47,651 nt of DNA from Thermodesulfobacteriota bacterium (lineage in GTDB: Bacteria; Desulfobacterota; WTBG01; CAIYCZ01; CAIRTM01), in assembly GCA_028282925.1 (NCBI GenBank), contig JANQGV010000269.1:1-47651 (forward strand), in the 5' to 3' direction. Of this stretch, positions 1 through 47,651 are shown piece after piece (within the stretch, counting starts at the first letter, position 1; each line of letters starts with the position of its first letter). The notes under the pieces are model-generated. The model was given only the letters and a program-made list of their open reading frames with translations. It made no database searches and was not told where the DNA came from. A program made the position numbers and the translations under genes.

Positions 1-26
1 TCACTATTTTCCAAACAGGCGCCGGC

Positions 27-941
27 ATGACCACCCATACCTTTACACATGATGATGCAACCGTCGTCTCCACCGGTTCCGACTACGAACGGCTTCAGAA
101 AACCGCCGCTTCTCTGGTTATCGTTCAGGGCAACGACATCGGCAAGCATTTCCCCATTCGGCGCAACAGCATATCCATCGGCCGCTCAACCGATGCCGAC
201 ATTATCCTGAAGGACAAACGCACTTCCCGGATTCATGCTAAGATTGATACCGTCTATAAGGCGGACAGGAATCTGAAACTCTTCTACCTGGTAGATCTCG
301 GCAGCACGAACCATGTGCATGTTAATGGAAAAAAAATACAGGACTATTTGCTTGAAAACGGCGACAAGATTCAAATCGGTGACACCATTTTGAAGTTCGA
401 GTTGCAGGATGAAATCGACTCCAGGTTTCACGCAGACATCCAGCGTAAAATCAAATATGACGACCTGACAGGCTTACTGACCTATGAATCCTTTACCGCC
501 GCACTGAACTGGGAGCTGGAGACCGCCCGCAGCGACCATAAAAGCATATCCCTGCTGATGATGGACCTTGATAATTTCAAAAACGTGAATGATACTTACG
601 GGCACCTTGCCGGGTCATATGTACTGCAGGAAGTCGGGAAGCTGATAAAGCAAGCCACACGTCAGTTTGATATATCGGCTCGTTACGGTGGTGAAGAGTT
701 TGTCACCTTCATGCCGGAAACCGCCCGCTATGAAGCGTTCTATCCGGCTGAACGGCTCCGCCGGGCCATTGCCGACCACCGGTTCACCCACGAAGGTACC
801 GATATTCGAGTTACCATATCCATTGGGATTTCAGAATTTCCGGACCACGGCTCCACGCTGGACTCCATCGTACAGAAAGCCGATGCCCTTCTGTACCAGG
901 CGAAACAGGACGGCAAGAATCTGGTGTATGTGGCCGACTGA
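27..941 (+). CDS. FHA-GGDEF diguanylate cyclase
   Basis: Predicted cytoplasmic enzyme making cyclic-di-GMP from two GTP, gated by a phosphothreonine-binding FHA domain. The FHA domain spans about residues 30-125, with the usual SIGRS (49-53), SRIH (67-70) and DLGSTN (90-95) loops. The GGDEF domain spans about 145-304, with an intact GGEEF active-site motif (221-225). An RxxD product-inhibition site (RQFD, 212-215) lies exactly five residues upstream, so both catalysis and feedback inhibition look intact. There is no signal peptide or membrane segment. The start has only a weak ribosome site, and the window begins 26 bases upstream, so a longer N-terminus cannot be excluded. The next gene is convergent. 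FHA-GGDEF pairings are common in Desulfobacterota and Myxococcota. A PilZ effector occurs at 32.7-33.1 kb in this window, but a direct link is only inferred. Confidence 0.93.
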   Translation: MTTHTFTHDDATVVSTGSDYERLQKTAASLVIVQGNDIGKHFPIRRNSISIGRSTDADIILKDKRTSRIHAKIDTVYKADRNLKLFYLVDLGSTNHVHVNGKKIQDYLLENGDKIQIGDTILKFELQDEIDSRFHADIQRKIKYDDLTGLLTYESFTAALNWELETARSDHKSISLLMMDLDNFKNVNDTYGHLAGSYVLQEVGKLIKQATRQFDISARYGGEEFVTFMPETARYEAFYPAERLRRAIADHRFTHEGTDIRVTISIGISEFPDHGSTLDSIVQKADALLYQAKQDGKNLVYVAD

Positions 942-986
942 CCTGTTTTTCTATGCAGCTTTTTCTGCGTAAAATCAATCAGGTCA
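939..986. terminator. candidate bidirectional terminator between convergent genes
   Basis: TGACCTG at 939-945 is the exact reverse complement of CAGGTCA at 980-986. A smaller GCAG/CTGC hairpin around a T-run (955-968) lies inside. The structure fills the 49-base gap between two convergent genes, which suits a shared terminator. The stem is short, so this is tentative. Confidence 0.4.
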
Positions 987-990
987 TGGC

Positions 991-2316
991 CTAACCATTA
1001 TCGGGCTTTGGCAGTTCCAGTTTTGCCAGATCCCATATGTTCACGCCTGAAATTTCATGTATGCGCTGCGGCAAAAAATAGTTACGCACCTGTATCAACT
1101 CCTGCTTTACCATTCCCTTGTCTTTAGACAGCCATATATAGCCTGTCCGGATTTTTTCCATCTTAAAATTGAATGAGCGCGATATTGAAAAAAGAGCTAT
1201 TTTGAGGCAGTCTTTGAAGATTCCAGCCGGTACGGTTACATCTTCTATCACTACCGGAATGCTTACATACTGCATTTCCGGAAAATAATCAAGCGATGGC
1301 GTCCTGCTGGGCCACCGGCATATCTTCGGATATGATGTGGAGGAATACCTCTCTCCCAGAACAAGGCTCTTCGGCAGCACGGTAACCGGAGAGTAGGGGT
1401 GGTAAAAAACGGTGCATCCCTGCATTGCCGACCGGTAAATCTGGGGCAGCACAAGACCTTCCGGTGTATGCGCATAATAAAAGGCATCATTTGGGTTAAG
1501 GGTCTTGGGAATAGAAACCACATACGGCGTTGTCTCCAGTCCGTCGACAGTGACGTTGTCCTGAGTAGATATGGTACAGGTTTTTCCGTCGTGCGCCGTA
1601 TACGTCCAGATTGAACCGGGCCGTAGCGGAAAAAATGCTTCAACGTCAAATCGTTGCGGTCTCCGGATGCCTGGTCCGGCATATGACGACAGTGTATACA
1701 CGGTTTCATGAGCGTTTGTCTTTACAGACCGCTTGAGCGGCCCCATCGTCGGCACCAGCCACAGGGTTTCAACCCGTTCTACTCCTTCTTCACGAACCGT
1801 CTTTTCAAGAACAACGCAGTTTCTGACACTCCTGGAACCGACCGTCATATCCTCGATGCTTTTTAGTCGAAAGGTTACCCCGCGTTTTCTTTTGCCTGTC
1901 TCCCGGAACGTACCCCCACCGGGCGGCATGGAATAAACACGCATATCTACCTCAAAGGAAACGGGCTTATCAATATCCATTTCCCGCGGGAGAAAAAGCA
2001 GGGGTTTCTCTGGGATCAGATACCCTTCCGGTCCGTATTCGCCATACACGGTCAATCCCTTCCATTCACTCCGCAGGCACAAAAAACGCCCGTCATCCTG
2101 CATCAGCACAAAAACATCACCCACGCCTCGTTGCATAAAATTACCATTAACCGCCCAGGTCGACAGCTCCGTCGAGCCGCTGGTCGTAAAATTCCAGAAA
2201 CGACCCTGCTGCACCGGGAAATGCCCGGTCAGGACAATACCCCGGGCAGATAAAGGGAATAACCCGCTGAGTGCGCATCCCAGCAACACGGTATAAAGTA
2301 TCTGTCTGTATTTCAT
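991..2316 (-). CDS. secreted protein of unknown function, MarR operon
   Basis: Function not recognised. The chosen start (MKYRQILY) has a GGAG ribosome site five bases upstream and opens directly into a signal peptide (hydrophobic stretch about residues 6-22), so the protein is exported. An alternative ATG at 2343 overlaps the TGA of the upstream marR gene as ATGA, which would allow translational coupling. The mature protein seems to hold two related halves. Each begins with a short segment of the type FPxxxGxxWxxT (FPVQQGRFWNF near the N-terminus and FPLRPGSIWTY about halfway) followed by beta-rich sequence. This is similar in style to secreted beta-sandwich proteins whose segments open with a GxxWxY motif. 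It lies directly downstream of marR on the same strand and probably shares its repressed promoter. Confidence 0.75.
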   Translation of the reverse strand: MKYRQILYTVLLGCALSGLFPLSARGIVLTGHFPVQQGRFWNFTTSGSTELSTWAVNGNFMQRGVGDVFVLMQDDGRFLCLRSEWKGLTVYGEYGPEGYLIPEKPLLFLPREMDIDKPVSFEVDMRVYSMPPGGGTFRETGKRKRGVTFRLKSIEDMTVGSRSVRNCVVLEKTVREEGVERVETLWLVPTMGPLKRSVKTNAHETVYTLSSYAGPGIRRPQRFDVEAFFPLRPGSIWTYTAHDGKTCTISTQDNVTVDGLETTPYVVSIPKTLNPNDAFYYAHTPEGLVLPQIYRSAMQGCTVFYHPYSPVTVLPKSLVLGERYSSTSYPKICRWPSRTPSLDYFPEMQYVSIPVVIEDVTVPAGIFKDCLKIALFSISRSFNFKMEKIRTGYIWLSKDKGMVKQELIQVRNYFLPQRIHEISGVNIWDLAKLELPKPDNG

Positions 2317-2339
2317 GCCTGCTCCTTTCATTTCGTACT

Positions 2340-2801
2340 TCATTGAACGGATTTGAGGATGTTTGCGGCCTTTTCCAGCGCACTGAAAAGTTCCTTCTGT
2401 TTCTGCCTGCTGAGCCTGCCGATTACGGCTTCAATTTCAGTACTGCGCTTTTTCATAAATCGGTAAAAAATTTTTTTACCACTGTCGGTCAGGCTTACCC
2501 GAACAATACGCTGGTCATCGGGATCGCGCCGTTTTTTCACTATTTTTTTCTGCTGCAACAGACTGATGATTGAGGTCATATTCGATTTCGGGATATGGGC
2601 GTTCCGGCTGAGTTCGCTCACCGTATAGTCGCTCTCAACGTCTATGAATGCCGACAGGGCTTTAAGTTCCATCAGGCTGAAATCGGCCTTGTCGCCCAGG
2701 CCGTTCGAACTCATGGTTTTTCTGAAGTACTCGCTGAAAAACGCCTTCAGTATCTGCATCTGCTCTTCCAGATCCTGATAGTTTTTTACAGTGTCCGACA
2801 T
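2340..2801 (-). CDS. MarR-family transcriptional regulator
   Basis: DNA-binding repressor of the MarR winged-helix type, 153 aa, the usual family length. The winged-helix region covers about residues 40-130. It includes the recognition-helix segment ELSRNAHIPKSNMTSIISLL and the wing with the conserved DxRD-like loop (KRRDPDDQRIVRVSLTDSG). Long helices at each end should form the dimer interface. Upstream lies a perfect 44-bp palindrome that contains the -10 element of a strong promoter for this gene, so autorepression is very likely. The stop overlaps a possible start of the secreted-protein gene downstream, which indicates an operon. The ligand cannot be read from the sequence. A thioredoxin-like lipoprotein is transcribed divergently from the other side of the operator and may be co-regulated. 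Confidence 0.93.
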   Translation of the reverse strand: MSDTVKNYQDLEEQMQILKAFFSEYFRKTMSSNGLGDKADFSLMELKALSAFIDVESDYTVSELSRNAHIPKSNMTSIISLLQQKKIVKKRRDPDDQRIVRVSLTDSGKKIFYRFMKKRSTEIEAVIGRLSRQKQKELFSALEKAANILKSVQ

Positions 2802-2830
2802 GTTACAATCCCTTTCAACTGCTGCATTTG

Positions 2831-2874
2831 GTCATGGATATAATAGTCATATATATGACTATTATATCCATGAC
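2831..2874. promoter_or_regulatory. 44-bp perfect palindrome, predicted MarR operator
   Basis: Positions 2831-2874 read identically on both strands without a single mismatch, with the centre between 2852 and 2853. MarR dimers bind palindromes of about 16-20 bp. Here the core from 2843 to 2862 (ATAGTCATATATATGACTAT) could be one site, with a second half-site ATGACTAT at 2870-2877 repeated 15 bp further on, so two dimers could bind side by side. The site lies between divergent marR and tlpA-like genes and overlaps the marR -10 box. The perfect symmetry is seen directly; its use as the operator is inferred from position and family habits. Confidence 0.85.
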
Positions 2875-2888
2875 TATCGCCCTGTCAA
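2861..2888 (-). promoter_or_regulatory. sigma-70 promoter of marR
   Basis: On the minus strand a consensus TTGACA (-35, plus-strand positions 2883-2888) is followed after 16 bases by a consensus TATAAT (-10, 2861-2866). The -10 box lies inside the 44-bp palindrome, so repressor binding would block RNA polymerase. Because of the palindrome, a mirrored TATAAT also exists on the plus strand (2839-2844), but no good -35 precedes it. Confidence 0.8.
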
Positions 2889-2965
2889 GATTTTGTTTTC
2901 TTTTTAGCCCCTTTTAAGGTATTCTCAAATGATACGAGATGGAATTGTTCAGGAGAGAAGGGTCT

Positions 2966-3553
2966 ATGCAGCCGAAAAAAAATGTTCTGAAGCATCACGG
3001 CGACAGGAAAAGGCCGCACGGCACACGGTTTTTGTCTCCCATTCGACTTCAGGTGGCGGCATTGACCTGTTTACTGATGGTACTGGCTTCCTGTGAAGCA
3101 TCAAAACCGGTCGTATTGAAAGAAGGAAACCCCGCTCCCGGCTTTTCACTAAAAGGACTGCGGGGCACACTCTGGAACAGCGATACCTTACGGAACAAAG
3201 TTATTCTCGTAAACTTTTGGGCACCCTGGTGCAAACCATGCAAATCCGAAATGCCCTCACTGGAACGCCTTCATGAACAAACACGCCGGCAAAAAAATTT
3301 TGTCGTTCTGACCGTTTTGTATGGAAACGATACCCTCCAGGCCATGGATTTTGTAAAATCCCGCGACCTGAAGCTTCCGGTCCTGGTTGATGACGACCTT
3401 TCGGTCTCGCGACGATTCGGCGTAACCGGGGTTCCCGAAACATACATTATCGACAAAAAGGGGATCGTTCGAAAAAAGATCATCGGGCCGACAAACTTCG
3501 ATTCCCCCGGGGCACTGGCCTTTATACTCGGCCTTCTGAATGAGAAAAGCTAG
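2966..3553 (+). CDS. TlpA/ResA-like thiol-disulfide lipoprotein
   Basis: Predicted periplasm-facing thioredoxin-fold oxidoreductase. The chosen start (MQPKK) follows a purine-rich GGAGAGAAGGG ribosome site; an upstream ATG at 2939 is less likely. A positively charged stretch precedes a hydrophobic segment ending in the lipobox LASC (Cys43), so the protein should be lipidated. The AhpC/TSA-Redoxin fold runs from about residue 52 to the end, with a WCKPC active site (88-92) and the cis-proline loop TGVPETY. Such proteins keep exported cysteines reduced, for example for cytochrome c maturation, or take part in disulfide exchange. The gene diverges from marR across the shared palindrome and may belong to its regulon. 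A family-A structured repeat begins at its stop codon. Confidence 0.9.
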   Translation: MQPKKNVLKHHGDRKRPHGTRFLSPIRLQVAALTCLLMVLASCEASKPVVLKEGNPAPGFSLKGLRGTLWNSDTLRNKVILVNFWAPWCKPCKSEMPSLERLHEQTRRQKNFVVLTVLYGNDTLQAMDFVKSRDLKLPVLVDDDLSVSRRFGVTGVPETYIIDKKGIVRKKIIGPTNFDSPGALAFILGLLNEKS

Positions 3554-3739
3554 AGCATTTCACTCTTTTCTATGGACATCACGTTCTGCAAATGCTGATG
3601 CGGTAAGAGCCGCCTCGGCGGTGCGGGCAATAGATTACATACATGCTCTTCATGTTCCAGCGAACACATAGTCGCGGCAATTGAACCGTATCAGTATGCG
3701 CAGACCCAAGGGGCGGCTACAATAGTATATAAAATTGCT
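3552..3739. repeat. dispersed structured repeat, family A, copy 1
   Basis: About 190 bp, alignable end to end with 43020-43211. Both copies start TAGAGCATT and end AATTGCT. Both carry an internal imperfect inverted repeat around GATGCGGTAAGA and a shared block CATGTTCCAGCGARCACATAG. In this copy the left end coincides with the TAG stop codon of the thioredoxin gene. No coding potential was seen. Confidence 0.7.
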
Positions 3740-3777
3740 ATGGAACAAGCAGGAATATTCACCCAAGATGTCAGTGG

Positions 3778-4278
3778 TTATCGGCCGCCAAAGGACATTC
3801 CGCGCAACGCGTCATACGTTGCCTGTGCAATATCCGGCTCAGCCTGCCACCAGACAACAAAGGAACCGGTACGATAAAAAAAGTGTTTTAGCCCCATACC
3901 CTCTGTCAGGTAGACCGCTGCAGGCCCTTCGCCTTCGGCCCGGGCCGGAGAAAATCCCATTGACGGTACGGACATTTTTTCAGCCATACGCACCAGGGCC
4001 CGCTCGGCAAAGTCTTCATTTTCAAACAGGCTGATATAGAGGGCATTTTTTGCCTCTGCACCGTAGTAACCCACAGCGCTGCTTTGGGAGCCGATCATCT
4101 TGCCGTGCATCCGGTAGACGAACTTGTTTGCAGCAACACCGGTAATGGTTTCGGTAAGCTGAACCGGGCCCACTCGGTTTGGCAGGGTTATGGCAGGCTC
4201 GTCGTTGTCGGCCCCACAGGCTGCTGCGCACAACACCAGGAAAAACAGTATCTGGAAATGTACTCGCGATACATTCAT
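3778..4278 (-). CDS. small lipoprotein of unknown function
   Basis: Function not recognised. The 166-aa product has a short signal peptide ending in the lipobox AAAC (Cys21) and a mature part of about 145 residues without further membrane segments. The rest looks like a compact globular domain (SAVGYYGAEAKNALYISLF, then a Trp-Trp pair near the C-terminus). It starts three bases after the stop of the methyltransferase upstream, so the two are co-transcribed. The pairing of a cytoplasmic methyltransferase with a surface or periplasmic lipoprotein has no obvious shared role. Confidence 0.75.
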   Translation of the reverse strand: MNVSRVHFQILFFLVLCAAACGADNDEPAITLPNRVGPVQLTETITGVAANKFVYRMHGKMIGSQSSAVGYYGAEAKNALYISLFENEDFAERALVRMAEKMSVPSMGFSPARAEGEGPAAVYLTEGMGLKHFFYRTGSFVVWWQAEPDIAQATYDALRGMSFGGR

Positions 4279-4281
4279 AAC

Positions 4282-4926
4282 TTACAGTTCTTCCAGGGCC
4301 TCTGGGGGCCGTTTTCGCATCAGACAGGACCATGCCCGTATCCGGGTTGCAGGCGACAGGCCCAATGCTTCACGGTCTTCTTCCTGCAATTCATCCAGCT
4401 CGGTGGCCTGCAAAAACAAAACCTCGAAAAAGGGTTCGGCCGCGGTAACAATATCGGCGGCGCTCACCCTGGGCGGGCCCATTTCCGGGCCGTCGCAACT
4501 GCCGCTCACCGTCAGCCAAAGCCCGCCTTCTTCCAGGCATGCACAGATCTTCTCTGCCAGCAAACGACGCTCCTGTGCTTCATCAAAAGCATGAAAGCAG
4601 CCGAGGTCGAAAACAAAACGGTAATCGGTTCCGGGCAGGGGCTCTTTCATAACATCAACCAGCCTGAAATCACAGTGTGCGGCATCCGCCTTGTCCCGGG
4701 CCAGCTTTAAGGCTGTTTCGGAGTAGTCGATTGCAGTAACGTCAAATCCCTGCTTGGTAAGCCAGATCGCATGGGTACCGGTACCGCAGCCTACGTCAAG
4801 CACCCGGCACGGCTTGATAGGAAAATTCTGCACGACCTCTATTAAATGACTGTCGGGCCGCTTTGTGTCCCACGGCATGAATTCGTCGCGATACAGCTGT
4901 TCCCAGTCTGTTTTAAATTGGTCCAT
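4282..4926 (-). CDS. class I SAM-dependent methyltransferase (TehB-like)
   Basis: Cytoplasmic small-molecule methyltransferase of the TehB/thiopurine-methyltransferase type. The SAM-binding motif I is VLDVGCGTGTHAIWL (about residues 42-56), followed by motif II acidic residue in AIDYSETAL and the motif DLGCFHAFD, where TehB-like enzymes recognise substrate. The N-terminal WEQLYRDEFMPWDTKRPDSHL segment, with Trp and Pro before motif I, is typical of this group. Length (214 aa) fits. GAGGTGA eight bases upstream supports the start. Members of the family methylate oxyanions, thiols or halides; the actual substrate cannot be told. Confidence 0.88.
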   Translation of the reverse strand: MDQFKTDWEQLYRDEFMPWDTKRPDSHLIEVVQNFPIKPCRVLDVGCGTGTHAIWLTKQGFDVTAIDYSETALKLARDKADAAHCDFRLVDVMKEPLPGTDYRFVFDLGCFHAFDEAQERRLLAEKICACLEEGGLWLTVSGSCDGPEMGPPRVSAADIVTAAEPFFEVLFLQATELDELQEEDREALGLSPATRIRAWSCLMRKRPPEALEEL

Positions 4927-5073
4927 GTCTCTTCACCTCAGTGTGTCGAATTGAATACATTTTTGCACTGCCGATTTGCTGAAACGACTGTTTTTTTGTA
5001 CCACATCTTTACGTGAGACGCACATTTTTTTATTTCTTTTCCGGCATACATCAGGTATCCTGACCCGACTGTT

Positions 5074-6288
5074 ATGAATATACTGCAAACGTTCACAGCC
5101 CTGAGATACCCCAATTACCGCCTGTGGTTTTTCGGCCAGCTCGTTTCACTCTTCGGCACCTGGATGCAGATGACGGCCCAAAGCTTTCTGGTGTTCGAAC
5201 TGACCGACTCCCCCGCCTACCTCGGCTATGTCGGTTTCACCTTCGGGTTGCCCTCGTGGTTTTTTATGCTGTACGGAGGTGTTGTTGCCGACCGCATGAA
5301 CCGGCGCACCCTGCTGCTGGCCGCACAAACCGCCATGATGGCTCTGGCCTTTATTCTGGCAGCTCTTACCTTTACCGGTCTGGTTCAGCCCTGGCATATT
5401 ATTGTGCTGGCCTTTTTTCTTGGGGTTGCCAATGCCTTCGATGCCCCGGCACGACAGGCCTTTGTGTTCGAACTGGTCGACCGCAAAGACATAACCAATG
5501 CCGTGGCGCTTAACTCGACCCTGTTTAACCTGTCCGCGGTAATCGGGCCGACTGTGGCCGGGTTTGTCTATATGCTGACGGGCCCTGCCTGGTGTTTCGC
5601 CTTAAACGGCATATCTTTTGCGGCGATTATCGGGGCTCTGCTTCTCATGAAACTGACACCCCTGCCGCCGAACAACCAGAAGGGGTCGGCCCTGACCTCT
5701 CTCAAGGAGGGAATTCGATATGCGGCACATGATAAAATCATACTACCGATCCTGTGCCTGGTAGCGGTTACCGCACTTTTCGGATTTGCAATTGCAACCC
5801 TCATGCCTGCCTGGGCCGTCAATGTTCTTGGAGGCGATGCCACTACCAACGGCCTGCTGCATTCCGCACGGGGAGCCGGGGCGGTGCTGAGCGCACTGCT
5901 CATAGCATCTCTCGGCCGCTTTACGTTCCGGGGCAAACTGCTGACAACCGGGGCTTTTTCGTTCCCCGTACTCTTGCTCATTTTTGCCGTAGCGCGCGGC
6001 CTGCTGCCCGCCATGATTATGATGCTCCTGCTGGGCATCGCTCTTGTGCTGGTTATGAATCTTGCAAACGCCTTATTGCACACCCAGGTAGACGATGCCC
6101 TCCGGGGCAGGGTGATGAGCATTTACAGCCTTACCCATTTCGGACTTATGCCCCTCGGCGGGCTCATTGCCGGCTGGATTGCCGAATTTTCCAGCGAGCC
6201 CGTTGCCATTATCGCCAGTGCACTTGTATGTCTGGTAAGTGCCGCCGCAATCTGGCTGTGGGTTCCAAAATTGTTCACCCTGAAATGA
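5074..6288 (+). CDS. MFS transporter, EntS-like group
   Basis: Inner-membrane exporter of the major facilitator superfamily, MFS_3 branch, which includes the enterobactin exporter EntS. The 404 aa carry about 12 hydrophobic segments. Family marks are YRLWFFGQLVSLFGTWMQ in helix 1, the loop 2-3 motif GGVVADRMNRR, and the DAPARQAFVFELV segment after helix 4. It diverges from the methyltransferase operon. The ribosome site is poor (no clear GGAG before the ATG). No siderophore biosynthesis gene lies nearby, so the substrate is unknown; the proteins of this branch export siderophores, macrolides and other small molecules. Confidence 0.93.
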   Translation: MNILQTFTALRYPNYRLWFFGQLVSLFGTWMQMTAQSFLVFELTDSPAYLGYVGFTFGLPSWFFMLYGGVVADRMNRRTLLLAAQTAMMALAFILAALTFTGLVQPWHIIVLAFFLGVANAFDAPARQAFVFELVDRKDITNAVALNSTLFNLSAVIGPTVAGFVYMLTGPAWCFALNGISFAAIIGALLLMKLTPLPPNNQKGSALTSLKEGIRYAAHDKIILPILCLVAVTALFGFAIATLMPAWAVNVLGGDATTNGLLHSARGAGAVLSALLIASLGRFTFRGKLLTTGAFSFPVLLLIFAVARGLLPAMIMMLLLGIALVLVMNLANALLHTQVDDALRGRVMSIYSLTHFGLMPLGGLIAGWIAEFSSEPVAIIASALVCLVSAAAIWLWVPKLFTLK

Positions 6289-6359
6289 TACTCCCTATCC
6301 GGTAAAAACAGGTAGCTGCATCGCAAAACAGCTTGTAAATACTTACCTTTTCGTGCTTA

Positions 6360-6388
6360 TTGACACTCCCTCCCGGATTGCCTATACT
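6360..6388 (+). promoter_or_regulatory. sigma-70 promoter of the 560-aa secreted protein
   Basis: A perfect TTGACA (6360-6365) and TATACT (6383-6388) are separated by 17 bases, the ideal spacing. The ATG of the next gene lies 49 bases further on with an AAAGGAG ribosome site, so the untranslated leader would be about 40 bases. Confidence 0.8.
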
Positions 6389-6436
6389 CATGAAGCAAAC
6401 AAAACAGAAAACTGCTTACCATAAAGGAGTTTTTGC

Positions 6437-8119
6437 ATGTTGTATTTAACCAATAAAAAAATCGCTTTACCCGGCATGTTCTGTATGCTGGTTGCCTGCT
6501 ATTTCCTGGTATGTACCCCCCAGGGTCATACTGCGCAGAACGCCGCCGCGCAAAAACGCTTTGAAAACATCCTGGCCCAAAGCCTGTCTTTCGGCACGCC
6601 GGTTAACGAAATCGAAACGTTTGACGGCTGGACCATGTGGATGGGCTGGGACGGAAGCTTTTCGGAAACCTACGACCCCATGAGTGAAACCTATGCCTGG
6701 GTGGTCTATTTTTCACCCCAGGGCTTGTTCGTGGCCCTCCAGAAAGCAAAATCAAACTACTCCTCGGTTGACATGTATGCCGGCTTTGATTATTTCTACG
6801 GAACCCTGAAATCCCCCCACGGCAGGGTGGTACGCAAAAGCTATCTGAATTCGCTGATGGGCGTAACGCTGTCAATCGATGCCTTCGATACGTCCATGCT
6901 GCCGGTAGGACCCCTTTCACAGGTGTCCATTGCCGTTTCTTCCAGCCAGACCCTGTTTCGCATCGGCTCTCTGAGAACCCTGCAGAGAGGCGTTCAGTAC
7001 GGGGCCGGCATCAGCACCAGCTTTGCCCTGTTGCCGTTTTCGCTGCCGTTCGGCGTTTCTCTTGATTTTGAGTCGGAGGTCACGTCCGGCTTCTACCCGA
7101 TTGTACTCTGGGACATGGAGCCCGACCCCTCACGAAACCCGGTTGATCAGGTAATGGATCAGTTGCAGACCATGGCTGACGGCACCGATGAATCGTTTCC
7201 GGGGTTTTACGAAAAAGAAATCGCCGACATGATGATACCCTTTATGCAAACCCTGCCGGCCTCAAGCGAAATGCGTGAATTTATGGACAGCACATCAGGA
7301 ACATCGGAAATCGACTCCATGATCAACGAGGTAGAACAGTGGCTGCGTTCCGGGGATACCGGCAAACTGCCGGGCGCCATCGATCCACCCATGGCCCCTT
7401 CCCGGCAGTATGAAACCATGCGTCCGGTGAAGGCCATTACCGATGCCTGCTTTGAACTGGGATATGAGCACGGCTACCGCTCTACCGACCGCGACGATAC
7501 CGTGTATGCCGACTGCATTGTTACGGTAAACTGCGAACCCGGCGACAATTGCACCCTGACCGTTACCGATGATGAAATCGCCGCTCTGGTGCCCGGATCA
7601 CAGCCTGAGGATTTCGACTGGGCCGATATCGGTTTCGACATACCTCCCGAGAATTTTCTGATGGGCGAGGACGATGTCTACTGGACCTACATAGACGAAG
7701 GCGTGGCCACCTATACCTTTGCCGGCAACCTCGACAGCCCGTTTATCCTGGGCGTGCAGGTTTGGCCCGGCTCGGCCACCAACGACAAAACCATTGAGTT
7801 GTGCCGCCGCAAAGTTGAATTTAATGAAACCTTTACGGTTCCCGACGTCGACTATGGGGCCATAGAATACGATAACAGCACCGGCGGATGCCCCACGGCA
7901 AGCATTCTGGGGAACGATGCGACCGGTATCGCCACGCTCAGGTCATTACGCGATCAGGCACTGATTACAACGTCATACGGCCAAATCCTCACTGCGTGGT
8001 ACTACCAAAACAGTTCCACTATAACGTCGCTGCTGGACGAGCATCCCGTGCTGCGGACTGCCGCAAAAAGGGCCCTGCAGAAACTGATTCCCGCGATTGA
8101 GTTGATTGTCGTTCAGTAG
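6437..8119 (+). CDS. secreted protein with C-terminal CFI-box-like domain
   Basis: Exported protein of 560 aa, function unknown. The N-terminus is a signal peptide, probably cut near residue 33 (after HTA); the Cys at the end of the hydrophobic core is not in a good lipobox. The middle is acidic and beta-rich with a small Cys cluster (DCIVTVNCEPGDNCTLTV). The C-terminal 80 residues read GGCPTASILG, then LRSLRDQAL, YGQ, a WYY and a D/E-H-P before a hydrophobic tail. This order (Cys-x-x-A, LRxxRD, G, YY, P) matches the CFI-box C-terminal domain of many secreted proteobacterial proteins, in degenerate form. The 164-aa protein at 15.0-15.5 kb carries the same pattern. AAAGGAG precedes the ATG, and a consensus promoter lies just upstream. 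Confidence 0.8.
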   Translation: MLYLTNKKIALPGMFCMLVACYFLVCTPQGHTAQNAAAQKRFENILAQSLSFGTPVNEIETFDGWTMWMGWDGSFSETYDPMSETYAWVVYFSPQGLFVALQKAKSNYSSVDMYAGFDYFYGTLKSPHGRVVRKSYLNSLMGVTLSIDAFDTSMLPVGPLSQVSIAVSSSQTLFRIGSLRTLQRGVQYGAGISTSFALLPFSLPFGVSLDFESEVTSGFYPIVLWDMEPDPSRNPVDQVMDQLQTMADGTDESFPGFYEKEIADMMIPFMQTLPASSEMREFMDSTSGTSEIDSMINEVEQWLRSGDTGKLPGAIDPPMAPSRQYETMRPVKAITDACFELGYEHGYRSTDRDDTVYADCIVTVNCEPGDNCTLTVTDDEIAALVPGSQPEDFDWADIGFDIPPENFLMGEDDVYWTYIDEGVATYTFAGNLDSPFILGVQVWPGSATNDKTIELCRRKVEFNETFTVPDVDYGAIEYDNSTGGCPTASILGNDATGIATLRSLRDQALITTSYGQILTAWYYQNSSTITSLLDEHPVLRTAAKRALQKLIPAIELIVVQ

Positions 8120-8201
8120 GAGCTGGAAGAGGGAGAACAACTTAGAAAACGGGACGTTTTCCACTAACTTTCTGAATATCTGATACTCTCCTGCCGCGCA
8201 T

Positions 8202-8499
8202 GGGGACTGGCGCAAAAGGTTCAGATTCACGGCATGCGTAGTTGTGAGGAGTGAGGCGCTATAGTCCCAATTTAAGCAAGGATTCGTAGCGAGGGTGTTG
8301 AAATACTCGGAGATACAGGCTGCTCGGATCGTAAGCCGAAGAATCGTACTTTGTAGTACGTTGAAAGGGAGAACAGCCGGTAGAGCCGGGTATTGCGGCA
8401 GCCGCAGCAGAATGCTTCGCTTAATCTGGGACTATCAGTACGTCGCAGTGACGAAGGGTAAGCGCAACGCAGAAGACGGGCGCTTTCCGGCAGCCCCCG
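8202..8499. repeat. stop-codon-associated palindromic repeat, family B long form, copy 1
   Basis: About 300 bp. The outer arms are GGGGACTGGCGCAAAA (8202-8217) and, inverted, the region to 8499. A second inner inverted pair is TAGTCCCAATTTAAGC near 8260 and GCTTAATCTGGGACTA near 8420. A small CGTAC-N6-GTACG hairpin lies at about 8347-8362. The right part (CGCAGTGACGAAGGG, then AGCGCAACGCAG) is shared with every copy in the window. It ends eight bases after the TAG stop of the histidine kinase that reads towards it. The gap from 8120 to 8201 holds related but diverged sequence and no gene. Confidence 0.8.
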
Positions 8500-8507
8500 C
8501 AGGCATC

Positions 8508-10085
8508 CTAAGCTACCGGCAGATAAACATGAAAAGCCGTCCCCAAACCCGGCTCACTTTCAACCGTGATAAACCCTTTATGGTTCTTGACGATCGTATC
8601 GGTAATCGAAAGGCCCAGACCGGCGTTTGACGCCAATCCCTTGGTCGTAAAAAACGGCTCAAAGACCCTGTCGAGAACGTCAGGCCCCATGCCGTCACCC
8701 GTATCGCTGATGGTCAGGCGCACAAATGTTCCGGGTGTACACTCCCGGCCGGGATGTGCGGCCTCTTCGCCTGTTACTTCTGCATTTTCCAGTTGCACGT
8801 TAATATCGCCGTTCGGGGCGGAAATGGCCTGATAGGCGTTGAGGCAGAAGTTCAAAACCATCTGTCCCAACTGGGAAGCGTCCCCATGCACCGTATCACC
8901 GGAACACTCCAGGGACTGCTTAATGGAAATATTTGTCGGAATCGTATAGCGGGCCACTCTCAGGGTTTCCTCGACAACCTCCGTCATGTGCAGCAATTCC
9001 ATGCGGCCTTCCTCTTTGCGGCTGAAAAGCAGCAACTGATCAACCAGGTCCTTGCCGCGCCCGCAGGCAATCATGACCTCCTGCAGGAAATCACGGGCAC
9101 TCTCACCCTCGGGAACTTCGTCATAGGTCATTTCGGTAAAGCCCACTATGACGCTTAGAATATTGTTAAAATTATGGGCCACGCCCCCGGCCAGGGTTCC
9201 GACCGTTTCCATCTTTTGCGAATGGCGAATCGCTTCCTCCATTTGCATACCGTGGGTTATATCACGGCAGATACAGATCGAGCCTCGCGGCTCTCCCTGC
9301 ATGTTACTCAGGAGAGAAAGAGTGGCCTCAATCGGGATAACCACCCCGCCTTTTTTAAAGCAATACAAACGGCAGCGTGAGTGCCCGTCACTGAACATTT
9401 TGTTGACGTTTTCAATTTGCCGGGCCTGAAAGTCTTCACCGATGGTAATCTTTTCACCGGTGGTACAGGTAAAAGTGCCTTCGAGGGGCCCCATTTCCAT
9501 AACATGCTTTCCGATGCATTCGTCCTCGGAATCAAATGCAAGCAGCCGAACGGCGGCATCATTAACCGTGGCAACCCTGCCGTTCAAATCAATGATGAAG
9601 ATTGCATCGCCGGAATTCTTGAGGATGCTTTTGTAGTTCTGTTCCATCTCCCAGATGGTTATGTCGTCGCTGCCGGGAACGCGCACTTTGTCCGGCTCCA
9701 GAACCTTCCTGATAATGCCCATGCCCCCCCACACTGTCGAGGCATCATCTCGAAAAAGAACAGCGCGCAGGCGAACGGCTACCAGCGTACCGTCCTTATG
9801 CTTCAAATCGAAATGCATGGGCTTTTTCTCGGCGAGATTGAAGTAGAAACGGTCATATCCGGCTATTTTATCCCTGAGATCATCGGAAACCCGGGACAGG
9901 TCGGTATGGATATCAGAATAGGGCCTGCCGATAATATCCTGCTCCTCATAGCCCAGAATACCGGAAAAGGCTGGATTTATTTGCGTGAAAACCCCTTTTT
10001 CGTCAAGCAGAAAAACACCTTCATCGATGGTGTTGAAAAGGGCTTCAGCGTACTGAACCGACAGTTTTTTGCTTTCTGAACCCAT
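8508..10085 (-). CDS. soluble PAS-PAS sensor histidine kinase
   Basis: Cytoplasmic histidine kinase without membrane segments. Two PAS domains cover about residues 10-125 and 148-275. The dimerisation and phosphotransfer domain has the H-box GGVAHNFNNIL with the phosphorylated His304. The ATPase domain shows an N-box (NFCLNAYQA, about 412-420), G1 (DTGDGMG, 461-467), an F-box (EPFFTTK) and G2 (GLGLSI). All catalytic motifs look intact. The H-box sequence belongs to the HAxxNN subgroup common in delta-proteobacterial hybrid kinases, but there is no receiver domain here and no response regulator next door, so it is an orphan kinase. AAGGA lies six bases before the ATG. A family-B repeat follows its TAG stop directly. 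Confidence 0.95.
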   Translation of the reverse strand: MGSESKKLSVQYAEALFNTIDEGVFLLDEKGVFTQINPAFSGILGYEEQDIIGRPYSDIHTDLSRVSDDLRDKIAGYDRFYFNLAEKKPMHFDLKHKDGTLVAVRLRAVLFRDDASTVWGGMGIIRKVLEPDKVRVPGSDDITIWEMEQNYKSILKNSGDAIFIIDLNGRVATVNDAAVRLLAFDSEDECIGKHVMEMGPLEGTFTCTTGEKITIGEDFQARQIENVNKMFSDGHSRCRLYCFKKGGVVIPIEATLSLLSNMQGEPRGSICICRDITHGMQMEEAIRHSQKMETVGTLAGGVAHNFNNILSVIVGFTEMTYDEVPEGESARDFLQEVMIACGRGKDLVDQLLLFSRKEEGRMELLHMTEVVEETLRVARYTIPTNISIKQSLECSGDTVHGDASQLGQMVLNFCLNAYQAISAPNGDINVQLENAEVTGEEAAHPGRECTPGTFVRLTISDTGDGMGPDVLDRVFEPFFTTKGLASNAGLGLSITDTIVKNHKGFITVESEPGLGTAFHVYLPVA

Positions 10086-10311
10086 TATAGTCCTTGTAGT
10101 ATGCCCCTGTGCCCCCGCATGGTAACACTACCCTTTTACCATCAAATACACATCAGGGTCAAGTTTTGCAAAAACCCGGTCAGATTGAACAAAAACCATT
10201 GAGGCTCTTATTTTTGCTGTAACGGGTGGGATTTGCAGGGGGATGCGCACAAAACAGAAGACGATCGTTTTCACCAATTTCTGAGAATCTTGTGTTGAAA
10301 TTCCACACCCG

Positions 10312-10405
10312 GGAGGCGGCTGGAAAATGTTTGGATTCAAGGCGTGCGACAACTTGAGGAATGAGACACTATAGTCCCAATGTAAGCACAGCTTTCTGCT
10401 ACGGC
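10312..10405. repeat. truncated left half of a family-B repeat
   Basis: GAGGCGGCTGGAAAATG, then the shared block ATTCAAGGCGTGCG, GAGGAATGAG and TAGTCCCAATGTAAGC, match the left half of the long form. The right half is missing, and a complete short-form copy begins directly afterwards. The stretch from 10086 to 10311 before it has no gene; bases 10266-10293 resemble 8153-8185 in front of copy 1. Confidence 0.6.
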
Positions 10406-10533
10406 TGAGACTGTCGTAAAAGGCTCAGATTCAAGGCATGCGTAGTTGTGAGGAGTGAAGCGTATGTTGGTTATACGTTGCAGCGACGAACAACTCGCAT
10501 AACGCCGAAGATGGGCTTTTTACGACAGTCTCA
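10406..10533. repeat. stop-codon-associated palindromic repeat, family B short form, copy 2
   Basis: A 128-bp element bounded by a perfect 16-bp inverted repeat: TGAGACTGTCGTAAAA at 10406-10421 and its exact complement at 10518-10533. Inside are the family blocks CAGATTCAAGGCATGCG and GCAGCGACGAACAACTCG and a small CGTAT/ATACG hairpin at the tip. It lies seven bases from the TAG stop of the 1279-aa gene reading towards it. Confidence 0.85.
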
Positions 10534-10540
10534 CCCCAAG

Positions 10541-13500
10541 CTATTTAATGGTGAAAGGTATCGGCGGCGACCCATTAATCGACACATCATAAATACCCGG
10601 CTCGGCCCCGCCCCGCACGAAAACAAAAGCGTAAATTCTGTTCAGGCCGAAAGCAAACTTGAACAGTACGGTAATATCGTCGGTGTCGAACTCAATGGTA
10701 CTGTCGGTGGTGTAGTTGCACTCTTCGCTGCCGATAATGGTGATAAACCGCACCTGGGGCAAAAACATAAAAGAGCGCACTTCGCTGGGTATGATTCGCT
10801 CGGGCTCGCATACATTGCCCGGAACACTGGCAATATCAAGAATCCCGCACTCCAAATCATCCACGACAACCGTACAAACGGTTTGATCATCAAAGTCGCC
10901 GACCGTAACATTAACCACCAGGGTTTCGGCATCCAGGGCGGTTACCGAATTTACCTTGATGGAAAAACAGGAAAAGTCGACCTCAGTGCCGTTGTCCCAT
11001 GCCGTATTGAAGCCTGAAAGAGTGATGTCGGTTGTTTCGCGCTCAGTGACAACCTGGGGTGAGACCGAGCAGTAGCCTTCGCCGACCAGGACCTGGAACT
11101 CGCAGTCCGAAAACTGCTCAGACCCGGTGGTAATGGTAAGCATACAGTCTTCATTGGCGGTTATATCGTCGGCAATCGTAACATTGACTACCAGTTCTGT
11201 CTGCGAAAGGACGGATACGCTGTTAACGGTCACCCCCGAACACGAGAAAGTGACATCGACCAGGCCCTCGTTAAAATCGGCCAACTGGTACCTGACCGTC
11301 ACATCAAGAGTTTCTCCCTTGAGACCATAGACAGGGTCAACCGATTCGCACCGCTTGCCCCCGCAGCCTTCAATGGCCACTATCCGGGTAATCTCGTCCG
11401 ACTCATTCCCGACTGCATCGACAGCAGTAGTAATAACCGTGTAGTTTCCAGCTTCCAGATATTCACTTGTGACCGTCACCGTAGAACTGGTTTTATTATC
11501 GACGGCAACAAGGCGCAGGGTGCTTGACAGGTCTTCCCCGTCCGGACTGAGAACCGTTACCCGGGTGGCCGCACCGTCAACCTGCTTATCGTCGGTTATG
11601 GTAATAATAAAACCGCAGGCAATCGGTTCAATGTCGCCGACCTGGGGAGGCGAAGGCAGATCACACCCGTCAAATAGAAGCGTCTCGTCACCATAATCGG
11701 ATTCAAAATCTATTGAAAACAAACAGACGCCGTCGACAGGGTTGACATACAGCTTGTCATGCGGATTCTCGGAATCAAGCGTTATAACGGTTTCCGATGT
11801 ACTGCCTTCATCTTCGTCAACAGTAATATCAACCTCGATACCCGGTTGGGCGGACCCGACATAGGTCTGGGTAACCGGAACAACCCTCTTCCCGTCCTGA
11901 TCGGCCGCATACACCAGCAGCGGGGTGTCGTCAACTCCCGGCACCGGCACAAACTGTGTCTCGATCTTCAGGGAGGTGAGAGCCTTCAGGTCGACCGTCA
12001 TCTCCCCTGAGGTACTGCCGCCTGTCAGGCGCACAAGGGCTGTATCCTGGTCCGCGGTGATTTGGCTGAGGTCGAAAGACAACTCAATCTGATTATCGTC
12101 TATTTTAGCCGACGCCCCCGGGAAGAGCATATCAGCGGCAGCGCTTCCTGCGGCGGGCACATATACCGCTGCATCCACTTCCGCATCTTCCAGCTTTGCC
12201 AGATGGGCACTGTTTCCCAGCAGTTCATACAAAAACGGTGAATAGGAGTTGCCCAGGCCGTCCACCACCAGAAAAGGCAGGGCATAGGGTATGGATGCAT
12301 TCTCCGTATACTTCTGCGGCCCGATTACGGCCTCGTCGTGCTTTTCCTCCCGGTCAAGCACTATTGATGCGGCATACCGACCGGTAATCGACTGGGGAGG
12401 GTATTTCCCGGGGTCGGCCGGATACACGCCCGCTGTTAATGTAATGGGGTAGCTTACCACGGCCCCGTTGCTGTTTTGAGCCAGCAAAAATGCAGCTCCC
12501 GGGTAAATGCGGTTGTAGGCTGCAATCTCTTTTTCTTCGTTATCATCTATCGTCAGGGTTTGCAATCCACCGGTTTTGCCCTCTTCGTTCATAAGCACGG
12601 TTTCTCCCAGGGTCTGTTCCACCATGCGCAGGGTAATGTCCTTGCCGTCAACCGCACGTGCTTCAAATTCCCCGGCCTCACCGGCCTGCAGGCCGTTAAA
12701 GCTTTTTGTCATGCTGATATAATCGAAATAGTCCTGAAACCGGAACGTCATGCCATTACCGGAATCAATGGTTTCATACGCACTGGAGATCGAACCTGTA
12801 TATGAATCCGAAGCAATATAGACATCTGTAACCGCTCCGCCGTAGGTCTGGGTAATCAGCAGCGGCAGGAAGCATTGATGGTTTTCAGACTGCTTTATAA
12901 CGGGTGCAGTGCCGCCGGTGATGGTTCCGGTGGAAAGATCGACAAAATGATATCCGGTATCAGGGTCGGAGCTGCCCATCCCCAGGGTAAAACCTTTGCC
13001 TGCCGAGGCGACAGTGTCGAACGGGGCCGGGTTATCATAGGAGTCGTATCCGCAAATTGCAGCAAAAATTGAATCCCCGTCCGTCTTGAAGCTTGTTGCC
13101 TGGGTGTCGGAACCGGCGACCAGGAACCAGGCATCCAGCGGTGAAACGGCGGAGCGCATATCATCAGCACTGATATTACGTCTGTTGAACCCTCCGAAAA
13201 AAGCGTGTGAGGCGGCATCGTCGCTGCCTGAAGCACTTGTACCCACATCGGATGCCTGGTTGACCGGTATGCCGGACAGGCGCACTGTTTCCAGGCGTGC
13301 CGGTCTAAACAGGGCGGTATCGGTTACATACTGCGAAACAATGCCCCCGGCCGCAGCAATATTGTCCCGGGGAAAAACAGTGCTGCCGCTGACATACAAC
13401 TGTTCATTGACGACATCGCCGCTGCGATCGCCGATGTCCCGACGGGTAACACCGGCCTCGGCCGTCATGACAAGAGACAAGCCGCTGCCGAGCACCGCAT

Positions 13501-14380
13501 TCAAAGCGCTCTGCTGGCTTGCCAGGGTCGGCTGGACGGCATGCCCTGCCCGTGCGCGGGTCAACGTTGTAAAAAGCAGCCACTGGGGAATGTACAGATC
13601 CTCTATTGTTACCGTTGTTGTTGCATACCCCTGTTCCAGGGTAAGCGATGTGGAAAAAGCGTAGATATCCGTATTAAAGCCGACCTCGCCCTTCAGGGTC
13701 ACCTGCTCCGCGTCCTCGGGCAATTTGTCGGTATAATAAAATGTGTTCCAGTCCCCGGTATAGGCGGCAAACACCTCCACCTGCACATTCTGGCCGGCGG
13801 TATTGACGGCATTGTTATTGGCATTTGGTCCCGGAATGGGCTTGAGCAAATCCGGCATCGATACCTGGCCGGTACGCACGACATAGCAGTTGGCCTCTGG
13901 GGCAATCACGGTGATTGACCGCGATTTACTGTACTGCGTGTCGCCTTTGGACAGTTTTACGGTGAGGGTATCGATACCGATTTCATCAACAGCCCCGGAA
14001 TAGGTTACCGCAAATTCTTTCCAGCCCCGGTCGATAATCGCAAGGCTTTCGCCGCTTGCCCGGGCCGGGCCGGAAACAGCCTGCGTATAATTGACTTCGT
14101 AAATGCTGATGTCGTCTGCATACTCGGACGAGGTAACCGTGAAAGACGCACTTTCTATATCAGCCCCGTCTATTGTATCGGCCACCTCTCCGTTGTCGGT
14201 CAAAAAAACAGCCCGGCACCTGATAGTTGTATTTTCCAGGGCAGTTACTTTTTCAGTATCACATTCCAGAAAGACCGTGGTAGCGTCTCCGACGGCATAT
14301 ACACGGGGCGCACCCAAAGCACCTACCGCCCCCAAACTCAGCACCAACGCATACACAAGATATTTTAAGAAGTTAGACAT
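10541..14380 (-). CDS. large secreted protein with Ig/IPT-like repeats
   Basis: Exported 1279-aa protein, probably surface or periplasmic, function unknown. The signal peptide ends at about residue 29 (VYA). The mature protein is almost wholly beta-type, rich in Asp, Thr, Val and Ser. The C-terminal third, from about residue 960, has a fibronectin/Ig-like segment followed by repeats of IPT type that each start with a Cys (CESVDPVYGLKGET, then CSVSPQVVTERETTD) and contain VNSV(S/T) and LVVNVT. A final Cys-containing segment follows. Such modules usually serve adhesion or binding. Cys residues recur at matching places, suggesting disulfides. GGAG sits six bases before the ATG. No sortase, type IX or autotransporter signal was seen at the C-terminus. 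It is flanked by family-B repeats and stands alone. Confidence 0.85.
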   Translation of the reverse strand: MSNFLKYLVYALVLSLGAVGALGAPRVYAVGDATTVFLECDTEKVTALENTTIRCRAVFLTDNGEVADTIDGADIESASFTVTSSEYADDISIYEVNYTQAVSGPARASGESLAIIDRGWKEFAVTYSGAVDEIGIDTLTVKLSKGDTQYSKSRSITVIAPEANCYVVRTGQVSMPDLLKPIPGPNANNNAVNTAGQNVQVEVFAAYTGDWNTFYYTDKLPEDAEQVTLKGEVGFNTDIYAFSTSLTLEQGYATTTVTIEDLYIPQWLLFTTLTRARAGHAVQPTLASQQSALNAVLGSGLSLVMTAEAGVTRRDIGDRSGDVVNEQLYVSGSTVFPRDNIAAAGGIVSQYVTDTALFRPARLETVRLSGIPVNQASDVGTSASGSDDAASHAFFGGFNRRNISADDMRSAVSPLDAWFLVAGSDTQATSFKTDGDSIFAAICGYDSYDNPAPFDTVASAGKGFTLGMGSSDPDTGYHFVDLSTGTITGGTAPVIKQSENHQCFLPLLITQTYGGAVTDVYIASDSYTGSISSAYETIDSGNGMTFRFQDYFDYISMTKSFNGLQAGEAGEFEARAVDGKDITLRMVEQTLGETVLMNEEGKTGGLQTLTIDDNEEKEIAAYNRIYPGAAFLLAQNSNGAVVSYPITLTAGVYPADPGKYPPQSITGRYAASIVLDREEKHDEAVIGPQKYTENASIPYALPFLVVDGLGNSYSPFLYELLGNSAHLAKLEDAEVDAAVYVPAAGSAAADMLFPGASAKIDDNQIELSFDLSQITADQDTALVRLTGGSTSGEMTVDLKALTSLKIETQFVPVPGVDDTPLLVYAADQDGKRVVPVTQTYVGSAQPGIEVDITVDEDEGSTSETVITLDSENPHDKLYVNPVDGVCLFSIDFESDYGDETLLFDGCDLPSPPQVGDIEPIACGFIITITDDKQVDGAATRVTVLSPDGEDLSSTLRLVAVDNKTSSTVTVTSEYLEAGNYTVITTAVDAVGNESDEITRIVAIEGCGGKRCESVDPVYGLKGETLDVTVRYQLADFNEGLVDVTFSCSGVTVNSVSVLSQTELVVNVTIADDITANEDCMLTITTGSEQFSDCEFQVLVGEGYCSVSPQVVTERETTDITLSGFNTAWDNGTEVDFSCFSIKVNSVTALDAETLVVNVTVGDFDDQTVCTVVVDDLECGILDIASVPGNVCEPERIIPSEVRSFMFLPQVRFITIIGSEECNYTTDSTIEFDTDDITVLFKFAFGLNRIYAFVFVRGGAEPGIYDVSINGSPPIPFTIK

Positions 14381-14636
14381 ACTATGCTCCGCTCATAACA
14401 AAACCGATACATGCCGGTAATAGATAATTGCTCCTGTATCTGATCACTACAGATTTAGACGTTACATACTATAAAACACTGAAAATCCATAAAAGTTTCA
14501 TGTCGGAGGCGCAAACCACCCCGCTGTTTTCCGCCTTTTCCATGGATTGTATCATGAGAAGTACTGGGGTGCAAATAATGAGAACTGCGGCGCAGGAAAG
14601 CCGTGCGCGCCGCAGTCATAAAAGAGAGAGGGGGGG

Positions 14637-14662
14637 GAGATGGGCGTTATCCGGCAGCCTCC
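14637..14662. repeat. fragment of a family-B repeat (right end)
   Basis: GAGATGGGCGTTATCCGGCA and the following CCTCC match the right end of copy 3 at 14970-14993 almost exactly. Only about 25 clear bases remain, with degenerate similarity further left. This suggests an earlier copy partly lost beside the intact one. The rest of 14381-14689 shows no gene. Confidence 0.5.
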
Positions 14663-14689
14663 TTGGAATCTGTTGACATAACCCTCTGG

Positions 14690-14994
14690 GGAGGCTGTCG
14701 GAGAATATTCAGATACAAGGCGCGCGAAGCCCTTTGGAATGAGGCGCCTTAGTCCCAAGTTAAGCAAGGATTCGTAGCGAGGGTATCGCAATGCTTGGAG
14801 ATGCTGGCTGCACGGACCGTAAGCCGAAGAATCGTACTCAGCAGTACGTTGATGAGGCTAAAGGGAGTACAGCAAACAGATTCAGGTATTGCGAAAGCCA
14901 CAGTAGAATTCTTTGCTTAATTTGGGACTATCAGTACGTCGCAGTGACAAAGGGCGAGCGCAACGCAGGAGATGGGCGTTATCCGGCAGCCTCT
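14690..14994. repeat. stop-codon-associated palindromic repeat, family B long form, copy 3
   Basis: About 305 bp. Outer arms: GGAGGCTGTCGGAGAA (14690-14705) and the near-complement TTATCCGGCAGCCTCT (14979-14994). Inner arms: TAGTCCCAAGTTAAGCAAGG near 14752 and GCTTAATTTGGGACTATCAG near 14915. A CGTACT-CAGC-AGTACG hairpin lies at the tip. The right arm ends exactly at the TAG stop of the 164-aa gene. Confidence 0.8.
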
Positions 14995-15489
14995 CTAGAA
15001 ACAGTCGAAAACTTTAGCCAGCACGTCAACAACACAGCCGAAATCAAAACCGCTGCAGTCACTGATTTCACCCAGCACATCGCCGATACAGTCCAGGTAA
15101 TCCGACAGGCCCTCACTGCCGACAAGAAGCACGGCCTGATCGATGATTACGCCGCCTATCTCTTCCATACCGGGATTGCTTTCCATCAGAGCGCACATTG
15201 CAGGGCCGACTGTATAGTATGCCGTAACAATGGCCCTCCCCGTTTGGCTTTGCATCAATTGCTCGTCCCGGTATTGGCGCAGCAGGTCGAGAGATTCCGG
15301 GTCATCTTCCAGCAGCATTGCAGCCGGACACGACCCCGGGTCTTCCGCGTCTGTTGCGGCAGTCGTGATTGAGCTGATAGCAACGGTAAAGTCTTCCCCG
15401 GCCCAGGCCGTTCCGGTAAAAACCGCAAAGCTCATCACTGTCACAATCATACTAAACATTGCAAAATATCTTATACTGATCCGTTTCAT
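14995..15489 (-). CDS. small secreted protein with CFI-box-like domain
   Basis: Exported 164-aa protein with a signal peptide cut near residue 30 (AWA). The central region GSCPAAMLLEDD, LRQYRDEQL, GRAIVTAYY and ESNPG follows the same order as the C-terminal domain of the 560-aa protein at 6.4-8.1 kb and resembles the CFI-box-CTERM domain of other proteobacteria. Unlike the usual arrangement, the domain is not terminal: about 50 residues with four further Cys follow. Function unknown. AAGGAG seven bases upstream supports the start. The gene stands alone, with a family-B repeat touching its stop codon. Confidence 0.8.
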   Translation of the reverse strand: MKRISIRYFAMFSMIVTVMSFAVFTGTAWAGEDFTVAISSITTAATDAEDPGSCPAAMLLEDDPESLDLLRQYRDEQLMQSQTGRAIVTAYYTVGPAMCALMESNPGMEEIGGVIIDQAVLLVGSEGLSDYLDCIGDVLGEISDCSGFDFGCVVDVLAKVFDCF

Positions 15490-15578
15490 CCTCTTGCTCC
15501 TTTCACTTGGTACCCTTCCTTACCGTATAAACGTGTCGGGCCGTTGTCTGCATTCAAAGGTGTCTGTTGTCGACCGCC

Positions 15579-15977
15579 TCAATCCACATAATACTGTTTG
15601 AATTCTTCGCTTGGTTCCTTTTCGGTGTAGAGATAGAGCACTATTTCGTTCGGGTCCTGAATCGCAAAGCCCCGGTCGCCCCACGGGTGATCCTCAAGGG
15701 GCACAATCACTGCCAGTCCCGCCTCGGTGAGCCTCGCATATTCATGATCTACGTCCGTCACACAAATATTGTATATCAGCCCGGCCGGATGTGCCAATGT
15801 GTGCTCCGGCTGCTGGGGCGACATGAATTGCAGACTGCCGGCCCCTTGCCCGAAGTCAAGGCTCACATACCAGCCGCAGTCAAAGGTAACCCTGGCACCG
15901 AGGTGTTTCACGTAAAAGTCACGGGTTTCCGCAACCTTCTCTGTTGTGAATGCGGCCGAAACACTGCTGGTTTTCAT
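15579..15977 (-). CDS. VOC-superfamily (glyoxalase-like) protein
   Basis: Single-subunit-length (132 aa) vicinal-oxygen-chelate fold protein. Two beta-alpha-beta-beta-beta modules are visible: residues 1-55 (FYVKHLGARVTFDCGWYVSLDF) and 65-120 (YNICVTDVDHEYARLTEAGL, DHPWGDRGFAIQDPNEIVLYLY). The GDRGFAIQDPNEIVLYLY ending is typical of bleomycin-resistance/glyoxalase-like proteins. The metal-ligand pattern is not clear, so it may be a binding protein or an enzyme on an unknown small molecule. AAAGGAG five bases before the ATG supports the start. It appears to be transcribed alone. Confidence 0.9.
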   Translation of the reverse strand: MKTSSVSAAFTTEKVAETRDFYVKHLGARVTFDCGWYVSLDFGQGAGSLQFMSPQQPEHTLAHPAGLIYNICVTDVDHEYARLTEAGLAVIVPLEDHPWGDRGFAIQDPNEIVLYLYTEKEPSEEFKQYYVD

Positions 15978-16027
15978 AGCGGCTCCTTTCTGCCATCAAA
16001 GTATGTCCATCTTTTCTTTTATTGCGT

Positions 16028-16864
16028 TTACTTGACCGTTGCGCTGACTGCCCCGACCGTCGTCTCGGCACTCACCCAGCCGTCACCTTCGTTGAGAGTG
16101 AATGTTGCGCTTGTGCCGGGCAGCCCCGTGTCCAGATCATAATCCTGGATTCCGTCGATATTCACCGTACCGACCTCGGTAACCAAATCCACAATACAGG
16201 AGCGCTCTTTTGAAAGACCCAGGCTGATTGCACCCGCCGTTGTTTCAGCCGACCCGTTCACCTCACCGCTTCCGGTTACATCAATGCCGATGCTTCCGGC
16301 CGTTGCTGCAAGGTCGAAACGCTCACCGGCAAAATCATTGACGTTTATGGTTCCTGCGGCCGATAAAACGGTCAGGTCGCCTTCGGCCTTCTCAACGGTC
16401 ACCGTTCCGGCAGCCGTCTGAATGTAGCCGCCGGTAATGGTATCACAGGTAACCACCCCGGCTTTGGTTTCAATGTTGACCTTCTTTTTGGTCATAGTAT
16501 TAAAGGTCAGGTTCACTCCGCCGGTAAAACCACCGTCATAGTTCCCCTCGTCCCACGGCGTATATACGGTAACGGTATAGGTATTATTGTCCAGTTCCGC
16601 CTCAACGTCTATTTGTTCCAGGGCGGCGCGGGCAGCGGCACTGGTAATGCCCCAGGCAAATTTTTCCACCGTGACCATGACCTCGCTTGAGTTGTCGGAT
16701 TTCTCAACCGTATTAATGTCAATCACCCCGGCCATGTTGGTAACATGAAGCTGCGAAAAGGAGTCGGCTGCTGTAAGGGTCTCTGTGTTACTCTCCTTAA
16801 CCATGTCTATATCGCAGGACCACAGCATTACACAACAGACTAAAAACATTCCAAGTTTCTTCAT
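16028..16864 (-). CDS. DUF4097-like beta-solenoid lipoprotein
   Basis: Predicted lipoprotein of 278 aa. The start (MKKLGMFLVC) is set by a strong GGGAGGTG site and opens into a signal peptide ending LWSC. The mature protein is a run of short repeats of the form TxAGxxxVxxxxG (IETKAGVVTCDTITG, IQTAAGTVTVEKAEG, VLSAAGTINVNDFAG, LAATAGSIGIDVTG, AETTAGAISLGLS, LVTEVGTVNIDGI, AETTVGAVSATVK). That is the pattern of DUF4097-type adhesin-like beta-solenoids. The role is unknown; such proteins are thought to be envelope-associated. A longer reading frame from 16954 exists but lacks a ribosome site and would hide the signal peptide. Confidence 0.85.
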   Translation of the reverse strand: MKKLGMFLVCCVMLWSCDIDMVKESNTETLTAADSFSQLHVTNMAGVIDINTVEKSDNSSEVMVTVEKFAWGITSAAARAALEQIDVEAELDNNTYTVTVYTPWDEGNYDGGFTGGVNLTFNTMTKKKVNIETKAGVVTCDTITGGYIQTAAGTVTVEKAEGDLTVLSAAGTINVNDFAGERFDLAATAGSIGIDVTGSGEVNGSAETTAGAISLGLSKERSCIVDLVTEVGTVNIDGIQDYDLDTGLPGTSATFTLNEGDGWVSAETTVGAVSATVK

Positions 16865-17034
16865 ACTGCACCTCCCAAAAAAATTATTATACATCTGCGG
16901 GTGTCCCGGAATGCATCCTGCCACTGCATTACGTTTCATCCCTGCATCCCTCATTGTATTGTTCAGCGGTACAATTGTATCGCTCCGGCACAGGGGATGT
17001 CAAATGGATAGTGAAGGGAGCATCTAAAGGGGAG

Positions 17035-17457
17035 TTACCATGCAATAGTTATTATAAAAACACAGATAATCGCCACTGCTGCGCCCAGCATATTTGCGGC
17101 TTTCTGATTTCTGGAGAGACCTTCCTCTTCTGCGCTTTCATCCGAAGGCCCATGGCGGTAGTAAACGATACTGGAAAAAAGAACCAGCGCAAACAGAAAC
17201 GGCACCAATGGAACATGGCCTGTTTTCTTTAAAATCAAAGCACCTGCAAAAATGCCCGCAAAATCTGAAGAAACATACACCGTAAGCTGCTGTACAAACA
17301 CCGCAAACTGCGGGTTTCTTTTCTGCAGAGGTTCCAGCAGAAATCCGAAAACAGCCGCATACAGCACGGCAAAAAAAGGAATACTGATCAGCAGAACACC
17401 TATGGTCGCCCCGCTTGCCGCGAGCAATGAAAGAAACCAGCCCACATGTACCTCCAT
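17035..17457 (-). CDS. small integral membrane protein
   Basis: A 140-aa protein with about four hydrophobic segments (about residues 7-45, 65-80, 82-100 and 120-139) separated by a Lys/Arg loop and an acidic cytoplasmic loop (SDESAEEEGLSRNQKAA). Family not recognised. It begins 19 bases after the truC stop on the same strand, so it is probably the last gene of that operon. The ribosome site is weak. Confidence 0.7.
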   Translation of the reverse strand: MEVHVGWFLSLLAASGATIGVLLISIPFFAVLYAAVFGFLLEPLQKRNPQFAVFVQQLTVYVSSDFAGIFAGALILKKTGHVPLVPFLFALVLFSSIVYYRHGPSDESAEEEGLSRNQKAANMLGAAVAIICVFIITIAW

Positions 17458-17476
17458 TGTATGACCGCCGGACGTG

Positions 17477-18268
17477 TCAGCCGGTCACGGTTTGTTGCAT
17501 AAAATCATCCCACCCGAATTTTTTAAGCAGTGCGGCAACCGCAGCGCTGCAGGGGGCCGCAATCACAAGGTCCTCACCGGTCAGGGGATGCCTGAAAGCC
17601 AGCTCAACCGCAGTGAGCAGCAGCCCCGAACAATTGAACTGCTGCTTGAAAAGCAGGTTATGTGCTGCCTTGCCGTAGGTCGTATCACCGATAATGGGAT
17701 GGGCGATATGTTTCAGGTGCCGGCGTAACTGGTGCCGGCGTCCGGTCTTGGGCCACAGTGCTGCCAGCGAATACCGGCTGGTCGGATACCGGTCAACCGC
17801 ATAGGGAAGCTCTATTGTTGCCAGGCGTTTATAGTCGGTCGTGGCGGGATATGCCTTCTGCGGCTCCACATCGTCACCACGATTAATACGTCTGTCCCTC
17901 ACTTCCGCCAGCGGATGATCGATGGTACCGTCCTCGTCGATGTAGCCCCGCACAACTGCGATATATTTTTTGACAACCGCACCGCTGCAAAACAGGTGTG
18001 CTGTTTGGGCCGCCGCTTCCGGTGTCAGGGCAAACAGCAGCACCCCCGACGTCGGCCTGTCAAGCCGGTGCACCGGATACACCCGCTGCCCGACCATATC
18101 GCGAACCATCTGGAGGGCGAATGTGTTCTCTTCCGCTGCAACCGGGCTGCGATGCACCAGCAACCCGGCAGGCTTGTTCACTGCAACAAAGTGCTCATCC
18201 CGGAAAATAATTTCCAGCCGTTCCAGTTTTGTTTCACTTTTCTGTGTCATCTCAAAACGCGGCTGCAC
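17477..18268 (-). CDS. truC: tRNA pseudouridine synthase, TruC-like
   Basis: RluA-family enzyme that isomerises uridine to pseudouridine in RNA; TruC acts on U65 of tRNA. The catalytic loop is HRLDRPTSG with the essential Asp about residue 70. TruC-specific marks are the PTSGVLLFAL continuation and RHQLRRHLKHIAHPIIGDTTYGK near residues 190-212. There is no S4 domain, as expected for TruC. The reading frame begins with GTG directly after the stop of the zinc-ribbon gene, which suggests coupling; an ATG six codons later (18250) is an alternative. The 263-aa length is normal for TruC. Confidence 0.92.
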   Translation of the reverse strand: MQPRFEMTQKSETKLERLEIIFRDEHFVAVNKPAGLLVHRSPVAAEENTFALQMVRDMVGQRVYPVHRLDRPTSGVLLFALTPEAAAQTAHLFCSGAVVKKYIAVVRGYIDEDGTIDHPLAEVRDRRINRGDDVEPQKAYPATTDYKRLATIELPYAVDRYPTSRYSLAALWPKTGRRHQLRRHLKHIAHPIIGDTTYGKAAHNLLFKQQFNCSGLLLTAVELAFRHPLTGEDLVIAAPCSAAVAALLKKFGWDDFMQQTVTG

Positions 18269-18529
18269 TCATGCAAGGTGTCCGTAAAATCTCTTTTTCG
18301 ACCGCACGAACTTACTGCACTTGTTTCTCATATGGGGATCGTCCGCCGAGCAGTTGCGGGCGCAGCCGAAGTCTCTGCGGTCGTTCAAAACGGTTGTATT
18401 GCACTGCCCGCACGTTCTCTCGATTTCATCTTTAAAAAACTCAACCGGGGTTCCGCATTGCGGACACTGTACATTAAAAATTGCCTCGAACCCCCATTGC
18501 TGCGTATCGCCGCCGGTACATTTTCTCAT
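18269..18529 (-). CDS. small zinc-ribbon protein
   Basis: An 86-aa protein with two CxxC knuckles (CPQCG and CGQC) spaced about 16 residues apart, the layout of a zinc ribbon. Two further Cys pairs follow in the C-terminal half (DFGCARNCS and NKCSKF). Family known only as conserved hypothetical. It lies between a methyltransferase gene three bases upstream and truC with no gap, so all three are one transcript. A role in RNA modification or ribosome-linked metal binding would fit the neighbours, but this is inference. Confidence 0.8.
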   Translation of the reverse strand: MRKCTGGDTQQWGFEAIFNVQCPQCGTPVEFFKDEIERTCGQCNTTVLNDRRDFGCARNCSADDPHMRNKCSKFVRSKKRFYGHLA

Positions 18530-18532
18530 AGG

Positions 18533-19258
18533 TCACCCTTTCAATCCCGCCGATACCAGGAATACGGTACTGGTATGAGTGTGGGTTTCTTCGCGGTAGT
18601 TTACGTGGGCGCTTTCTCGCCACCGGCAGCATGTATGCTCGCAGATATCAAATCCGGCCGATTCAAACATCTCAGCGGCATTCTCGGAGTCCATGTAGTG
18701 CAGATAATAGCGTCCCCGGTACCAGCAGGAATCATCGTCAATCATACAGACGTCATTTCCCTCCTTCAGCTCCTCCTTACCCGTGACATTACACAGCAGG
18801 GTCCCCCCCGGTTTGAGTATCCGGCGAAGCTCCTTGAGGAAAGAAAACGGATCGGGCAGGGTCTCCATGATATCCCAGGCCAAGATAAAGTCAAAACTGT
18901 CGGATTGAAAAGGGGCTCTGAGCAAATCACAGCAGGCGGCATCGGTCTGCGAGCGCACACCCTGTGGGATTTTTGCCAGTGCGGAAAAAGATGCATCACA
19001 GCAGTACATCCTGCCGGACAGGTTCAACAGCAGCGACAGGTTGCGCCCTTCGCCCGTGGCCGCGTCGAGAATGCGGGACGATTGACCAAAGCTGCCGGGA
19101 ATTTTTTCTATACATTCGGCAATAACCTCTACAGGATCATTGCCCCAGACAGGCCGGTCTGTTTCCCGGTACAACTCGTCCCAGGCCTGCCTGTTTTTTA
19201 CACTGAGCTGTTCGAGAGATACGGAGTCCGGTACAGGTTCTTTTTTGGAAACACTCAT
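18533..19258 (-). CDS. class I SAM-dependent methyltransferase
   Basis: Cytoplasmic methyltransferase, 241 aa. Motif I is ILDAATGEGRNLSLLL (about residues 63-78) and includes an unusual A-T-G-E-G instead of the common G-x-G-x-G. Motif II acidic region is YCCDAS. Motif III/IV is DFILAWDIMETLPDP, and the post-motif KPGGTLLCNVTG is typical of Methyltransf_11. The C-terminal third is Cys-rich and ends in hydrophobic strand segments. First gene of the operon with the zinc-ribbon protein, truC and the small membrane protein. The ribosome site is weak. The substrate is unknown; the location next to truC allows an RNA target. Confidence 0.85.
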   Translation of the reverse strand: MSVSKKEPVPDSVSLEQLSVKNRQAWDELYRETDRPVWGNDPVEVIAECIEKIPGSFGQSSRILDAATGEGRNLSLLLNLSGRMYCCDASFSALAKIPQGVRSQTDAACCDLLRAPFQSDSFDFILAWDIMETLPDPFSFLKELRRILKPGGTLLCNVTGKEELKEGNDVCMIDDDSCWYRGRYYLHYMDSENAAEMFESAGFDICEHTCCRWRESAHVNYREETHTHTSTVFLVSAGLKG

Positions 19259-19325
19259 ACAAAACTTTCATTCGTTACTGTTAATGGGGTAATGATAATC
19301 GTTTAAGTCCTTGTGAAACTGCAGG

Positions 19326-22300
19326 CTACTTCATCGGCTCATGGATGCGGCGTCCGAGCACTTTGCAAAATTCAAACAGCATATCCGGGCACTTCAGTGC
19401 AAAGCTCCTGAACCGGTCTTTGGTAAGGGCGAACAGCACGCAGTCTGTTTCGGCAATGGCGCTGAAAGCGCTCGGCATCATATCAAACAGGGCCTGTTCG
19501 GCAAAATAGTTTCCCTCGCTGAGCGTATGCTCTTTCCCCGCAGCCGGCTCCTGAACGGCGATGCGGCCCTTGTATATCAGGTACAGTTCATTGCCGCATT
19601 CTCCTTCGGCGATAACTGTTTCGCCCTTGAAATATTCGTTTTTGATGAGCACCTTGTCAAGTGCCAGCAATTCATCAAAGGCAAGGTGTTTAAAAAAATC
19701 GGTGTTTTTTAAGAAAAGAAGGCGGTTCATGAAAAATTCCTCCGGACTGCTTTTATTGTTTTTCCGGCCGTCGATATATTCGGCACAGCTGCGCACCAGG
19801 GGATCGGCGTCTTGCAGCATCTCGGACGGCAGTTGCCCGGGCCGGCCTGCCAGGCACATCAGGGCCCCTACCCTGATCCAGCGGTCGGGTGCGTGTATGG
19901 TTTCACAGAACAGCAGCGGCTCTGAGATGTCTCCGTCAACACGGTATGCATCCTCTTCGTACGGCAGAACGATCTGCTGAAAAAGCGGAATAAGCGGCTG
20001 CGTAAACCGACGGTGTCGCAGCGAGTCCAGGGCCTCCACGGCCGCGGACTTCAGACGCACATCAGAGGCCGAAAGAGCGATGCGCACGGCCTGCACCGCT
20101 TTTTCATACCCGAACACGTGAAATATGTGCAGAGTACGATTGATTATCCTGATGGTAAAATCTTCAATAGCAATACGCAGTGGGCGCATATGATCTGCAC
20201 AATGAGCAAGAGCGGCTGTCCAGCGCCGGCAATTTTCAGCCAGATAGTAATACTTCGTCATAAAATCATAGATGATTTTTTCACTGTCGGAGTATCCCGA
20301 GCGGGCAATGGCATGGATTGCAGCATCGGCAACATCATCGGACGCCGTTTCCATGATGCCGGATGTCAGGCATACTGCGCCGGGGCCGTATGAGGCGAGG
20401 GCCTCGGCTGCGTTGTTACGCACCGCCAGGGCCTGGTCGTAGAGCGCCGTAGCGATACGGGACATGGAGCCCTGCGACCCGACTTGCCCCAGCAGTTTCA
20501 CCGCTTCGGCCCGCACCCTGGACGAATCACTTTCCAGTCCGGCCGATGCGATCCGGGCGGCAAAATCATCACCGGCTTCAACATGCCTCCCGATCATTTT
20601 CAGTCCCTCAACCGTTACCTCGGGCGGTGCATTTTCAATTGCCTTGCCGATCAGGGGAACCAGCAGCATATCGTCAAGGTTTTTGGTAGCCTGAATCATT
20701 TCCATTTTAATGACCGGATCGGTGTCCGGCTTCGGCAGGTCGTTCAAAAGCAGCATAATTTCGCTGTCGAACAGCCCGGCCTGGTACGCATACACTGCGG
20801 CAAGGGCTCGAATGGAAGGGTCCTCTTCATTGAGCAGCGGTCCGATATGCTCTTCACCCGGGTGTTCGCCCAGTTTGATCAGGGCCTCCAGGGCGGTCTT
20901 TCTCAGTCCCGGGCCGGTTTCCGTAAGGCAGCGGTAGCAGGCTTCCACAAGGCTTTCGGTATGAAATCGCTGTATATGCTCCACCAGGGTGCTGCGCACC
21001 TGGGGGGACTCGGACACAAGCAGCTTTTCCACATGGTCGGCATATATGCGCGGGTTCTCGATCCGGGTTGCCAGCAGGACTCCTATCATCTGGGACTCGG
21101 GCAGGGGGTCCGACAGCAATGCCGGAATTTCTCCGCTGTAGCGCGTGCTGGCCTGAACCATATCTTCACTCAGCTCGTCGAAATCCACAAACCCCGAGCG
21201 CAGCATCGAGGTAAGGGACGACAGGTAACTCCTCCCGAGAAAGTAGCGCAGCACGATATATGCTGCGCTCACACCGATACAGCACAGGGCGATCTGCTGA
21301 TGGGTTAAAAACTGTTTCGCGGTCAGCAAAACCGCACCCGCAAGGGCAACTCCCAGAAAATAGAACATCCCGTCCGCCAGAACCCGTGCGCGTCCGATAA
21401 ACCGATGCGGCAGGGCATTGTAATTCAAGTTGAACACAGGCTTGTCCAGGCTCTGGTACAGCGAATCGTAATTGATATTTGCCGCAACAGCGGCAACGGG
21501 CCTGAAATAAAAATAGAGGCCGATAAACGAAATCAGGGTCGTGCAGGGATGAATCATGTTCATTTTTATGATCCCGAGCCGTTTGATAAGCGGCCCGGTG
21601 AGAAAATAGATAATCAAAAACTGCAGAACGCTCTGGACTGCCATAACAATACCCATGAAGCCTGCCAGGGCCTCGGCAGTTGGATACGCACGGGAATAAA
21701 TGGTAAACACCTGAAATTCGGCCAGGCAGTTCAGCAGCACAAACATACAACTGCTGAAAGCGAGAAAGAGCATCAGCGGATAGCGGCGCGCTATGGAGGG
21801 AAAGCTTTTCAAGGCCTGAACCGTACTTTCCTGCTCTTCAAATGAGGTTTCCTCCAGGGGCTTGATGCGGGACCCGAGGAAAACAAGCTGCCCGATTGCA
21901 ACGGCGCACAGAACAATGGTGATCAGCAGCAGGCTCCGTCCGGTAAAAACGGCCGCTGCCCCCATTGCCAGCGTACCGCCGGCAATGCCGCCCACGGCGA
22001 CACAGGCCGCCAGCAACGGATAAGCCTGCTTCAGTTCAGTGGGTGTGAAATAATCGGCGGCAATACTTGGAAACAGGATGTCCGTCAACAGGACCCACAG
22101 TATATAAAAAAACATGTACATGAGATAGTAGAGCGGCAGCACCGGCTGCCGGGCAAAAAACCACAGCACGGCAATGGCCGCCGATGCCGTCACCAGCAGT
22201 ATGATGCACAGGTGGCGGCGCGGAAAACGGTCGATAAGCTGGGAAACCCCGGCATACATCGGCAGGGAGATAATGCCCATGATAATGTACACCATGGGAA

Positions 22301-22469
22301 TGCGGTCGGCCCCGGCCCCGGCAAGAAACAGGGCGCTGGCGGCCGTGTATCCGAACACGCTGATTGCCATAAAGGAAGCGGCCAGAAAGAAAAAATGACT
22401 GAGACGGGTGAGCTGGGCCCGGGTGAGATCAAACCTGTTTTCTATAAATGTGCTGATTTTCAAAATCAT
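19326..22469 (-). CDS. Npt1/ADP-ATP-translocase-like membrane protein fused to HEAT repeats and a cNMP-binding-like domain
   Basis: Large inner-membrane protein of 1047 aa in three parts. Residues about 20-415 form a 12-segment transporter resembling bacterial nucleotide transporters of the Npt1 (TLC ATP/ADP) type. Residues about 440-880 are HEAT-type alpha-helical repeats (for example VRAEAVKLLGQVGS, VRNNAAEALASYG, LKSAAVEALDSL). Residues about 925-1045 match a cyclic-nucleotide-binding fold. In that last domain the phosphate-binding cassette reads FAEQAL followed by PSAFS instead of the usual FGE...PRAA(T/S). The phosphate-contacting Arg is therefore missing and cNMP binding is doubtful. 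Transporter-HEAT-cNMP fusions are known in several environmental phyla, but their function is unclear. No ribosome site is evident. It is transcribed alone, divergent from the peptidase fusion gene. Confidence 0.88.
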   Translation of the reverse strand: MILKISTFIENRFDLTRAQLTRLSHFFFLAASFMAISVFGYTAASALFLAGAGADRIPMVYIIMGIISLPMYAGVSQLIDRFPRRHLCIILLVTASAAIAVLWFFARQPVLPLYYLMYMFFYILWVLLTDILFPSIAADYFTPTELKQAYPLLAACVAVGGIAGGTLAMGAAAVFTGRSLLLITIVLCAVAIGQLVFLGSRIKPLEETSFEEQESTVQALKSFPSIARRYPLMLFLAFSSCMFVLLNCLAEFQVFTIYSRAYPTAEALAGFMGIVMAVQSVLQFLIIYFLTGPLIKRLGIIKMNMIHPCTTLISFIGLYFYFRPVAAVAANINYDSLYQSLDKPVFNLNYNALPHRFIGRARVLADGMFYFLGVALAGAVLLTAKQFLTHQQIALCCIGVSAAYIVLRYFLGRSYLSSLTSMLRSGFVDFDELSEDMVQASTRYSGEIPALLSDPLPESQMIGVLLATRIENPRIYADHVEKLLVSESPQVRSTLVEHIQRFHTESLVEACYRCLTETGPGLRKTALEALIKLGEHPGEEHIGPLLNEEDPSIRALAAVYAYQAGLFDSEIMLLLNDLPKPDTDPVIKMEMIQATKNLDDMLLVPLIGKAIENAPPEVTVEGLKMIGRHVEAGDDFAARIASAGLESDSSRVRAEAVKLLGQVGSQGSMSRIATALYDQALAVRNNAAEALASYGPGAVCLTSGIMETASDDVADAAIHAIARSGYSDSEKIIYDFMTKYYYLAENCRRWTAALAHCADHMRPLRIAIEDFTIRIINRTLHIFHVFGYEKAVQAVRIALSASDVRLKSAAVEALDSLRHRRFTQPLIPLFQQIVLPYEEDAYRVDGDISEPLLFCETIHAPDRWIRVGALMCLAGRPGQLPSEMLQDADPLVRSCAEYIDGRKNNKSSPEEFFMNRLLFLKNTDFFKHLAFDELLALDKVLIKNEYFKGETVIAEGECGNELYLIYKGRIAVQEPAAGKEHTLSEGNYFAEQALFDMMPSAFSAIAETDCVLFALTKDRFRSFALKCPDMLFEFCKVLGRRIHEPMK

Positions 22470-22648
22470 TAAACGTTTTTTTCAATAAACATCCGAACAG
22501 CGGCAACAGCCGGTTCGTTCTATGCAATCGGCAAAACAATCTACCTGTTTCGCTCCATATGTGTTATATAAATATATAGTACACTCTTTCGGCAAAAGAC
22601 AAGGAAAATTGAGCAGTTTCTAAAAAAACAGACAAAAAAGGAATACCT

Positions 22649-24817
22649 ATGTCCGGCATGGTTACTCATGTACAAAAAGCCTGGAACACCTGTTGTACAT
22701 CTCTTAGCAAAACCGGCGCCCGGACAGGACACCGGAAACGTCTTGTTCGCTTCAGCAGTGTTATCTTGGTTCTTGTGTGCTGCTTTCTCCTGAACAGTTG
22801 CGACGGCATCGGGCCCCTGAAAATCGGGGTACTGCTGCCAATCACCGGGCCCTACGAGCTCGGCTATGTAAAACCGCTGGAATGGGCCAAAGACAACGTT
22901 AATGCCGCCGGCGGTATTAACGGCCGCATGATACAGCTTGTGTATGAAGACCTGGGGGTCAAGGACTACCAGAAGGCGGCCAAAACACTTCTGGCAGATG
23001 ATTCGGTGGTGGCCGTTATCGGCACTGACGGCTCCGAGAGCACGTTCCGGCTGTGCCCCCAGTTCATCCGGCAAAAAAAAGTGCTTGTCAGCCCGGTGGC
23101 AACCTCGGCCGACATATTCCGGGCCTTCGGGGGCGAAAAGTATATCTGGCGCACCGTAGAGTCGGACATTGCCCAGGTACGCACCATGTTTCTTGTGGCG
23201 GCGCGCGACATGCATGAATCGGTTTCCCTGGTTACCTCCACCGACACCTATGGGGCCACCTTCTTCGACTGGTTCGGCTTTTTTGCCACCGAACTCGGCA
23301 TCGATGCCAAAGCAATCGTGCAGTACGACCAGAGCATTGAGACCTGTGAAAGCTATATGGACAAAGCCCTGGCAGGTAATCCCGACATTCTGTTCGCCTC
23401 TCCTTCCGACCCGGAAACGGCAATCTGCATGGCAAAGCAAATGCAAAAATCGGGCGGCGACACCAAACTCCTTTTCACCGACGGCGGCACCTACACTTCC
23501 ATTGTGGACACCCTGGGCGACGATGCCGAAGGGCTGCGGGGGATCGGTATGTCGTTTGACCCATTGAGCGGTTTCAACTACGCCTACTATAAAAAGTTTG
23601 ACGAGGCACCGTCTGCCTATGCGGCAAACTGTTACGACGCCCTCACCCTGATTGCCTACGGTTTGCAGCGCTCGGGCGGAAAGGGCGGCCAGGCCCTGGC
23701 CGATGCCATGGCCGAAGTGGTTGATGCCCGGGGAATCGAAACCATCTGGGACGGCGACGGCATCCGCCAGGCCCTGCAGATGATAAAGAAGGGCGAGCTC
23801 CCCGACATTACCGGCGCCACCGGCCCCCTTACCTATGACGCACAGAAACATACCGACGTGACCGGCTCGACCTACTGTTTGTGGCAGGTCATCGACGGTG
23901 ATTATGTCTGCCAGGAATATGTCTATTCCGGCAGTGACTCCGACGGCACAACATCCTCGGCCCTGTCCATCTTCCAGACCCTGGCCTCGGAAGAGCACAA
24001 GCTGGACCTTTCGGGCGGACAGAACGATTATGACCCTCCAGACGTTACCGGGTTGTGGGCCTTGATCATCTCCCCCTCAACCGGCTGGAGCAACTATCGG
24101 CACCAGTCCGACGCCCTGGCAGTCTACAGCCTGCTGAAACAAAACGGTCTCACGGACGACCGCATCATACTCATCCTCGCCGACGATATTGCCCACGATT
24201 CCGACAATCCCAAACCGGGAGAAATTTACAACTATTCCGGCGGCCCCAATGTATACGCCGGTGCGGAAATCGACTATGACCCCACGACCCTGGAACCCCA
24301 GGACATTTTTGACATCCTTTCCGGCAATGCCGGGCCCGGGCTTGACGATGTAATAAACGCGTCGGACTCCGAAAACATCTTTTTCTATATCGTCGGCCAC
24401 GGCGATGCCTCCGGTTCTGTGTTTAACGACACCCGCCTCACTCCGGCAGACCTGGCCGAAACCCTCGATACCATGTACGACAGCAGCAGCTACCGCAGGA
24501 TGTTTATCGAAGTTGAGACCTGTCACGGCGGGCTCATGGGCACCCAGATCGATGTTCCGGGCGTAATTCTTTTTTCCGGGGCCAACCCCTGGGAAAACTC
24601 CTTTGCCGCCAACTACGACCGCGACCTGAACGTGTGGTTGTCGGACCAGTTCTCCTACGCCATGTATGAAACCATGGCCGATACGCCCGATATATCACTC
24701 TTCGACCTGTATGAGTCGCTGTACCTGCAGGTAAACGGCTCCCATGTGAGCGTTTACAATTACGAGCAGTTCGGTAATCTGGAGGAGATTGCTCTGGAAG
24801 AATTTATCAGCCCCTAA
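22649..24817 (+). CDS. lipoprotein fusing a Leu/Ile/Val-type substrate-binding domain to a legumain-like C13 peptidase
   Basis: Predicted outer-surface or periplasmic lipoprotein of 722 aa. Basic N-terminus and hydrophobic segment end in the lipobox LNSC (Cys51). Residues about 57-430 are a type I periplasmic binding domain of the LivJ class (KIGVLLPITGPYELGY, VSPVATSADIF, GATGPLTYD). Residues about 470-700 closely follow eukaryotic legumain, peptidase family C13: GWSNYRHQSDA, DDIAHDSDNPKPGEIYN, the His loop GHGDASG (His584) and the Cys motif ETCHGGLM (Cys625). The His-to-Cys spacing is 41 residues, the same as human legumain His148-Cys189. Asn482, Arg484, Glu623 and Asp666 match the legumain catalytic Asn42 and S1-pocket residues, so cleavage after Asn or Asp is predicted. 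AAGGA precedes the start. No ABC transporter permease lies beside it. A family-B repeat starts right after the TAA stop. Confidence 0.9.
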   Translation: MSGMVTHVQKAWNTCCTSLSKTGARTGHRKRLVRFSSVILVLVCCFLLNSCDGIGPLKIGVLLPITGPYELGYVKPLEWAKDNVNAAGGINGRMIQLVYEDLGVKDYQKAAKTLLADDSVVAVIGTDGSESTFRLCPQFIRQKKVLVSPVATSADIFRAFGGEKYIWRTVESDIAQVRTMFLVAARDMHESVSLVTSTDTYGATFFDWFGFFATELGIDAKAIVQYDQSIETCESYMDKALAGNPDILFASPSDPETAICMAKQMQKSGGDTKLLFTDGGTYTSIVDTLGDDAEGLRGIGMSFDPLSGFNYAYYKKFDEAPSAYAANCYDALTLIAYGLQRSGGKGGQALADAMAEVVDARGIETIWDGDGIRQALQMIKKGELPDITGATGPLTYDAQKHTDVTGSTYCLWQVIDGDYVCQEYVYSGSDSDGTTSSALSIFQTLASEEHKLDLSGGQNDYDPPDVTGLWALIISPSTGWSNYRHQSDALAVYSLLKQNGLTDDRIILILADDIAHDSDNPKPGEIYNYSGGPNVYAGAEIDYDPTTLEPQDIFDILSGNAGPGLDDVINASDSENIFFYIVGHGDASGSVFNDTRLTPADLAETLDTMYDSSSYRRMFIEVETCHGGLMGTQIDVPGVILFSGANPWENSFAANYDRDLNVWLSDQFSYAMYETMADTPDISLFDLYESLYLQVNGSHVSVYNYEQFGNLEEIALEEFISP

Positions 24818-24942
24818 GAAGCGTTTGAAAAACACCCATCTGCTGCGTTGCACTCACCCTTCGTCACTGCAACGTACAAACACGTACGCCTCATTCCTCA
24901 GGATTCCGCGCGTCTTGCATCTGTGCACTTTTCAAACGCTTC
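24818..24942. repeat. stop-codon-associated palindromic repeat, family B short form, copy 4 (reverse orientation)
   Basis: A 125-bp element bounded by perfect 14-bp inverted arms: GAAGCGTTTGAAAA at 24818-24831 and TTTTCAAACGCTTC at 24929-24942. The inside carries the family blocks in reverse: CCCATCTGCTGCGTTGCACT, CCCTTCGTCACTGC, a CGTAC/GTACG hairpin and CTCATTCCTCAGG. The first arm begins at the base after the TAA stop codon of the fusion gene. Its orientation relative to the gene is the same as in the other copies. Confidence 0.85.
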
Positions 24943-25304
24943 CCGGCAAACCTGCAATTCAAAAAAAATTCAACACTGTAGGGGAGTGATTTACTAATAC
25001 CCCCGGAAATGCGACATTTGGCACTTAACTAATTTTACAGTTATTTAACAAAGGGAATATGGGTGTTAAATTTCAAATGGTCATTTGATTTTGGTGTGGG
25101 TACCGTTGGCCGTGTGATTTTGATTGTTTGGATTTTTTCAGATACCCTCAATTTAAGGGCAACTGATCTAAAAACATCTTCCCAAATTATAAAAAAAGGT
25201 GCTGTCTGTTTTAGTTGAATAACACAAAGCACTTTTTTGTTTTGCAAACAATCTGCAGTTTAGATATTTCATTTTTGGCACGTAATAATTAACCTTGAGG
25301 TCTG

Positions 25305-26123
25305 TCACTGTTGCTCGTGGTTATGTTTAGATTCGGGATAAAAAAACCTTTTGAAATAATCAGATTCAAGGTATTTCTTGCCAAGTTCTGTTGCATGCAA
25401 TGCATACTCCAATGAACCCTTTTTTTTTGCTTTACCATATTCAAATTTAACGAGTCCGTTATCCTTAAGTTCTTTTGCTTTAATACAATCGGCAATATCC
25501 TTGAAAGACATGTGCCACATATTTTCTTCATTAGTTCCTCGCCTTTCATCATGATATTCTTTTAAATCATACAACAGCAGCATTGCAGCTGGATCTAATT
25601 TGTTATGTAGAGTAGAAAATGCCTTGTTAAGCTCTTGTTCAACCGGCCAAGAACGAGCATTAAAGTGCTCTAATAAGAGAGCTTTTAAATCATGAAAACA
25701 GTCATAGGTCAATATCTGAAGCTGTTCTATTTCAGTACTTTCAAACTCACTTGCTTTATGTTTCGTTATAATAACTGAATCACTTGGGCGAAGAGAACAA
25801 GCAACCCCCAGTTCATACAAAACGTTTGGGCGAGGATCGGACACATCGACAATAATAAGGTGACTTCCAAGCACGACCTTATAAACCTCGTCCATCCAAT
25901 CTAGCGAGTCCTGATTGGCTCCGACTAGGTTAAAATCCACATTAAGTTCTGTGCAGATCTCCTCGACTGTTTTTTTTAAATTCTCAAAAACATAATTTAT
26001 TTTTGAACTGCCCAGCGGTGCATTTTGAAATGAGCATAGAAGACCAAGGGTTTTACGTTTTGCCTCTATTAGCGTATTCAGGTAATTAAGTCCGTATAAA
26101 TCGTTGAATTCAAAAGCTCTCAT
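25305..26123 (-). CDS. TIR/nucleoside-deoxyribosyltransferase-like protein, possible defence effector
   Basis: Protein of 272 aa in an AT-rich island. The N-terminal half has the Rossmann-like pattern of TIR-like and nucleoside 2-deoxyribosyltransferase-like domains: a first strand LGLLCSFQNAP (about residues 27-37), a helix with charged residues, then SHLIIVDVSDPRPNVLYELG (about 87-106) with the Glu of YELG in the usual catalytic position. The last 80 residues look like a winged-helix segment (FKDIADCIKAKELKDNGLVKFEY). Proteins with this DxSxxxPNVxYELG motif are often nucleotide-binding or NAD-degrading effectors in bacterial immunity; whether this one is enzymatic is unknown. AAGGA seven bases before the ATG supports the start. 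No cyclase or sensor partner is obvious next to it. Confidence 0.75.
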   Translation of the reverse strand: MRAFEFNDLYGLNYLNTLIEAKRKTLGLLCSFQNAPLGSSKINYVFENLKKTVEEICTELNVDFNLVGANQDSLDWMDEVYKVVLGSHLIIVDVSDPRPNVLYELGVACSLRPSDSVIITKHKASEFESTEIEQLQILTYDCFHDLKALLLEHFNARSWPVEQELNKAFSTLHNKLDPAAMLLLYDLKEYHDERRGTNEENMWHMSFKDIADCIKAKELKDNGLVKFEYGKAKKKGSLEYALHATELGKKYLESDYFKRFFYPESKHNHEQQ

Positions 26124-26436
26124 ATTGTATTCCTTATAATATTAATGTTAAGAAGTTGTCTTCCTATGTATCTTATTTTTCAATAACCTTTGGTAACATT
26201 AACAAATCAGAGAACCTCAAAAGTAAATATTAGCGATAAATATCTGAACTATATTGAATTAGTAACATAAAAGCTTAACCGATCATTTTTGTCTTCAATA
26301 AAACGGCAAATCAGGCAGTAATGCTTACAACCCACTATTACATTATCTATAGCCAAAGAGTCCAAGGTTATTTTTTTTACTACGGGACATATATACATAT
26401 CCATTCTAACGCTTCTACAGCCTTTGGGAACTGTAA

Positions 26437-26862
26437 TTATTGAATGGTTTTTTTTGTTTTTTTGACTGTGCCTAGCAGGTCTATCGTTCCGCTGTAAAGT
26501 TTTAAAATATTAATCATTTTAGTAACAGGAAACCAATCAAGTTCCCACTCATCTACTTTACCATTGACTCCTACAATATGAACCAAACCTCTATTTTGAT
26601 TTATTTTGGGAGGATGAAAAGTATAATGGGGATCTGCTATGTCATCAATGTTTGATTTCCCCTGTCGAAGAGTTTGAACATGGTTGTCAAAAAAACCCTG
26701 CTGTTGGATTGCAGAACCAAATTCAGTTATTTTTATAACCTTGGTTAAAAGGCCGATGGAAAAGGAACCATCTTCTAAAAATTCAATCCAACAAAAGGGA
26801 TGAATCACATTGCCATTCTTCAGGTAAAGACGCTGTCTTTTAAAAAATTTGACACCAGGCAT
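26437..26862 (-). CDS. hypothetical protein of the AT-rich island
   Basis: A 141-aa protein, no family recognised, no signal peptide or membrane segment. It is basic at the ends and beta-rich (FIEL-like strands WIEFLEDGSFSIGLL and VHIVGVNGKVDEWELDWFP). No ribosome site stands before the ATG, so both the start and the reality of the gene are less sure. It lies upstream of the TIR-like gene in the same direction but with a 313-base gap, so co-transcription is uncertain. Confidence 0.5.
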   Translation of the reverse strand: MPGVKFFKRQRLYLKNGNVIHPFCWIEFLEDGSFSIGLLTKVIKITEFGSAIQQQGFFDNHVQTLRQGKSNIDDIADPHYTFHPPKINQNRGLVHIVGVNGKVDEWELDWFPVTKMINILKLYSGTIDLLGTVKKTKKTIQ

Positions 26863-26943
26863 TTTTTATTTTCATTGATCGAGGTTGCCCAATTTGGGAA
26901 ACACATGCAGCATTGGATAAATAAAAGCGCTTACTGTTGATTA

Positions 26944-27190
26944 ATTACGGGCTTTATCGGTCCCATTGCAACGCAGCCGAGTGCAACGATTGAAGGAGGA
27001 GATAAGGGTCGACATGTTTGAGTCCCGCTTTTCAGGGGCGAGTTTGTTGACCCGCCGACTGAAATCGTGCCGCGAGGGTATCCCGCCTGTCTCTTGGCGG
27101 GACAAGGTGCAGGGCGCCTTTTCTTTCCCCCCTTTCTTTGGAGCGAGCAAAGAAAGGGGGTAGAAGACGCGTAGCGTCTTATAAATCAGC
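26944..27190. repeat. dispersed structured repeat, family C, copy 1
   Basis: About 245 bp, alignable with 39359-39595 and 46476-46696. It starts with CCCATTGCAACGCAGCCGAG, continues through GGGTCGACATGTTTGAG and GGGGCGAGTTTGTTGACCC, and holds four hairpins. These are around CAGGGGC, CCCGCC/GGCGGG with a variable loop, CCCCCTTTCTTTG (27128-27140) paired with CAAAGAAAGGGGG (27148-27160), and GACGC-GTA-GCGTC. It marks the right end of the AT-rich island. Short reading frames across it are not taken as genes. Confidence 0.8.
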
Positions 27191-27246
27191 AGGAAAAGCC
27201 TACCCGGGTGCATTAACTGCGGCTGTTGTTTTCTTATTAAAAAAGG

Positions 27247-27696
27247 TTAGAGATAACCGTTTTCACCGAGATACTGCTTCCACTCCCCTATAGCCCTTTC
27301 AGCATCTTCCGGCTCATCCTCTTCATCGATCAGCCCCTCTTCACGGCCGGTAATGGATTGCAGGGCCCGGCTCAGCAGGAACCTGAGGTCGGTATGCTGC
27401 TCGATCCGTCCCAGTATCTTGGGAATATCCCGGGGCGTGCCCAGGTCTGCCAGGTATTCGGCAACTTCCATGCGTACCATGTAATCCGGATCTTTCAGAA
27501 GCTTCATCACATCATCGTGGGATTCGGCATCATTGCCTTCGCGCAGCGCGGCCACCGCAGCGGAACGCTCATCGGGGATATCGGAGGCAAGTGCTTCCAG
27601 TATCTGGGGACGGTAATACTCTAGATTGCCGGAAGCGGTTGAAACAGCCCCTGACCAGGACTTCTTGACCAATTGCTCGAACGTTTTATGACCCAT
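27247..27696 (-). CDS. HEAT-repeat protein
   Basis: Cytoplasmic 149-aa protein with about three HEAT-like helical pairs (PDERSAAVAALREGND, PDYMVRMEVAEYLADLG, TDLRFLLSRALQSITG) and an acidic C-terminal tail (EGLIDEEDEPEDAE). HEAT repeats provide protein-binding surfaces; the partner is unknown. A good AAGGAG lies eight bases upstream. It is downstream, in the same direction, of the three Cys-rich lipoprotein genes but separated from them by a terminator, so it is likely its own unit. Confidence 0.8.
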   Translation of the reverse strand: MGHKTFEQLVKKSWSGAVSTASGNLEYYRPQILEALASDIPDERSAAVAALREGNDAESHDDVMKLLKDPDYMVRMEVAEYLADLGTPRDIPKILGRIEQHTDLRFLLSRALQSITGREEGLIDEEDEPEDAERAIGEWKQYLGENGYL

Positions 27697-27816
27697 AGCA
27701 GCAACTCCTTGTATGAACCATATATCAAACCTTCAAAACAACCTGTTCTTTCCTTTCATAGCATATCAGAAGTCCGAAGTAAACTACCGGCAGGAAAGAA
27801 AACGAGGAACATACAA

Positions 27817-27852
27817 ACAAAAAACCCGGGTTGCCGCAGAGGGCGTCCCGGG
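27817..27852 (-). terminator. intrinsic terminator after lipoprotein gene 1
   Basis: On the minus strand, CCCGGGACGCC pairs with GGCAACCCGGG, then a run of six T and GTTTGT. A second GC-rich hairpin (GGGCCCGAGCGGCCC) lies just before it, at the stop codon. Confidence 0.85.
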
Positions 27853-27896
27853 TCCGGGTTACCGCATCAATGGCCGGGCCGCTCGGGCCCGATTAT

Positions 27897-28634
27897 TTAA
27901 TCGCACGCATTCATCGCTGCGCCCACACAGCTCCTGCCGGCCGGATTCCAGACCTGGCAGTTGTACGGGCACTCCTGCGGCGGCACAAAATCGGGGCAAT
28001 CGAACTCTTTCTGCTCGTCATAGAAGCAATTATTACGACAAGCAGTATACGCCGCATCACAGTCGTTCATACATTTCTCATGTTTATCAGGGTTGGTTTC
28101 GTTGCGGCATCCTTCATGACAATCGGTATATGAATCGTAACAAGTATCGAAACACGGATCAAAGGTGTTGTCACAGCAGGTATTACACGAATTATTTCCC
28201 GGAAGGCAGCCGTTCGTGCAGTCGTTATACGACCCGGTATAGGGGCCGTCTGTGGGCACCGAAAAATCATCTTCATAGGCGGTGAAGTTGATATCGGCTG
28301 TGTTGCCCGTCACCTCTACCTTTTGGGTAACGGGATCAAACAGATACCCTTCCAGCGCGGCATACACAATGTAGCTGCCTGCGGCAAGGCCCGTAAAGGT
28401 GTATGTGCCGCTTGCATCGGTGGTGACTATGGTGTAGTCGTCTTCGGTTGTCTCGTTGCCCATGGTGGCATTGTCCGCAGCATTAAACAAAAGAATGCTC
28501 ACCCCTTCGGCCCCGCCGCCGGTGTCGTGCCAGCTAACCGTTCCGCTCAGTGTGAACTGGTCGGTACATGCGGCCGTAAAAAAGGCGATTATGGCGATAG
28601 TCATCAGTGCTGCAAGCATCTTTGTTTGTTTCAT
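27897..28634 (-). CDS. Cys-rich lipoprotein with carboxypeptidase-regulatory-like domain, paralogue 1
   Basis: Lipoprotein of 245 aa: signal peptide ending TAAC (lipobox, Cys23). One beta-sandwich domain of the carboxypeptidase-regulatory/Cna-B type follows (about residues 29-115: LSGTVSWHDTGGGAEGVSI, TTDASGTYTFTGLAAGSYIV). Then comes a tail of about 120 residues with 18 Cys. Many of these are in CX3C pairs, with CX3C-X6-CX3C units (CFDTCYDSYTDCHEGC and CMNDCDAAYTACRNNC) typical of disulfide-linked helical hairpins, and the tail ends FDCPDF...CPYNC...WNPAGRSC. Function unknown. It is the most downstream of three paralogues (27.9-30.6 kb) with near-identical N-termini. A clear AAAGGAGAG site precedes the ATG. 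Confidence 0.85.
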   Translation of the reverse strand: MKQTKMLAALMTIAIIAFFTAACTDQFTLSGTVSWHDTGGGAEGVSILLFNAADNATMGNETTEDDYTIVTTDASGTYTFTGLAAGSYIVYAALEGYLFDPVTQKVEVTGNTADINFTAYEDDFSVPTDGPYTGSYNDCTNGCLPGNNSCNTCCDNTFDPCFDTCYDSYTDCHEGCRNETNPDKHEKCMNDCDAAYTACRNNCFYDEQKEFDCPDFVPPQECPYNCQVWNPAGRSCVGAAMNACD

Positions 28635-28870
28635 GGCATCTCTCCTTTAGATTTTTTAAAAGCACACCAAGTTTACCGTATTATTACTATTGTTTCGGTT
28701 GTAGGCCGTAAACTATTAGGATAATCTTGCCCTTTAAAAGTGGCGCATCGCTTATAGATAACACATGTTTTTTTATATTTCATGCCGACACAACATGCCT
28801 TAAAAGTCATGCATTATCCAACAGATAATAAAACTGCCCGCCTGCGGGGAAGAAAGCAGAGCACATACAA

Positions 28871-28908
28871 ACAAAAAAGGCCCGGGATGCTGCAAAAGGC
28901 ATCCCGGG
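28871..28908 (-). terminator. intrinsic terminator after lipoprotein gene 2
   Basis: On the minus strand, CCCGGGATGC (28899-28908) pairs with GCATCCCGGG (28881-28890), followed by CCTTTTTTGTTTGT. It matches the terminator after paralogue 1 in layout and flanks, so the terminator was duplicated with the gene. Confidence 0.88.
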
Positions 28909-28953
28909 TCCAGGGTTACTGTACCAAAGGTCGGGCCGCTCCGGCCCAATCAA

Positions 28954-29688
28954 TTAAAAATTACACCCGTTCATCGGGGCGCCGGCACACGACCTGCTGG
29001 CCGGATTCCACATCTGGCAGTTGTACGGGCACGTCTGCGGCGGCATGAAATCGGGGCAGTCAAATTCTTGCTCCACTACATAGTTGCAATTATTATAACA
29101 ACCATCGCGTGCCAGACGACAAGCCTCTACGCAGTCCAGATAGTTATAATCATAGGGGTCGCAATTGTCGGAACACGTGGTATACCCATTAAAGCAGCCA
29201 GTAAAACACGGGTCAAAGTTCGAATCGCAGCAATTACTGCACTCATTAACCCCCGGCCGGCACCCGTTAATACAGTCCATATACGCTCCGGTATAGGGCC
29301 CGTTAGAAGGCGCCTCGAAGGTATTTTCATAGGCGGTAAAGTCAATATCGGCTGTTTTGCCCGTTATCTCAACCTCCAGGTTGGCCGGATCGAAGGTATA
29401 CCCTTCCAGCGCTGCATACACAATGTAGCTGCCGGCACTCAGGCCCGTAAAGCTGTACTTACCGTCTTTACCGGTGGTGACTATGGTGTAGTCGTCTTCG
29501 GTTGTCGTGTTGTCCATGGTGGCATTGTCTGCGGCATTAAACAGGATCACGCTCACCCCTTCGGCCCCGCCGCCGGTATCATGCCAGGTAACCGTTCCGC
29601 TCAAGATGAGCTGATCCGTGCATGAGACCGTAAAAAAGGCCAGCAAGGCGGTAATTATCAGTGCTGCCAACATCTTTGTTTGTTTCAT
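28954..29688 (-). CDS. Cys-rich lipoprotein with carboxypeptidase-regulatory-like domain, paralogue 2
   Basis: Lipoprotein of 244 aa; the ATG at 29688 has the same AAGGAGAGATGCA site as paralogue 1 and gives the same N-terminus (MKQTKMLAAL). Lipobox VSC, then the beta-sandwich domain (LSGTVTWHDTGGGAEGVSV) and a tail with 18 Cys. The Cys positions are kept but the loops differ widely from paralogue 1 (CFTGCFNGYTTCSDNC, CVEACRLARDGCYNNC). The ending FDCPDFMPPQTCPYNC is shared. The conserved front and diverged Cys-rich tail suggest duplication followed by tail diversification. Its own terminator follows, so it is not in an operon with paralogue 1. Confidence 0.85.
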   Translation of the reverse strand: MKQTKMLAALIITALLAFFTVSCTDQLILSGTVTWHDTGGGAEGVSVILFNAADNATMDNTTTEDDYTIVTTGKDGKYSFTGLSAGSYIVYAALEGYTFDPANLEVEITGKTADIDFTAYENTFEAPSNGPYTGAYMDCINGCRPGVNECSNCCDSNFDPCFTGCFNGYTTCSDNCDPYDYNYLDCVEACRLARDGCYNNCNYVVEQEFDCPDFMPPQTCPYNCQMWNPASRSCAGAPMNGCNF

Positions 29689-29846
29689 TGCATCTCTCCT
29701 TTTGATTGTCAAAAACGTACTGTATTCACCTCAGCATAAATCTACTTGTTTCGGCTGCAAGCCGCAAACTATGCGCCTGTATCCGTTTCTTCACAAAAGC
29801 ATCGCTCTCTATGTCAAAAGTCAAATCGCCGAGTCCTGAGAGCTGT

Positions 29847-30629
29847 TTATCCGCATTCGTCATTCGCCGGGCCTTCACACGACCGCTTGGCCGGATTCCA
29901 GGTCTGGCAGTTGTACGGGCACTCCTGCGGCGGCATAAAATCGGGGCAGTCGAACTCCATATGTATATCATAGGTACACATCATAATACATGTACCACAT
30001 TCCTCCTCACAACCGGCCGTACAATCGTCCCAGCACTCCCTCTGCTCTAAGGAGGGGGGATAACACTTGTCATCACACTCGTCATCACAGACATCATGCT
30101 CATCCCCGCAATTATCAGTACAAAGTTTAACTTCCGGACCAAAAGTATCGTGACAGCAGGTTTTACACGGATTATCTCCCGGGAGGCAGCCATTCGAACA
30201 GTCGGTATACGACCCGGTGTAGACGGTGCCATTGTCCGGGTCGTTTGAAGGCACCTCAAAGTCATCTTCATGGGCGGTAAAGTCAATATCGGCTGTTTTG
30301 CCCGTTACCTCAACCTCACGGTTGGCCGGATCGAAGGTATACCCTTCCAGCGCGGCATACACAATGTAGCTGCCCGCACTCAGGCCCGTAAAGGTGTACT
30401 TACCGTCTTTATCGGTGGTGACTATGGTGTAGTCGTCTTCGGTTGTCGTGTTGTCCATGGTGGCATTGTCCGCGGCATTAAACAGGATCACGCTCACCCC
30501 TTCGGCCCCGCCGCCGGTGTCATGCCAGGTAACCGTTCCGCTCAAAATGAACTGGTCGGTGCATGCGGCCGTGAAAAAGGCCAGTAAGGCGGTAATTATC
30601 AGTGCCGCAAGCATCTTTCTGTGTTTCAT
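29847..30629 (-). CDS. Cys-rich lipoprotein with carboxypeptidase-regulatory-like domain, paralogue 3
   Basis: Lipoprotein of 260 aa with lipobox TAAC. The beta-sandwich domain is nearly identical to paralogue 2. The tail is the longest of the three and has 21 Cys, with an insert of extra pairs (CDDECDDKC, CWDDCTAGCEEECGTC), many flanked by Asp and Glu. The shared ending FDCPDFMPPQECPYNC...NPAKRSC is present. The ATG has a weaker AAAGAGG site. An odd Cys count allows one free thiol or an intermolecular bond. Metal binding is possible because of the acidic Cys clusters, but this is inference. The intergenic stretch 30630-31027 shows no gene. Confidence 0.85.
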   Translation of the reverse strand: MKHRKMLAALIITALLAFFTAACTDQFILSGTVTWHDTGGGAEGVSVILFNAADNATMDNTTTEDDYTIVTTDKDGKYTFTGLSAGSYIVYAALEGYTFDPANREVEVTGKTADIDFTAHEDDFEVPSNDPDNGTVYTGSYTDCSNGCLPGDNPCKTCCHDTFGPEVKLCTDNCGDEHDVCDDECDDKCYPPSLEQRECWDDCTAGCEEECGTCIMMCTYDIHMEFDCPDFMPPQECPYNCQTWNPAKRSCEGPANDECG

Positions 30630-31027
30630 TGCCTCTTTCTTTCACTGTTTTCAAAAACGTACCGAAATAACTTCAGTATATATAGCATCGGCTCCAAAAC
30701 GCAGACTATGAGGACTAATCCCTTCCTTCTCAAAGTTTTCGCACTGTCTATACATGGCATATTTCATGCCGACCGAGCACAACTAAAAAACCATGTAATA
30801 TCAATGCATTAAATCACCAGGGCGCAATAAACCGCGTGCCAACCTGCAGACCCGCCTGCCTGCAAAGTTGGCAGGCAAAAAGCCATATACAACGGTCCTT
30901 ATAGTCTGGATTTGCCGTAAGGAATACGGAGAGTGAAAGCGAAGGAGTTAAGCGCTTTAGTCCCTGCGAGGGGTGTCAAATAGCAAGCGCTTCGCTATGA
31001 CAACCTGTGTTTCTAAAACCGTTTAAA

Positions 31028-31119
31028 AGTATGATATCAGGTATCATGAGGAGCGAGGCGTACTTGGTTTGACGAAAGGTGAGCGCAACGCCCCAGATGG
31101 GCGTTCTCCAGCAGTCTCC
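31028..31119. repeat. degenerate family-B repeat, copy 5
   Basis: The block GAGGAGCGAGGCGTAC, then GACGAAAGGTGAGCGCAACG, AGATGGGCGTTCTCC and AGCAGTCTCC, matches the right half of other copies. The left outer arm is unclear and the left half is diverged. The right arm ends five bases from the TAG stop of the histone-deacetylase-family gene. Confidence 0.6.
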
Positions 31120-31124
31120 CGGCG

Positions 31125-31871
31125 CTACCCGGCCATCATTCCTTTTAACAGCGCCGCCACATTGGTCCCCAGCACATCATGGTTGTACCCTCCCTCAAGC
31201 AGCGCAAAGCACCCGCCTCCACTCCGCTCGGCGGCCCGGCGCACCCAGGTGCCGAAGGTGGTATAGTCCTCGGTTTCCAGCAGACCGCCCCAGTCGTCGA
31301 TATGGTGATCGAAACCGGCCGAGATACCGATGATGTCCACCTCCAGCCCGGCAAGTGCCGTCTTTACTTCATCCAGGTAGGATTCCCTCTTGTGGGAAGA
31401 AGGATTTAAAAGTGTAACCCATCCCGTATCACCCAGGATATTAACGTTGCCGTCGCCGAAATGATAATCGAAATCAAGCACAAAAGCGGTCTTGATGAGC
31501 CCTTCCTGTTTAAGGGCGGTAAGGGCGATTGACATGTTGTTGAAAAAGCAGAATCCCCAGGCACTGTTGCCTGACGCATGATGCCCGGGCGGCCGAATGC
31601 AGGCAAAGGCAGGCTCTTGCAGCCCGGTGCGGGCCGCCTCTATGGCACCCCCGGCTGCCAGGGCCGCAATATCATACAGCCCCTCGCCCTTGACGGTTGC
31701 GATATGCGAAGCAGTGTGCACCGCCGCAATGGCCGCTGCCGGGGCCGGGTCCGGCACAACAAACTCGGCCATGGGCGCAACGGCCTCCACAACCGCTTCC
31801 ATGCGCCCCTCGGCTGCTGCCGGGTCCATGGTATAAACACTGTAAAAATCATCGTGGAAATACACTTTCAT
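31125..31871 (-). CDS. short histone-deacetylase-family hydrolase
   Basis: Zinc-dependent amidohydrolase of the arginase/deacetylase fold, likely removing acetyl groups from lysine or a polyamine. Motifs: RPPGHHA with His97-His98, metal ligands DFDYHFGDG (Asp133, His/Asp137 region), SAGFDHH (Asp188) and the LLEGGY loop with the transition-state Tyr. The metal-site segment reads DFDYHFGDG instead of the common D-x-D-x-HHGNG, so one His is Phe. At 248 aa it is shorter than acetoin-utilisation-type relatives (about 300-380 aa). A GAGGAG site precedes the ATG. It lies 57 bases after a Sir2-family gene on the same strand, so two unrelated deacetylases are probably co-transcribed. Confidence 0.9.
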   Translation of the reverse strand: MKVYFHDDFYSVYTMDPAAAEGRMEAVVEAVAPMAEFVVPDPAPAAAIAAVHTASHIATVKGEGLYDIAALAAGGAIEAARTGLQEPAFACIRPPGHHASGNSAWGFCFFNNMSIALTALKQEGLIKTAFVLDFDYHFGDGNVNILGDTGWVTLLNPSSHKRESYLDEVKTALAGLEVDIIGISAGFDHHIDDWGGLLETEDYTTFGTWVRRAAERSGGGCFALLEGGYNHDVLGTNVAALLKGMMAG

Positions 31872-31928
31872 ACGCGTCTCCTCGTCATAATATCCCTGCC
31901 GCCATGCAGGCTCTTTGAAATCAAAAGC

Positions 31929-32699
31929 CTAACGTCTCGCTCTCCGCCCTTTATCCAACTCTTCCAGCACCCGCGGCAGCACCTCCCCGGCCTTTTCCCG
32001 AATCAACACATCGGCCATACCGTCGCAGGGCGTTTCCGAAAGGTTTATAATGGCCAAAAATGCACCGTTCTGCTTGGCGAAAACCGGCAACAGGCTTGCG
32101 GGCTGCACCACCAGGGTGGAACCCACCACCAGAAAAACGTCGCAGGTCTGCGACAACTCTACGGCCCGGGTGTATTCGTCTTCAGGAAGACTCTGGCCGA
32201 ATGAGACTGTGTCCGATTTGAAAAAGCCGCCGCAGTCGCATTCCGGCGCAGCATCCCCGCACTCAATCCGCTGCTGGATTTCGTGGATGGAGACCACGGC
32301 GTCACAGCTCATGCAGCGCGCCCGCAGGGTGTTGCCGTGCAGTTCAATCACCCGGTCTTCGGGAAGACCTGCGGCCTGGTGCAAGCCGTCGATATTCTGG
32401 GTAATAACGGCTTCGAGCATTTTTTTTTCGTAGAGGGATACAAGGGCCTCATGGCCGGGATTAGGCTCGGCCTTTACCAGGTCGGGGTAGAGCTCGGCTT
32501 TCCTGCTCCAGTAGGTGACCCGGGAGTCGCGCGACGACATGAACTCATCAAAGGTGACCGGTTTATAGTTTTCCCAGATACCGCCTTTGCTGCGATAGTC
32601 GGGGATACCGCTTTCGGTGGAAATGCCGGCTCCGGTAAAAACAATATTGACACCGCCTGCGGCAAGCCGACTGCTTATCTGTTTAACCGTGTCGTCCAT
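31929..32699 (-). CDS. Sir2-family NAD-dependent protein deacylase
   Basis: NAD-dependent lysine deacylase (sirtuin). NAD-binding GAGISTESGIPDYR (about residues 23-36), TQNIDGLH (100-107), the catalytic His of ELHGN (about 121), a zinc site CMSC (129-132) with CDC (154-156), and the VVGSTLVVQPAS segment near the C-terminus are all present. The second zinc half is CxC rather than CxxC. The ATG at 32699 is preferred over a TTG at 32714 because it starts at the conserved N-terminal helix; neither has a strong ribosome site. Downstream is the deacetylase-family gene at 31.1 kb, and upstream, 24 bases away, a PilZ gene in the same direction. Confidence 0.93.
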   Translation of the reverse strand: MDDTVKQISSRLAAGGVNIVFTGAGISTESGIPDYRSKGGIWENYKPVTFDEFMSSRDSRVTYWSRKAELYPDLVKAEPNPGHEALVSLYEKKMLEAVITQNIDGLHQAAGLPEDRVIELHGNTLRARCMSCDAVVSIHEIQQRIECGDAAPECDCGGFFKSDTVSFGQSLPEDEYTRAVELSQTCDVFLVVGSTLVVQPASLLPVFAKQNGAFLAIINLSETPCDGMADVLIREKAGEVLPRVLEELDKGRRARR

Positions 32700-32723
32700 A
32701 ACAGTACTACACAACCAGGAAGA

Positions 32724-33104
32724 TTATATGTTCAATACGGTCAGGGATGCCTGCACGATATTGCGCAGCAGCAATTCTTCATGCTTCTGGTCGGGAATGC
32801 TGAGCCTGCCGCCCACAACAACCCTGAACTCTTCCGAGTCCTTCAGTTCCTCAACCCAGGCCACGGTAAGCCGGGCCGGAATAATACCCTCATGCATGGA
32901 CGCCTGAATATCCATTCCTATAACCGTTCCCGGCGGTATCTCCCGGTGCGTGTCCAGGTAGATACGGGTGCCCTCGCGGCTGATATTGACGATTTTTCCC
33001 CGCCCGCCGGTTTTACCGGAAATACTGTACATGGTTTCAAATTCCAGCGGCAACCTCTCCGACCGCCTCCGCTCCCGGCTGTCTGGTGTGTCTGAGGAAG
33101 TCAT
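32724..33104 (-). CDS. PilZ-domain protein (c-di-GMP binding)
   Basis: Small cytoplasmic PilZ protein of 126 aa from the chosen ATG. Both c-di-GMP contact motifs are present: RRRSER (RxxxR type) near residues 11-16 and NISREG (D/NxSxxG type) about residues 40-45. It should therefore bind c-di-GMP made by cyclases such as the one at the left end of the window. The frame is open to 33218, but the extra N-terminus has no typical features. The GGAGAGGTG site is a little far (about 12 bases) from the ATG. It is first in a row with the Sir2 and deacetylase genes. Confidence 0.88.
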   Translation of the reverse strand: MTSSDTPDSRERRRSERLPLEFETMYSISGKTGGRGKIVNISREGTRIYLDTHREIPPGTVIGMDIQASMHEGIIPARLTVAWVEELKDSEEFRVVVGGRLSIPDQKHEELLLRNIVQASLTVLNI

Positions 33105-33335
33105 AATCGGCGTTTGCACCTCTCCTGAAAGTAATGATGTTTTCAGAGCGTCCCACCCCATCGGCGGGTACGGCCGATGACGGAAAACGTCGCATTGAAC
33201 TCCTGAAAAAACTAGCACTCAATGTTCCGGAAAGCTACTAAAATTTTTCCGTCGAATCGGGTGCCGAAGCAAAGGGATATTGATACTGTACGGAATTCTT
33301 TTTCACATTCAGAAACGATGGGGGAAACTTTTGAT

Positions 33336-33373
33336 CCTGTAAGAAAGCGCCCTTTTGGGCGCTTTCTTACAGG
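33336..33373. terminator. strong hairpin terminator after the cold-shock gene
   Basis: CCTGTAAGAAAGCGCCC (33336-33352) and GGGCGCTTTCTTACAGG (33357-33373) form a perfect 17-bp stem around a four-base loop. It lies 14 bases after the csp stop. The CTTTCTTAC run on the 3' side makes it work as an intrinsic terminator in both directions. The rest of 33219-33335 has no gene. Confidence 0.9.
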
Positions 33374-33387
33374 CTTGATATGCAGGT

Positions 33388-33588
33388 TTATTTTGAGGTG
33401 ACTTTTACCGCTTGAAGACCTTTGGGTCCTTCTTCCACTTCAAAGGTCACTTCCTGCCCTTCGGACAGCGTACGGTAACCTTCTCCCTGAATTGCCGAAA
33501 AGTGTACAAATACATCACCATGTTCGCCGGATTCAATAAAGCCATAACCTTTTTTTTCGTTGAACCATTTTACACGACCATCAGCCAT
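33388..33588 (-). CDS. cold-shock protein, CspA family
   Basis: A 66-aa single cold-shock domain that binds single-stranded nucleic acid. RNP1 (KGYGFI) and RNP2 (VFVHF) are intact and the length is normal. Such proteins melt RNA structure and can act as transcription antiterminators. A strong AAGGAGG lies nine bases before the ATG. The leader holds a terminator-like hairpin just upstream of the ribosome site (33610-33650), which allows autoregulation (see findings). Transcribed alone; a strong hairpin terminator follows. Confidence 0.96.
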
Positions 33589-33609
33589 TGGACTTTCCTC
33601 CTTCCGTTA

Positions 33610-33650
33610 AAAAATAAAGCGTATCTGAAGTAGTTGTCCAGATACGCTTT
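33610..33650 (-). promoter_or_regulatory. terminator-like hairpin in the csp leader
   Basis: On the minus strand, AAAGCGTATCTG (33639-33650) pairs perfectly over 12 bp with CAGATACGCTTT (33616-33627) around an 11-base loop and is followed by ATTTTTT. It ends about 10 bases before the csp ribosome site. It could be an attenuator for csp, or the terminator of a transcript coming from the topoisomerase operon 0.5 kb upstream. Confidence 0.6.
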
Positions 33651-33895
33651 CTATATACCAAGAAGAAATTGCTTATGCAATAAAAAATAACATAGTCTTT
33701 TACATATTCTTAAAAATATTATTGCACGCTATCACGCCTGCAACACCCCGGTTTTTCTAAAAAGTATACGGCTAAACAGAACGGCGCCGGCATTCCGACC
33801 GGACATATAACAGAAAGTACCGTTGGATATTTCGACACCCCGCAGGCGACATCCGAACGACCTGCCTCTTGTCGGAATACTTTTGCAGCAACAGA

Positions 33896-34129
33896 AGGCT
33901 TTTGGAAAATGGTCGGATACAAGGCGCGCGAAACGCTGAGGTGGCAACATACAGCCGCGTAGCGGGTGCCTTGTTTTGCCTTTTCAGGGAAAACAAGGAG
34001 CACGTATGTGCGTTGTTTCCTTCCACAGGAAAAAAATCTTTTTCCTGTGGATCATTTGGCGTACTTGTTTGTACGCCGCAGTGACGAAGGGTGAGTGCAA
34101 CGCCGTAGATGGGCGTTTTCCAGAAGCCT
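33896..34129. repeat. stop-codon-associated palindromic repeat, family B, copy 6
   Basis: About 234 bp. Outer arms AGGCTTTTGGAAAA (33896-33909) and TTTTCCAGAAGCCT (34116-34129) complement each other except for one base. Family blocks GATACAAGGCGCGCGAA and CGCAGTGACGAAGGGTGAG are present. The interior holds a perfect 13-bp hairpin (TCCACAGGAAAAA with TTTTTCCTGTGGA, 34022-34051) and GGCGTAC-TTGTTT-GTACGCC at the tip. The last arm overlaps the TAG stop of the top6A gene. Confidence 0.8.
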
Positions 34130-35330
34130 AGGGCAACATCTTGGCAGGGCTTTTAAGCTTCTCCGGCAAATAGGTCTCCATAACATAGTTAAGCCCCCGG
34201 GCGGCAAAGGCCTGCTGTTCAACACGCACACCCATTTTGATCATGTCGGTGAGCGCCTGGGCCCATTGCTTGTTGTTTTTAAAGAAGGGGTCGTTCTTCA
34301 GGGCGTCCTGGGCCCGTTTTTTGTCTTTGTCTTCCAGGGGGTGAGTCGGCAGATTATAGTCCTTGATGTCCCGGGGGGTCACGCCGATGAGCTTGGCATG
34401 GGGCACACAGAAAAACTCGTTGATATGGGCGGCATTGCCGGAACCCACTTTCATAGTGCGGTAAATATTACCGTAGCCGTAGGGATCACCATCGGTAAAA
34501 ACATACACCGGCAGGTTACAGGTGTCCGACAACATTCTCACAAACCTGCGGTTTGCCCGGGTGGGCACACCACCCATGGCAACGATAATACAGTTGCCGT
34601 CCTTCCAGTAGGCATGGCCGTTGAGGCGCTCGAACAGGGCTGCGGTTTCAACGGCCAGCACAAATGTGGCCTTGGTTTTAAACCCGATCCCCTCGACCCG
34701 CGAGGGTATGGAATAGCTTCCCCGTCCAAAGGCGGTACAATCGATTTCGATCCGGCGGCCGGTGGCCGGGTCCGTATCGATCACGATAAGCTCTCCGGCA
34801 ACCGAGCCGTTCTGCTCGGCCGGTATAAAACCCAATTGTTCACGGTTGACGCCGACCATGGCCTCCATATCGTCCATAATGGCATCGGATTCAGTCTGTT
34901 CCTTAAAAGCCGCCGGGCCCCAGCCGGCCTGCCCGGGCTCGCTGCCGCGCTTTGACGAACCTTTGGAAGTGTAGTAGACCTCACGTTTGGATGCAAAGTC
35001 GTCGGTTTCAATCAGGTGCTTTGAAAACGCCATCATCCGCACGGACTGGGCAAAGGGTTTGACGGTCTGGTACGAAAGGGTCCGCTTGCTGACTTTTTTG
35101 CCGATGGTAAAAAAGCCCTTGCGGGATGAAAACGTTACATTGCTCAGGCTGCGCACCGGAACCCGCAGGGACGGTCGCCGGCCCCCCTTAATCTCCTGAT
35201 GAATATCCTTGGCCTGGCTTAACAGGCTTTTCATGGCCGGGGAGCGGGAAAGATCGGGCCGGGCGGCTTTCCTCTTTGTTTTTGCGGTGCTGCTTTTCGT
35301 TACGGTTTTCTTTGTCGGCTTTTTTGCCAT
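34128..35330 (-). CDS. top6A: DNA topoisomerase VI subunit A
   Basis: Catalytic (DNA-cleaving) subunit of the type IIB topoisomerase, homologous to Spo11. The 5Y-CAP domain carries the active Tyr in KREVYY (Tyr119/120). The Toprim domain shows the metal ligands Glu228 (ETAALFERL) and Asp280/Asp282 (FTDGDPYGYGN). Length is 400 aa, a little longer than archaeal relatives because of a Lys/Ala/Thr-rich N-terminal tail (about residues 1-30). AAGGAG five bases before the ATG supports the start. It follows top6B after 54 bases on the same strand, the usual pairing. Topo VI is mainly archaeal and plant; bacterial copies are uncommon and scattered. A family-B repeat overlaps the stop. Confidence 0.95.
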   Translation of the reverse strand: MAKKPTKKTVTKSSTAKTKRKAARPDLSRSPAMKSLLSQAKDIHQEIKGGRRPSLRVPVRSLSNVTFSSRKGFFTIGKKVSKRTLSYQTVKPFAQSVRMMAFSKHLIETDDFASKREVYYTSKGSSKRGSEPGQAGWGPAAFKEQTESDAIMDDMEAMVGVNREQLGFIPAEQNGSVAGELIVIDTDPATGRRIEIDCTAFGRGSYSIPSRVEGIGFKTKATFVLAVETAALFERLNGHAYWKDGNCIIVAMGGVPTRANRRFVRMLSDTCNLPVYVFTDGDPYGYGNIYRTMKVGSGNAAHINEFFCVPHAKLIGVTPRDIKDYNLPTHPLEDKDKKRAQDALKNDPFFKNNKQWAQALTDMIKMGVRVEQQAFAARGLNYVMETYLPEKLKSPAKMLP

Positions 35331-35384
35331 TGTTACTCCTTCGGAATATCGTTCAGCATTCAGGTTCTCCCGGCACTCTGGGGA

Positions 35385-37055
35385 CTATTCTTTATGCCGT
35401 TCCAGCAGGCCGGTCAGCTTATCCACGATGCGTTGCTCTTCCTTCTCGGAAAAGCCCAGCAGATCACGAAGGCCGATACCGATGTGGGGAATATAGGTCT
35501 TAATGTAATCATACTTTCGCTGGGCTTCGGCCTCCCGGCGCCGTTTTGAAAGAAATATTTTCAGTTTGCGCCCGCAGTCCTGCAAAGCGCGTACAATCTG
35601 GTCTTCAATTTCAGGATAGCTTGCTATGGCCTCTTTCGACTCGCTGGTAAAAGGCACCCACACCGAGGCCATATGCACCACGATGGTCAGCGGTCCCGTG
35701 GGCAGTGCTCCCCGGGGCTGTCCCAGGCCGTAATTGCGCCAGTTAGTCTGCACCACCGACTGGTAGGCGCAGCAGCCGCCCTGCTGGTACAGCAGGGGCA
35801 CCCGGTTTGCAATCCGCAGGACCCGCGCCGGGCCGTCGCTTTCCTGTTCCGACCCGCCGTAGGCAAGCGCCGCCTCGATAATAAAGGGATTGCCGCGGTA
35901 GACGGCCGGGGGGCGTGTGGTGGAGGCATAAAAGTCGGCCGGCACAACCGATGCCAGCCCCTGCACCAGTTGCTCCTCCCCCACCGGTGCCACGCAGTTT
36001 GTGGGGGGATTCATGATTTTTGTTTTTGCAATGCCCTGCAGCAGGCTTTCCACATCATGGCGACCGATACGGGAGGCATAGGCATTGGGCGACAGCTTGG
36101 CGTTTTTACAGATTTCCTCGGCAACCTTGAGGGAAACCCGGGAAAACTCATGCTGCAGAAAACCCGACACACTGCGGGCCTTGGTGTCCTTCAGCATGGC
36201 CTGCAGCACACCCAGCTCAACGCCGTGGGGATGGGGCTTTATTTCCTTGGTCTGTTCCGGCAGTGCATCGATGGAGCGTTCGTACTCAATGGTCTCGCCG
36301 CCCGGCCCCTGGTAGGTCATCCGCACATGGGGATTGGCAATGGCGGTCTGGCGCAGGTATTCGTCTATGGACTGCTTGCCCTTCATATGACGGCCTTCAA
36401 GTTCAATGGCGACCCTGGTACCGTGATCAACATCCCATTCAACTTCCTGATCGTCGATGACTTCGGGGCGGTTTTTCTTCGTATCGATCTGTATTTTAAA
36501 ATGGTGCGCAGGGCGGTTTTTTCCGGTACGGCTGTCGATCTCGATGGGCTTGCCGGTGGTAAGCATGCCGTACATGCCGGCCGCACTGATGCCGATGCCC
36601 TGCTGGCCGCGGCTCATCTTCAGGCGATGAAATTTCGAGCCGTACAACAGCTTACCGAAAATGTTGGGAATCTGGCGCTTGACGATACCGGGTCCGTTGT
36701 CCTGGATGGTTATACGGAAGCGGTCATTTGTAAGGTCCTCAACACCGACAATAATATCCGGTAAAATACCGGCCTCCTCGCAGGCGTCAAGTGAATTGTC
36801 GACCGCCTCCTTGATTGCGGTCAGCAGGGCCTTGCGGGGATTGTCGAACCCCAGCAAATGACGGTTCTTGGCAAAAAACTCCGATACCGAGATATCGCGC
36901 TGGCGGGCCGCCATACTTTCGGCGGTTTCCTGTTTTACTTTGCGGGGCTTTGCAGGCGCCTTTTTCGGTGCAGCTTTTCTCTCCGTTTTTTTCGGGGCCG
37001 CCTTTTTCTTTTGAGCTGCCGGAGCAGCTTTTTTCTTTTGAGTGCTCGTGGCCAT
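35385..37055 (-). CDS. top6B: DNA topoisomerase VI subunit B
   Basis: ATPase subunit that controls strand passage. The GHKL ATPase site is clear: EAVDNSLDA (Asn87), G1 DNGPG (119-123) and G2 GQQGIG (150-155). The transducer domain follows, with the conserved N-P-P-T-N-C segment. The chosen ATG (MATSTQ) has GGAG six bases before it; a frame open to 37211 is not needed. The N-terminal 45 residues are a Lys/Ala/Pro-rich tail (AAPKK- and KKAP-type repeats) that resembles histone H1 tails and is extra to the family. With subunit A it forms one operon. The 556-aa length is typical apart from the tail. Confidence 0.95.
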   Translation of the reverse strand: MATSTQKKKAAPAAQKKKAAPKKTERKAAPKKAPAKPRKVKQETAESMAARQRDISVSEFFAKNRHLLGFDNPRKALLTAIKEAVDNSLDACEEAGILPDIIVGVEDLTNDRFRITIQDNGPGIVKRQIPNIFGKLLYGSKFHRLKMSRGQQGIGISAAGMYGMLTTGKPIEIDSRTGKNRPAHHFKIQIDTKKNRPEVIDDQEVEWDVDHGTRVAIELEGRHMKGKQSIDEYLRQTAIANPHVRMTYQGPGGETIEYERSIDALPEQTKEIKPHPHGVELGVLQAMLKDTKARSVSGFLQHEFSRVSLKVAEEICKNAKLSPNAYASRIGRHDVESLLQGIAKTKIMNPPTNCVAPVGEEQLVQGLASVVPADFYASTTRPPAVYRGNPFIIEAALAYGGSEQESDGPARVLRIANRVPLLYQQGGCCAYQSVVQTNWRNYGLGQPRGALPTGPLTIVVHMASVWVPFTSESKEAIASYPEIEDQIVRALQDCGRKLKIFLSKRRREAEAQRKYDYIKTYIPHIGIGLRDLLGFSEKEEQRIVDKLTGLLERHKE

Positions 37056-37174
37056 CAAAACTCCAGAACTATATAATATTTCAGCTATTTTTGACTGATC
37101 AGTATAGGCAAACAGGCCTGCGGTGTCAAGCAATAAGCCGTTTCTAAAATAGTTACTGCATGTGAAATATTCAC

Positions 37175-37205
37175 TTGACGAATACACCTGAAGGCAGGAT
37201 ATACT
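37175..37205 (+). promoter_or_regulatory. candidate promoter of the envelope export operon
   Basis: TTGACG at 37175-37180 and TATACT at 37200-37205 are separated by 19 bases, two longer than ideal. It lies 52 bases before the ATG of the LolA-like gene, divergent from the topoisomerase VI operon. Confidence 0.6.
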
Positions 37206-37256
37206 AATCAAAAATAATGGTACTATACCGACATCATGCTCAAGGGGCCGCCGATT

Positions 37257-38030
37257 ATGAAACTGCGAAAATTTTTTCTCATATCTCTTTCTTTTTCAGC
37301 CGGATGGGTATGCCTTTTTTCCGCACTGCCGGTTTGCGCCGAAATGACCCCCCGTGAAATTCTCGACAGGGTCGACAAAATGTGGCGCGGCCAAAGCAGC
37401 TACGGCACCTATGTTATGAACATCACCACCGCCAACTGGAAGCGCAAGCTGCAGATTGTGTCGTGGACCAAAGGGCTTGACTACACCCTGATGCGCATCG
37501 AGTACCCCAAAAAAGAAAAAGGCGTTGCAACGCTCAAGGTACACAACAACCTGTGGAATTACCTGCCGAAAATCAACCGGGTGGTAAAAATACCCTCTTC
37601 CCTGATGATGGGAAGCTGGATGGGAAGCCACTTTACCAATGACGATTTGGTGAAAGAAAGTACCCTTGCCGACGACTATCATTATGAAATAACGTTTAGC
37701 GGGCTACGGGACGGCGTCGACATCTATGAAATCACCCTGCGGCCCAGGGAAGAAGCGGCCGTGGTGTGGGGTAAAATTGTTATCTGCATCAGAAAACATG
37801 ATCTTATTCCCCTGTATGAAGAATTTTTCGACGAAGCCGAAAAGCCTGTCCGTAAAATGGAATTTTCGGATGTAAAAAAAATGGGCGGCAGGCTCTTGCC
37901 GACAAAGCTTTCTGTATTTCCCTATGACAAGCCGGGCGAATTCACCGAAGTGCTGTATGTAGACATCACCTTCGATCTGGAAATCGCCGACTCGTTTTTC
38001 AGCCTCCGCAACCTGAAAAAGAAAGAATAA
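37257..38030 (+). CDS. outer-membrane lipoprotein-sorting protein-like (LolA-like)
   Basis: Periplasmic protein of 257 aa with a signal peptide cut near CAE (about residue 28). The LolA-like half-barrel fold (PF17131 type) is suggested by ILDRVDKMWRGQSSYGTYVM, the central hydrophobic strands WNYLPKINRVVKIP, the MGSWMGSHFTNDDLV segment and a run of beta strands. These proteins often pair with FtsX-type ABC transporters or RND exporters and probably ferry lipids or lipoproteins across the periplasm. AAGGGG precedes the chosen ATG; an ATG at 37236 is less likely. It heads an operon with two permeases, an ATPase and a beta-barrel protein (37.3-42.9 kb). Confidence 0.88.
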   Translation: MKLRKFFLISLSFSAGWVCLFSALPVCAEMTPREILDRVDKMWRGQSSYGTYVMNITTANWKRKLQIVSWTKGLDYTLMRIEYPKKEKGVATLKVHNNLWNYLPKINRVVKIPSSLMMGSWMGSHFTNDDLVKESTLADDYHYEITFSGLRDGVDIYEITLRPREEAAVVWGKIVICIRKHDLIPLYEEFFDEAEKPVRKMEFSDVKKMGGRLLPTKLSVFPYDKPGEFTEVLYVDITFDLEIADSFFSLRNLKKKE

Positions 38031-38034
38031 GCCC

Positions 38035-39252
38035 ATGACGGTCTATCTCAAGCTGGCCTGGCGGAACATCTGGCGGAACCGTCGCAGAACGTATATCACC
38101 CTTTTTGCCATGTCCCTCACCCTGGCATTGATGATTGCCTATTCAGGACTGGTGTGGGGGCTCTTCAACCAGATGGAGCGCAACGCTACCCTGCTCGGTC
38201 CCGGAGAGATCCAGATTCACCGGCCCGGCTATCTTGACGACCGGTCCATTTACCGCACCATCGATAGTCCCGAAACAGTCATTGCAGTGCTGGAAAAAGG
38301 CGGCGCCCGGGCAGCACCCCGTCTCCAGGGGTTCGGGCTCTCCAGCCGGAAAGAAAACTCCCTGGGCACCCAGATTCTGGGCATCGATCCGCGTCGCGAA
38401 AAAGAGATAACCACGTTTTACAAGCATCTGGCCTACGGCACGTTTATCGACGAACCCGGTGACGTTGTGCTGGGCAGTAAAGTGGCTGCCGGCCTCGACG
38501 CTGCGGTCGGGGACGAACTGGTGGTGGTTACCCAGGCCGCCGACGGCTCCATCGGCAACGATCTGTACCGGGTGACGGGTGTCTTCAAGTCCATCAGCGA
38601 AGAAATAGACCGCTCGACCATCATGATGTCGCTGGACGATTTCAGGCAACTCTTCGGCATGGGTAACGTTGCCACCGAAATTACCGTCCGCAGAAACAGC
38701 ACCACAGACAACCTGGACCAACTCCGGGACCGCATCCAGGCGGCCCTGCCCGAACTGGAGGTGAAAACGTGGCGGGAGCTGTTTCCGGCAATATCCGACA
38801 TGATTGACCTGGCCGACGTTTCAATCTACATCCTGTACGTCATTGTGTATTTCGCCGCGGCCCTGATCACCCTGAACACCATGCTTATGTCGGTTTTTGA
38901 GCGTATCAAAGAGCTTGGTATTATGATGGCCATCGGCCTGCGTCCGCTGCAGATATTCACCCTCATTCTAACGGAAACAATATTTCTGACGCTGTGCAGC
39001 ATAGCGGTCGGCCTTACCGTGGGGACCGCCGGGAGCCTGTACCTTACCCGCCATGGTCTCGACTTAAGCGTTTTTACCGACGGATTCACCTTTGCCGGCA
39101 TCGTGGCCGAAGCGCACTGGTTTGCCGTTACAACACCCGAGACCGTTCTGCCGCCGATTGTTTTCATTTTTATAATATCACTTCTATCGGTGCTGTACCC
39201 GGCGGCGAAGGCCTGCCGATTGAAGCCGGTCGACGCACTGGTGTTTCAGTAA
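38035..39252 (+). CDS. FtsX/MacB-type ABC transporter permease 1
   Basis: Inner-membrane permease of 405 aa with the family layout: one membrane segment near residues 20-45, a large periplasmic domain (about 50-270, MacB_PCD type), and three segments in the C-terminal half (about 270-400). The start WRNIWRNRRRTYIT and the ILMS/MSVFERIKELGIMMAIG coupling-helix segment are typical of LolCDE- and MacB-type exporters. It starts four bases after the LolA-like gene. Together with permease 2 it should form a heterodimer energised by the ATPase at 41.0-41.7 kb. A family-C repeat and 424 bases separate it from permease 2. Confidence 0.93.
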   Translation: MTVYLKLAWRNIWRNRRRTYITLFAMSLTLALMIAYSGLVWGLFNQMERNATLLGPGEIQIHRPGYLDDRSIYRTIDSPETVIAVLEKGGARAAPRLQGFGLSSRKENSLGTQILGIDPRREKEITTFYKHLAYGTFIDEPGDVVLGSKVAAGLDAAVGDELVVVTQAADGSIGNDLYRVTGVFKSISEEIDRSTIMMSLDDFRQLFGMGNVATEITVRRNSTTDNLDQLRDRIQAALPELEVKTWRELFPAISDMIDLADVSIYILYVIVYFAAALITLNTMLMSVFERIKELGIMMAIGLRPLQIFTLILTETIFLTLCSIAVGLTVGTAGSLYLTRHGLDLSVFTDGFTFAGIVAEAHWFAVTTPETVLPPIVFIFIISLLSVLYPAAKACRLKPVDALVFQ

Positions 39253-39358
39253 CGGCTGCCGATGAAACAAATGAGCTTTTTAAGAATCCACACCTAAAAG
39301 GCTTGATATTTAAAATAGTGTTATATGCAGCATTGATTACTAAAAGTTTTAATTAGTT

Positions 39359-39595
39359 ACGGGCTTTCTTAATCCCATTGCAACGCAGCCGAGTGCAGCG
39401 ATTTTGGGAGGAGATAAGGGTCGACATGTTTGAGCCCGCTTTTCAGGGGCGAGTTTGTTGACCCGCCGACTGTAATCGTGCCGCGAGGGTATCCCGCCTG
39501 TTAAGGCGGGACACGTTGCAGGGCGCCCTTTCTTTCCCCCCTTTCTTTGGGGCGAACAAAGAAAGGGGGTAGAAGACGCGTAGCGTCTTATAAAC
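39359..39595. repeat. dispersed structured repeat, family C, copy 2
   Basis: About 237 bp, closely matching copy 1, with the same four hairpins. The variable-loop hairpin here is CCCGCC-TGTTAA-GGCGGG; the CCCCCTTTCTTTG/CAAAGAAAGGGGG hairpin is at 39537-39569. It lies inside the export operon, in the 424-base gap between the two permease genes. The rest of the gap has no gene. Confidence 0.85.
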
Positions 39596-39676
39596 ATATT
39601 CTCTCTGAATCGCTCAAAGCTATTCGGGTTTCACGGCTGAAAGCCATTGTTTTAAAAATTTCAACAAAAGGATACC

Positions 39677-40915
39677 ATGTGGCTCATTAAACTCGCCTGG
39701 CGTAACCTGTGGCGCAACAAACGACGCACGCTGATAACCATCTCCTCGCTCTGTTTCGGGCTTATTCTGGCGCTGGTTTTCATCGGGCTTAGTGACGGCA
39801 CCTACGGAACCATGATCGACAACGCTGCCCGACTCGGGGCCGGCCACATCACTATAGAGCATCCCGGCTACCGCAAGTCTCTGGCGACCCGTTATACCCT
39901 TAACGACACAGCACCCCTGGTCCGGCACCTGAACACCATGGAATCGGTTGAAGGCTGGGCTCCCCGTATTTCCGGGCAGGCCATGCTCAGCACCAGCTAC
40001 GGCAGTGTCGGCGCAGCCTTTACGGCGGTAGATCCCCGTCAGGAACAGAAATCTTCCCTGTTCATCAAAAAGGTCGTTAAAGGTTCCTATCTCACCGATT
40101 CCGACGGAAGGGGTGCTTTGATCGGCATCAAAATAGCCCGACGGCTCAAAGTCTCTGTTGGAAGCAAGATGGTGGTTACCGCCAACAACCTTCAGGGTGA
40201 ATTTTCCGGTGAGCTTCTCCGGGTTGTCGGTATTTTTGAAACCGGCTCGGCAATGATCGACGGCTATGTTTTTCAAATACCCCTGGACCGGGCCCGCAAG
40301 CTCCTGGGCATGGGCGACGATGAGGTTTCCCATCTGGCTGTTTTTCTGGATAATCAGCGTAAAACCGACCGGGCAGAACAAAAGCTGCGCAATGCTTTTG
40401 CGGGCATAAAGAATACAGCCGTATTGTCGTGGCGGGAAGTTATGCCGGATCTTGCCGCTTACATCGAGATTGACGGCGCGGCAAATTATATCTTCCAGGT
40501 AATTATTTTTATCATTATCGGCGCGGGTATTTTGAATACGATCCTCATGTCGGTCATGGAACGCCGATATGAGTTCGGCGTGCATTTATGCCTGGGCATG
40601 AGCCCTGCAAGTCTTCTTGTGCTGGTAATTATAGAGGCGGTTCTGCTGGGCCTGATGGGAACCGCTGCCGGAACACTCCTGGGGCTTGCCGGAAATTACT
40701 ATTTTACCGTCAAGGGGCTTGACATGACCCTTTTCACCCGGGAGAACATCGACGTGTCCGGTGTGGTCCTGGACCCGATACTGTATTCGGACCTGTATGC
40801 CGAGCACCTGATTGTGATCGTTGTTTCCGTTTTTTTATTGACCGTGCTTGTGGGAATCTACCCCGCACTGAAAGCCGCCCGATCCGTACCCATTGAAGTA
40901 CTGAGAAAGCAATAG
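39677..40915 (+). CDS. FtsX/MacB-type ABC transporter permease 2
   Basis: Paralogue of permease 1 (412 aa): the start KLAWRNLWRNKRRTLIT is nearly the same, with one N-terminal membrane segment, a periplasmic domain (about 50-270) and three C-terminal segments. The coupling segment ILMSVMERRYEFGVHLCLGM is present, and the C-terminal segment LVGIYPALKAARSVPIEVLR is typical of FtsX permeases. AAAGGA precedes the start. Second half of a predicted heterodimeric exporter with permease 1. Confidence 0.93.
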   Translation: MWLIKLAWRNLWRNKRRTLITISSLCFGLILALVFIGLSDGTYGTMIDNAARLGAGHITIEHPGYRKSLATRYTLNDTAPLVRHLNTMESVEGWAPRISGQAMLSTSYGSVGAAFTAVDPRQEQKSSLFIKKVVKGSYLTDSDGRGALIGIKIARRLKVSVGSKMVVTANNLQGEFSGELLRVVGIFETGSAMIDGYVFQIPLDRARKLLGMGDDEVSHLAVFLDNQRKTDRAEQKLRNAFAGIKNTAVLSWREVMPDLAAYIEIDGAANYIFQVIIFIIIGAGILNTILMSVMERRYEFGVHLCLGMSPASLLVLVIIEAVLLGLMGTAAGTLLGLAGNYYFTVKGLDMTLFTRENIDVSGVVLDPILYSDLYAEHLIVIVVSVFLLTVLVGIYPALKAARSVPIEVLRKQ

Positions 40916-40991
40916 TTTTGCCGATGCAGGCAACGGAGAACCGATCTTGGCTCCAACCGGTTTTTTCCACCGCACATGAAAGGACTTCTGC

Positions 40992-41678
40992 ATGAACGAA
41001 ATTGTAAAGCTGTCTGATGTTACCAAAGTGTACCGCCAGGGGAAAGTACAGGTTCCCGCTCTCAGCGGCATAAACCTTTCAATCCAAAAAGGTGAATTTA
41101 TCGCCCTTGCAGGTCCGTCCGGCTCCGGCAAAACAACCATGCTCAACATCATCGGCGGACTCGACCAGCCCACCGAAGGCAGCGTTTGCATAGAGGGCAA
41201 CAGTCTCGGCACAATGAGCAAACGTGCCCTGAGCCGCCTTCGGCTGCACCGCATCGGCTTTATTTTTCAAAGCTACAACCTGATCCCGGTTTTTACGGCC
41301 CTTGAAAACGCTGAATTCGTGCTGCTGCTGCAAAAACAACACGCCGAAAAACGCAGGCAAAAGGTTACTGCCTTGCTGGAAGAGGTCGGCCTCGGCGGTC
41401 TCGAATCGCGGTTGCCCGCTGAAATGAGCGGAGGGCAGCAACAGCGGGTGGCCATAGCCCGCTCTATAGCGTCTGAACCGGCCCTGGTGCTTGCCGATGA
41501 ACCCACTGCCAATGTCGATTCCCGCACTGCCGCCGATCTGCTGGATCTTATGGAAAAACTCAACCGCACCAAGTCCATAACCTTTCTGTTTTCCACCCAT
41601 GACCCCGCGGTTATGGAGCGGGCTCATCGGCTGGTACATCTCAAAGACGGCCACATAGACCGGGAAACAGTGAGATGA
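40992..41678 (+). CDS. LolD/MacB-type ABC transporter ATPase
   Basis: ATPase of 228 aa with a complete set of motifs: Walker A GPSGSGKTT (about residues 37-45), Q-loop FQSYNLIPVFTALENAEF, signature MSGGQQQRVAIARSI, Walker B LVLADEPTAN and the His switch STHDP. The LIPVFTALENAE sequence after the Q-loop is the hallmark of the LolD/MacB/FtsE branch. It energises the two FtsX-type permeases upstream. AAGGA before the ATG. The last four bases overlap the start of the beta-barrel gene (ATGA). Confidence 0.95.
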   Translation: MNEIVKLSDVTKVYRQGKVQVPALSGINLSIQKGEFIALAGPSGSGKTTMLNIIGGLDQPTEGSVCIEGNSLGTMSKRALSRLRLHRIGFIFQSYNLIPVFTALENAEFVLLLQKQHAEKRRQKVTALLEEVGLGGLESRLPAEMSGGQQQRVAIARSIASEPALVLADEPTANVDSRTAADLLDLMEKLNRTKSITFLFSTHDPAVMERAHRLVHLKDGHIDRETVR

Positions 41679-42895
41679 CCGTGAGCCCGTTGCGTTATAA
41701 ACACGGTCTCATCCTGTTGTTGATCCTGGGCTGGTTTGCATCGGCCGGGAAGGCGGCTGCACTTGAGCTTGTTTCTTCTGACGCATGTATGCTTGATGTG
41801 TCCGGGAGTTTCAAAACCATATATCTCGGCACGCACGACAGCCCCTTTTCCCGCGGGCACGACAGCAGCATCAACCTGCTGCGGTTGATGCTGACCGGCA
41901 CGGTGTCCGACAAAGCCTCTTTTGAGTTTCATGTGGTTGAGAGCGCTACCATCAATCCCGCTTCATCGTCTGTAGCAGGTTTTTCCGCCTTCAGCCCCGC
42001 TGAACGGTTCAGGGCCGAACGCCTCAACCACACCCAGACAACCCATGAGGACTTCTCCGCCGGGATTGCGATCGACCGCGCAAACATCTCCCTGCATTTC
42101 GAGCACTGCGACGTTACCATCGGAAGACAGGCGATTTCCCTCGGCACCACCTATTTCTGGAACCCCAACGACCTGCTGGCAACATTCTCGCCCTATGAAT
42201 TCGACCGCGACTACAAGCCGGGGGTCGACGGGGCCGTTGTTGATTTTCCCCTGGGGGATTTCAGCGGTATCACTCTTCTGTACGGGGCCGGCAAACACAT
42301 GCGCCTTAATGACAGCACCCTGCTGCTGCGCGCCTACACCACTATCAACGACTTCGACCTGTCTGTTACAGCGGGGCGCTACCGGGAGGACGGTTTTGTG
42401 GGTGCGGACTTCAGCGGGGAGTTCGGGCCGGGCATCGGCATCCGGGGTGGACTGGCCTATTTTGCCGCTGAGGACGACAACGATTTTTTACAGGCCGTGC
42501 TGGGGGCTGAATACCGTTTCGAAAACAACCTCCTTGTATCCGCCGAATATTTTTTTAACGGATACGGCACGCTACACCACTCGAACTATTTCGACACCCT
42601 GACTTCGGAAAGAATCCGGGACGGCGACATGTATAACATTTCCCGGCATTACCTGGGAATACTGGGAAGTTACGAGTTGACACCGCTTTTACGCATATCC
42701 CTGGCCGTTATAATGAACCTGTCCGACCACAGCATGCTGATCGACCCTACCCTGGTATATTCCCTGAGTGACAATGCCGAACTGGTTGCCGGATTGATTA
42801 TCAGCTCCGGCCACAAACCCCGCGGTTTCCGGCTCAGAAGCGAATTCGGAACGTATCCTGATTTCAGTTTCGTTGAAATGAAATACTATTTTTAA
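41675..42895 (+). CDS. outer-membrane beta-barrel protein of the export operon
   Basis: Exported 406-aa protein with a signal peptide (about residues 10-28, ending KAA/ALE). The mature part is a series of amphipathic beta strands alternating with Asp/Gly-rich turns, without helical membrane segments, and ends in an aromatic residue (MKYYF), as required for outer-membrane assembly by the BAM machine. The family could not be named; the sequence is porin-like (phosphate-selective or DUF-type). The start overlaps the ATPase stop by four bases. With the LolA-like protein and the ABC exporter it suggests one route from the inner to the outer membrane. The cargo is unknown. Confidence 0.85.
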   Translation: MTVSPLRYKHGLILLLILGWFASAGKAAALELVSSDACMLDVSGSFKTIYLGTHDSPFSRGHDSSINLLRLMLTGTVSDKASFEFHVVESATINPASSSVAGFSAFSPAERFRAERLNHTQTTHEDFSAGIAIDRANISLHFEHCDVTIGRQAISLGTTYFWNPNDLLATFSPYEFDRDYKPGVDGAVVDFPLGDFSGITLLYGAGKHMRLNDSTLLLRAYTTINDFDLSVTAGRYREDGFVGADFSGEFGPGIGIRGGLAYFAAEDDNDFLQAVLGAEYRFENNLLVSAEYFFNGYGTLHHSNYFDTLTSERIRDGDMYNISRHYLGILGSYELTPLLRISLAVIMNLSDHSMLIDPTLVYSLSDNAELVAGLIISSGHKPRGFRLRSEFGTYPDFSFVEMKYYF

Positions 42896-43019
42896 TGCAC
42901 TGAATCCGGACGTGGACCATGCTGGATTTCATCACAAGGATACTGAAACGCAAGCTGCGGTGAGGTACACCCTTTTGATTCAGGTCTTTCTGCAATCACA
43001 ACAGATTATTGCGTTTGTT

Positions 43020-43211
43020 TAGAGCATTGCACACTTTTCTGTAGCCACCAAGTACTGCGAACGCCGATGCGGTAAGAACAGCCGCGGCGGTGCGAGCAGT
43101 TGATTGAATACACACGTTCCTCATGTTCCAGCGAGCACATAGCCGCAGGCAATCCTACCGCATCAGCGTTCGCTGAGCCATAAGGATGCTACGACATTGT
43201 GTGAATTGCTC
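43020..43211. repeat. dispersed structured repeat, family A, copy 2
   Basis: About 192 bp, matching 3552-3739 along its whole length. The ends GAGCATTGCACAC and GTGTGAATTGCTC are partly complementary. Inside, CGAACGCCGATGCGGTA and TACCGCATCAGCGTTCG pair with one mismatch. It lies after the beta-barrel gene, 125 bases past its stop. No coding potential. Confidence 0.75.
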
Positions 43212-43239
43212 GAGCGTTTGCGAAATTAATTTTTTTGTC

Positions 43240-43490
43240 GATCATGAGGCGCTTTAGTCCCGATTTAAGCGAGAATTCGTAGCGAGGGTGTTGGATGCCC
43301 GGGAGATGCAGGCTGCACGGACCGGAAGCCGAAGAATCGTACTTTGTAGTACTTTGATGAGGCTGAAGGGAGTAGATCCGGGTAGTGCGGCAGCCACAGC
43401 AGAATGCTTCGCTTAATGTGGGACTATCAGTACGCCGCAGTGACGAAGGGTGAGCGCAACGCAGTAGATGAATATTTTTCGACAGCCCCT
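43240..43490. repeat. stop-codon-associated palindromic repeat, family B long form, copy 7
   Basis: About 250 bp with the inner arms TAGTCCCGATTTAAGC (near 43256) and GCTTAATGTGGGACTATCAG (near 43411), and the CGTAC-TTTGTA-GTAC hairpin. The right block CGCAGTGACGAAGGGTGAG is intact, and the right arm ends TTTTTCGACAGCCCCT at the TAG stop of the sigma-like gene. The matching left outer arm is not found, so this copy is truncated on the left. Confidence 0.75.
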
Positions 43491-43787
43491 CTAAAAAATT
43501 TGCAGATCCCTAAACTGCTCGCTGTTTTTGATTATTTTTCTTCTGATTTTATAGAGGGCCTCTTTTTCGATGGCGCTGACGCGCTGGCCGGAAAGTCCGA
43601 AGTGCTTGCCGATTTCACGGCAGGAAAGATCTTTACCGTCTGTTCTCATCCGAATAATGCGTTCATATCGCTCGGGCAATTCGCTGAGCATCTCATCGAG
43701 CATATTGCGCCGGTATAATCCCATTAAAATTTGATAACATACCAGAACTTCAGGTCTCCGCAGGCGTTTAGGAATTGCAAAACTCAT
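43491..43787 (-). CDS. stand-alone sigma-70 region 4-like protein
   Basis: A 98-aa protein that is little more than a sigma-70 region 4 helix-turn-helix: ERYERIIRMRTDGKDLSCREIGKHFGLSGQRVSAIEKEALYKIRRKI. That is the -35 recognition domain of primary-type sigma factors, without regions 1-3. The ATG at 43787 is set by GGGGAAGG four bases upstream. The basic N-terminus (IPKRLRRPEVL) is unassigned. It may be a sigma-like DNA-binding adaptor, a decoy, or a remnant of a sigma gene. Alone on its strand, with a family-B repeat at the stop. Confidence 0.8.
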   Translation of the reverse strand: MSFAIPKRLRRPEVLVCYQILMGLYRRNMLDEMLSELPERYERIIRMRTDGKDLSCREIGKHFGLSGQRVSAIEKEALYKIRRKIIKNSEQFRDLQIF

Positions 43788-44315
43788 TGTACCTTCCCCT
43801 TTTTTTAGATGTCTACATTGCAACTGTTACACCTGCGGAGAGCCCCAATAGGAGGTAAACACAATAGCACCGCTTACTCCTTGCTATTACCGATGCGAAA
43901 AAAAAATTACCCTGACATCCGGTAAGGAAATGCGACTGCCATGCACTCTATTCATATTCCCCACAGGTTTAATCAACAAAATATACAATAAAACACACCG
44001 AAAATAAAGGGTGAAAATTACCCGTGCCGTATGTTTTTTTCCAGCATACCTCGAACCGGTTTCGTGCCGCTCCAGATTTCTAATACATTTTTCGTATCGA
44101 CGCCGAGGCACCTTCTGCGTTCTTGTAATCCGCAACGGCATTACGTCATGCTCCTGCTCTGTGTCTGTGATTGCAAAAAACGAATCAGAACCATACACAA
44201 ACCATGAACTCTTTCCCGTAGTGAATCATTATAACCTGTTGCACATTCGCCCTCACATACTGTTGTAAGCCGAATTTCTTATTCCTTTACTTTTTCATTA
44301 ATAAGCTTTATATGA
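43788..44315. other. intergenic stretch with no gene seen
   Basis: About 530 bases. Two overlapping reading frames of 85 and 103 codons occur on opposite strands, but neither has a ribosome site or recognisable protein character. No strong repeat or hairpin was seen. It includes the leader of the sensor kinase that follows. Confidence 0.6.
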
Positions 44316-45815
44316 TTGAAAACAACTCAAAAATCACCGAAGGATACGTGTTTACTTTGGCAGGACAAACTATTTGTGAAGCGAGAAAAACACACATCAC
44401 ATTCCGATCCCCTTTCACTCAATACCATTAGACCCCATTTATCCGATCGGGCCAAGCACGTCCTGAAATTCAGCGTATCCCTGGCTTCCCTTATTATATT
44501 TATACTCATTTTTGCCTACTTCTATGAAGACTACGGCAGAGGCTTTGCCGCTCTGGGCATTTTTCCGGTGTGTACCATCGGCTGGTGCTATGGACTCCGA
44601 AGCGGCATTGTGTGCGGTTTCTGCATTCCCTTTTGCAGTTACATTATTATGAACGTAAAAGAAGACTTCTCCTTTCTCCGGTTTATCAGCGCCGGAGGCT
44701 CAATCGGCGGTATTCTGGGGCATATCGGCATCGGTGCGGTGGTGGGGCGTATGGCGGACCTCAGTCGCCGGGTGCGTAAAGAACTGACTGAGCGGAAAAA
44801 AATCGAGCAGGAGTTGCGGGACACAAGCGATAAACTGCTTTCACTTATCAATGCGTCGCCCCTTGCAATTGTCGTGACCGACACAGCCCGGAAGGTTTCT
44901 ATCTGGAACCCGGCCGCCGAACACATTTTCGGCTGGACGGCTGCCGAAATGGTCGGCAACGTACCGACTTTCATAAAGCATGGGAGCGGTACGTTTAACC
45001 GTCTCTTCGGAAGCATCTCTTTGGGCAAGCCTGTTATGGGAGAAGAAATGACCAAATACCGCAAGGACGGTACCCCCATAGATATTTCTTTTTCAGCAGC
45101 TCCACTCTGCGACCACACAGGTGCCGTGTCATCGATCATTACGATTATGGCCGACATAACCGAACATAAACGCCTTCAGAAGGAGATCACCACCATCAGC
45201 AGCCGCGAGCAGCGCAGAATCGGCCAGGACCTGCACGACGGCCTGGGACAGGTGCTTACCGGCATCAGCTTCATCTGCGGCGCCCTGCAGCAAAAATTAT
45301 CGGCCAAGGCCCTGGATGAAGCCCGGGATGCAGCCGAGGTTACGGGGCTTGTCAACGAAGCAATTGCTCAGACGCGAAACCTTTCGCGCATGCTCTACCC
45401 GGTAACCCTCGACTCCGAAGGACTCACACCTTCCCTGGACGAACTTGCATCTTCTACAGAAGATTTCTTTCATATAACCTGCACACTCAGTTGTCCGGGT
45501 TCCATTGACATTAAGGATCCGACTGTTTCCATCCATCTCTACCGCATTGTCCAGGAGGCGATCAATAACGCCATACGGCATGGTAAAGCCGACAGAATCC
45601 ACATCAGCCTCGACAGGGATTTCCAGGGAACCTTTGTGCTGGCGGTTGCCGATAACGGATCGGGAATGAACGGCGCTCCCCCCCAGTCATCAGGTTTGGG
45701 AATCGTGCTTATGCAGCACCGGGCCAGACTGATCGGGGCGCACCTTGACATACGCGGTGAACAGCATGAGGGGGTTATCGTAACCTGTACCTTTACCCTG
45801 CCCGACGCAGCCTAA
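44316..45815 (+). CDS. membrane PAS histidine kinase, NarL/HisKA_3 class
   Basis: Membrane-bound sensor kinase of 499 aa. Two to three hydrophobic segments lie at about residues 50-70, 75-110 and 125-145 (MASE-like sensor). They are followed by a coiled linker, a PAS domain (about 172-285) and a HisKA_3 dimerisation domain with the phosphorylated His307 in REQRRIGQDLHDGLGQ. The ATPase domain follows (about 400-497: EAINNAIRHGKA, DNGSGM, GLGIVLM). This is the class that works with LuxR/NarL-type response regulators; none lies beside it here. The start is unclear: no in-frame ATG precedes the first membrane segment. The annotated TTG (44316) lies directly after a stop codon, and an out-of-frame ATG overlaps it at 44312. 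Confidence 0.9.
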   Translation: MKTTQKSPKDTCLLWQDKLFVKREKHTSHSDPLSLNTIRPHLSDRAKHVLKFSVSLASLIIFILIFAYFYEDYGRGFAALGIFPVCTIGWCYGLRSGIVCGFCIPFCSYIIMNVKEDFSFLRFISAGGSIGGILGHIGIGAVVGRMADLSRRVRKELTERKKIEQELRDTSDKLLSLINASPLAIVVTDTARKVSIWNPAAEHIFGWTAAEMVGNVPTFIKHGSGTFNRLFGSISLGKPVMGEEMTKYRKDGTPIDISFSAAPLCDHTGAVSSIITIMADITEHKRLQKEITTISSREQRRIGQDLHDGLGQVLTGISFICGALQQKLSAKALDEARDAAEVTGLVNEAIAQTRNLSRMLYPVTLDSEGLTPSLDELASSTEDFFHITCTLSCPGSIDIKDPTVSIHLYRIVQEAINNAIRHGKADRIHISLDRDFQGTFVLAVADNGSGMNGAPPQSSGLGIVLMQHRARLIGAHLDIRGEQHEGVIVTCTFTLPDAA

Positions 45816-45972
45816 CAGATATCCCGCCGGAAACCTCTTGGGACATTTTCCGACAGCCTCCTGGTCTTGACGTAGGTCAATGAATTTTGAACACAAACCG
45901 GCTATACTTATACAACAGAAAAAAACGGCGGGCGAATCGACAGCAGCTAAACGATAAACAGGAGACTTCACC

Positions 45973-46374
45973 ATGGGAGCCGGCGCAATCCCCATAGACA
46001 TAGATAAAGCTTTCCGTGATCGGGTCAAAAACAAACACAAGCTGCACGTTTTCATTGCAGACAGCAGCTACACGGATGACGATTGCATTGACGTTTCTTT
46101 TCACGGTGGGCATTATGCCTTTACACCCCCCAAACACCTGCTGTTCGACTATCGGCTCGGACGTATTAATGCACAGCAGCTTGAGGATGCCTGTTTCGAG
46201 TTCCTGGAAGGCAGCTTTGTCCAGTATCAGTACATCTGGGATGAAATCCTGGACCGCGACAGGCTGGTACTGACCTGCAGTTGCAATGCCGACGACGACT
46301 CCTGCCACCGCCATGTCATCATACGGTTCCTGAAAAAATTCGGCGTGGTTTACAAAGGAAAGCTCAAATCCTGA
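45973..46374 (+). CDS. hypothetical protein with CxC...CHRH motif
   Basis: A 133-aa cytoplasmic protein. The C-terminal third holds LTCSCNADDDSCHRHVIIRFL, a CxC and CHRH cluster near residues 105-118 that may bind a metal. This resembles the DUF488-type Cys-His segment (C...CHR). The N-terminal part is a mixed alpha/beta domain with LHVFIADSSYTDDDCIDVSF. GGAG lies nine bases before the ATG. No clear partner gene. The stretch from 45816 to 45972 holds a short fragment, TTTTCCGACAGCCTCC, resembling a family-B arm. Confidence 0.75.
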   Translation: MGAGAIPIDIDKAFRDRVKNKHKLHVFIADSSYTDDDCIDVSFHGGHYAFTPPKHLLFDYRLGRINAQQLEDACFEFLEGSFVQYQYIWDEILDRDRLVLTCSCNADDDSCHRHVIIRFLKKFGVVYKGKLKS

Positions 46375-46475
46375 CGTATTACCCTAAACGCAACAAGCAA
46401 TTCTAATAACCTTCCATTTTTCTTTATTATACATCTGAAACTAAAGTCTTTAAATTTGGTTAATGATGGTGATTT

Positions 46476-46696
46476 ATGGTCCCTTTGCAACGCAGCCGAG
46501 CGCAACGATTTTAGGAGGAAAGAAGGGTCGACATGTTTGAGCCCCGTTCTTCAGGGGCGAGTTTGTTGACCCACCGACTGAAATCGAGCAGCGAGGGCAT
46601 CCCGCCTGTTTTTGGCGGGTCAAGTTGCAGGGCGCCTTTCTTTTGCCTCCTTTTCTTTGGCGCGCAAAGAAAAGGAGGAGGCGCTTGCGTCTTATC
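46476..46696. repeat. dispersed structured repeat, family C, copy 3
   Basis: About 220 bp, the most diverged of the three copies. The hairpin that reads CCCCCTTTCTTTG/CAAAGAAAGGGGG elsewhere is here CCTCCTTTTCTTTG (46646-46659) paired with CAAAGAAAAGGAGG (46665-46678). A base pair changed on both sides and one pair was inserted, so pairing is kept. The CCCGCC-TGTTTTT-GGCGGG hairpin keeps its stem with another loop. Confidence 0.8.
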
Positions 46697-46793
46697 AAAA
46701 TTGTATTCTTGATTCACTTAGAATATTAGTTTTCTCGGCAGCTGATCTCAAACTCGATATGGTTGAGATAGACAGGTGTTTCCAATCTGCCTT

Positions 46794-47651
46794 CTAAACA
46801 ACCAAATCAGCAATAGACGGGCCATCTACCTCTGACAACTTCTCCGCCCTTGCAAGATCCCCAACAACATCAAAAAGCTCAACCTCCTCCAGCCGTTTCC
46901 TTGTCGGAATCCCGTCTTCCGAGCAGCCGCGATAATGATAATACTCTTCCAGCATCCCGGGATGATGTATGGGGTCCTCATCGCCTCGGCGGGTACCCTG
47001 CCTGATATCGTCCTTGCGGGTGATCCCCAGCAGGGCGTTAAAGCTCTTTTCAACCTGATAGATCCGCTCCCCGGCTTCAAACAACCCCTCCGGGCTTTTG
47101 CCGGTAGCAGCGTGATAAATAGCGCCAAGCTCTTCAAAAAGCATAATGGGGTCGCCGAAAACATCAACCGATACAACCGGAATAAAGCAGATACCCAGGC
47201 TGTCCAGGATCGATTTATAATTTTCGCTCCACCATACCACCCGGCCCTTTGCAACCGGGCTGGTACCGTCGAGCATCCCTTCCGGGATATCGTTGCCGAA
47301 TATCCGCTTCAGCATATCTTCCAGCCCAATCATGGCAGCAAAGGGATGTCCTTTCAGATGGTCGGCTCCCCGGGTGGCAACCGACGATGCCAGGCTCATG
47401 GCCACCCCCTGCTTGCAGTTGTAGGTGAATGAAAGTCCCTTGGTGTGGAAACCGTATTCCCGGGCCTCATCCGGAAATGCTTCAAGGATTCTCTGCATGC
47501 CTTCGGCAAACAAATCGCCGATACCCTGCCGGTGAGCGGTTTTTGTAATCAGATCGCACACGAGATCCAGGTCTCCCCATTGCAGTTTCAGGCCCCCGGT
47601 GTCCTTTTCCGAAATGATACCGCGCTGAAAGCACTCCATTGCCATGGCCGT
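46794..47651 (-). CDS. aor: aldehyde:ferredoxin oxidoreductase, C-terminal part (runs off the window)
   Basis: C-terminal domains of a tungsten-dependent AOR-type oxidoreductase, which oxidises aldehydes or reduces carboxylates with ferredoxin. At least 285 codons are visible and the gene continues past the right edge, so the real start and the N-terminal cluster-binding part are outside the window. The fourth cluster ligand is the Cys in SLGICFIP (D-x-x-G-x-C pattern). GVAMSLASSVATRGADHLKG and the ENYKSILDSLG segment are typical of the family. The C-terminal end LFDVVGDL...GPSIADLVV is near the usual end. Such enzymes are common in anaerobes of the Desulfobacterota and Firmicutes. Confidence 0.9.
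   Translation of the reverse strand, partial: TAMAMECFQRGIISEKDTGGLKLQWGDLDLVCDLITKTAHRQGIGDLFAEGMQRILEAFPDEAREYGFHTKGLSFTYNCKQGVAMSLASSVATRGADHLKGHPFAAMIGLEDMLKRIFGNDIPEGMLDGTSPVAKGRVVWWSENYKSILDSLGICFIPVVSVDVFGDPIMLFEELGAIYHAATGKSPEGLFEAGERIYQVEKSFNALLGITRKDDIRQGTRRGDEDPIHHPGMLEEYYHYRGCSEDGIPTRKRLEEVELFDVVGDLARAEKLSEVDGPSIADLVV

Follow-up and report, generated by a model that had tools for sequence, protein, structure and literature searches.

Why would a bacterium fuse a small-molecule-binding domain of the LivJ type to a legumain-like C13 peptidase, and could the first domain control the second? The question is raised by a single gene of a Thermodesulfobacteriota bacterium, which lies on contig JANQGV010000269.1 of assembly GCA_028282925.1. 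The 47,651 nt analysed from this contig are referred to below as the window. The fusion gene and the features of its product are as follows.

22649-24817, +: fusion gene, one 722-aa frame without internal stop
22649..22798, +: predicted lipoprotein signal peptide, residues 1-50, with lipobox L48-N49-S50 before Cys51 and Asp52 at +2
22799..22801, +: Cys51, the predicted site of lipid attachment (LLNS-Cys51, following a leader of basic and hydrophobic residues)
22814..23959, +: type I periplasmic-binding (LivJ/HAAT-type) domain, residues 56-437, extending beyond the Pfam match
23033..23482, +: predicted alpha-amino-acid pocket Ser129, Thr152, Tyr201 and Asp278, from alignment to amino-acid-binding proteins in the PDB
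23960..24046, +: variable linker, residues about 438-466, 20-50% identity, partly of low pLDDT
24047..24814, +: C13 (legumain-like) peptidase domain, residues 467-722 (PF01650; TM 0.86 to legumain)
24398..24400, +: predicted catalytic His584, after Gly583 (Asp147 in legumain); the GHG motif is invariant in the family
24521..24523, +: predicted catalytic Cys625 (V-E-T-C-H-G), with S1 residue Glu623 two positions before it, by alignment
24644..24646, +: predicted S1 residue Asp666 (Asp231 in legumain), Asn in relative L025

A lipoprotein with a binding domain and a C13 domain

The ATG start of the fusion gene is preceded by AAGGAA, and scans for a promoter and a terminator gave results near chance. 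The first-pass annotation had proposed a surface lipoprotein. The lipoprotein part of this proposal agrees with the basic and hydrophobic leader that runs into the lipobox, and with equivalently placed lipoboxes in four relatives (LLFGC, LCLSC, LLLSC and LLGAC). The surface location is uncertain, because the residue after the lipid cysteine is Asp52, and Asp at +2 is a signal for inner-membrane retention of lipoproteins in enterobacteria. This position is Gln or Ser in the four relatives that cover the region.

The Pfam profile Peptidase_C13 (PF01650) matches residues 470-708 with an E-value of 2.7e-47 and 161.9 bits, against a cut-off of 22.8. When the PDB was searched with this part of the protein, legumain was the best match (E about 1e-42 (3e-42), or 3e-57 with the family profile), followed by GPI-anchor transamidase (E about 1e-29). 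The similarity to legumain is long and collinear. With legumain numbering anchored on its NYRHQ (Asn42), the fusion residues Asn482, Arg484, His584, Glu623, Cys625 and Asp666 align with legumain Asn42, Arg44, His148, Glu187, Cys189 and Asp231, so that all six catalytic and S1 residues first named from the sequence were correctly placed. The His-Cys spacing is 41 in both proteins, and fusion His485 and Ser651 align with legumain His45 and Ser216. His584 precedes Cys625, and both are invariant in the five aligned family members. An AlphaFold2 model built from six family members (pLDDT 77, pTM 0.70; it gives no inter-domain error) has the caspase-like fold of clan CD and overlays on the catalytic domain of human legumain with a TM of 0.86, normalised to legumain, at 32% identity. 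Judged by its sequence, the domain is legumain-grade, with a complete set of predicted catalytic and S1 residues, and it would be expected to cleave after Asn or Asp.

Only 14 aa follow the C13 match in the fusion protein, which has no counterpart of the C-terminal prodomain of legumain. The relatives, too, carry Gly before the catalytic His, and Asp147, which forms a succinimide in human legumain, is absent. Because both the prodomain and Asp147 are missing, latency, if there is any, would have to come from elsewhere, and the N-terminal domain is the obvious candidate.

This N-terminal domain had been called LivJ-like, an assignment that holds. Peripla_BP_6 (PF13458) matches residues 56-357 (E 2.2e-34), a PDB search matched the N-terminal part of the fusion to Leu-type binding proteins, and the binding domain of the model reaches TM values of up to 0.80 with LivK/LivJ-type proteins. 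Ser129, Thr152, Tyr201 and Asp278 occupy the four positions that hold the alpha-carboxylate and alpha-amino groups of the ligand in the Leu/Ile/Val family (LivJ), and these columns are Ser, Thr or Ser, Tyr and Asp in the family members covering them. Because these pocket positions are conserved, the ligand is most likely an alpha-amino acid. Two PDB entries from Anabaena differ at the position of Asp278: wild-type 4obb, whose title names a 3-methyl-2-... ligand, has Asn there, and 4nv3, listed as an N280D mutant, has Asp. This difference is in keeping with an acidic residue that selects amino acids.

The region between the two domains is only 20-50% identical among the fusion relatives, versus 41-61% within the domains. 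Such variability is as compatible with a loose tether as with a joint that passes on a signal.

Relatives and gene neighbourhood

The fusion is found, collinear, in three other genomes (four in all), at 41-61% identity per domain. Relative L010, from 'Deltaproteobacteria bacterium RIFOXYA12_FULL_61_11', is 60% identical over 671 aa spanning both domains and has its own lipobox; its genome belongs to another, very small phylum (two genomes in the sample). Further fusion pieces lie on two contig ends of the L010 genome, one C-terminal (L026) and one N-terminal (L027), which points to at least one more copy there, possibly two. The complete fusions L024 and L025 come from other classes of the window's phylum and show 41-47% identity per domain. 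In both domains most of the divergence falls at third codon positions, and the two domains diverge in step. Legumain-grade C13 matches (>160 bits) occur in three of the 395 genomes of the window's phylum, the window's own included, and all three are fusions; the remaining three C13 matches in these genomes score 39-45 bits. The fusion is rare yet conserved in independent genomes, and its domain matches are far beyond chance.

No relative of the C13 domain was found in plasmid and phage collections or in a pattern scan of IMG/VR, which leaves a mobile or viral origin without support. A defence-system search with the fusion protein gave no match.

The other C13 matches read in the same genome were rejected as relatives of the fusion. 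These matches, on contigs C261 and C80 (L002, L003, L004 and L005) and on C19 (L006), are NHL-repeat proteins with weak caspase-like domains, encoded by giant frames of 2400-2900 aa and, on C19, by a frame of 856 aa. Their C13-like domains carry DHG and DACxSG motifs in one copy and have lost the His or Cys in the next (for example VGQGG, YDADYSG), so that the caspase-like units seem to be active and dead in turn.

In the window the fusion gene stands alone, with both flanking genes on the opposite strand.

19326-22469, -: gene before the fusion, 1047 aa, MFS-like transporter with HEAT repeats and a cyclic-nucleotide-binding domain
25305-26123, -: gene after the fusion, weakly TIR-like (Pfam 5e-4; PADLOC TIR effector 1e-3)

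The product of the second gene weakly resembles the TIR domain of CAP12/Pycsar effectors and is perhaps a nucleotide-sensing or defence protein. Further along the window we observed three other features.

27897-30629, -: tandem array of three paralogous lipoproteins (245-260 aa) with a prealbumin-like domain; their Cys-rich C-terminal halves vary from copy to copy
34128-35330, -: DNA topoisomerase VI subunit A (Spo11-like), here in a bacterial genome
35385-37211, -: 608-aa frame beside it on the same strand, which may be subunit B

The usual ABC transporter partner of a LivJ-type protein had been noted as missing, and the wider survey agrees. No Liv-type permease or ATPase gene lies beside the fusion in the window, none was recognised by eye among the neighbouring ORFs of the relatives, and another contig of the same genome (C65) carries a complete Liv operon that includes a LivJ of its own. 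Instead, lipoprotein genes recur. A gene for a Bmp/PnrA-type lipoprotein lies directly upstream in L025 and L027, two relatives from different phyla, and overlaps the fusion gene by ATGA. In L010 the next gene after the fusion encodes a lipoprotein with weak similarity to DUF6528, and L026 has a related one in this place. Two homologous large lipoproteins (830-970 aa) neighbour the fusion in L024 and L025, that is, in two classes.

L024 3456-8858 and L025 1843-7311: genes for the large lipoproteins; one product has a C-type lectin domain and weakly resembles a GON domain

Because Bmp-type, DUF6528-like and large lipoprotein genes adjoin the fusions, the fusions sit among genes for exported lipoproteins, including ligand-binding ones, and not in a transport context. 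The Bmp gene does not adjoin the fusion in the window. The only Bmp protein of that genome is encoded on another contig and is 23-26% identical to the Bmp partners of L025 and L027, which makes a partnership with it unlikely.

Possible roles of the binding domain

Our tentative preference is for a membrane-anchored lipoprotein that acts as receptor and protease at once, its C13 domain cutting under the control or direction of the bound ligand. Upon taking up a small ligand, most likely an alpha-amino acid, the binding domain would close, and the motion, relayed by the short linker, would alter the activity of the C13 domain or its access to substrate. The targets of the C13 domain would be proteins of the periplasm or the surface, cut after Asn (and Asp). 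The binding domain would in this way stand in for the C-terminal prodomain by which eukaryotic legumains are controlled, and the Bmp/PnrA-type lipoprotein coupled in some relatives could be a second sensor or partner. We favour such a receptor-protease because of the domain matches, both folds of the model, the collinear relatives and the conserved pocket, and also because there is no prodomain, no adjoining Liv transporter and, in L025 and L027, a coupled Bmp lipoprotein. It is weakened by the variable linker and by the absence of the Bmp partner beside the window gene. That a ligand gates the protease is plausible. A more far-reaching version would make these proteins an undescribed family of bacterial ligand-gated legumains, with an amino-acid-sensing domain as the prodomain-replacing switch of an anchored Asn-specific protease, a two-receptor module formed with the coupled Bmp/PnrA-type lipoprotein, and one-step sensing and cutting outside the cytoplasm; this we consider possible, if somewhat doubtful.

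Alternatively, the binding domain could be a structural or folding module that stabilises, shields or positions the C13 domain in the manner of a prodomain and senses no ligand. The fusion lacks the C-terminal domain that eukaryotic legumain requires for stability and latency (PMC4357240), and a binding domain is present wherever a legumain-grade C13 domain occurs in the window's phylum. Conservation of Ser129, Thr152, Tyr201 and Asp278 would, however, be unexpected in a mere scaffold, and we regard this explanation as unlikely.

A role in nutrient scavenging, with the C13 domain cutting at Asn/Asp and the binding domain capturing the released amino acids or peptides for a separate transporter, would suit the amino-acid type of the domain, and the Liv transporter of the genome could be shared. 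But that operon has its own LivJ, no Liv permease gene adjoins the fusion and an endopeptidase yields little in the way of free amino acids, which together make scavenging improbable.

The large lipoproteins that neighbour the fusion in two genomes could suggest a processing enzyme or transpeptidase, similar to GPI8 or to a peptide ligase, that matures or attaches such proteins and uses the binding domain as a recruiter. The C13 family includes transamidases and ligases, and the PDB matches include GPI-anchor transamidase and peptide asparaginyl ligases. However, the S1 residues match those of legumain, the legumain hit is much stronger than that to GPI8 (1e-42 vs 1e-29), no partner subunits were seen and the large lipoproteins are not beside the window gene, so we give this role little credence. 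Finally, although the fusion comes from a draft genome in 324 contigs (96.28% complete, 2.85% contamination), a catalytically dead relic is hardly credible when every catalytic residue is intact and none varies within the family, and an assembly chimera is ruled out by the occurrence of the fusion, with its third-position bias in both domains, in independent assemblies of two phyla.

Comparison with known systems

If the receptor-protease reading is true, the fusion would be a natural, possibly ligand-switched Asn-endopeptidase. It would offer a testable model of small-molecule control over a clan CD peptidase, a possible tool for protein engineering, and a signalling design that senses and cuts in one molecule outside the cytoplasm, without transporter or kinase.

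To our knowledge, legumains have been studied almost only in animals and plants, where pH and the loss of the prodomain switch their activity. The fusion shares with legumain (MEROPS C13) the equivalents of its catalytic His and Cys, Asn42 and S1 residues Arg44, Glu187 and Asp231, as well as the caspase-like fold. It differs in being bacterial, in having an N-terminal binding domain and a lipid anchor where legumain has a C-terminal prodomain, and in having Gly583 in place of the succinimide-forming Asp147. GPI8/PIG-K belongs to the same peptidase family and is likewise membrane-tethered, but its similarity is weaker, it has no binding domain, and no transamidase subunits were seen at the fusion. 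LivJ, LivK and other HAAT-type proteins (Peripla_BP_6) share the fold and the ligand-holding residues of the N-terminal domain, whereas the fusion is joined to a protease and has no adjoining cognate permease or ATPase.

C13 peptidases have been recorded in bacteria (Table 1 of PMC4357240), and legumain is mentioned in archaeal genomes (PMC6461988). A literature search, with most subscription journals outside its coverage, returned no report of a binding-domain/C13 fusion or of a 'bacterial legumain'. The nearest precedent is a cyanobacterial metacaspase with an ANF_receptor domain, reported once (PMC3501461). There, too, a type I ligand-binding domain is joined to a peptidase of clan CD, but it is a single sequence of the C14 type, not C13, and the passage that reports it does not describe a lipoprotein family. 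The principle of joining a receptor domain to a clan CD peptidase is thus already on record with the metacaspase, and the C13 version is what is new here.
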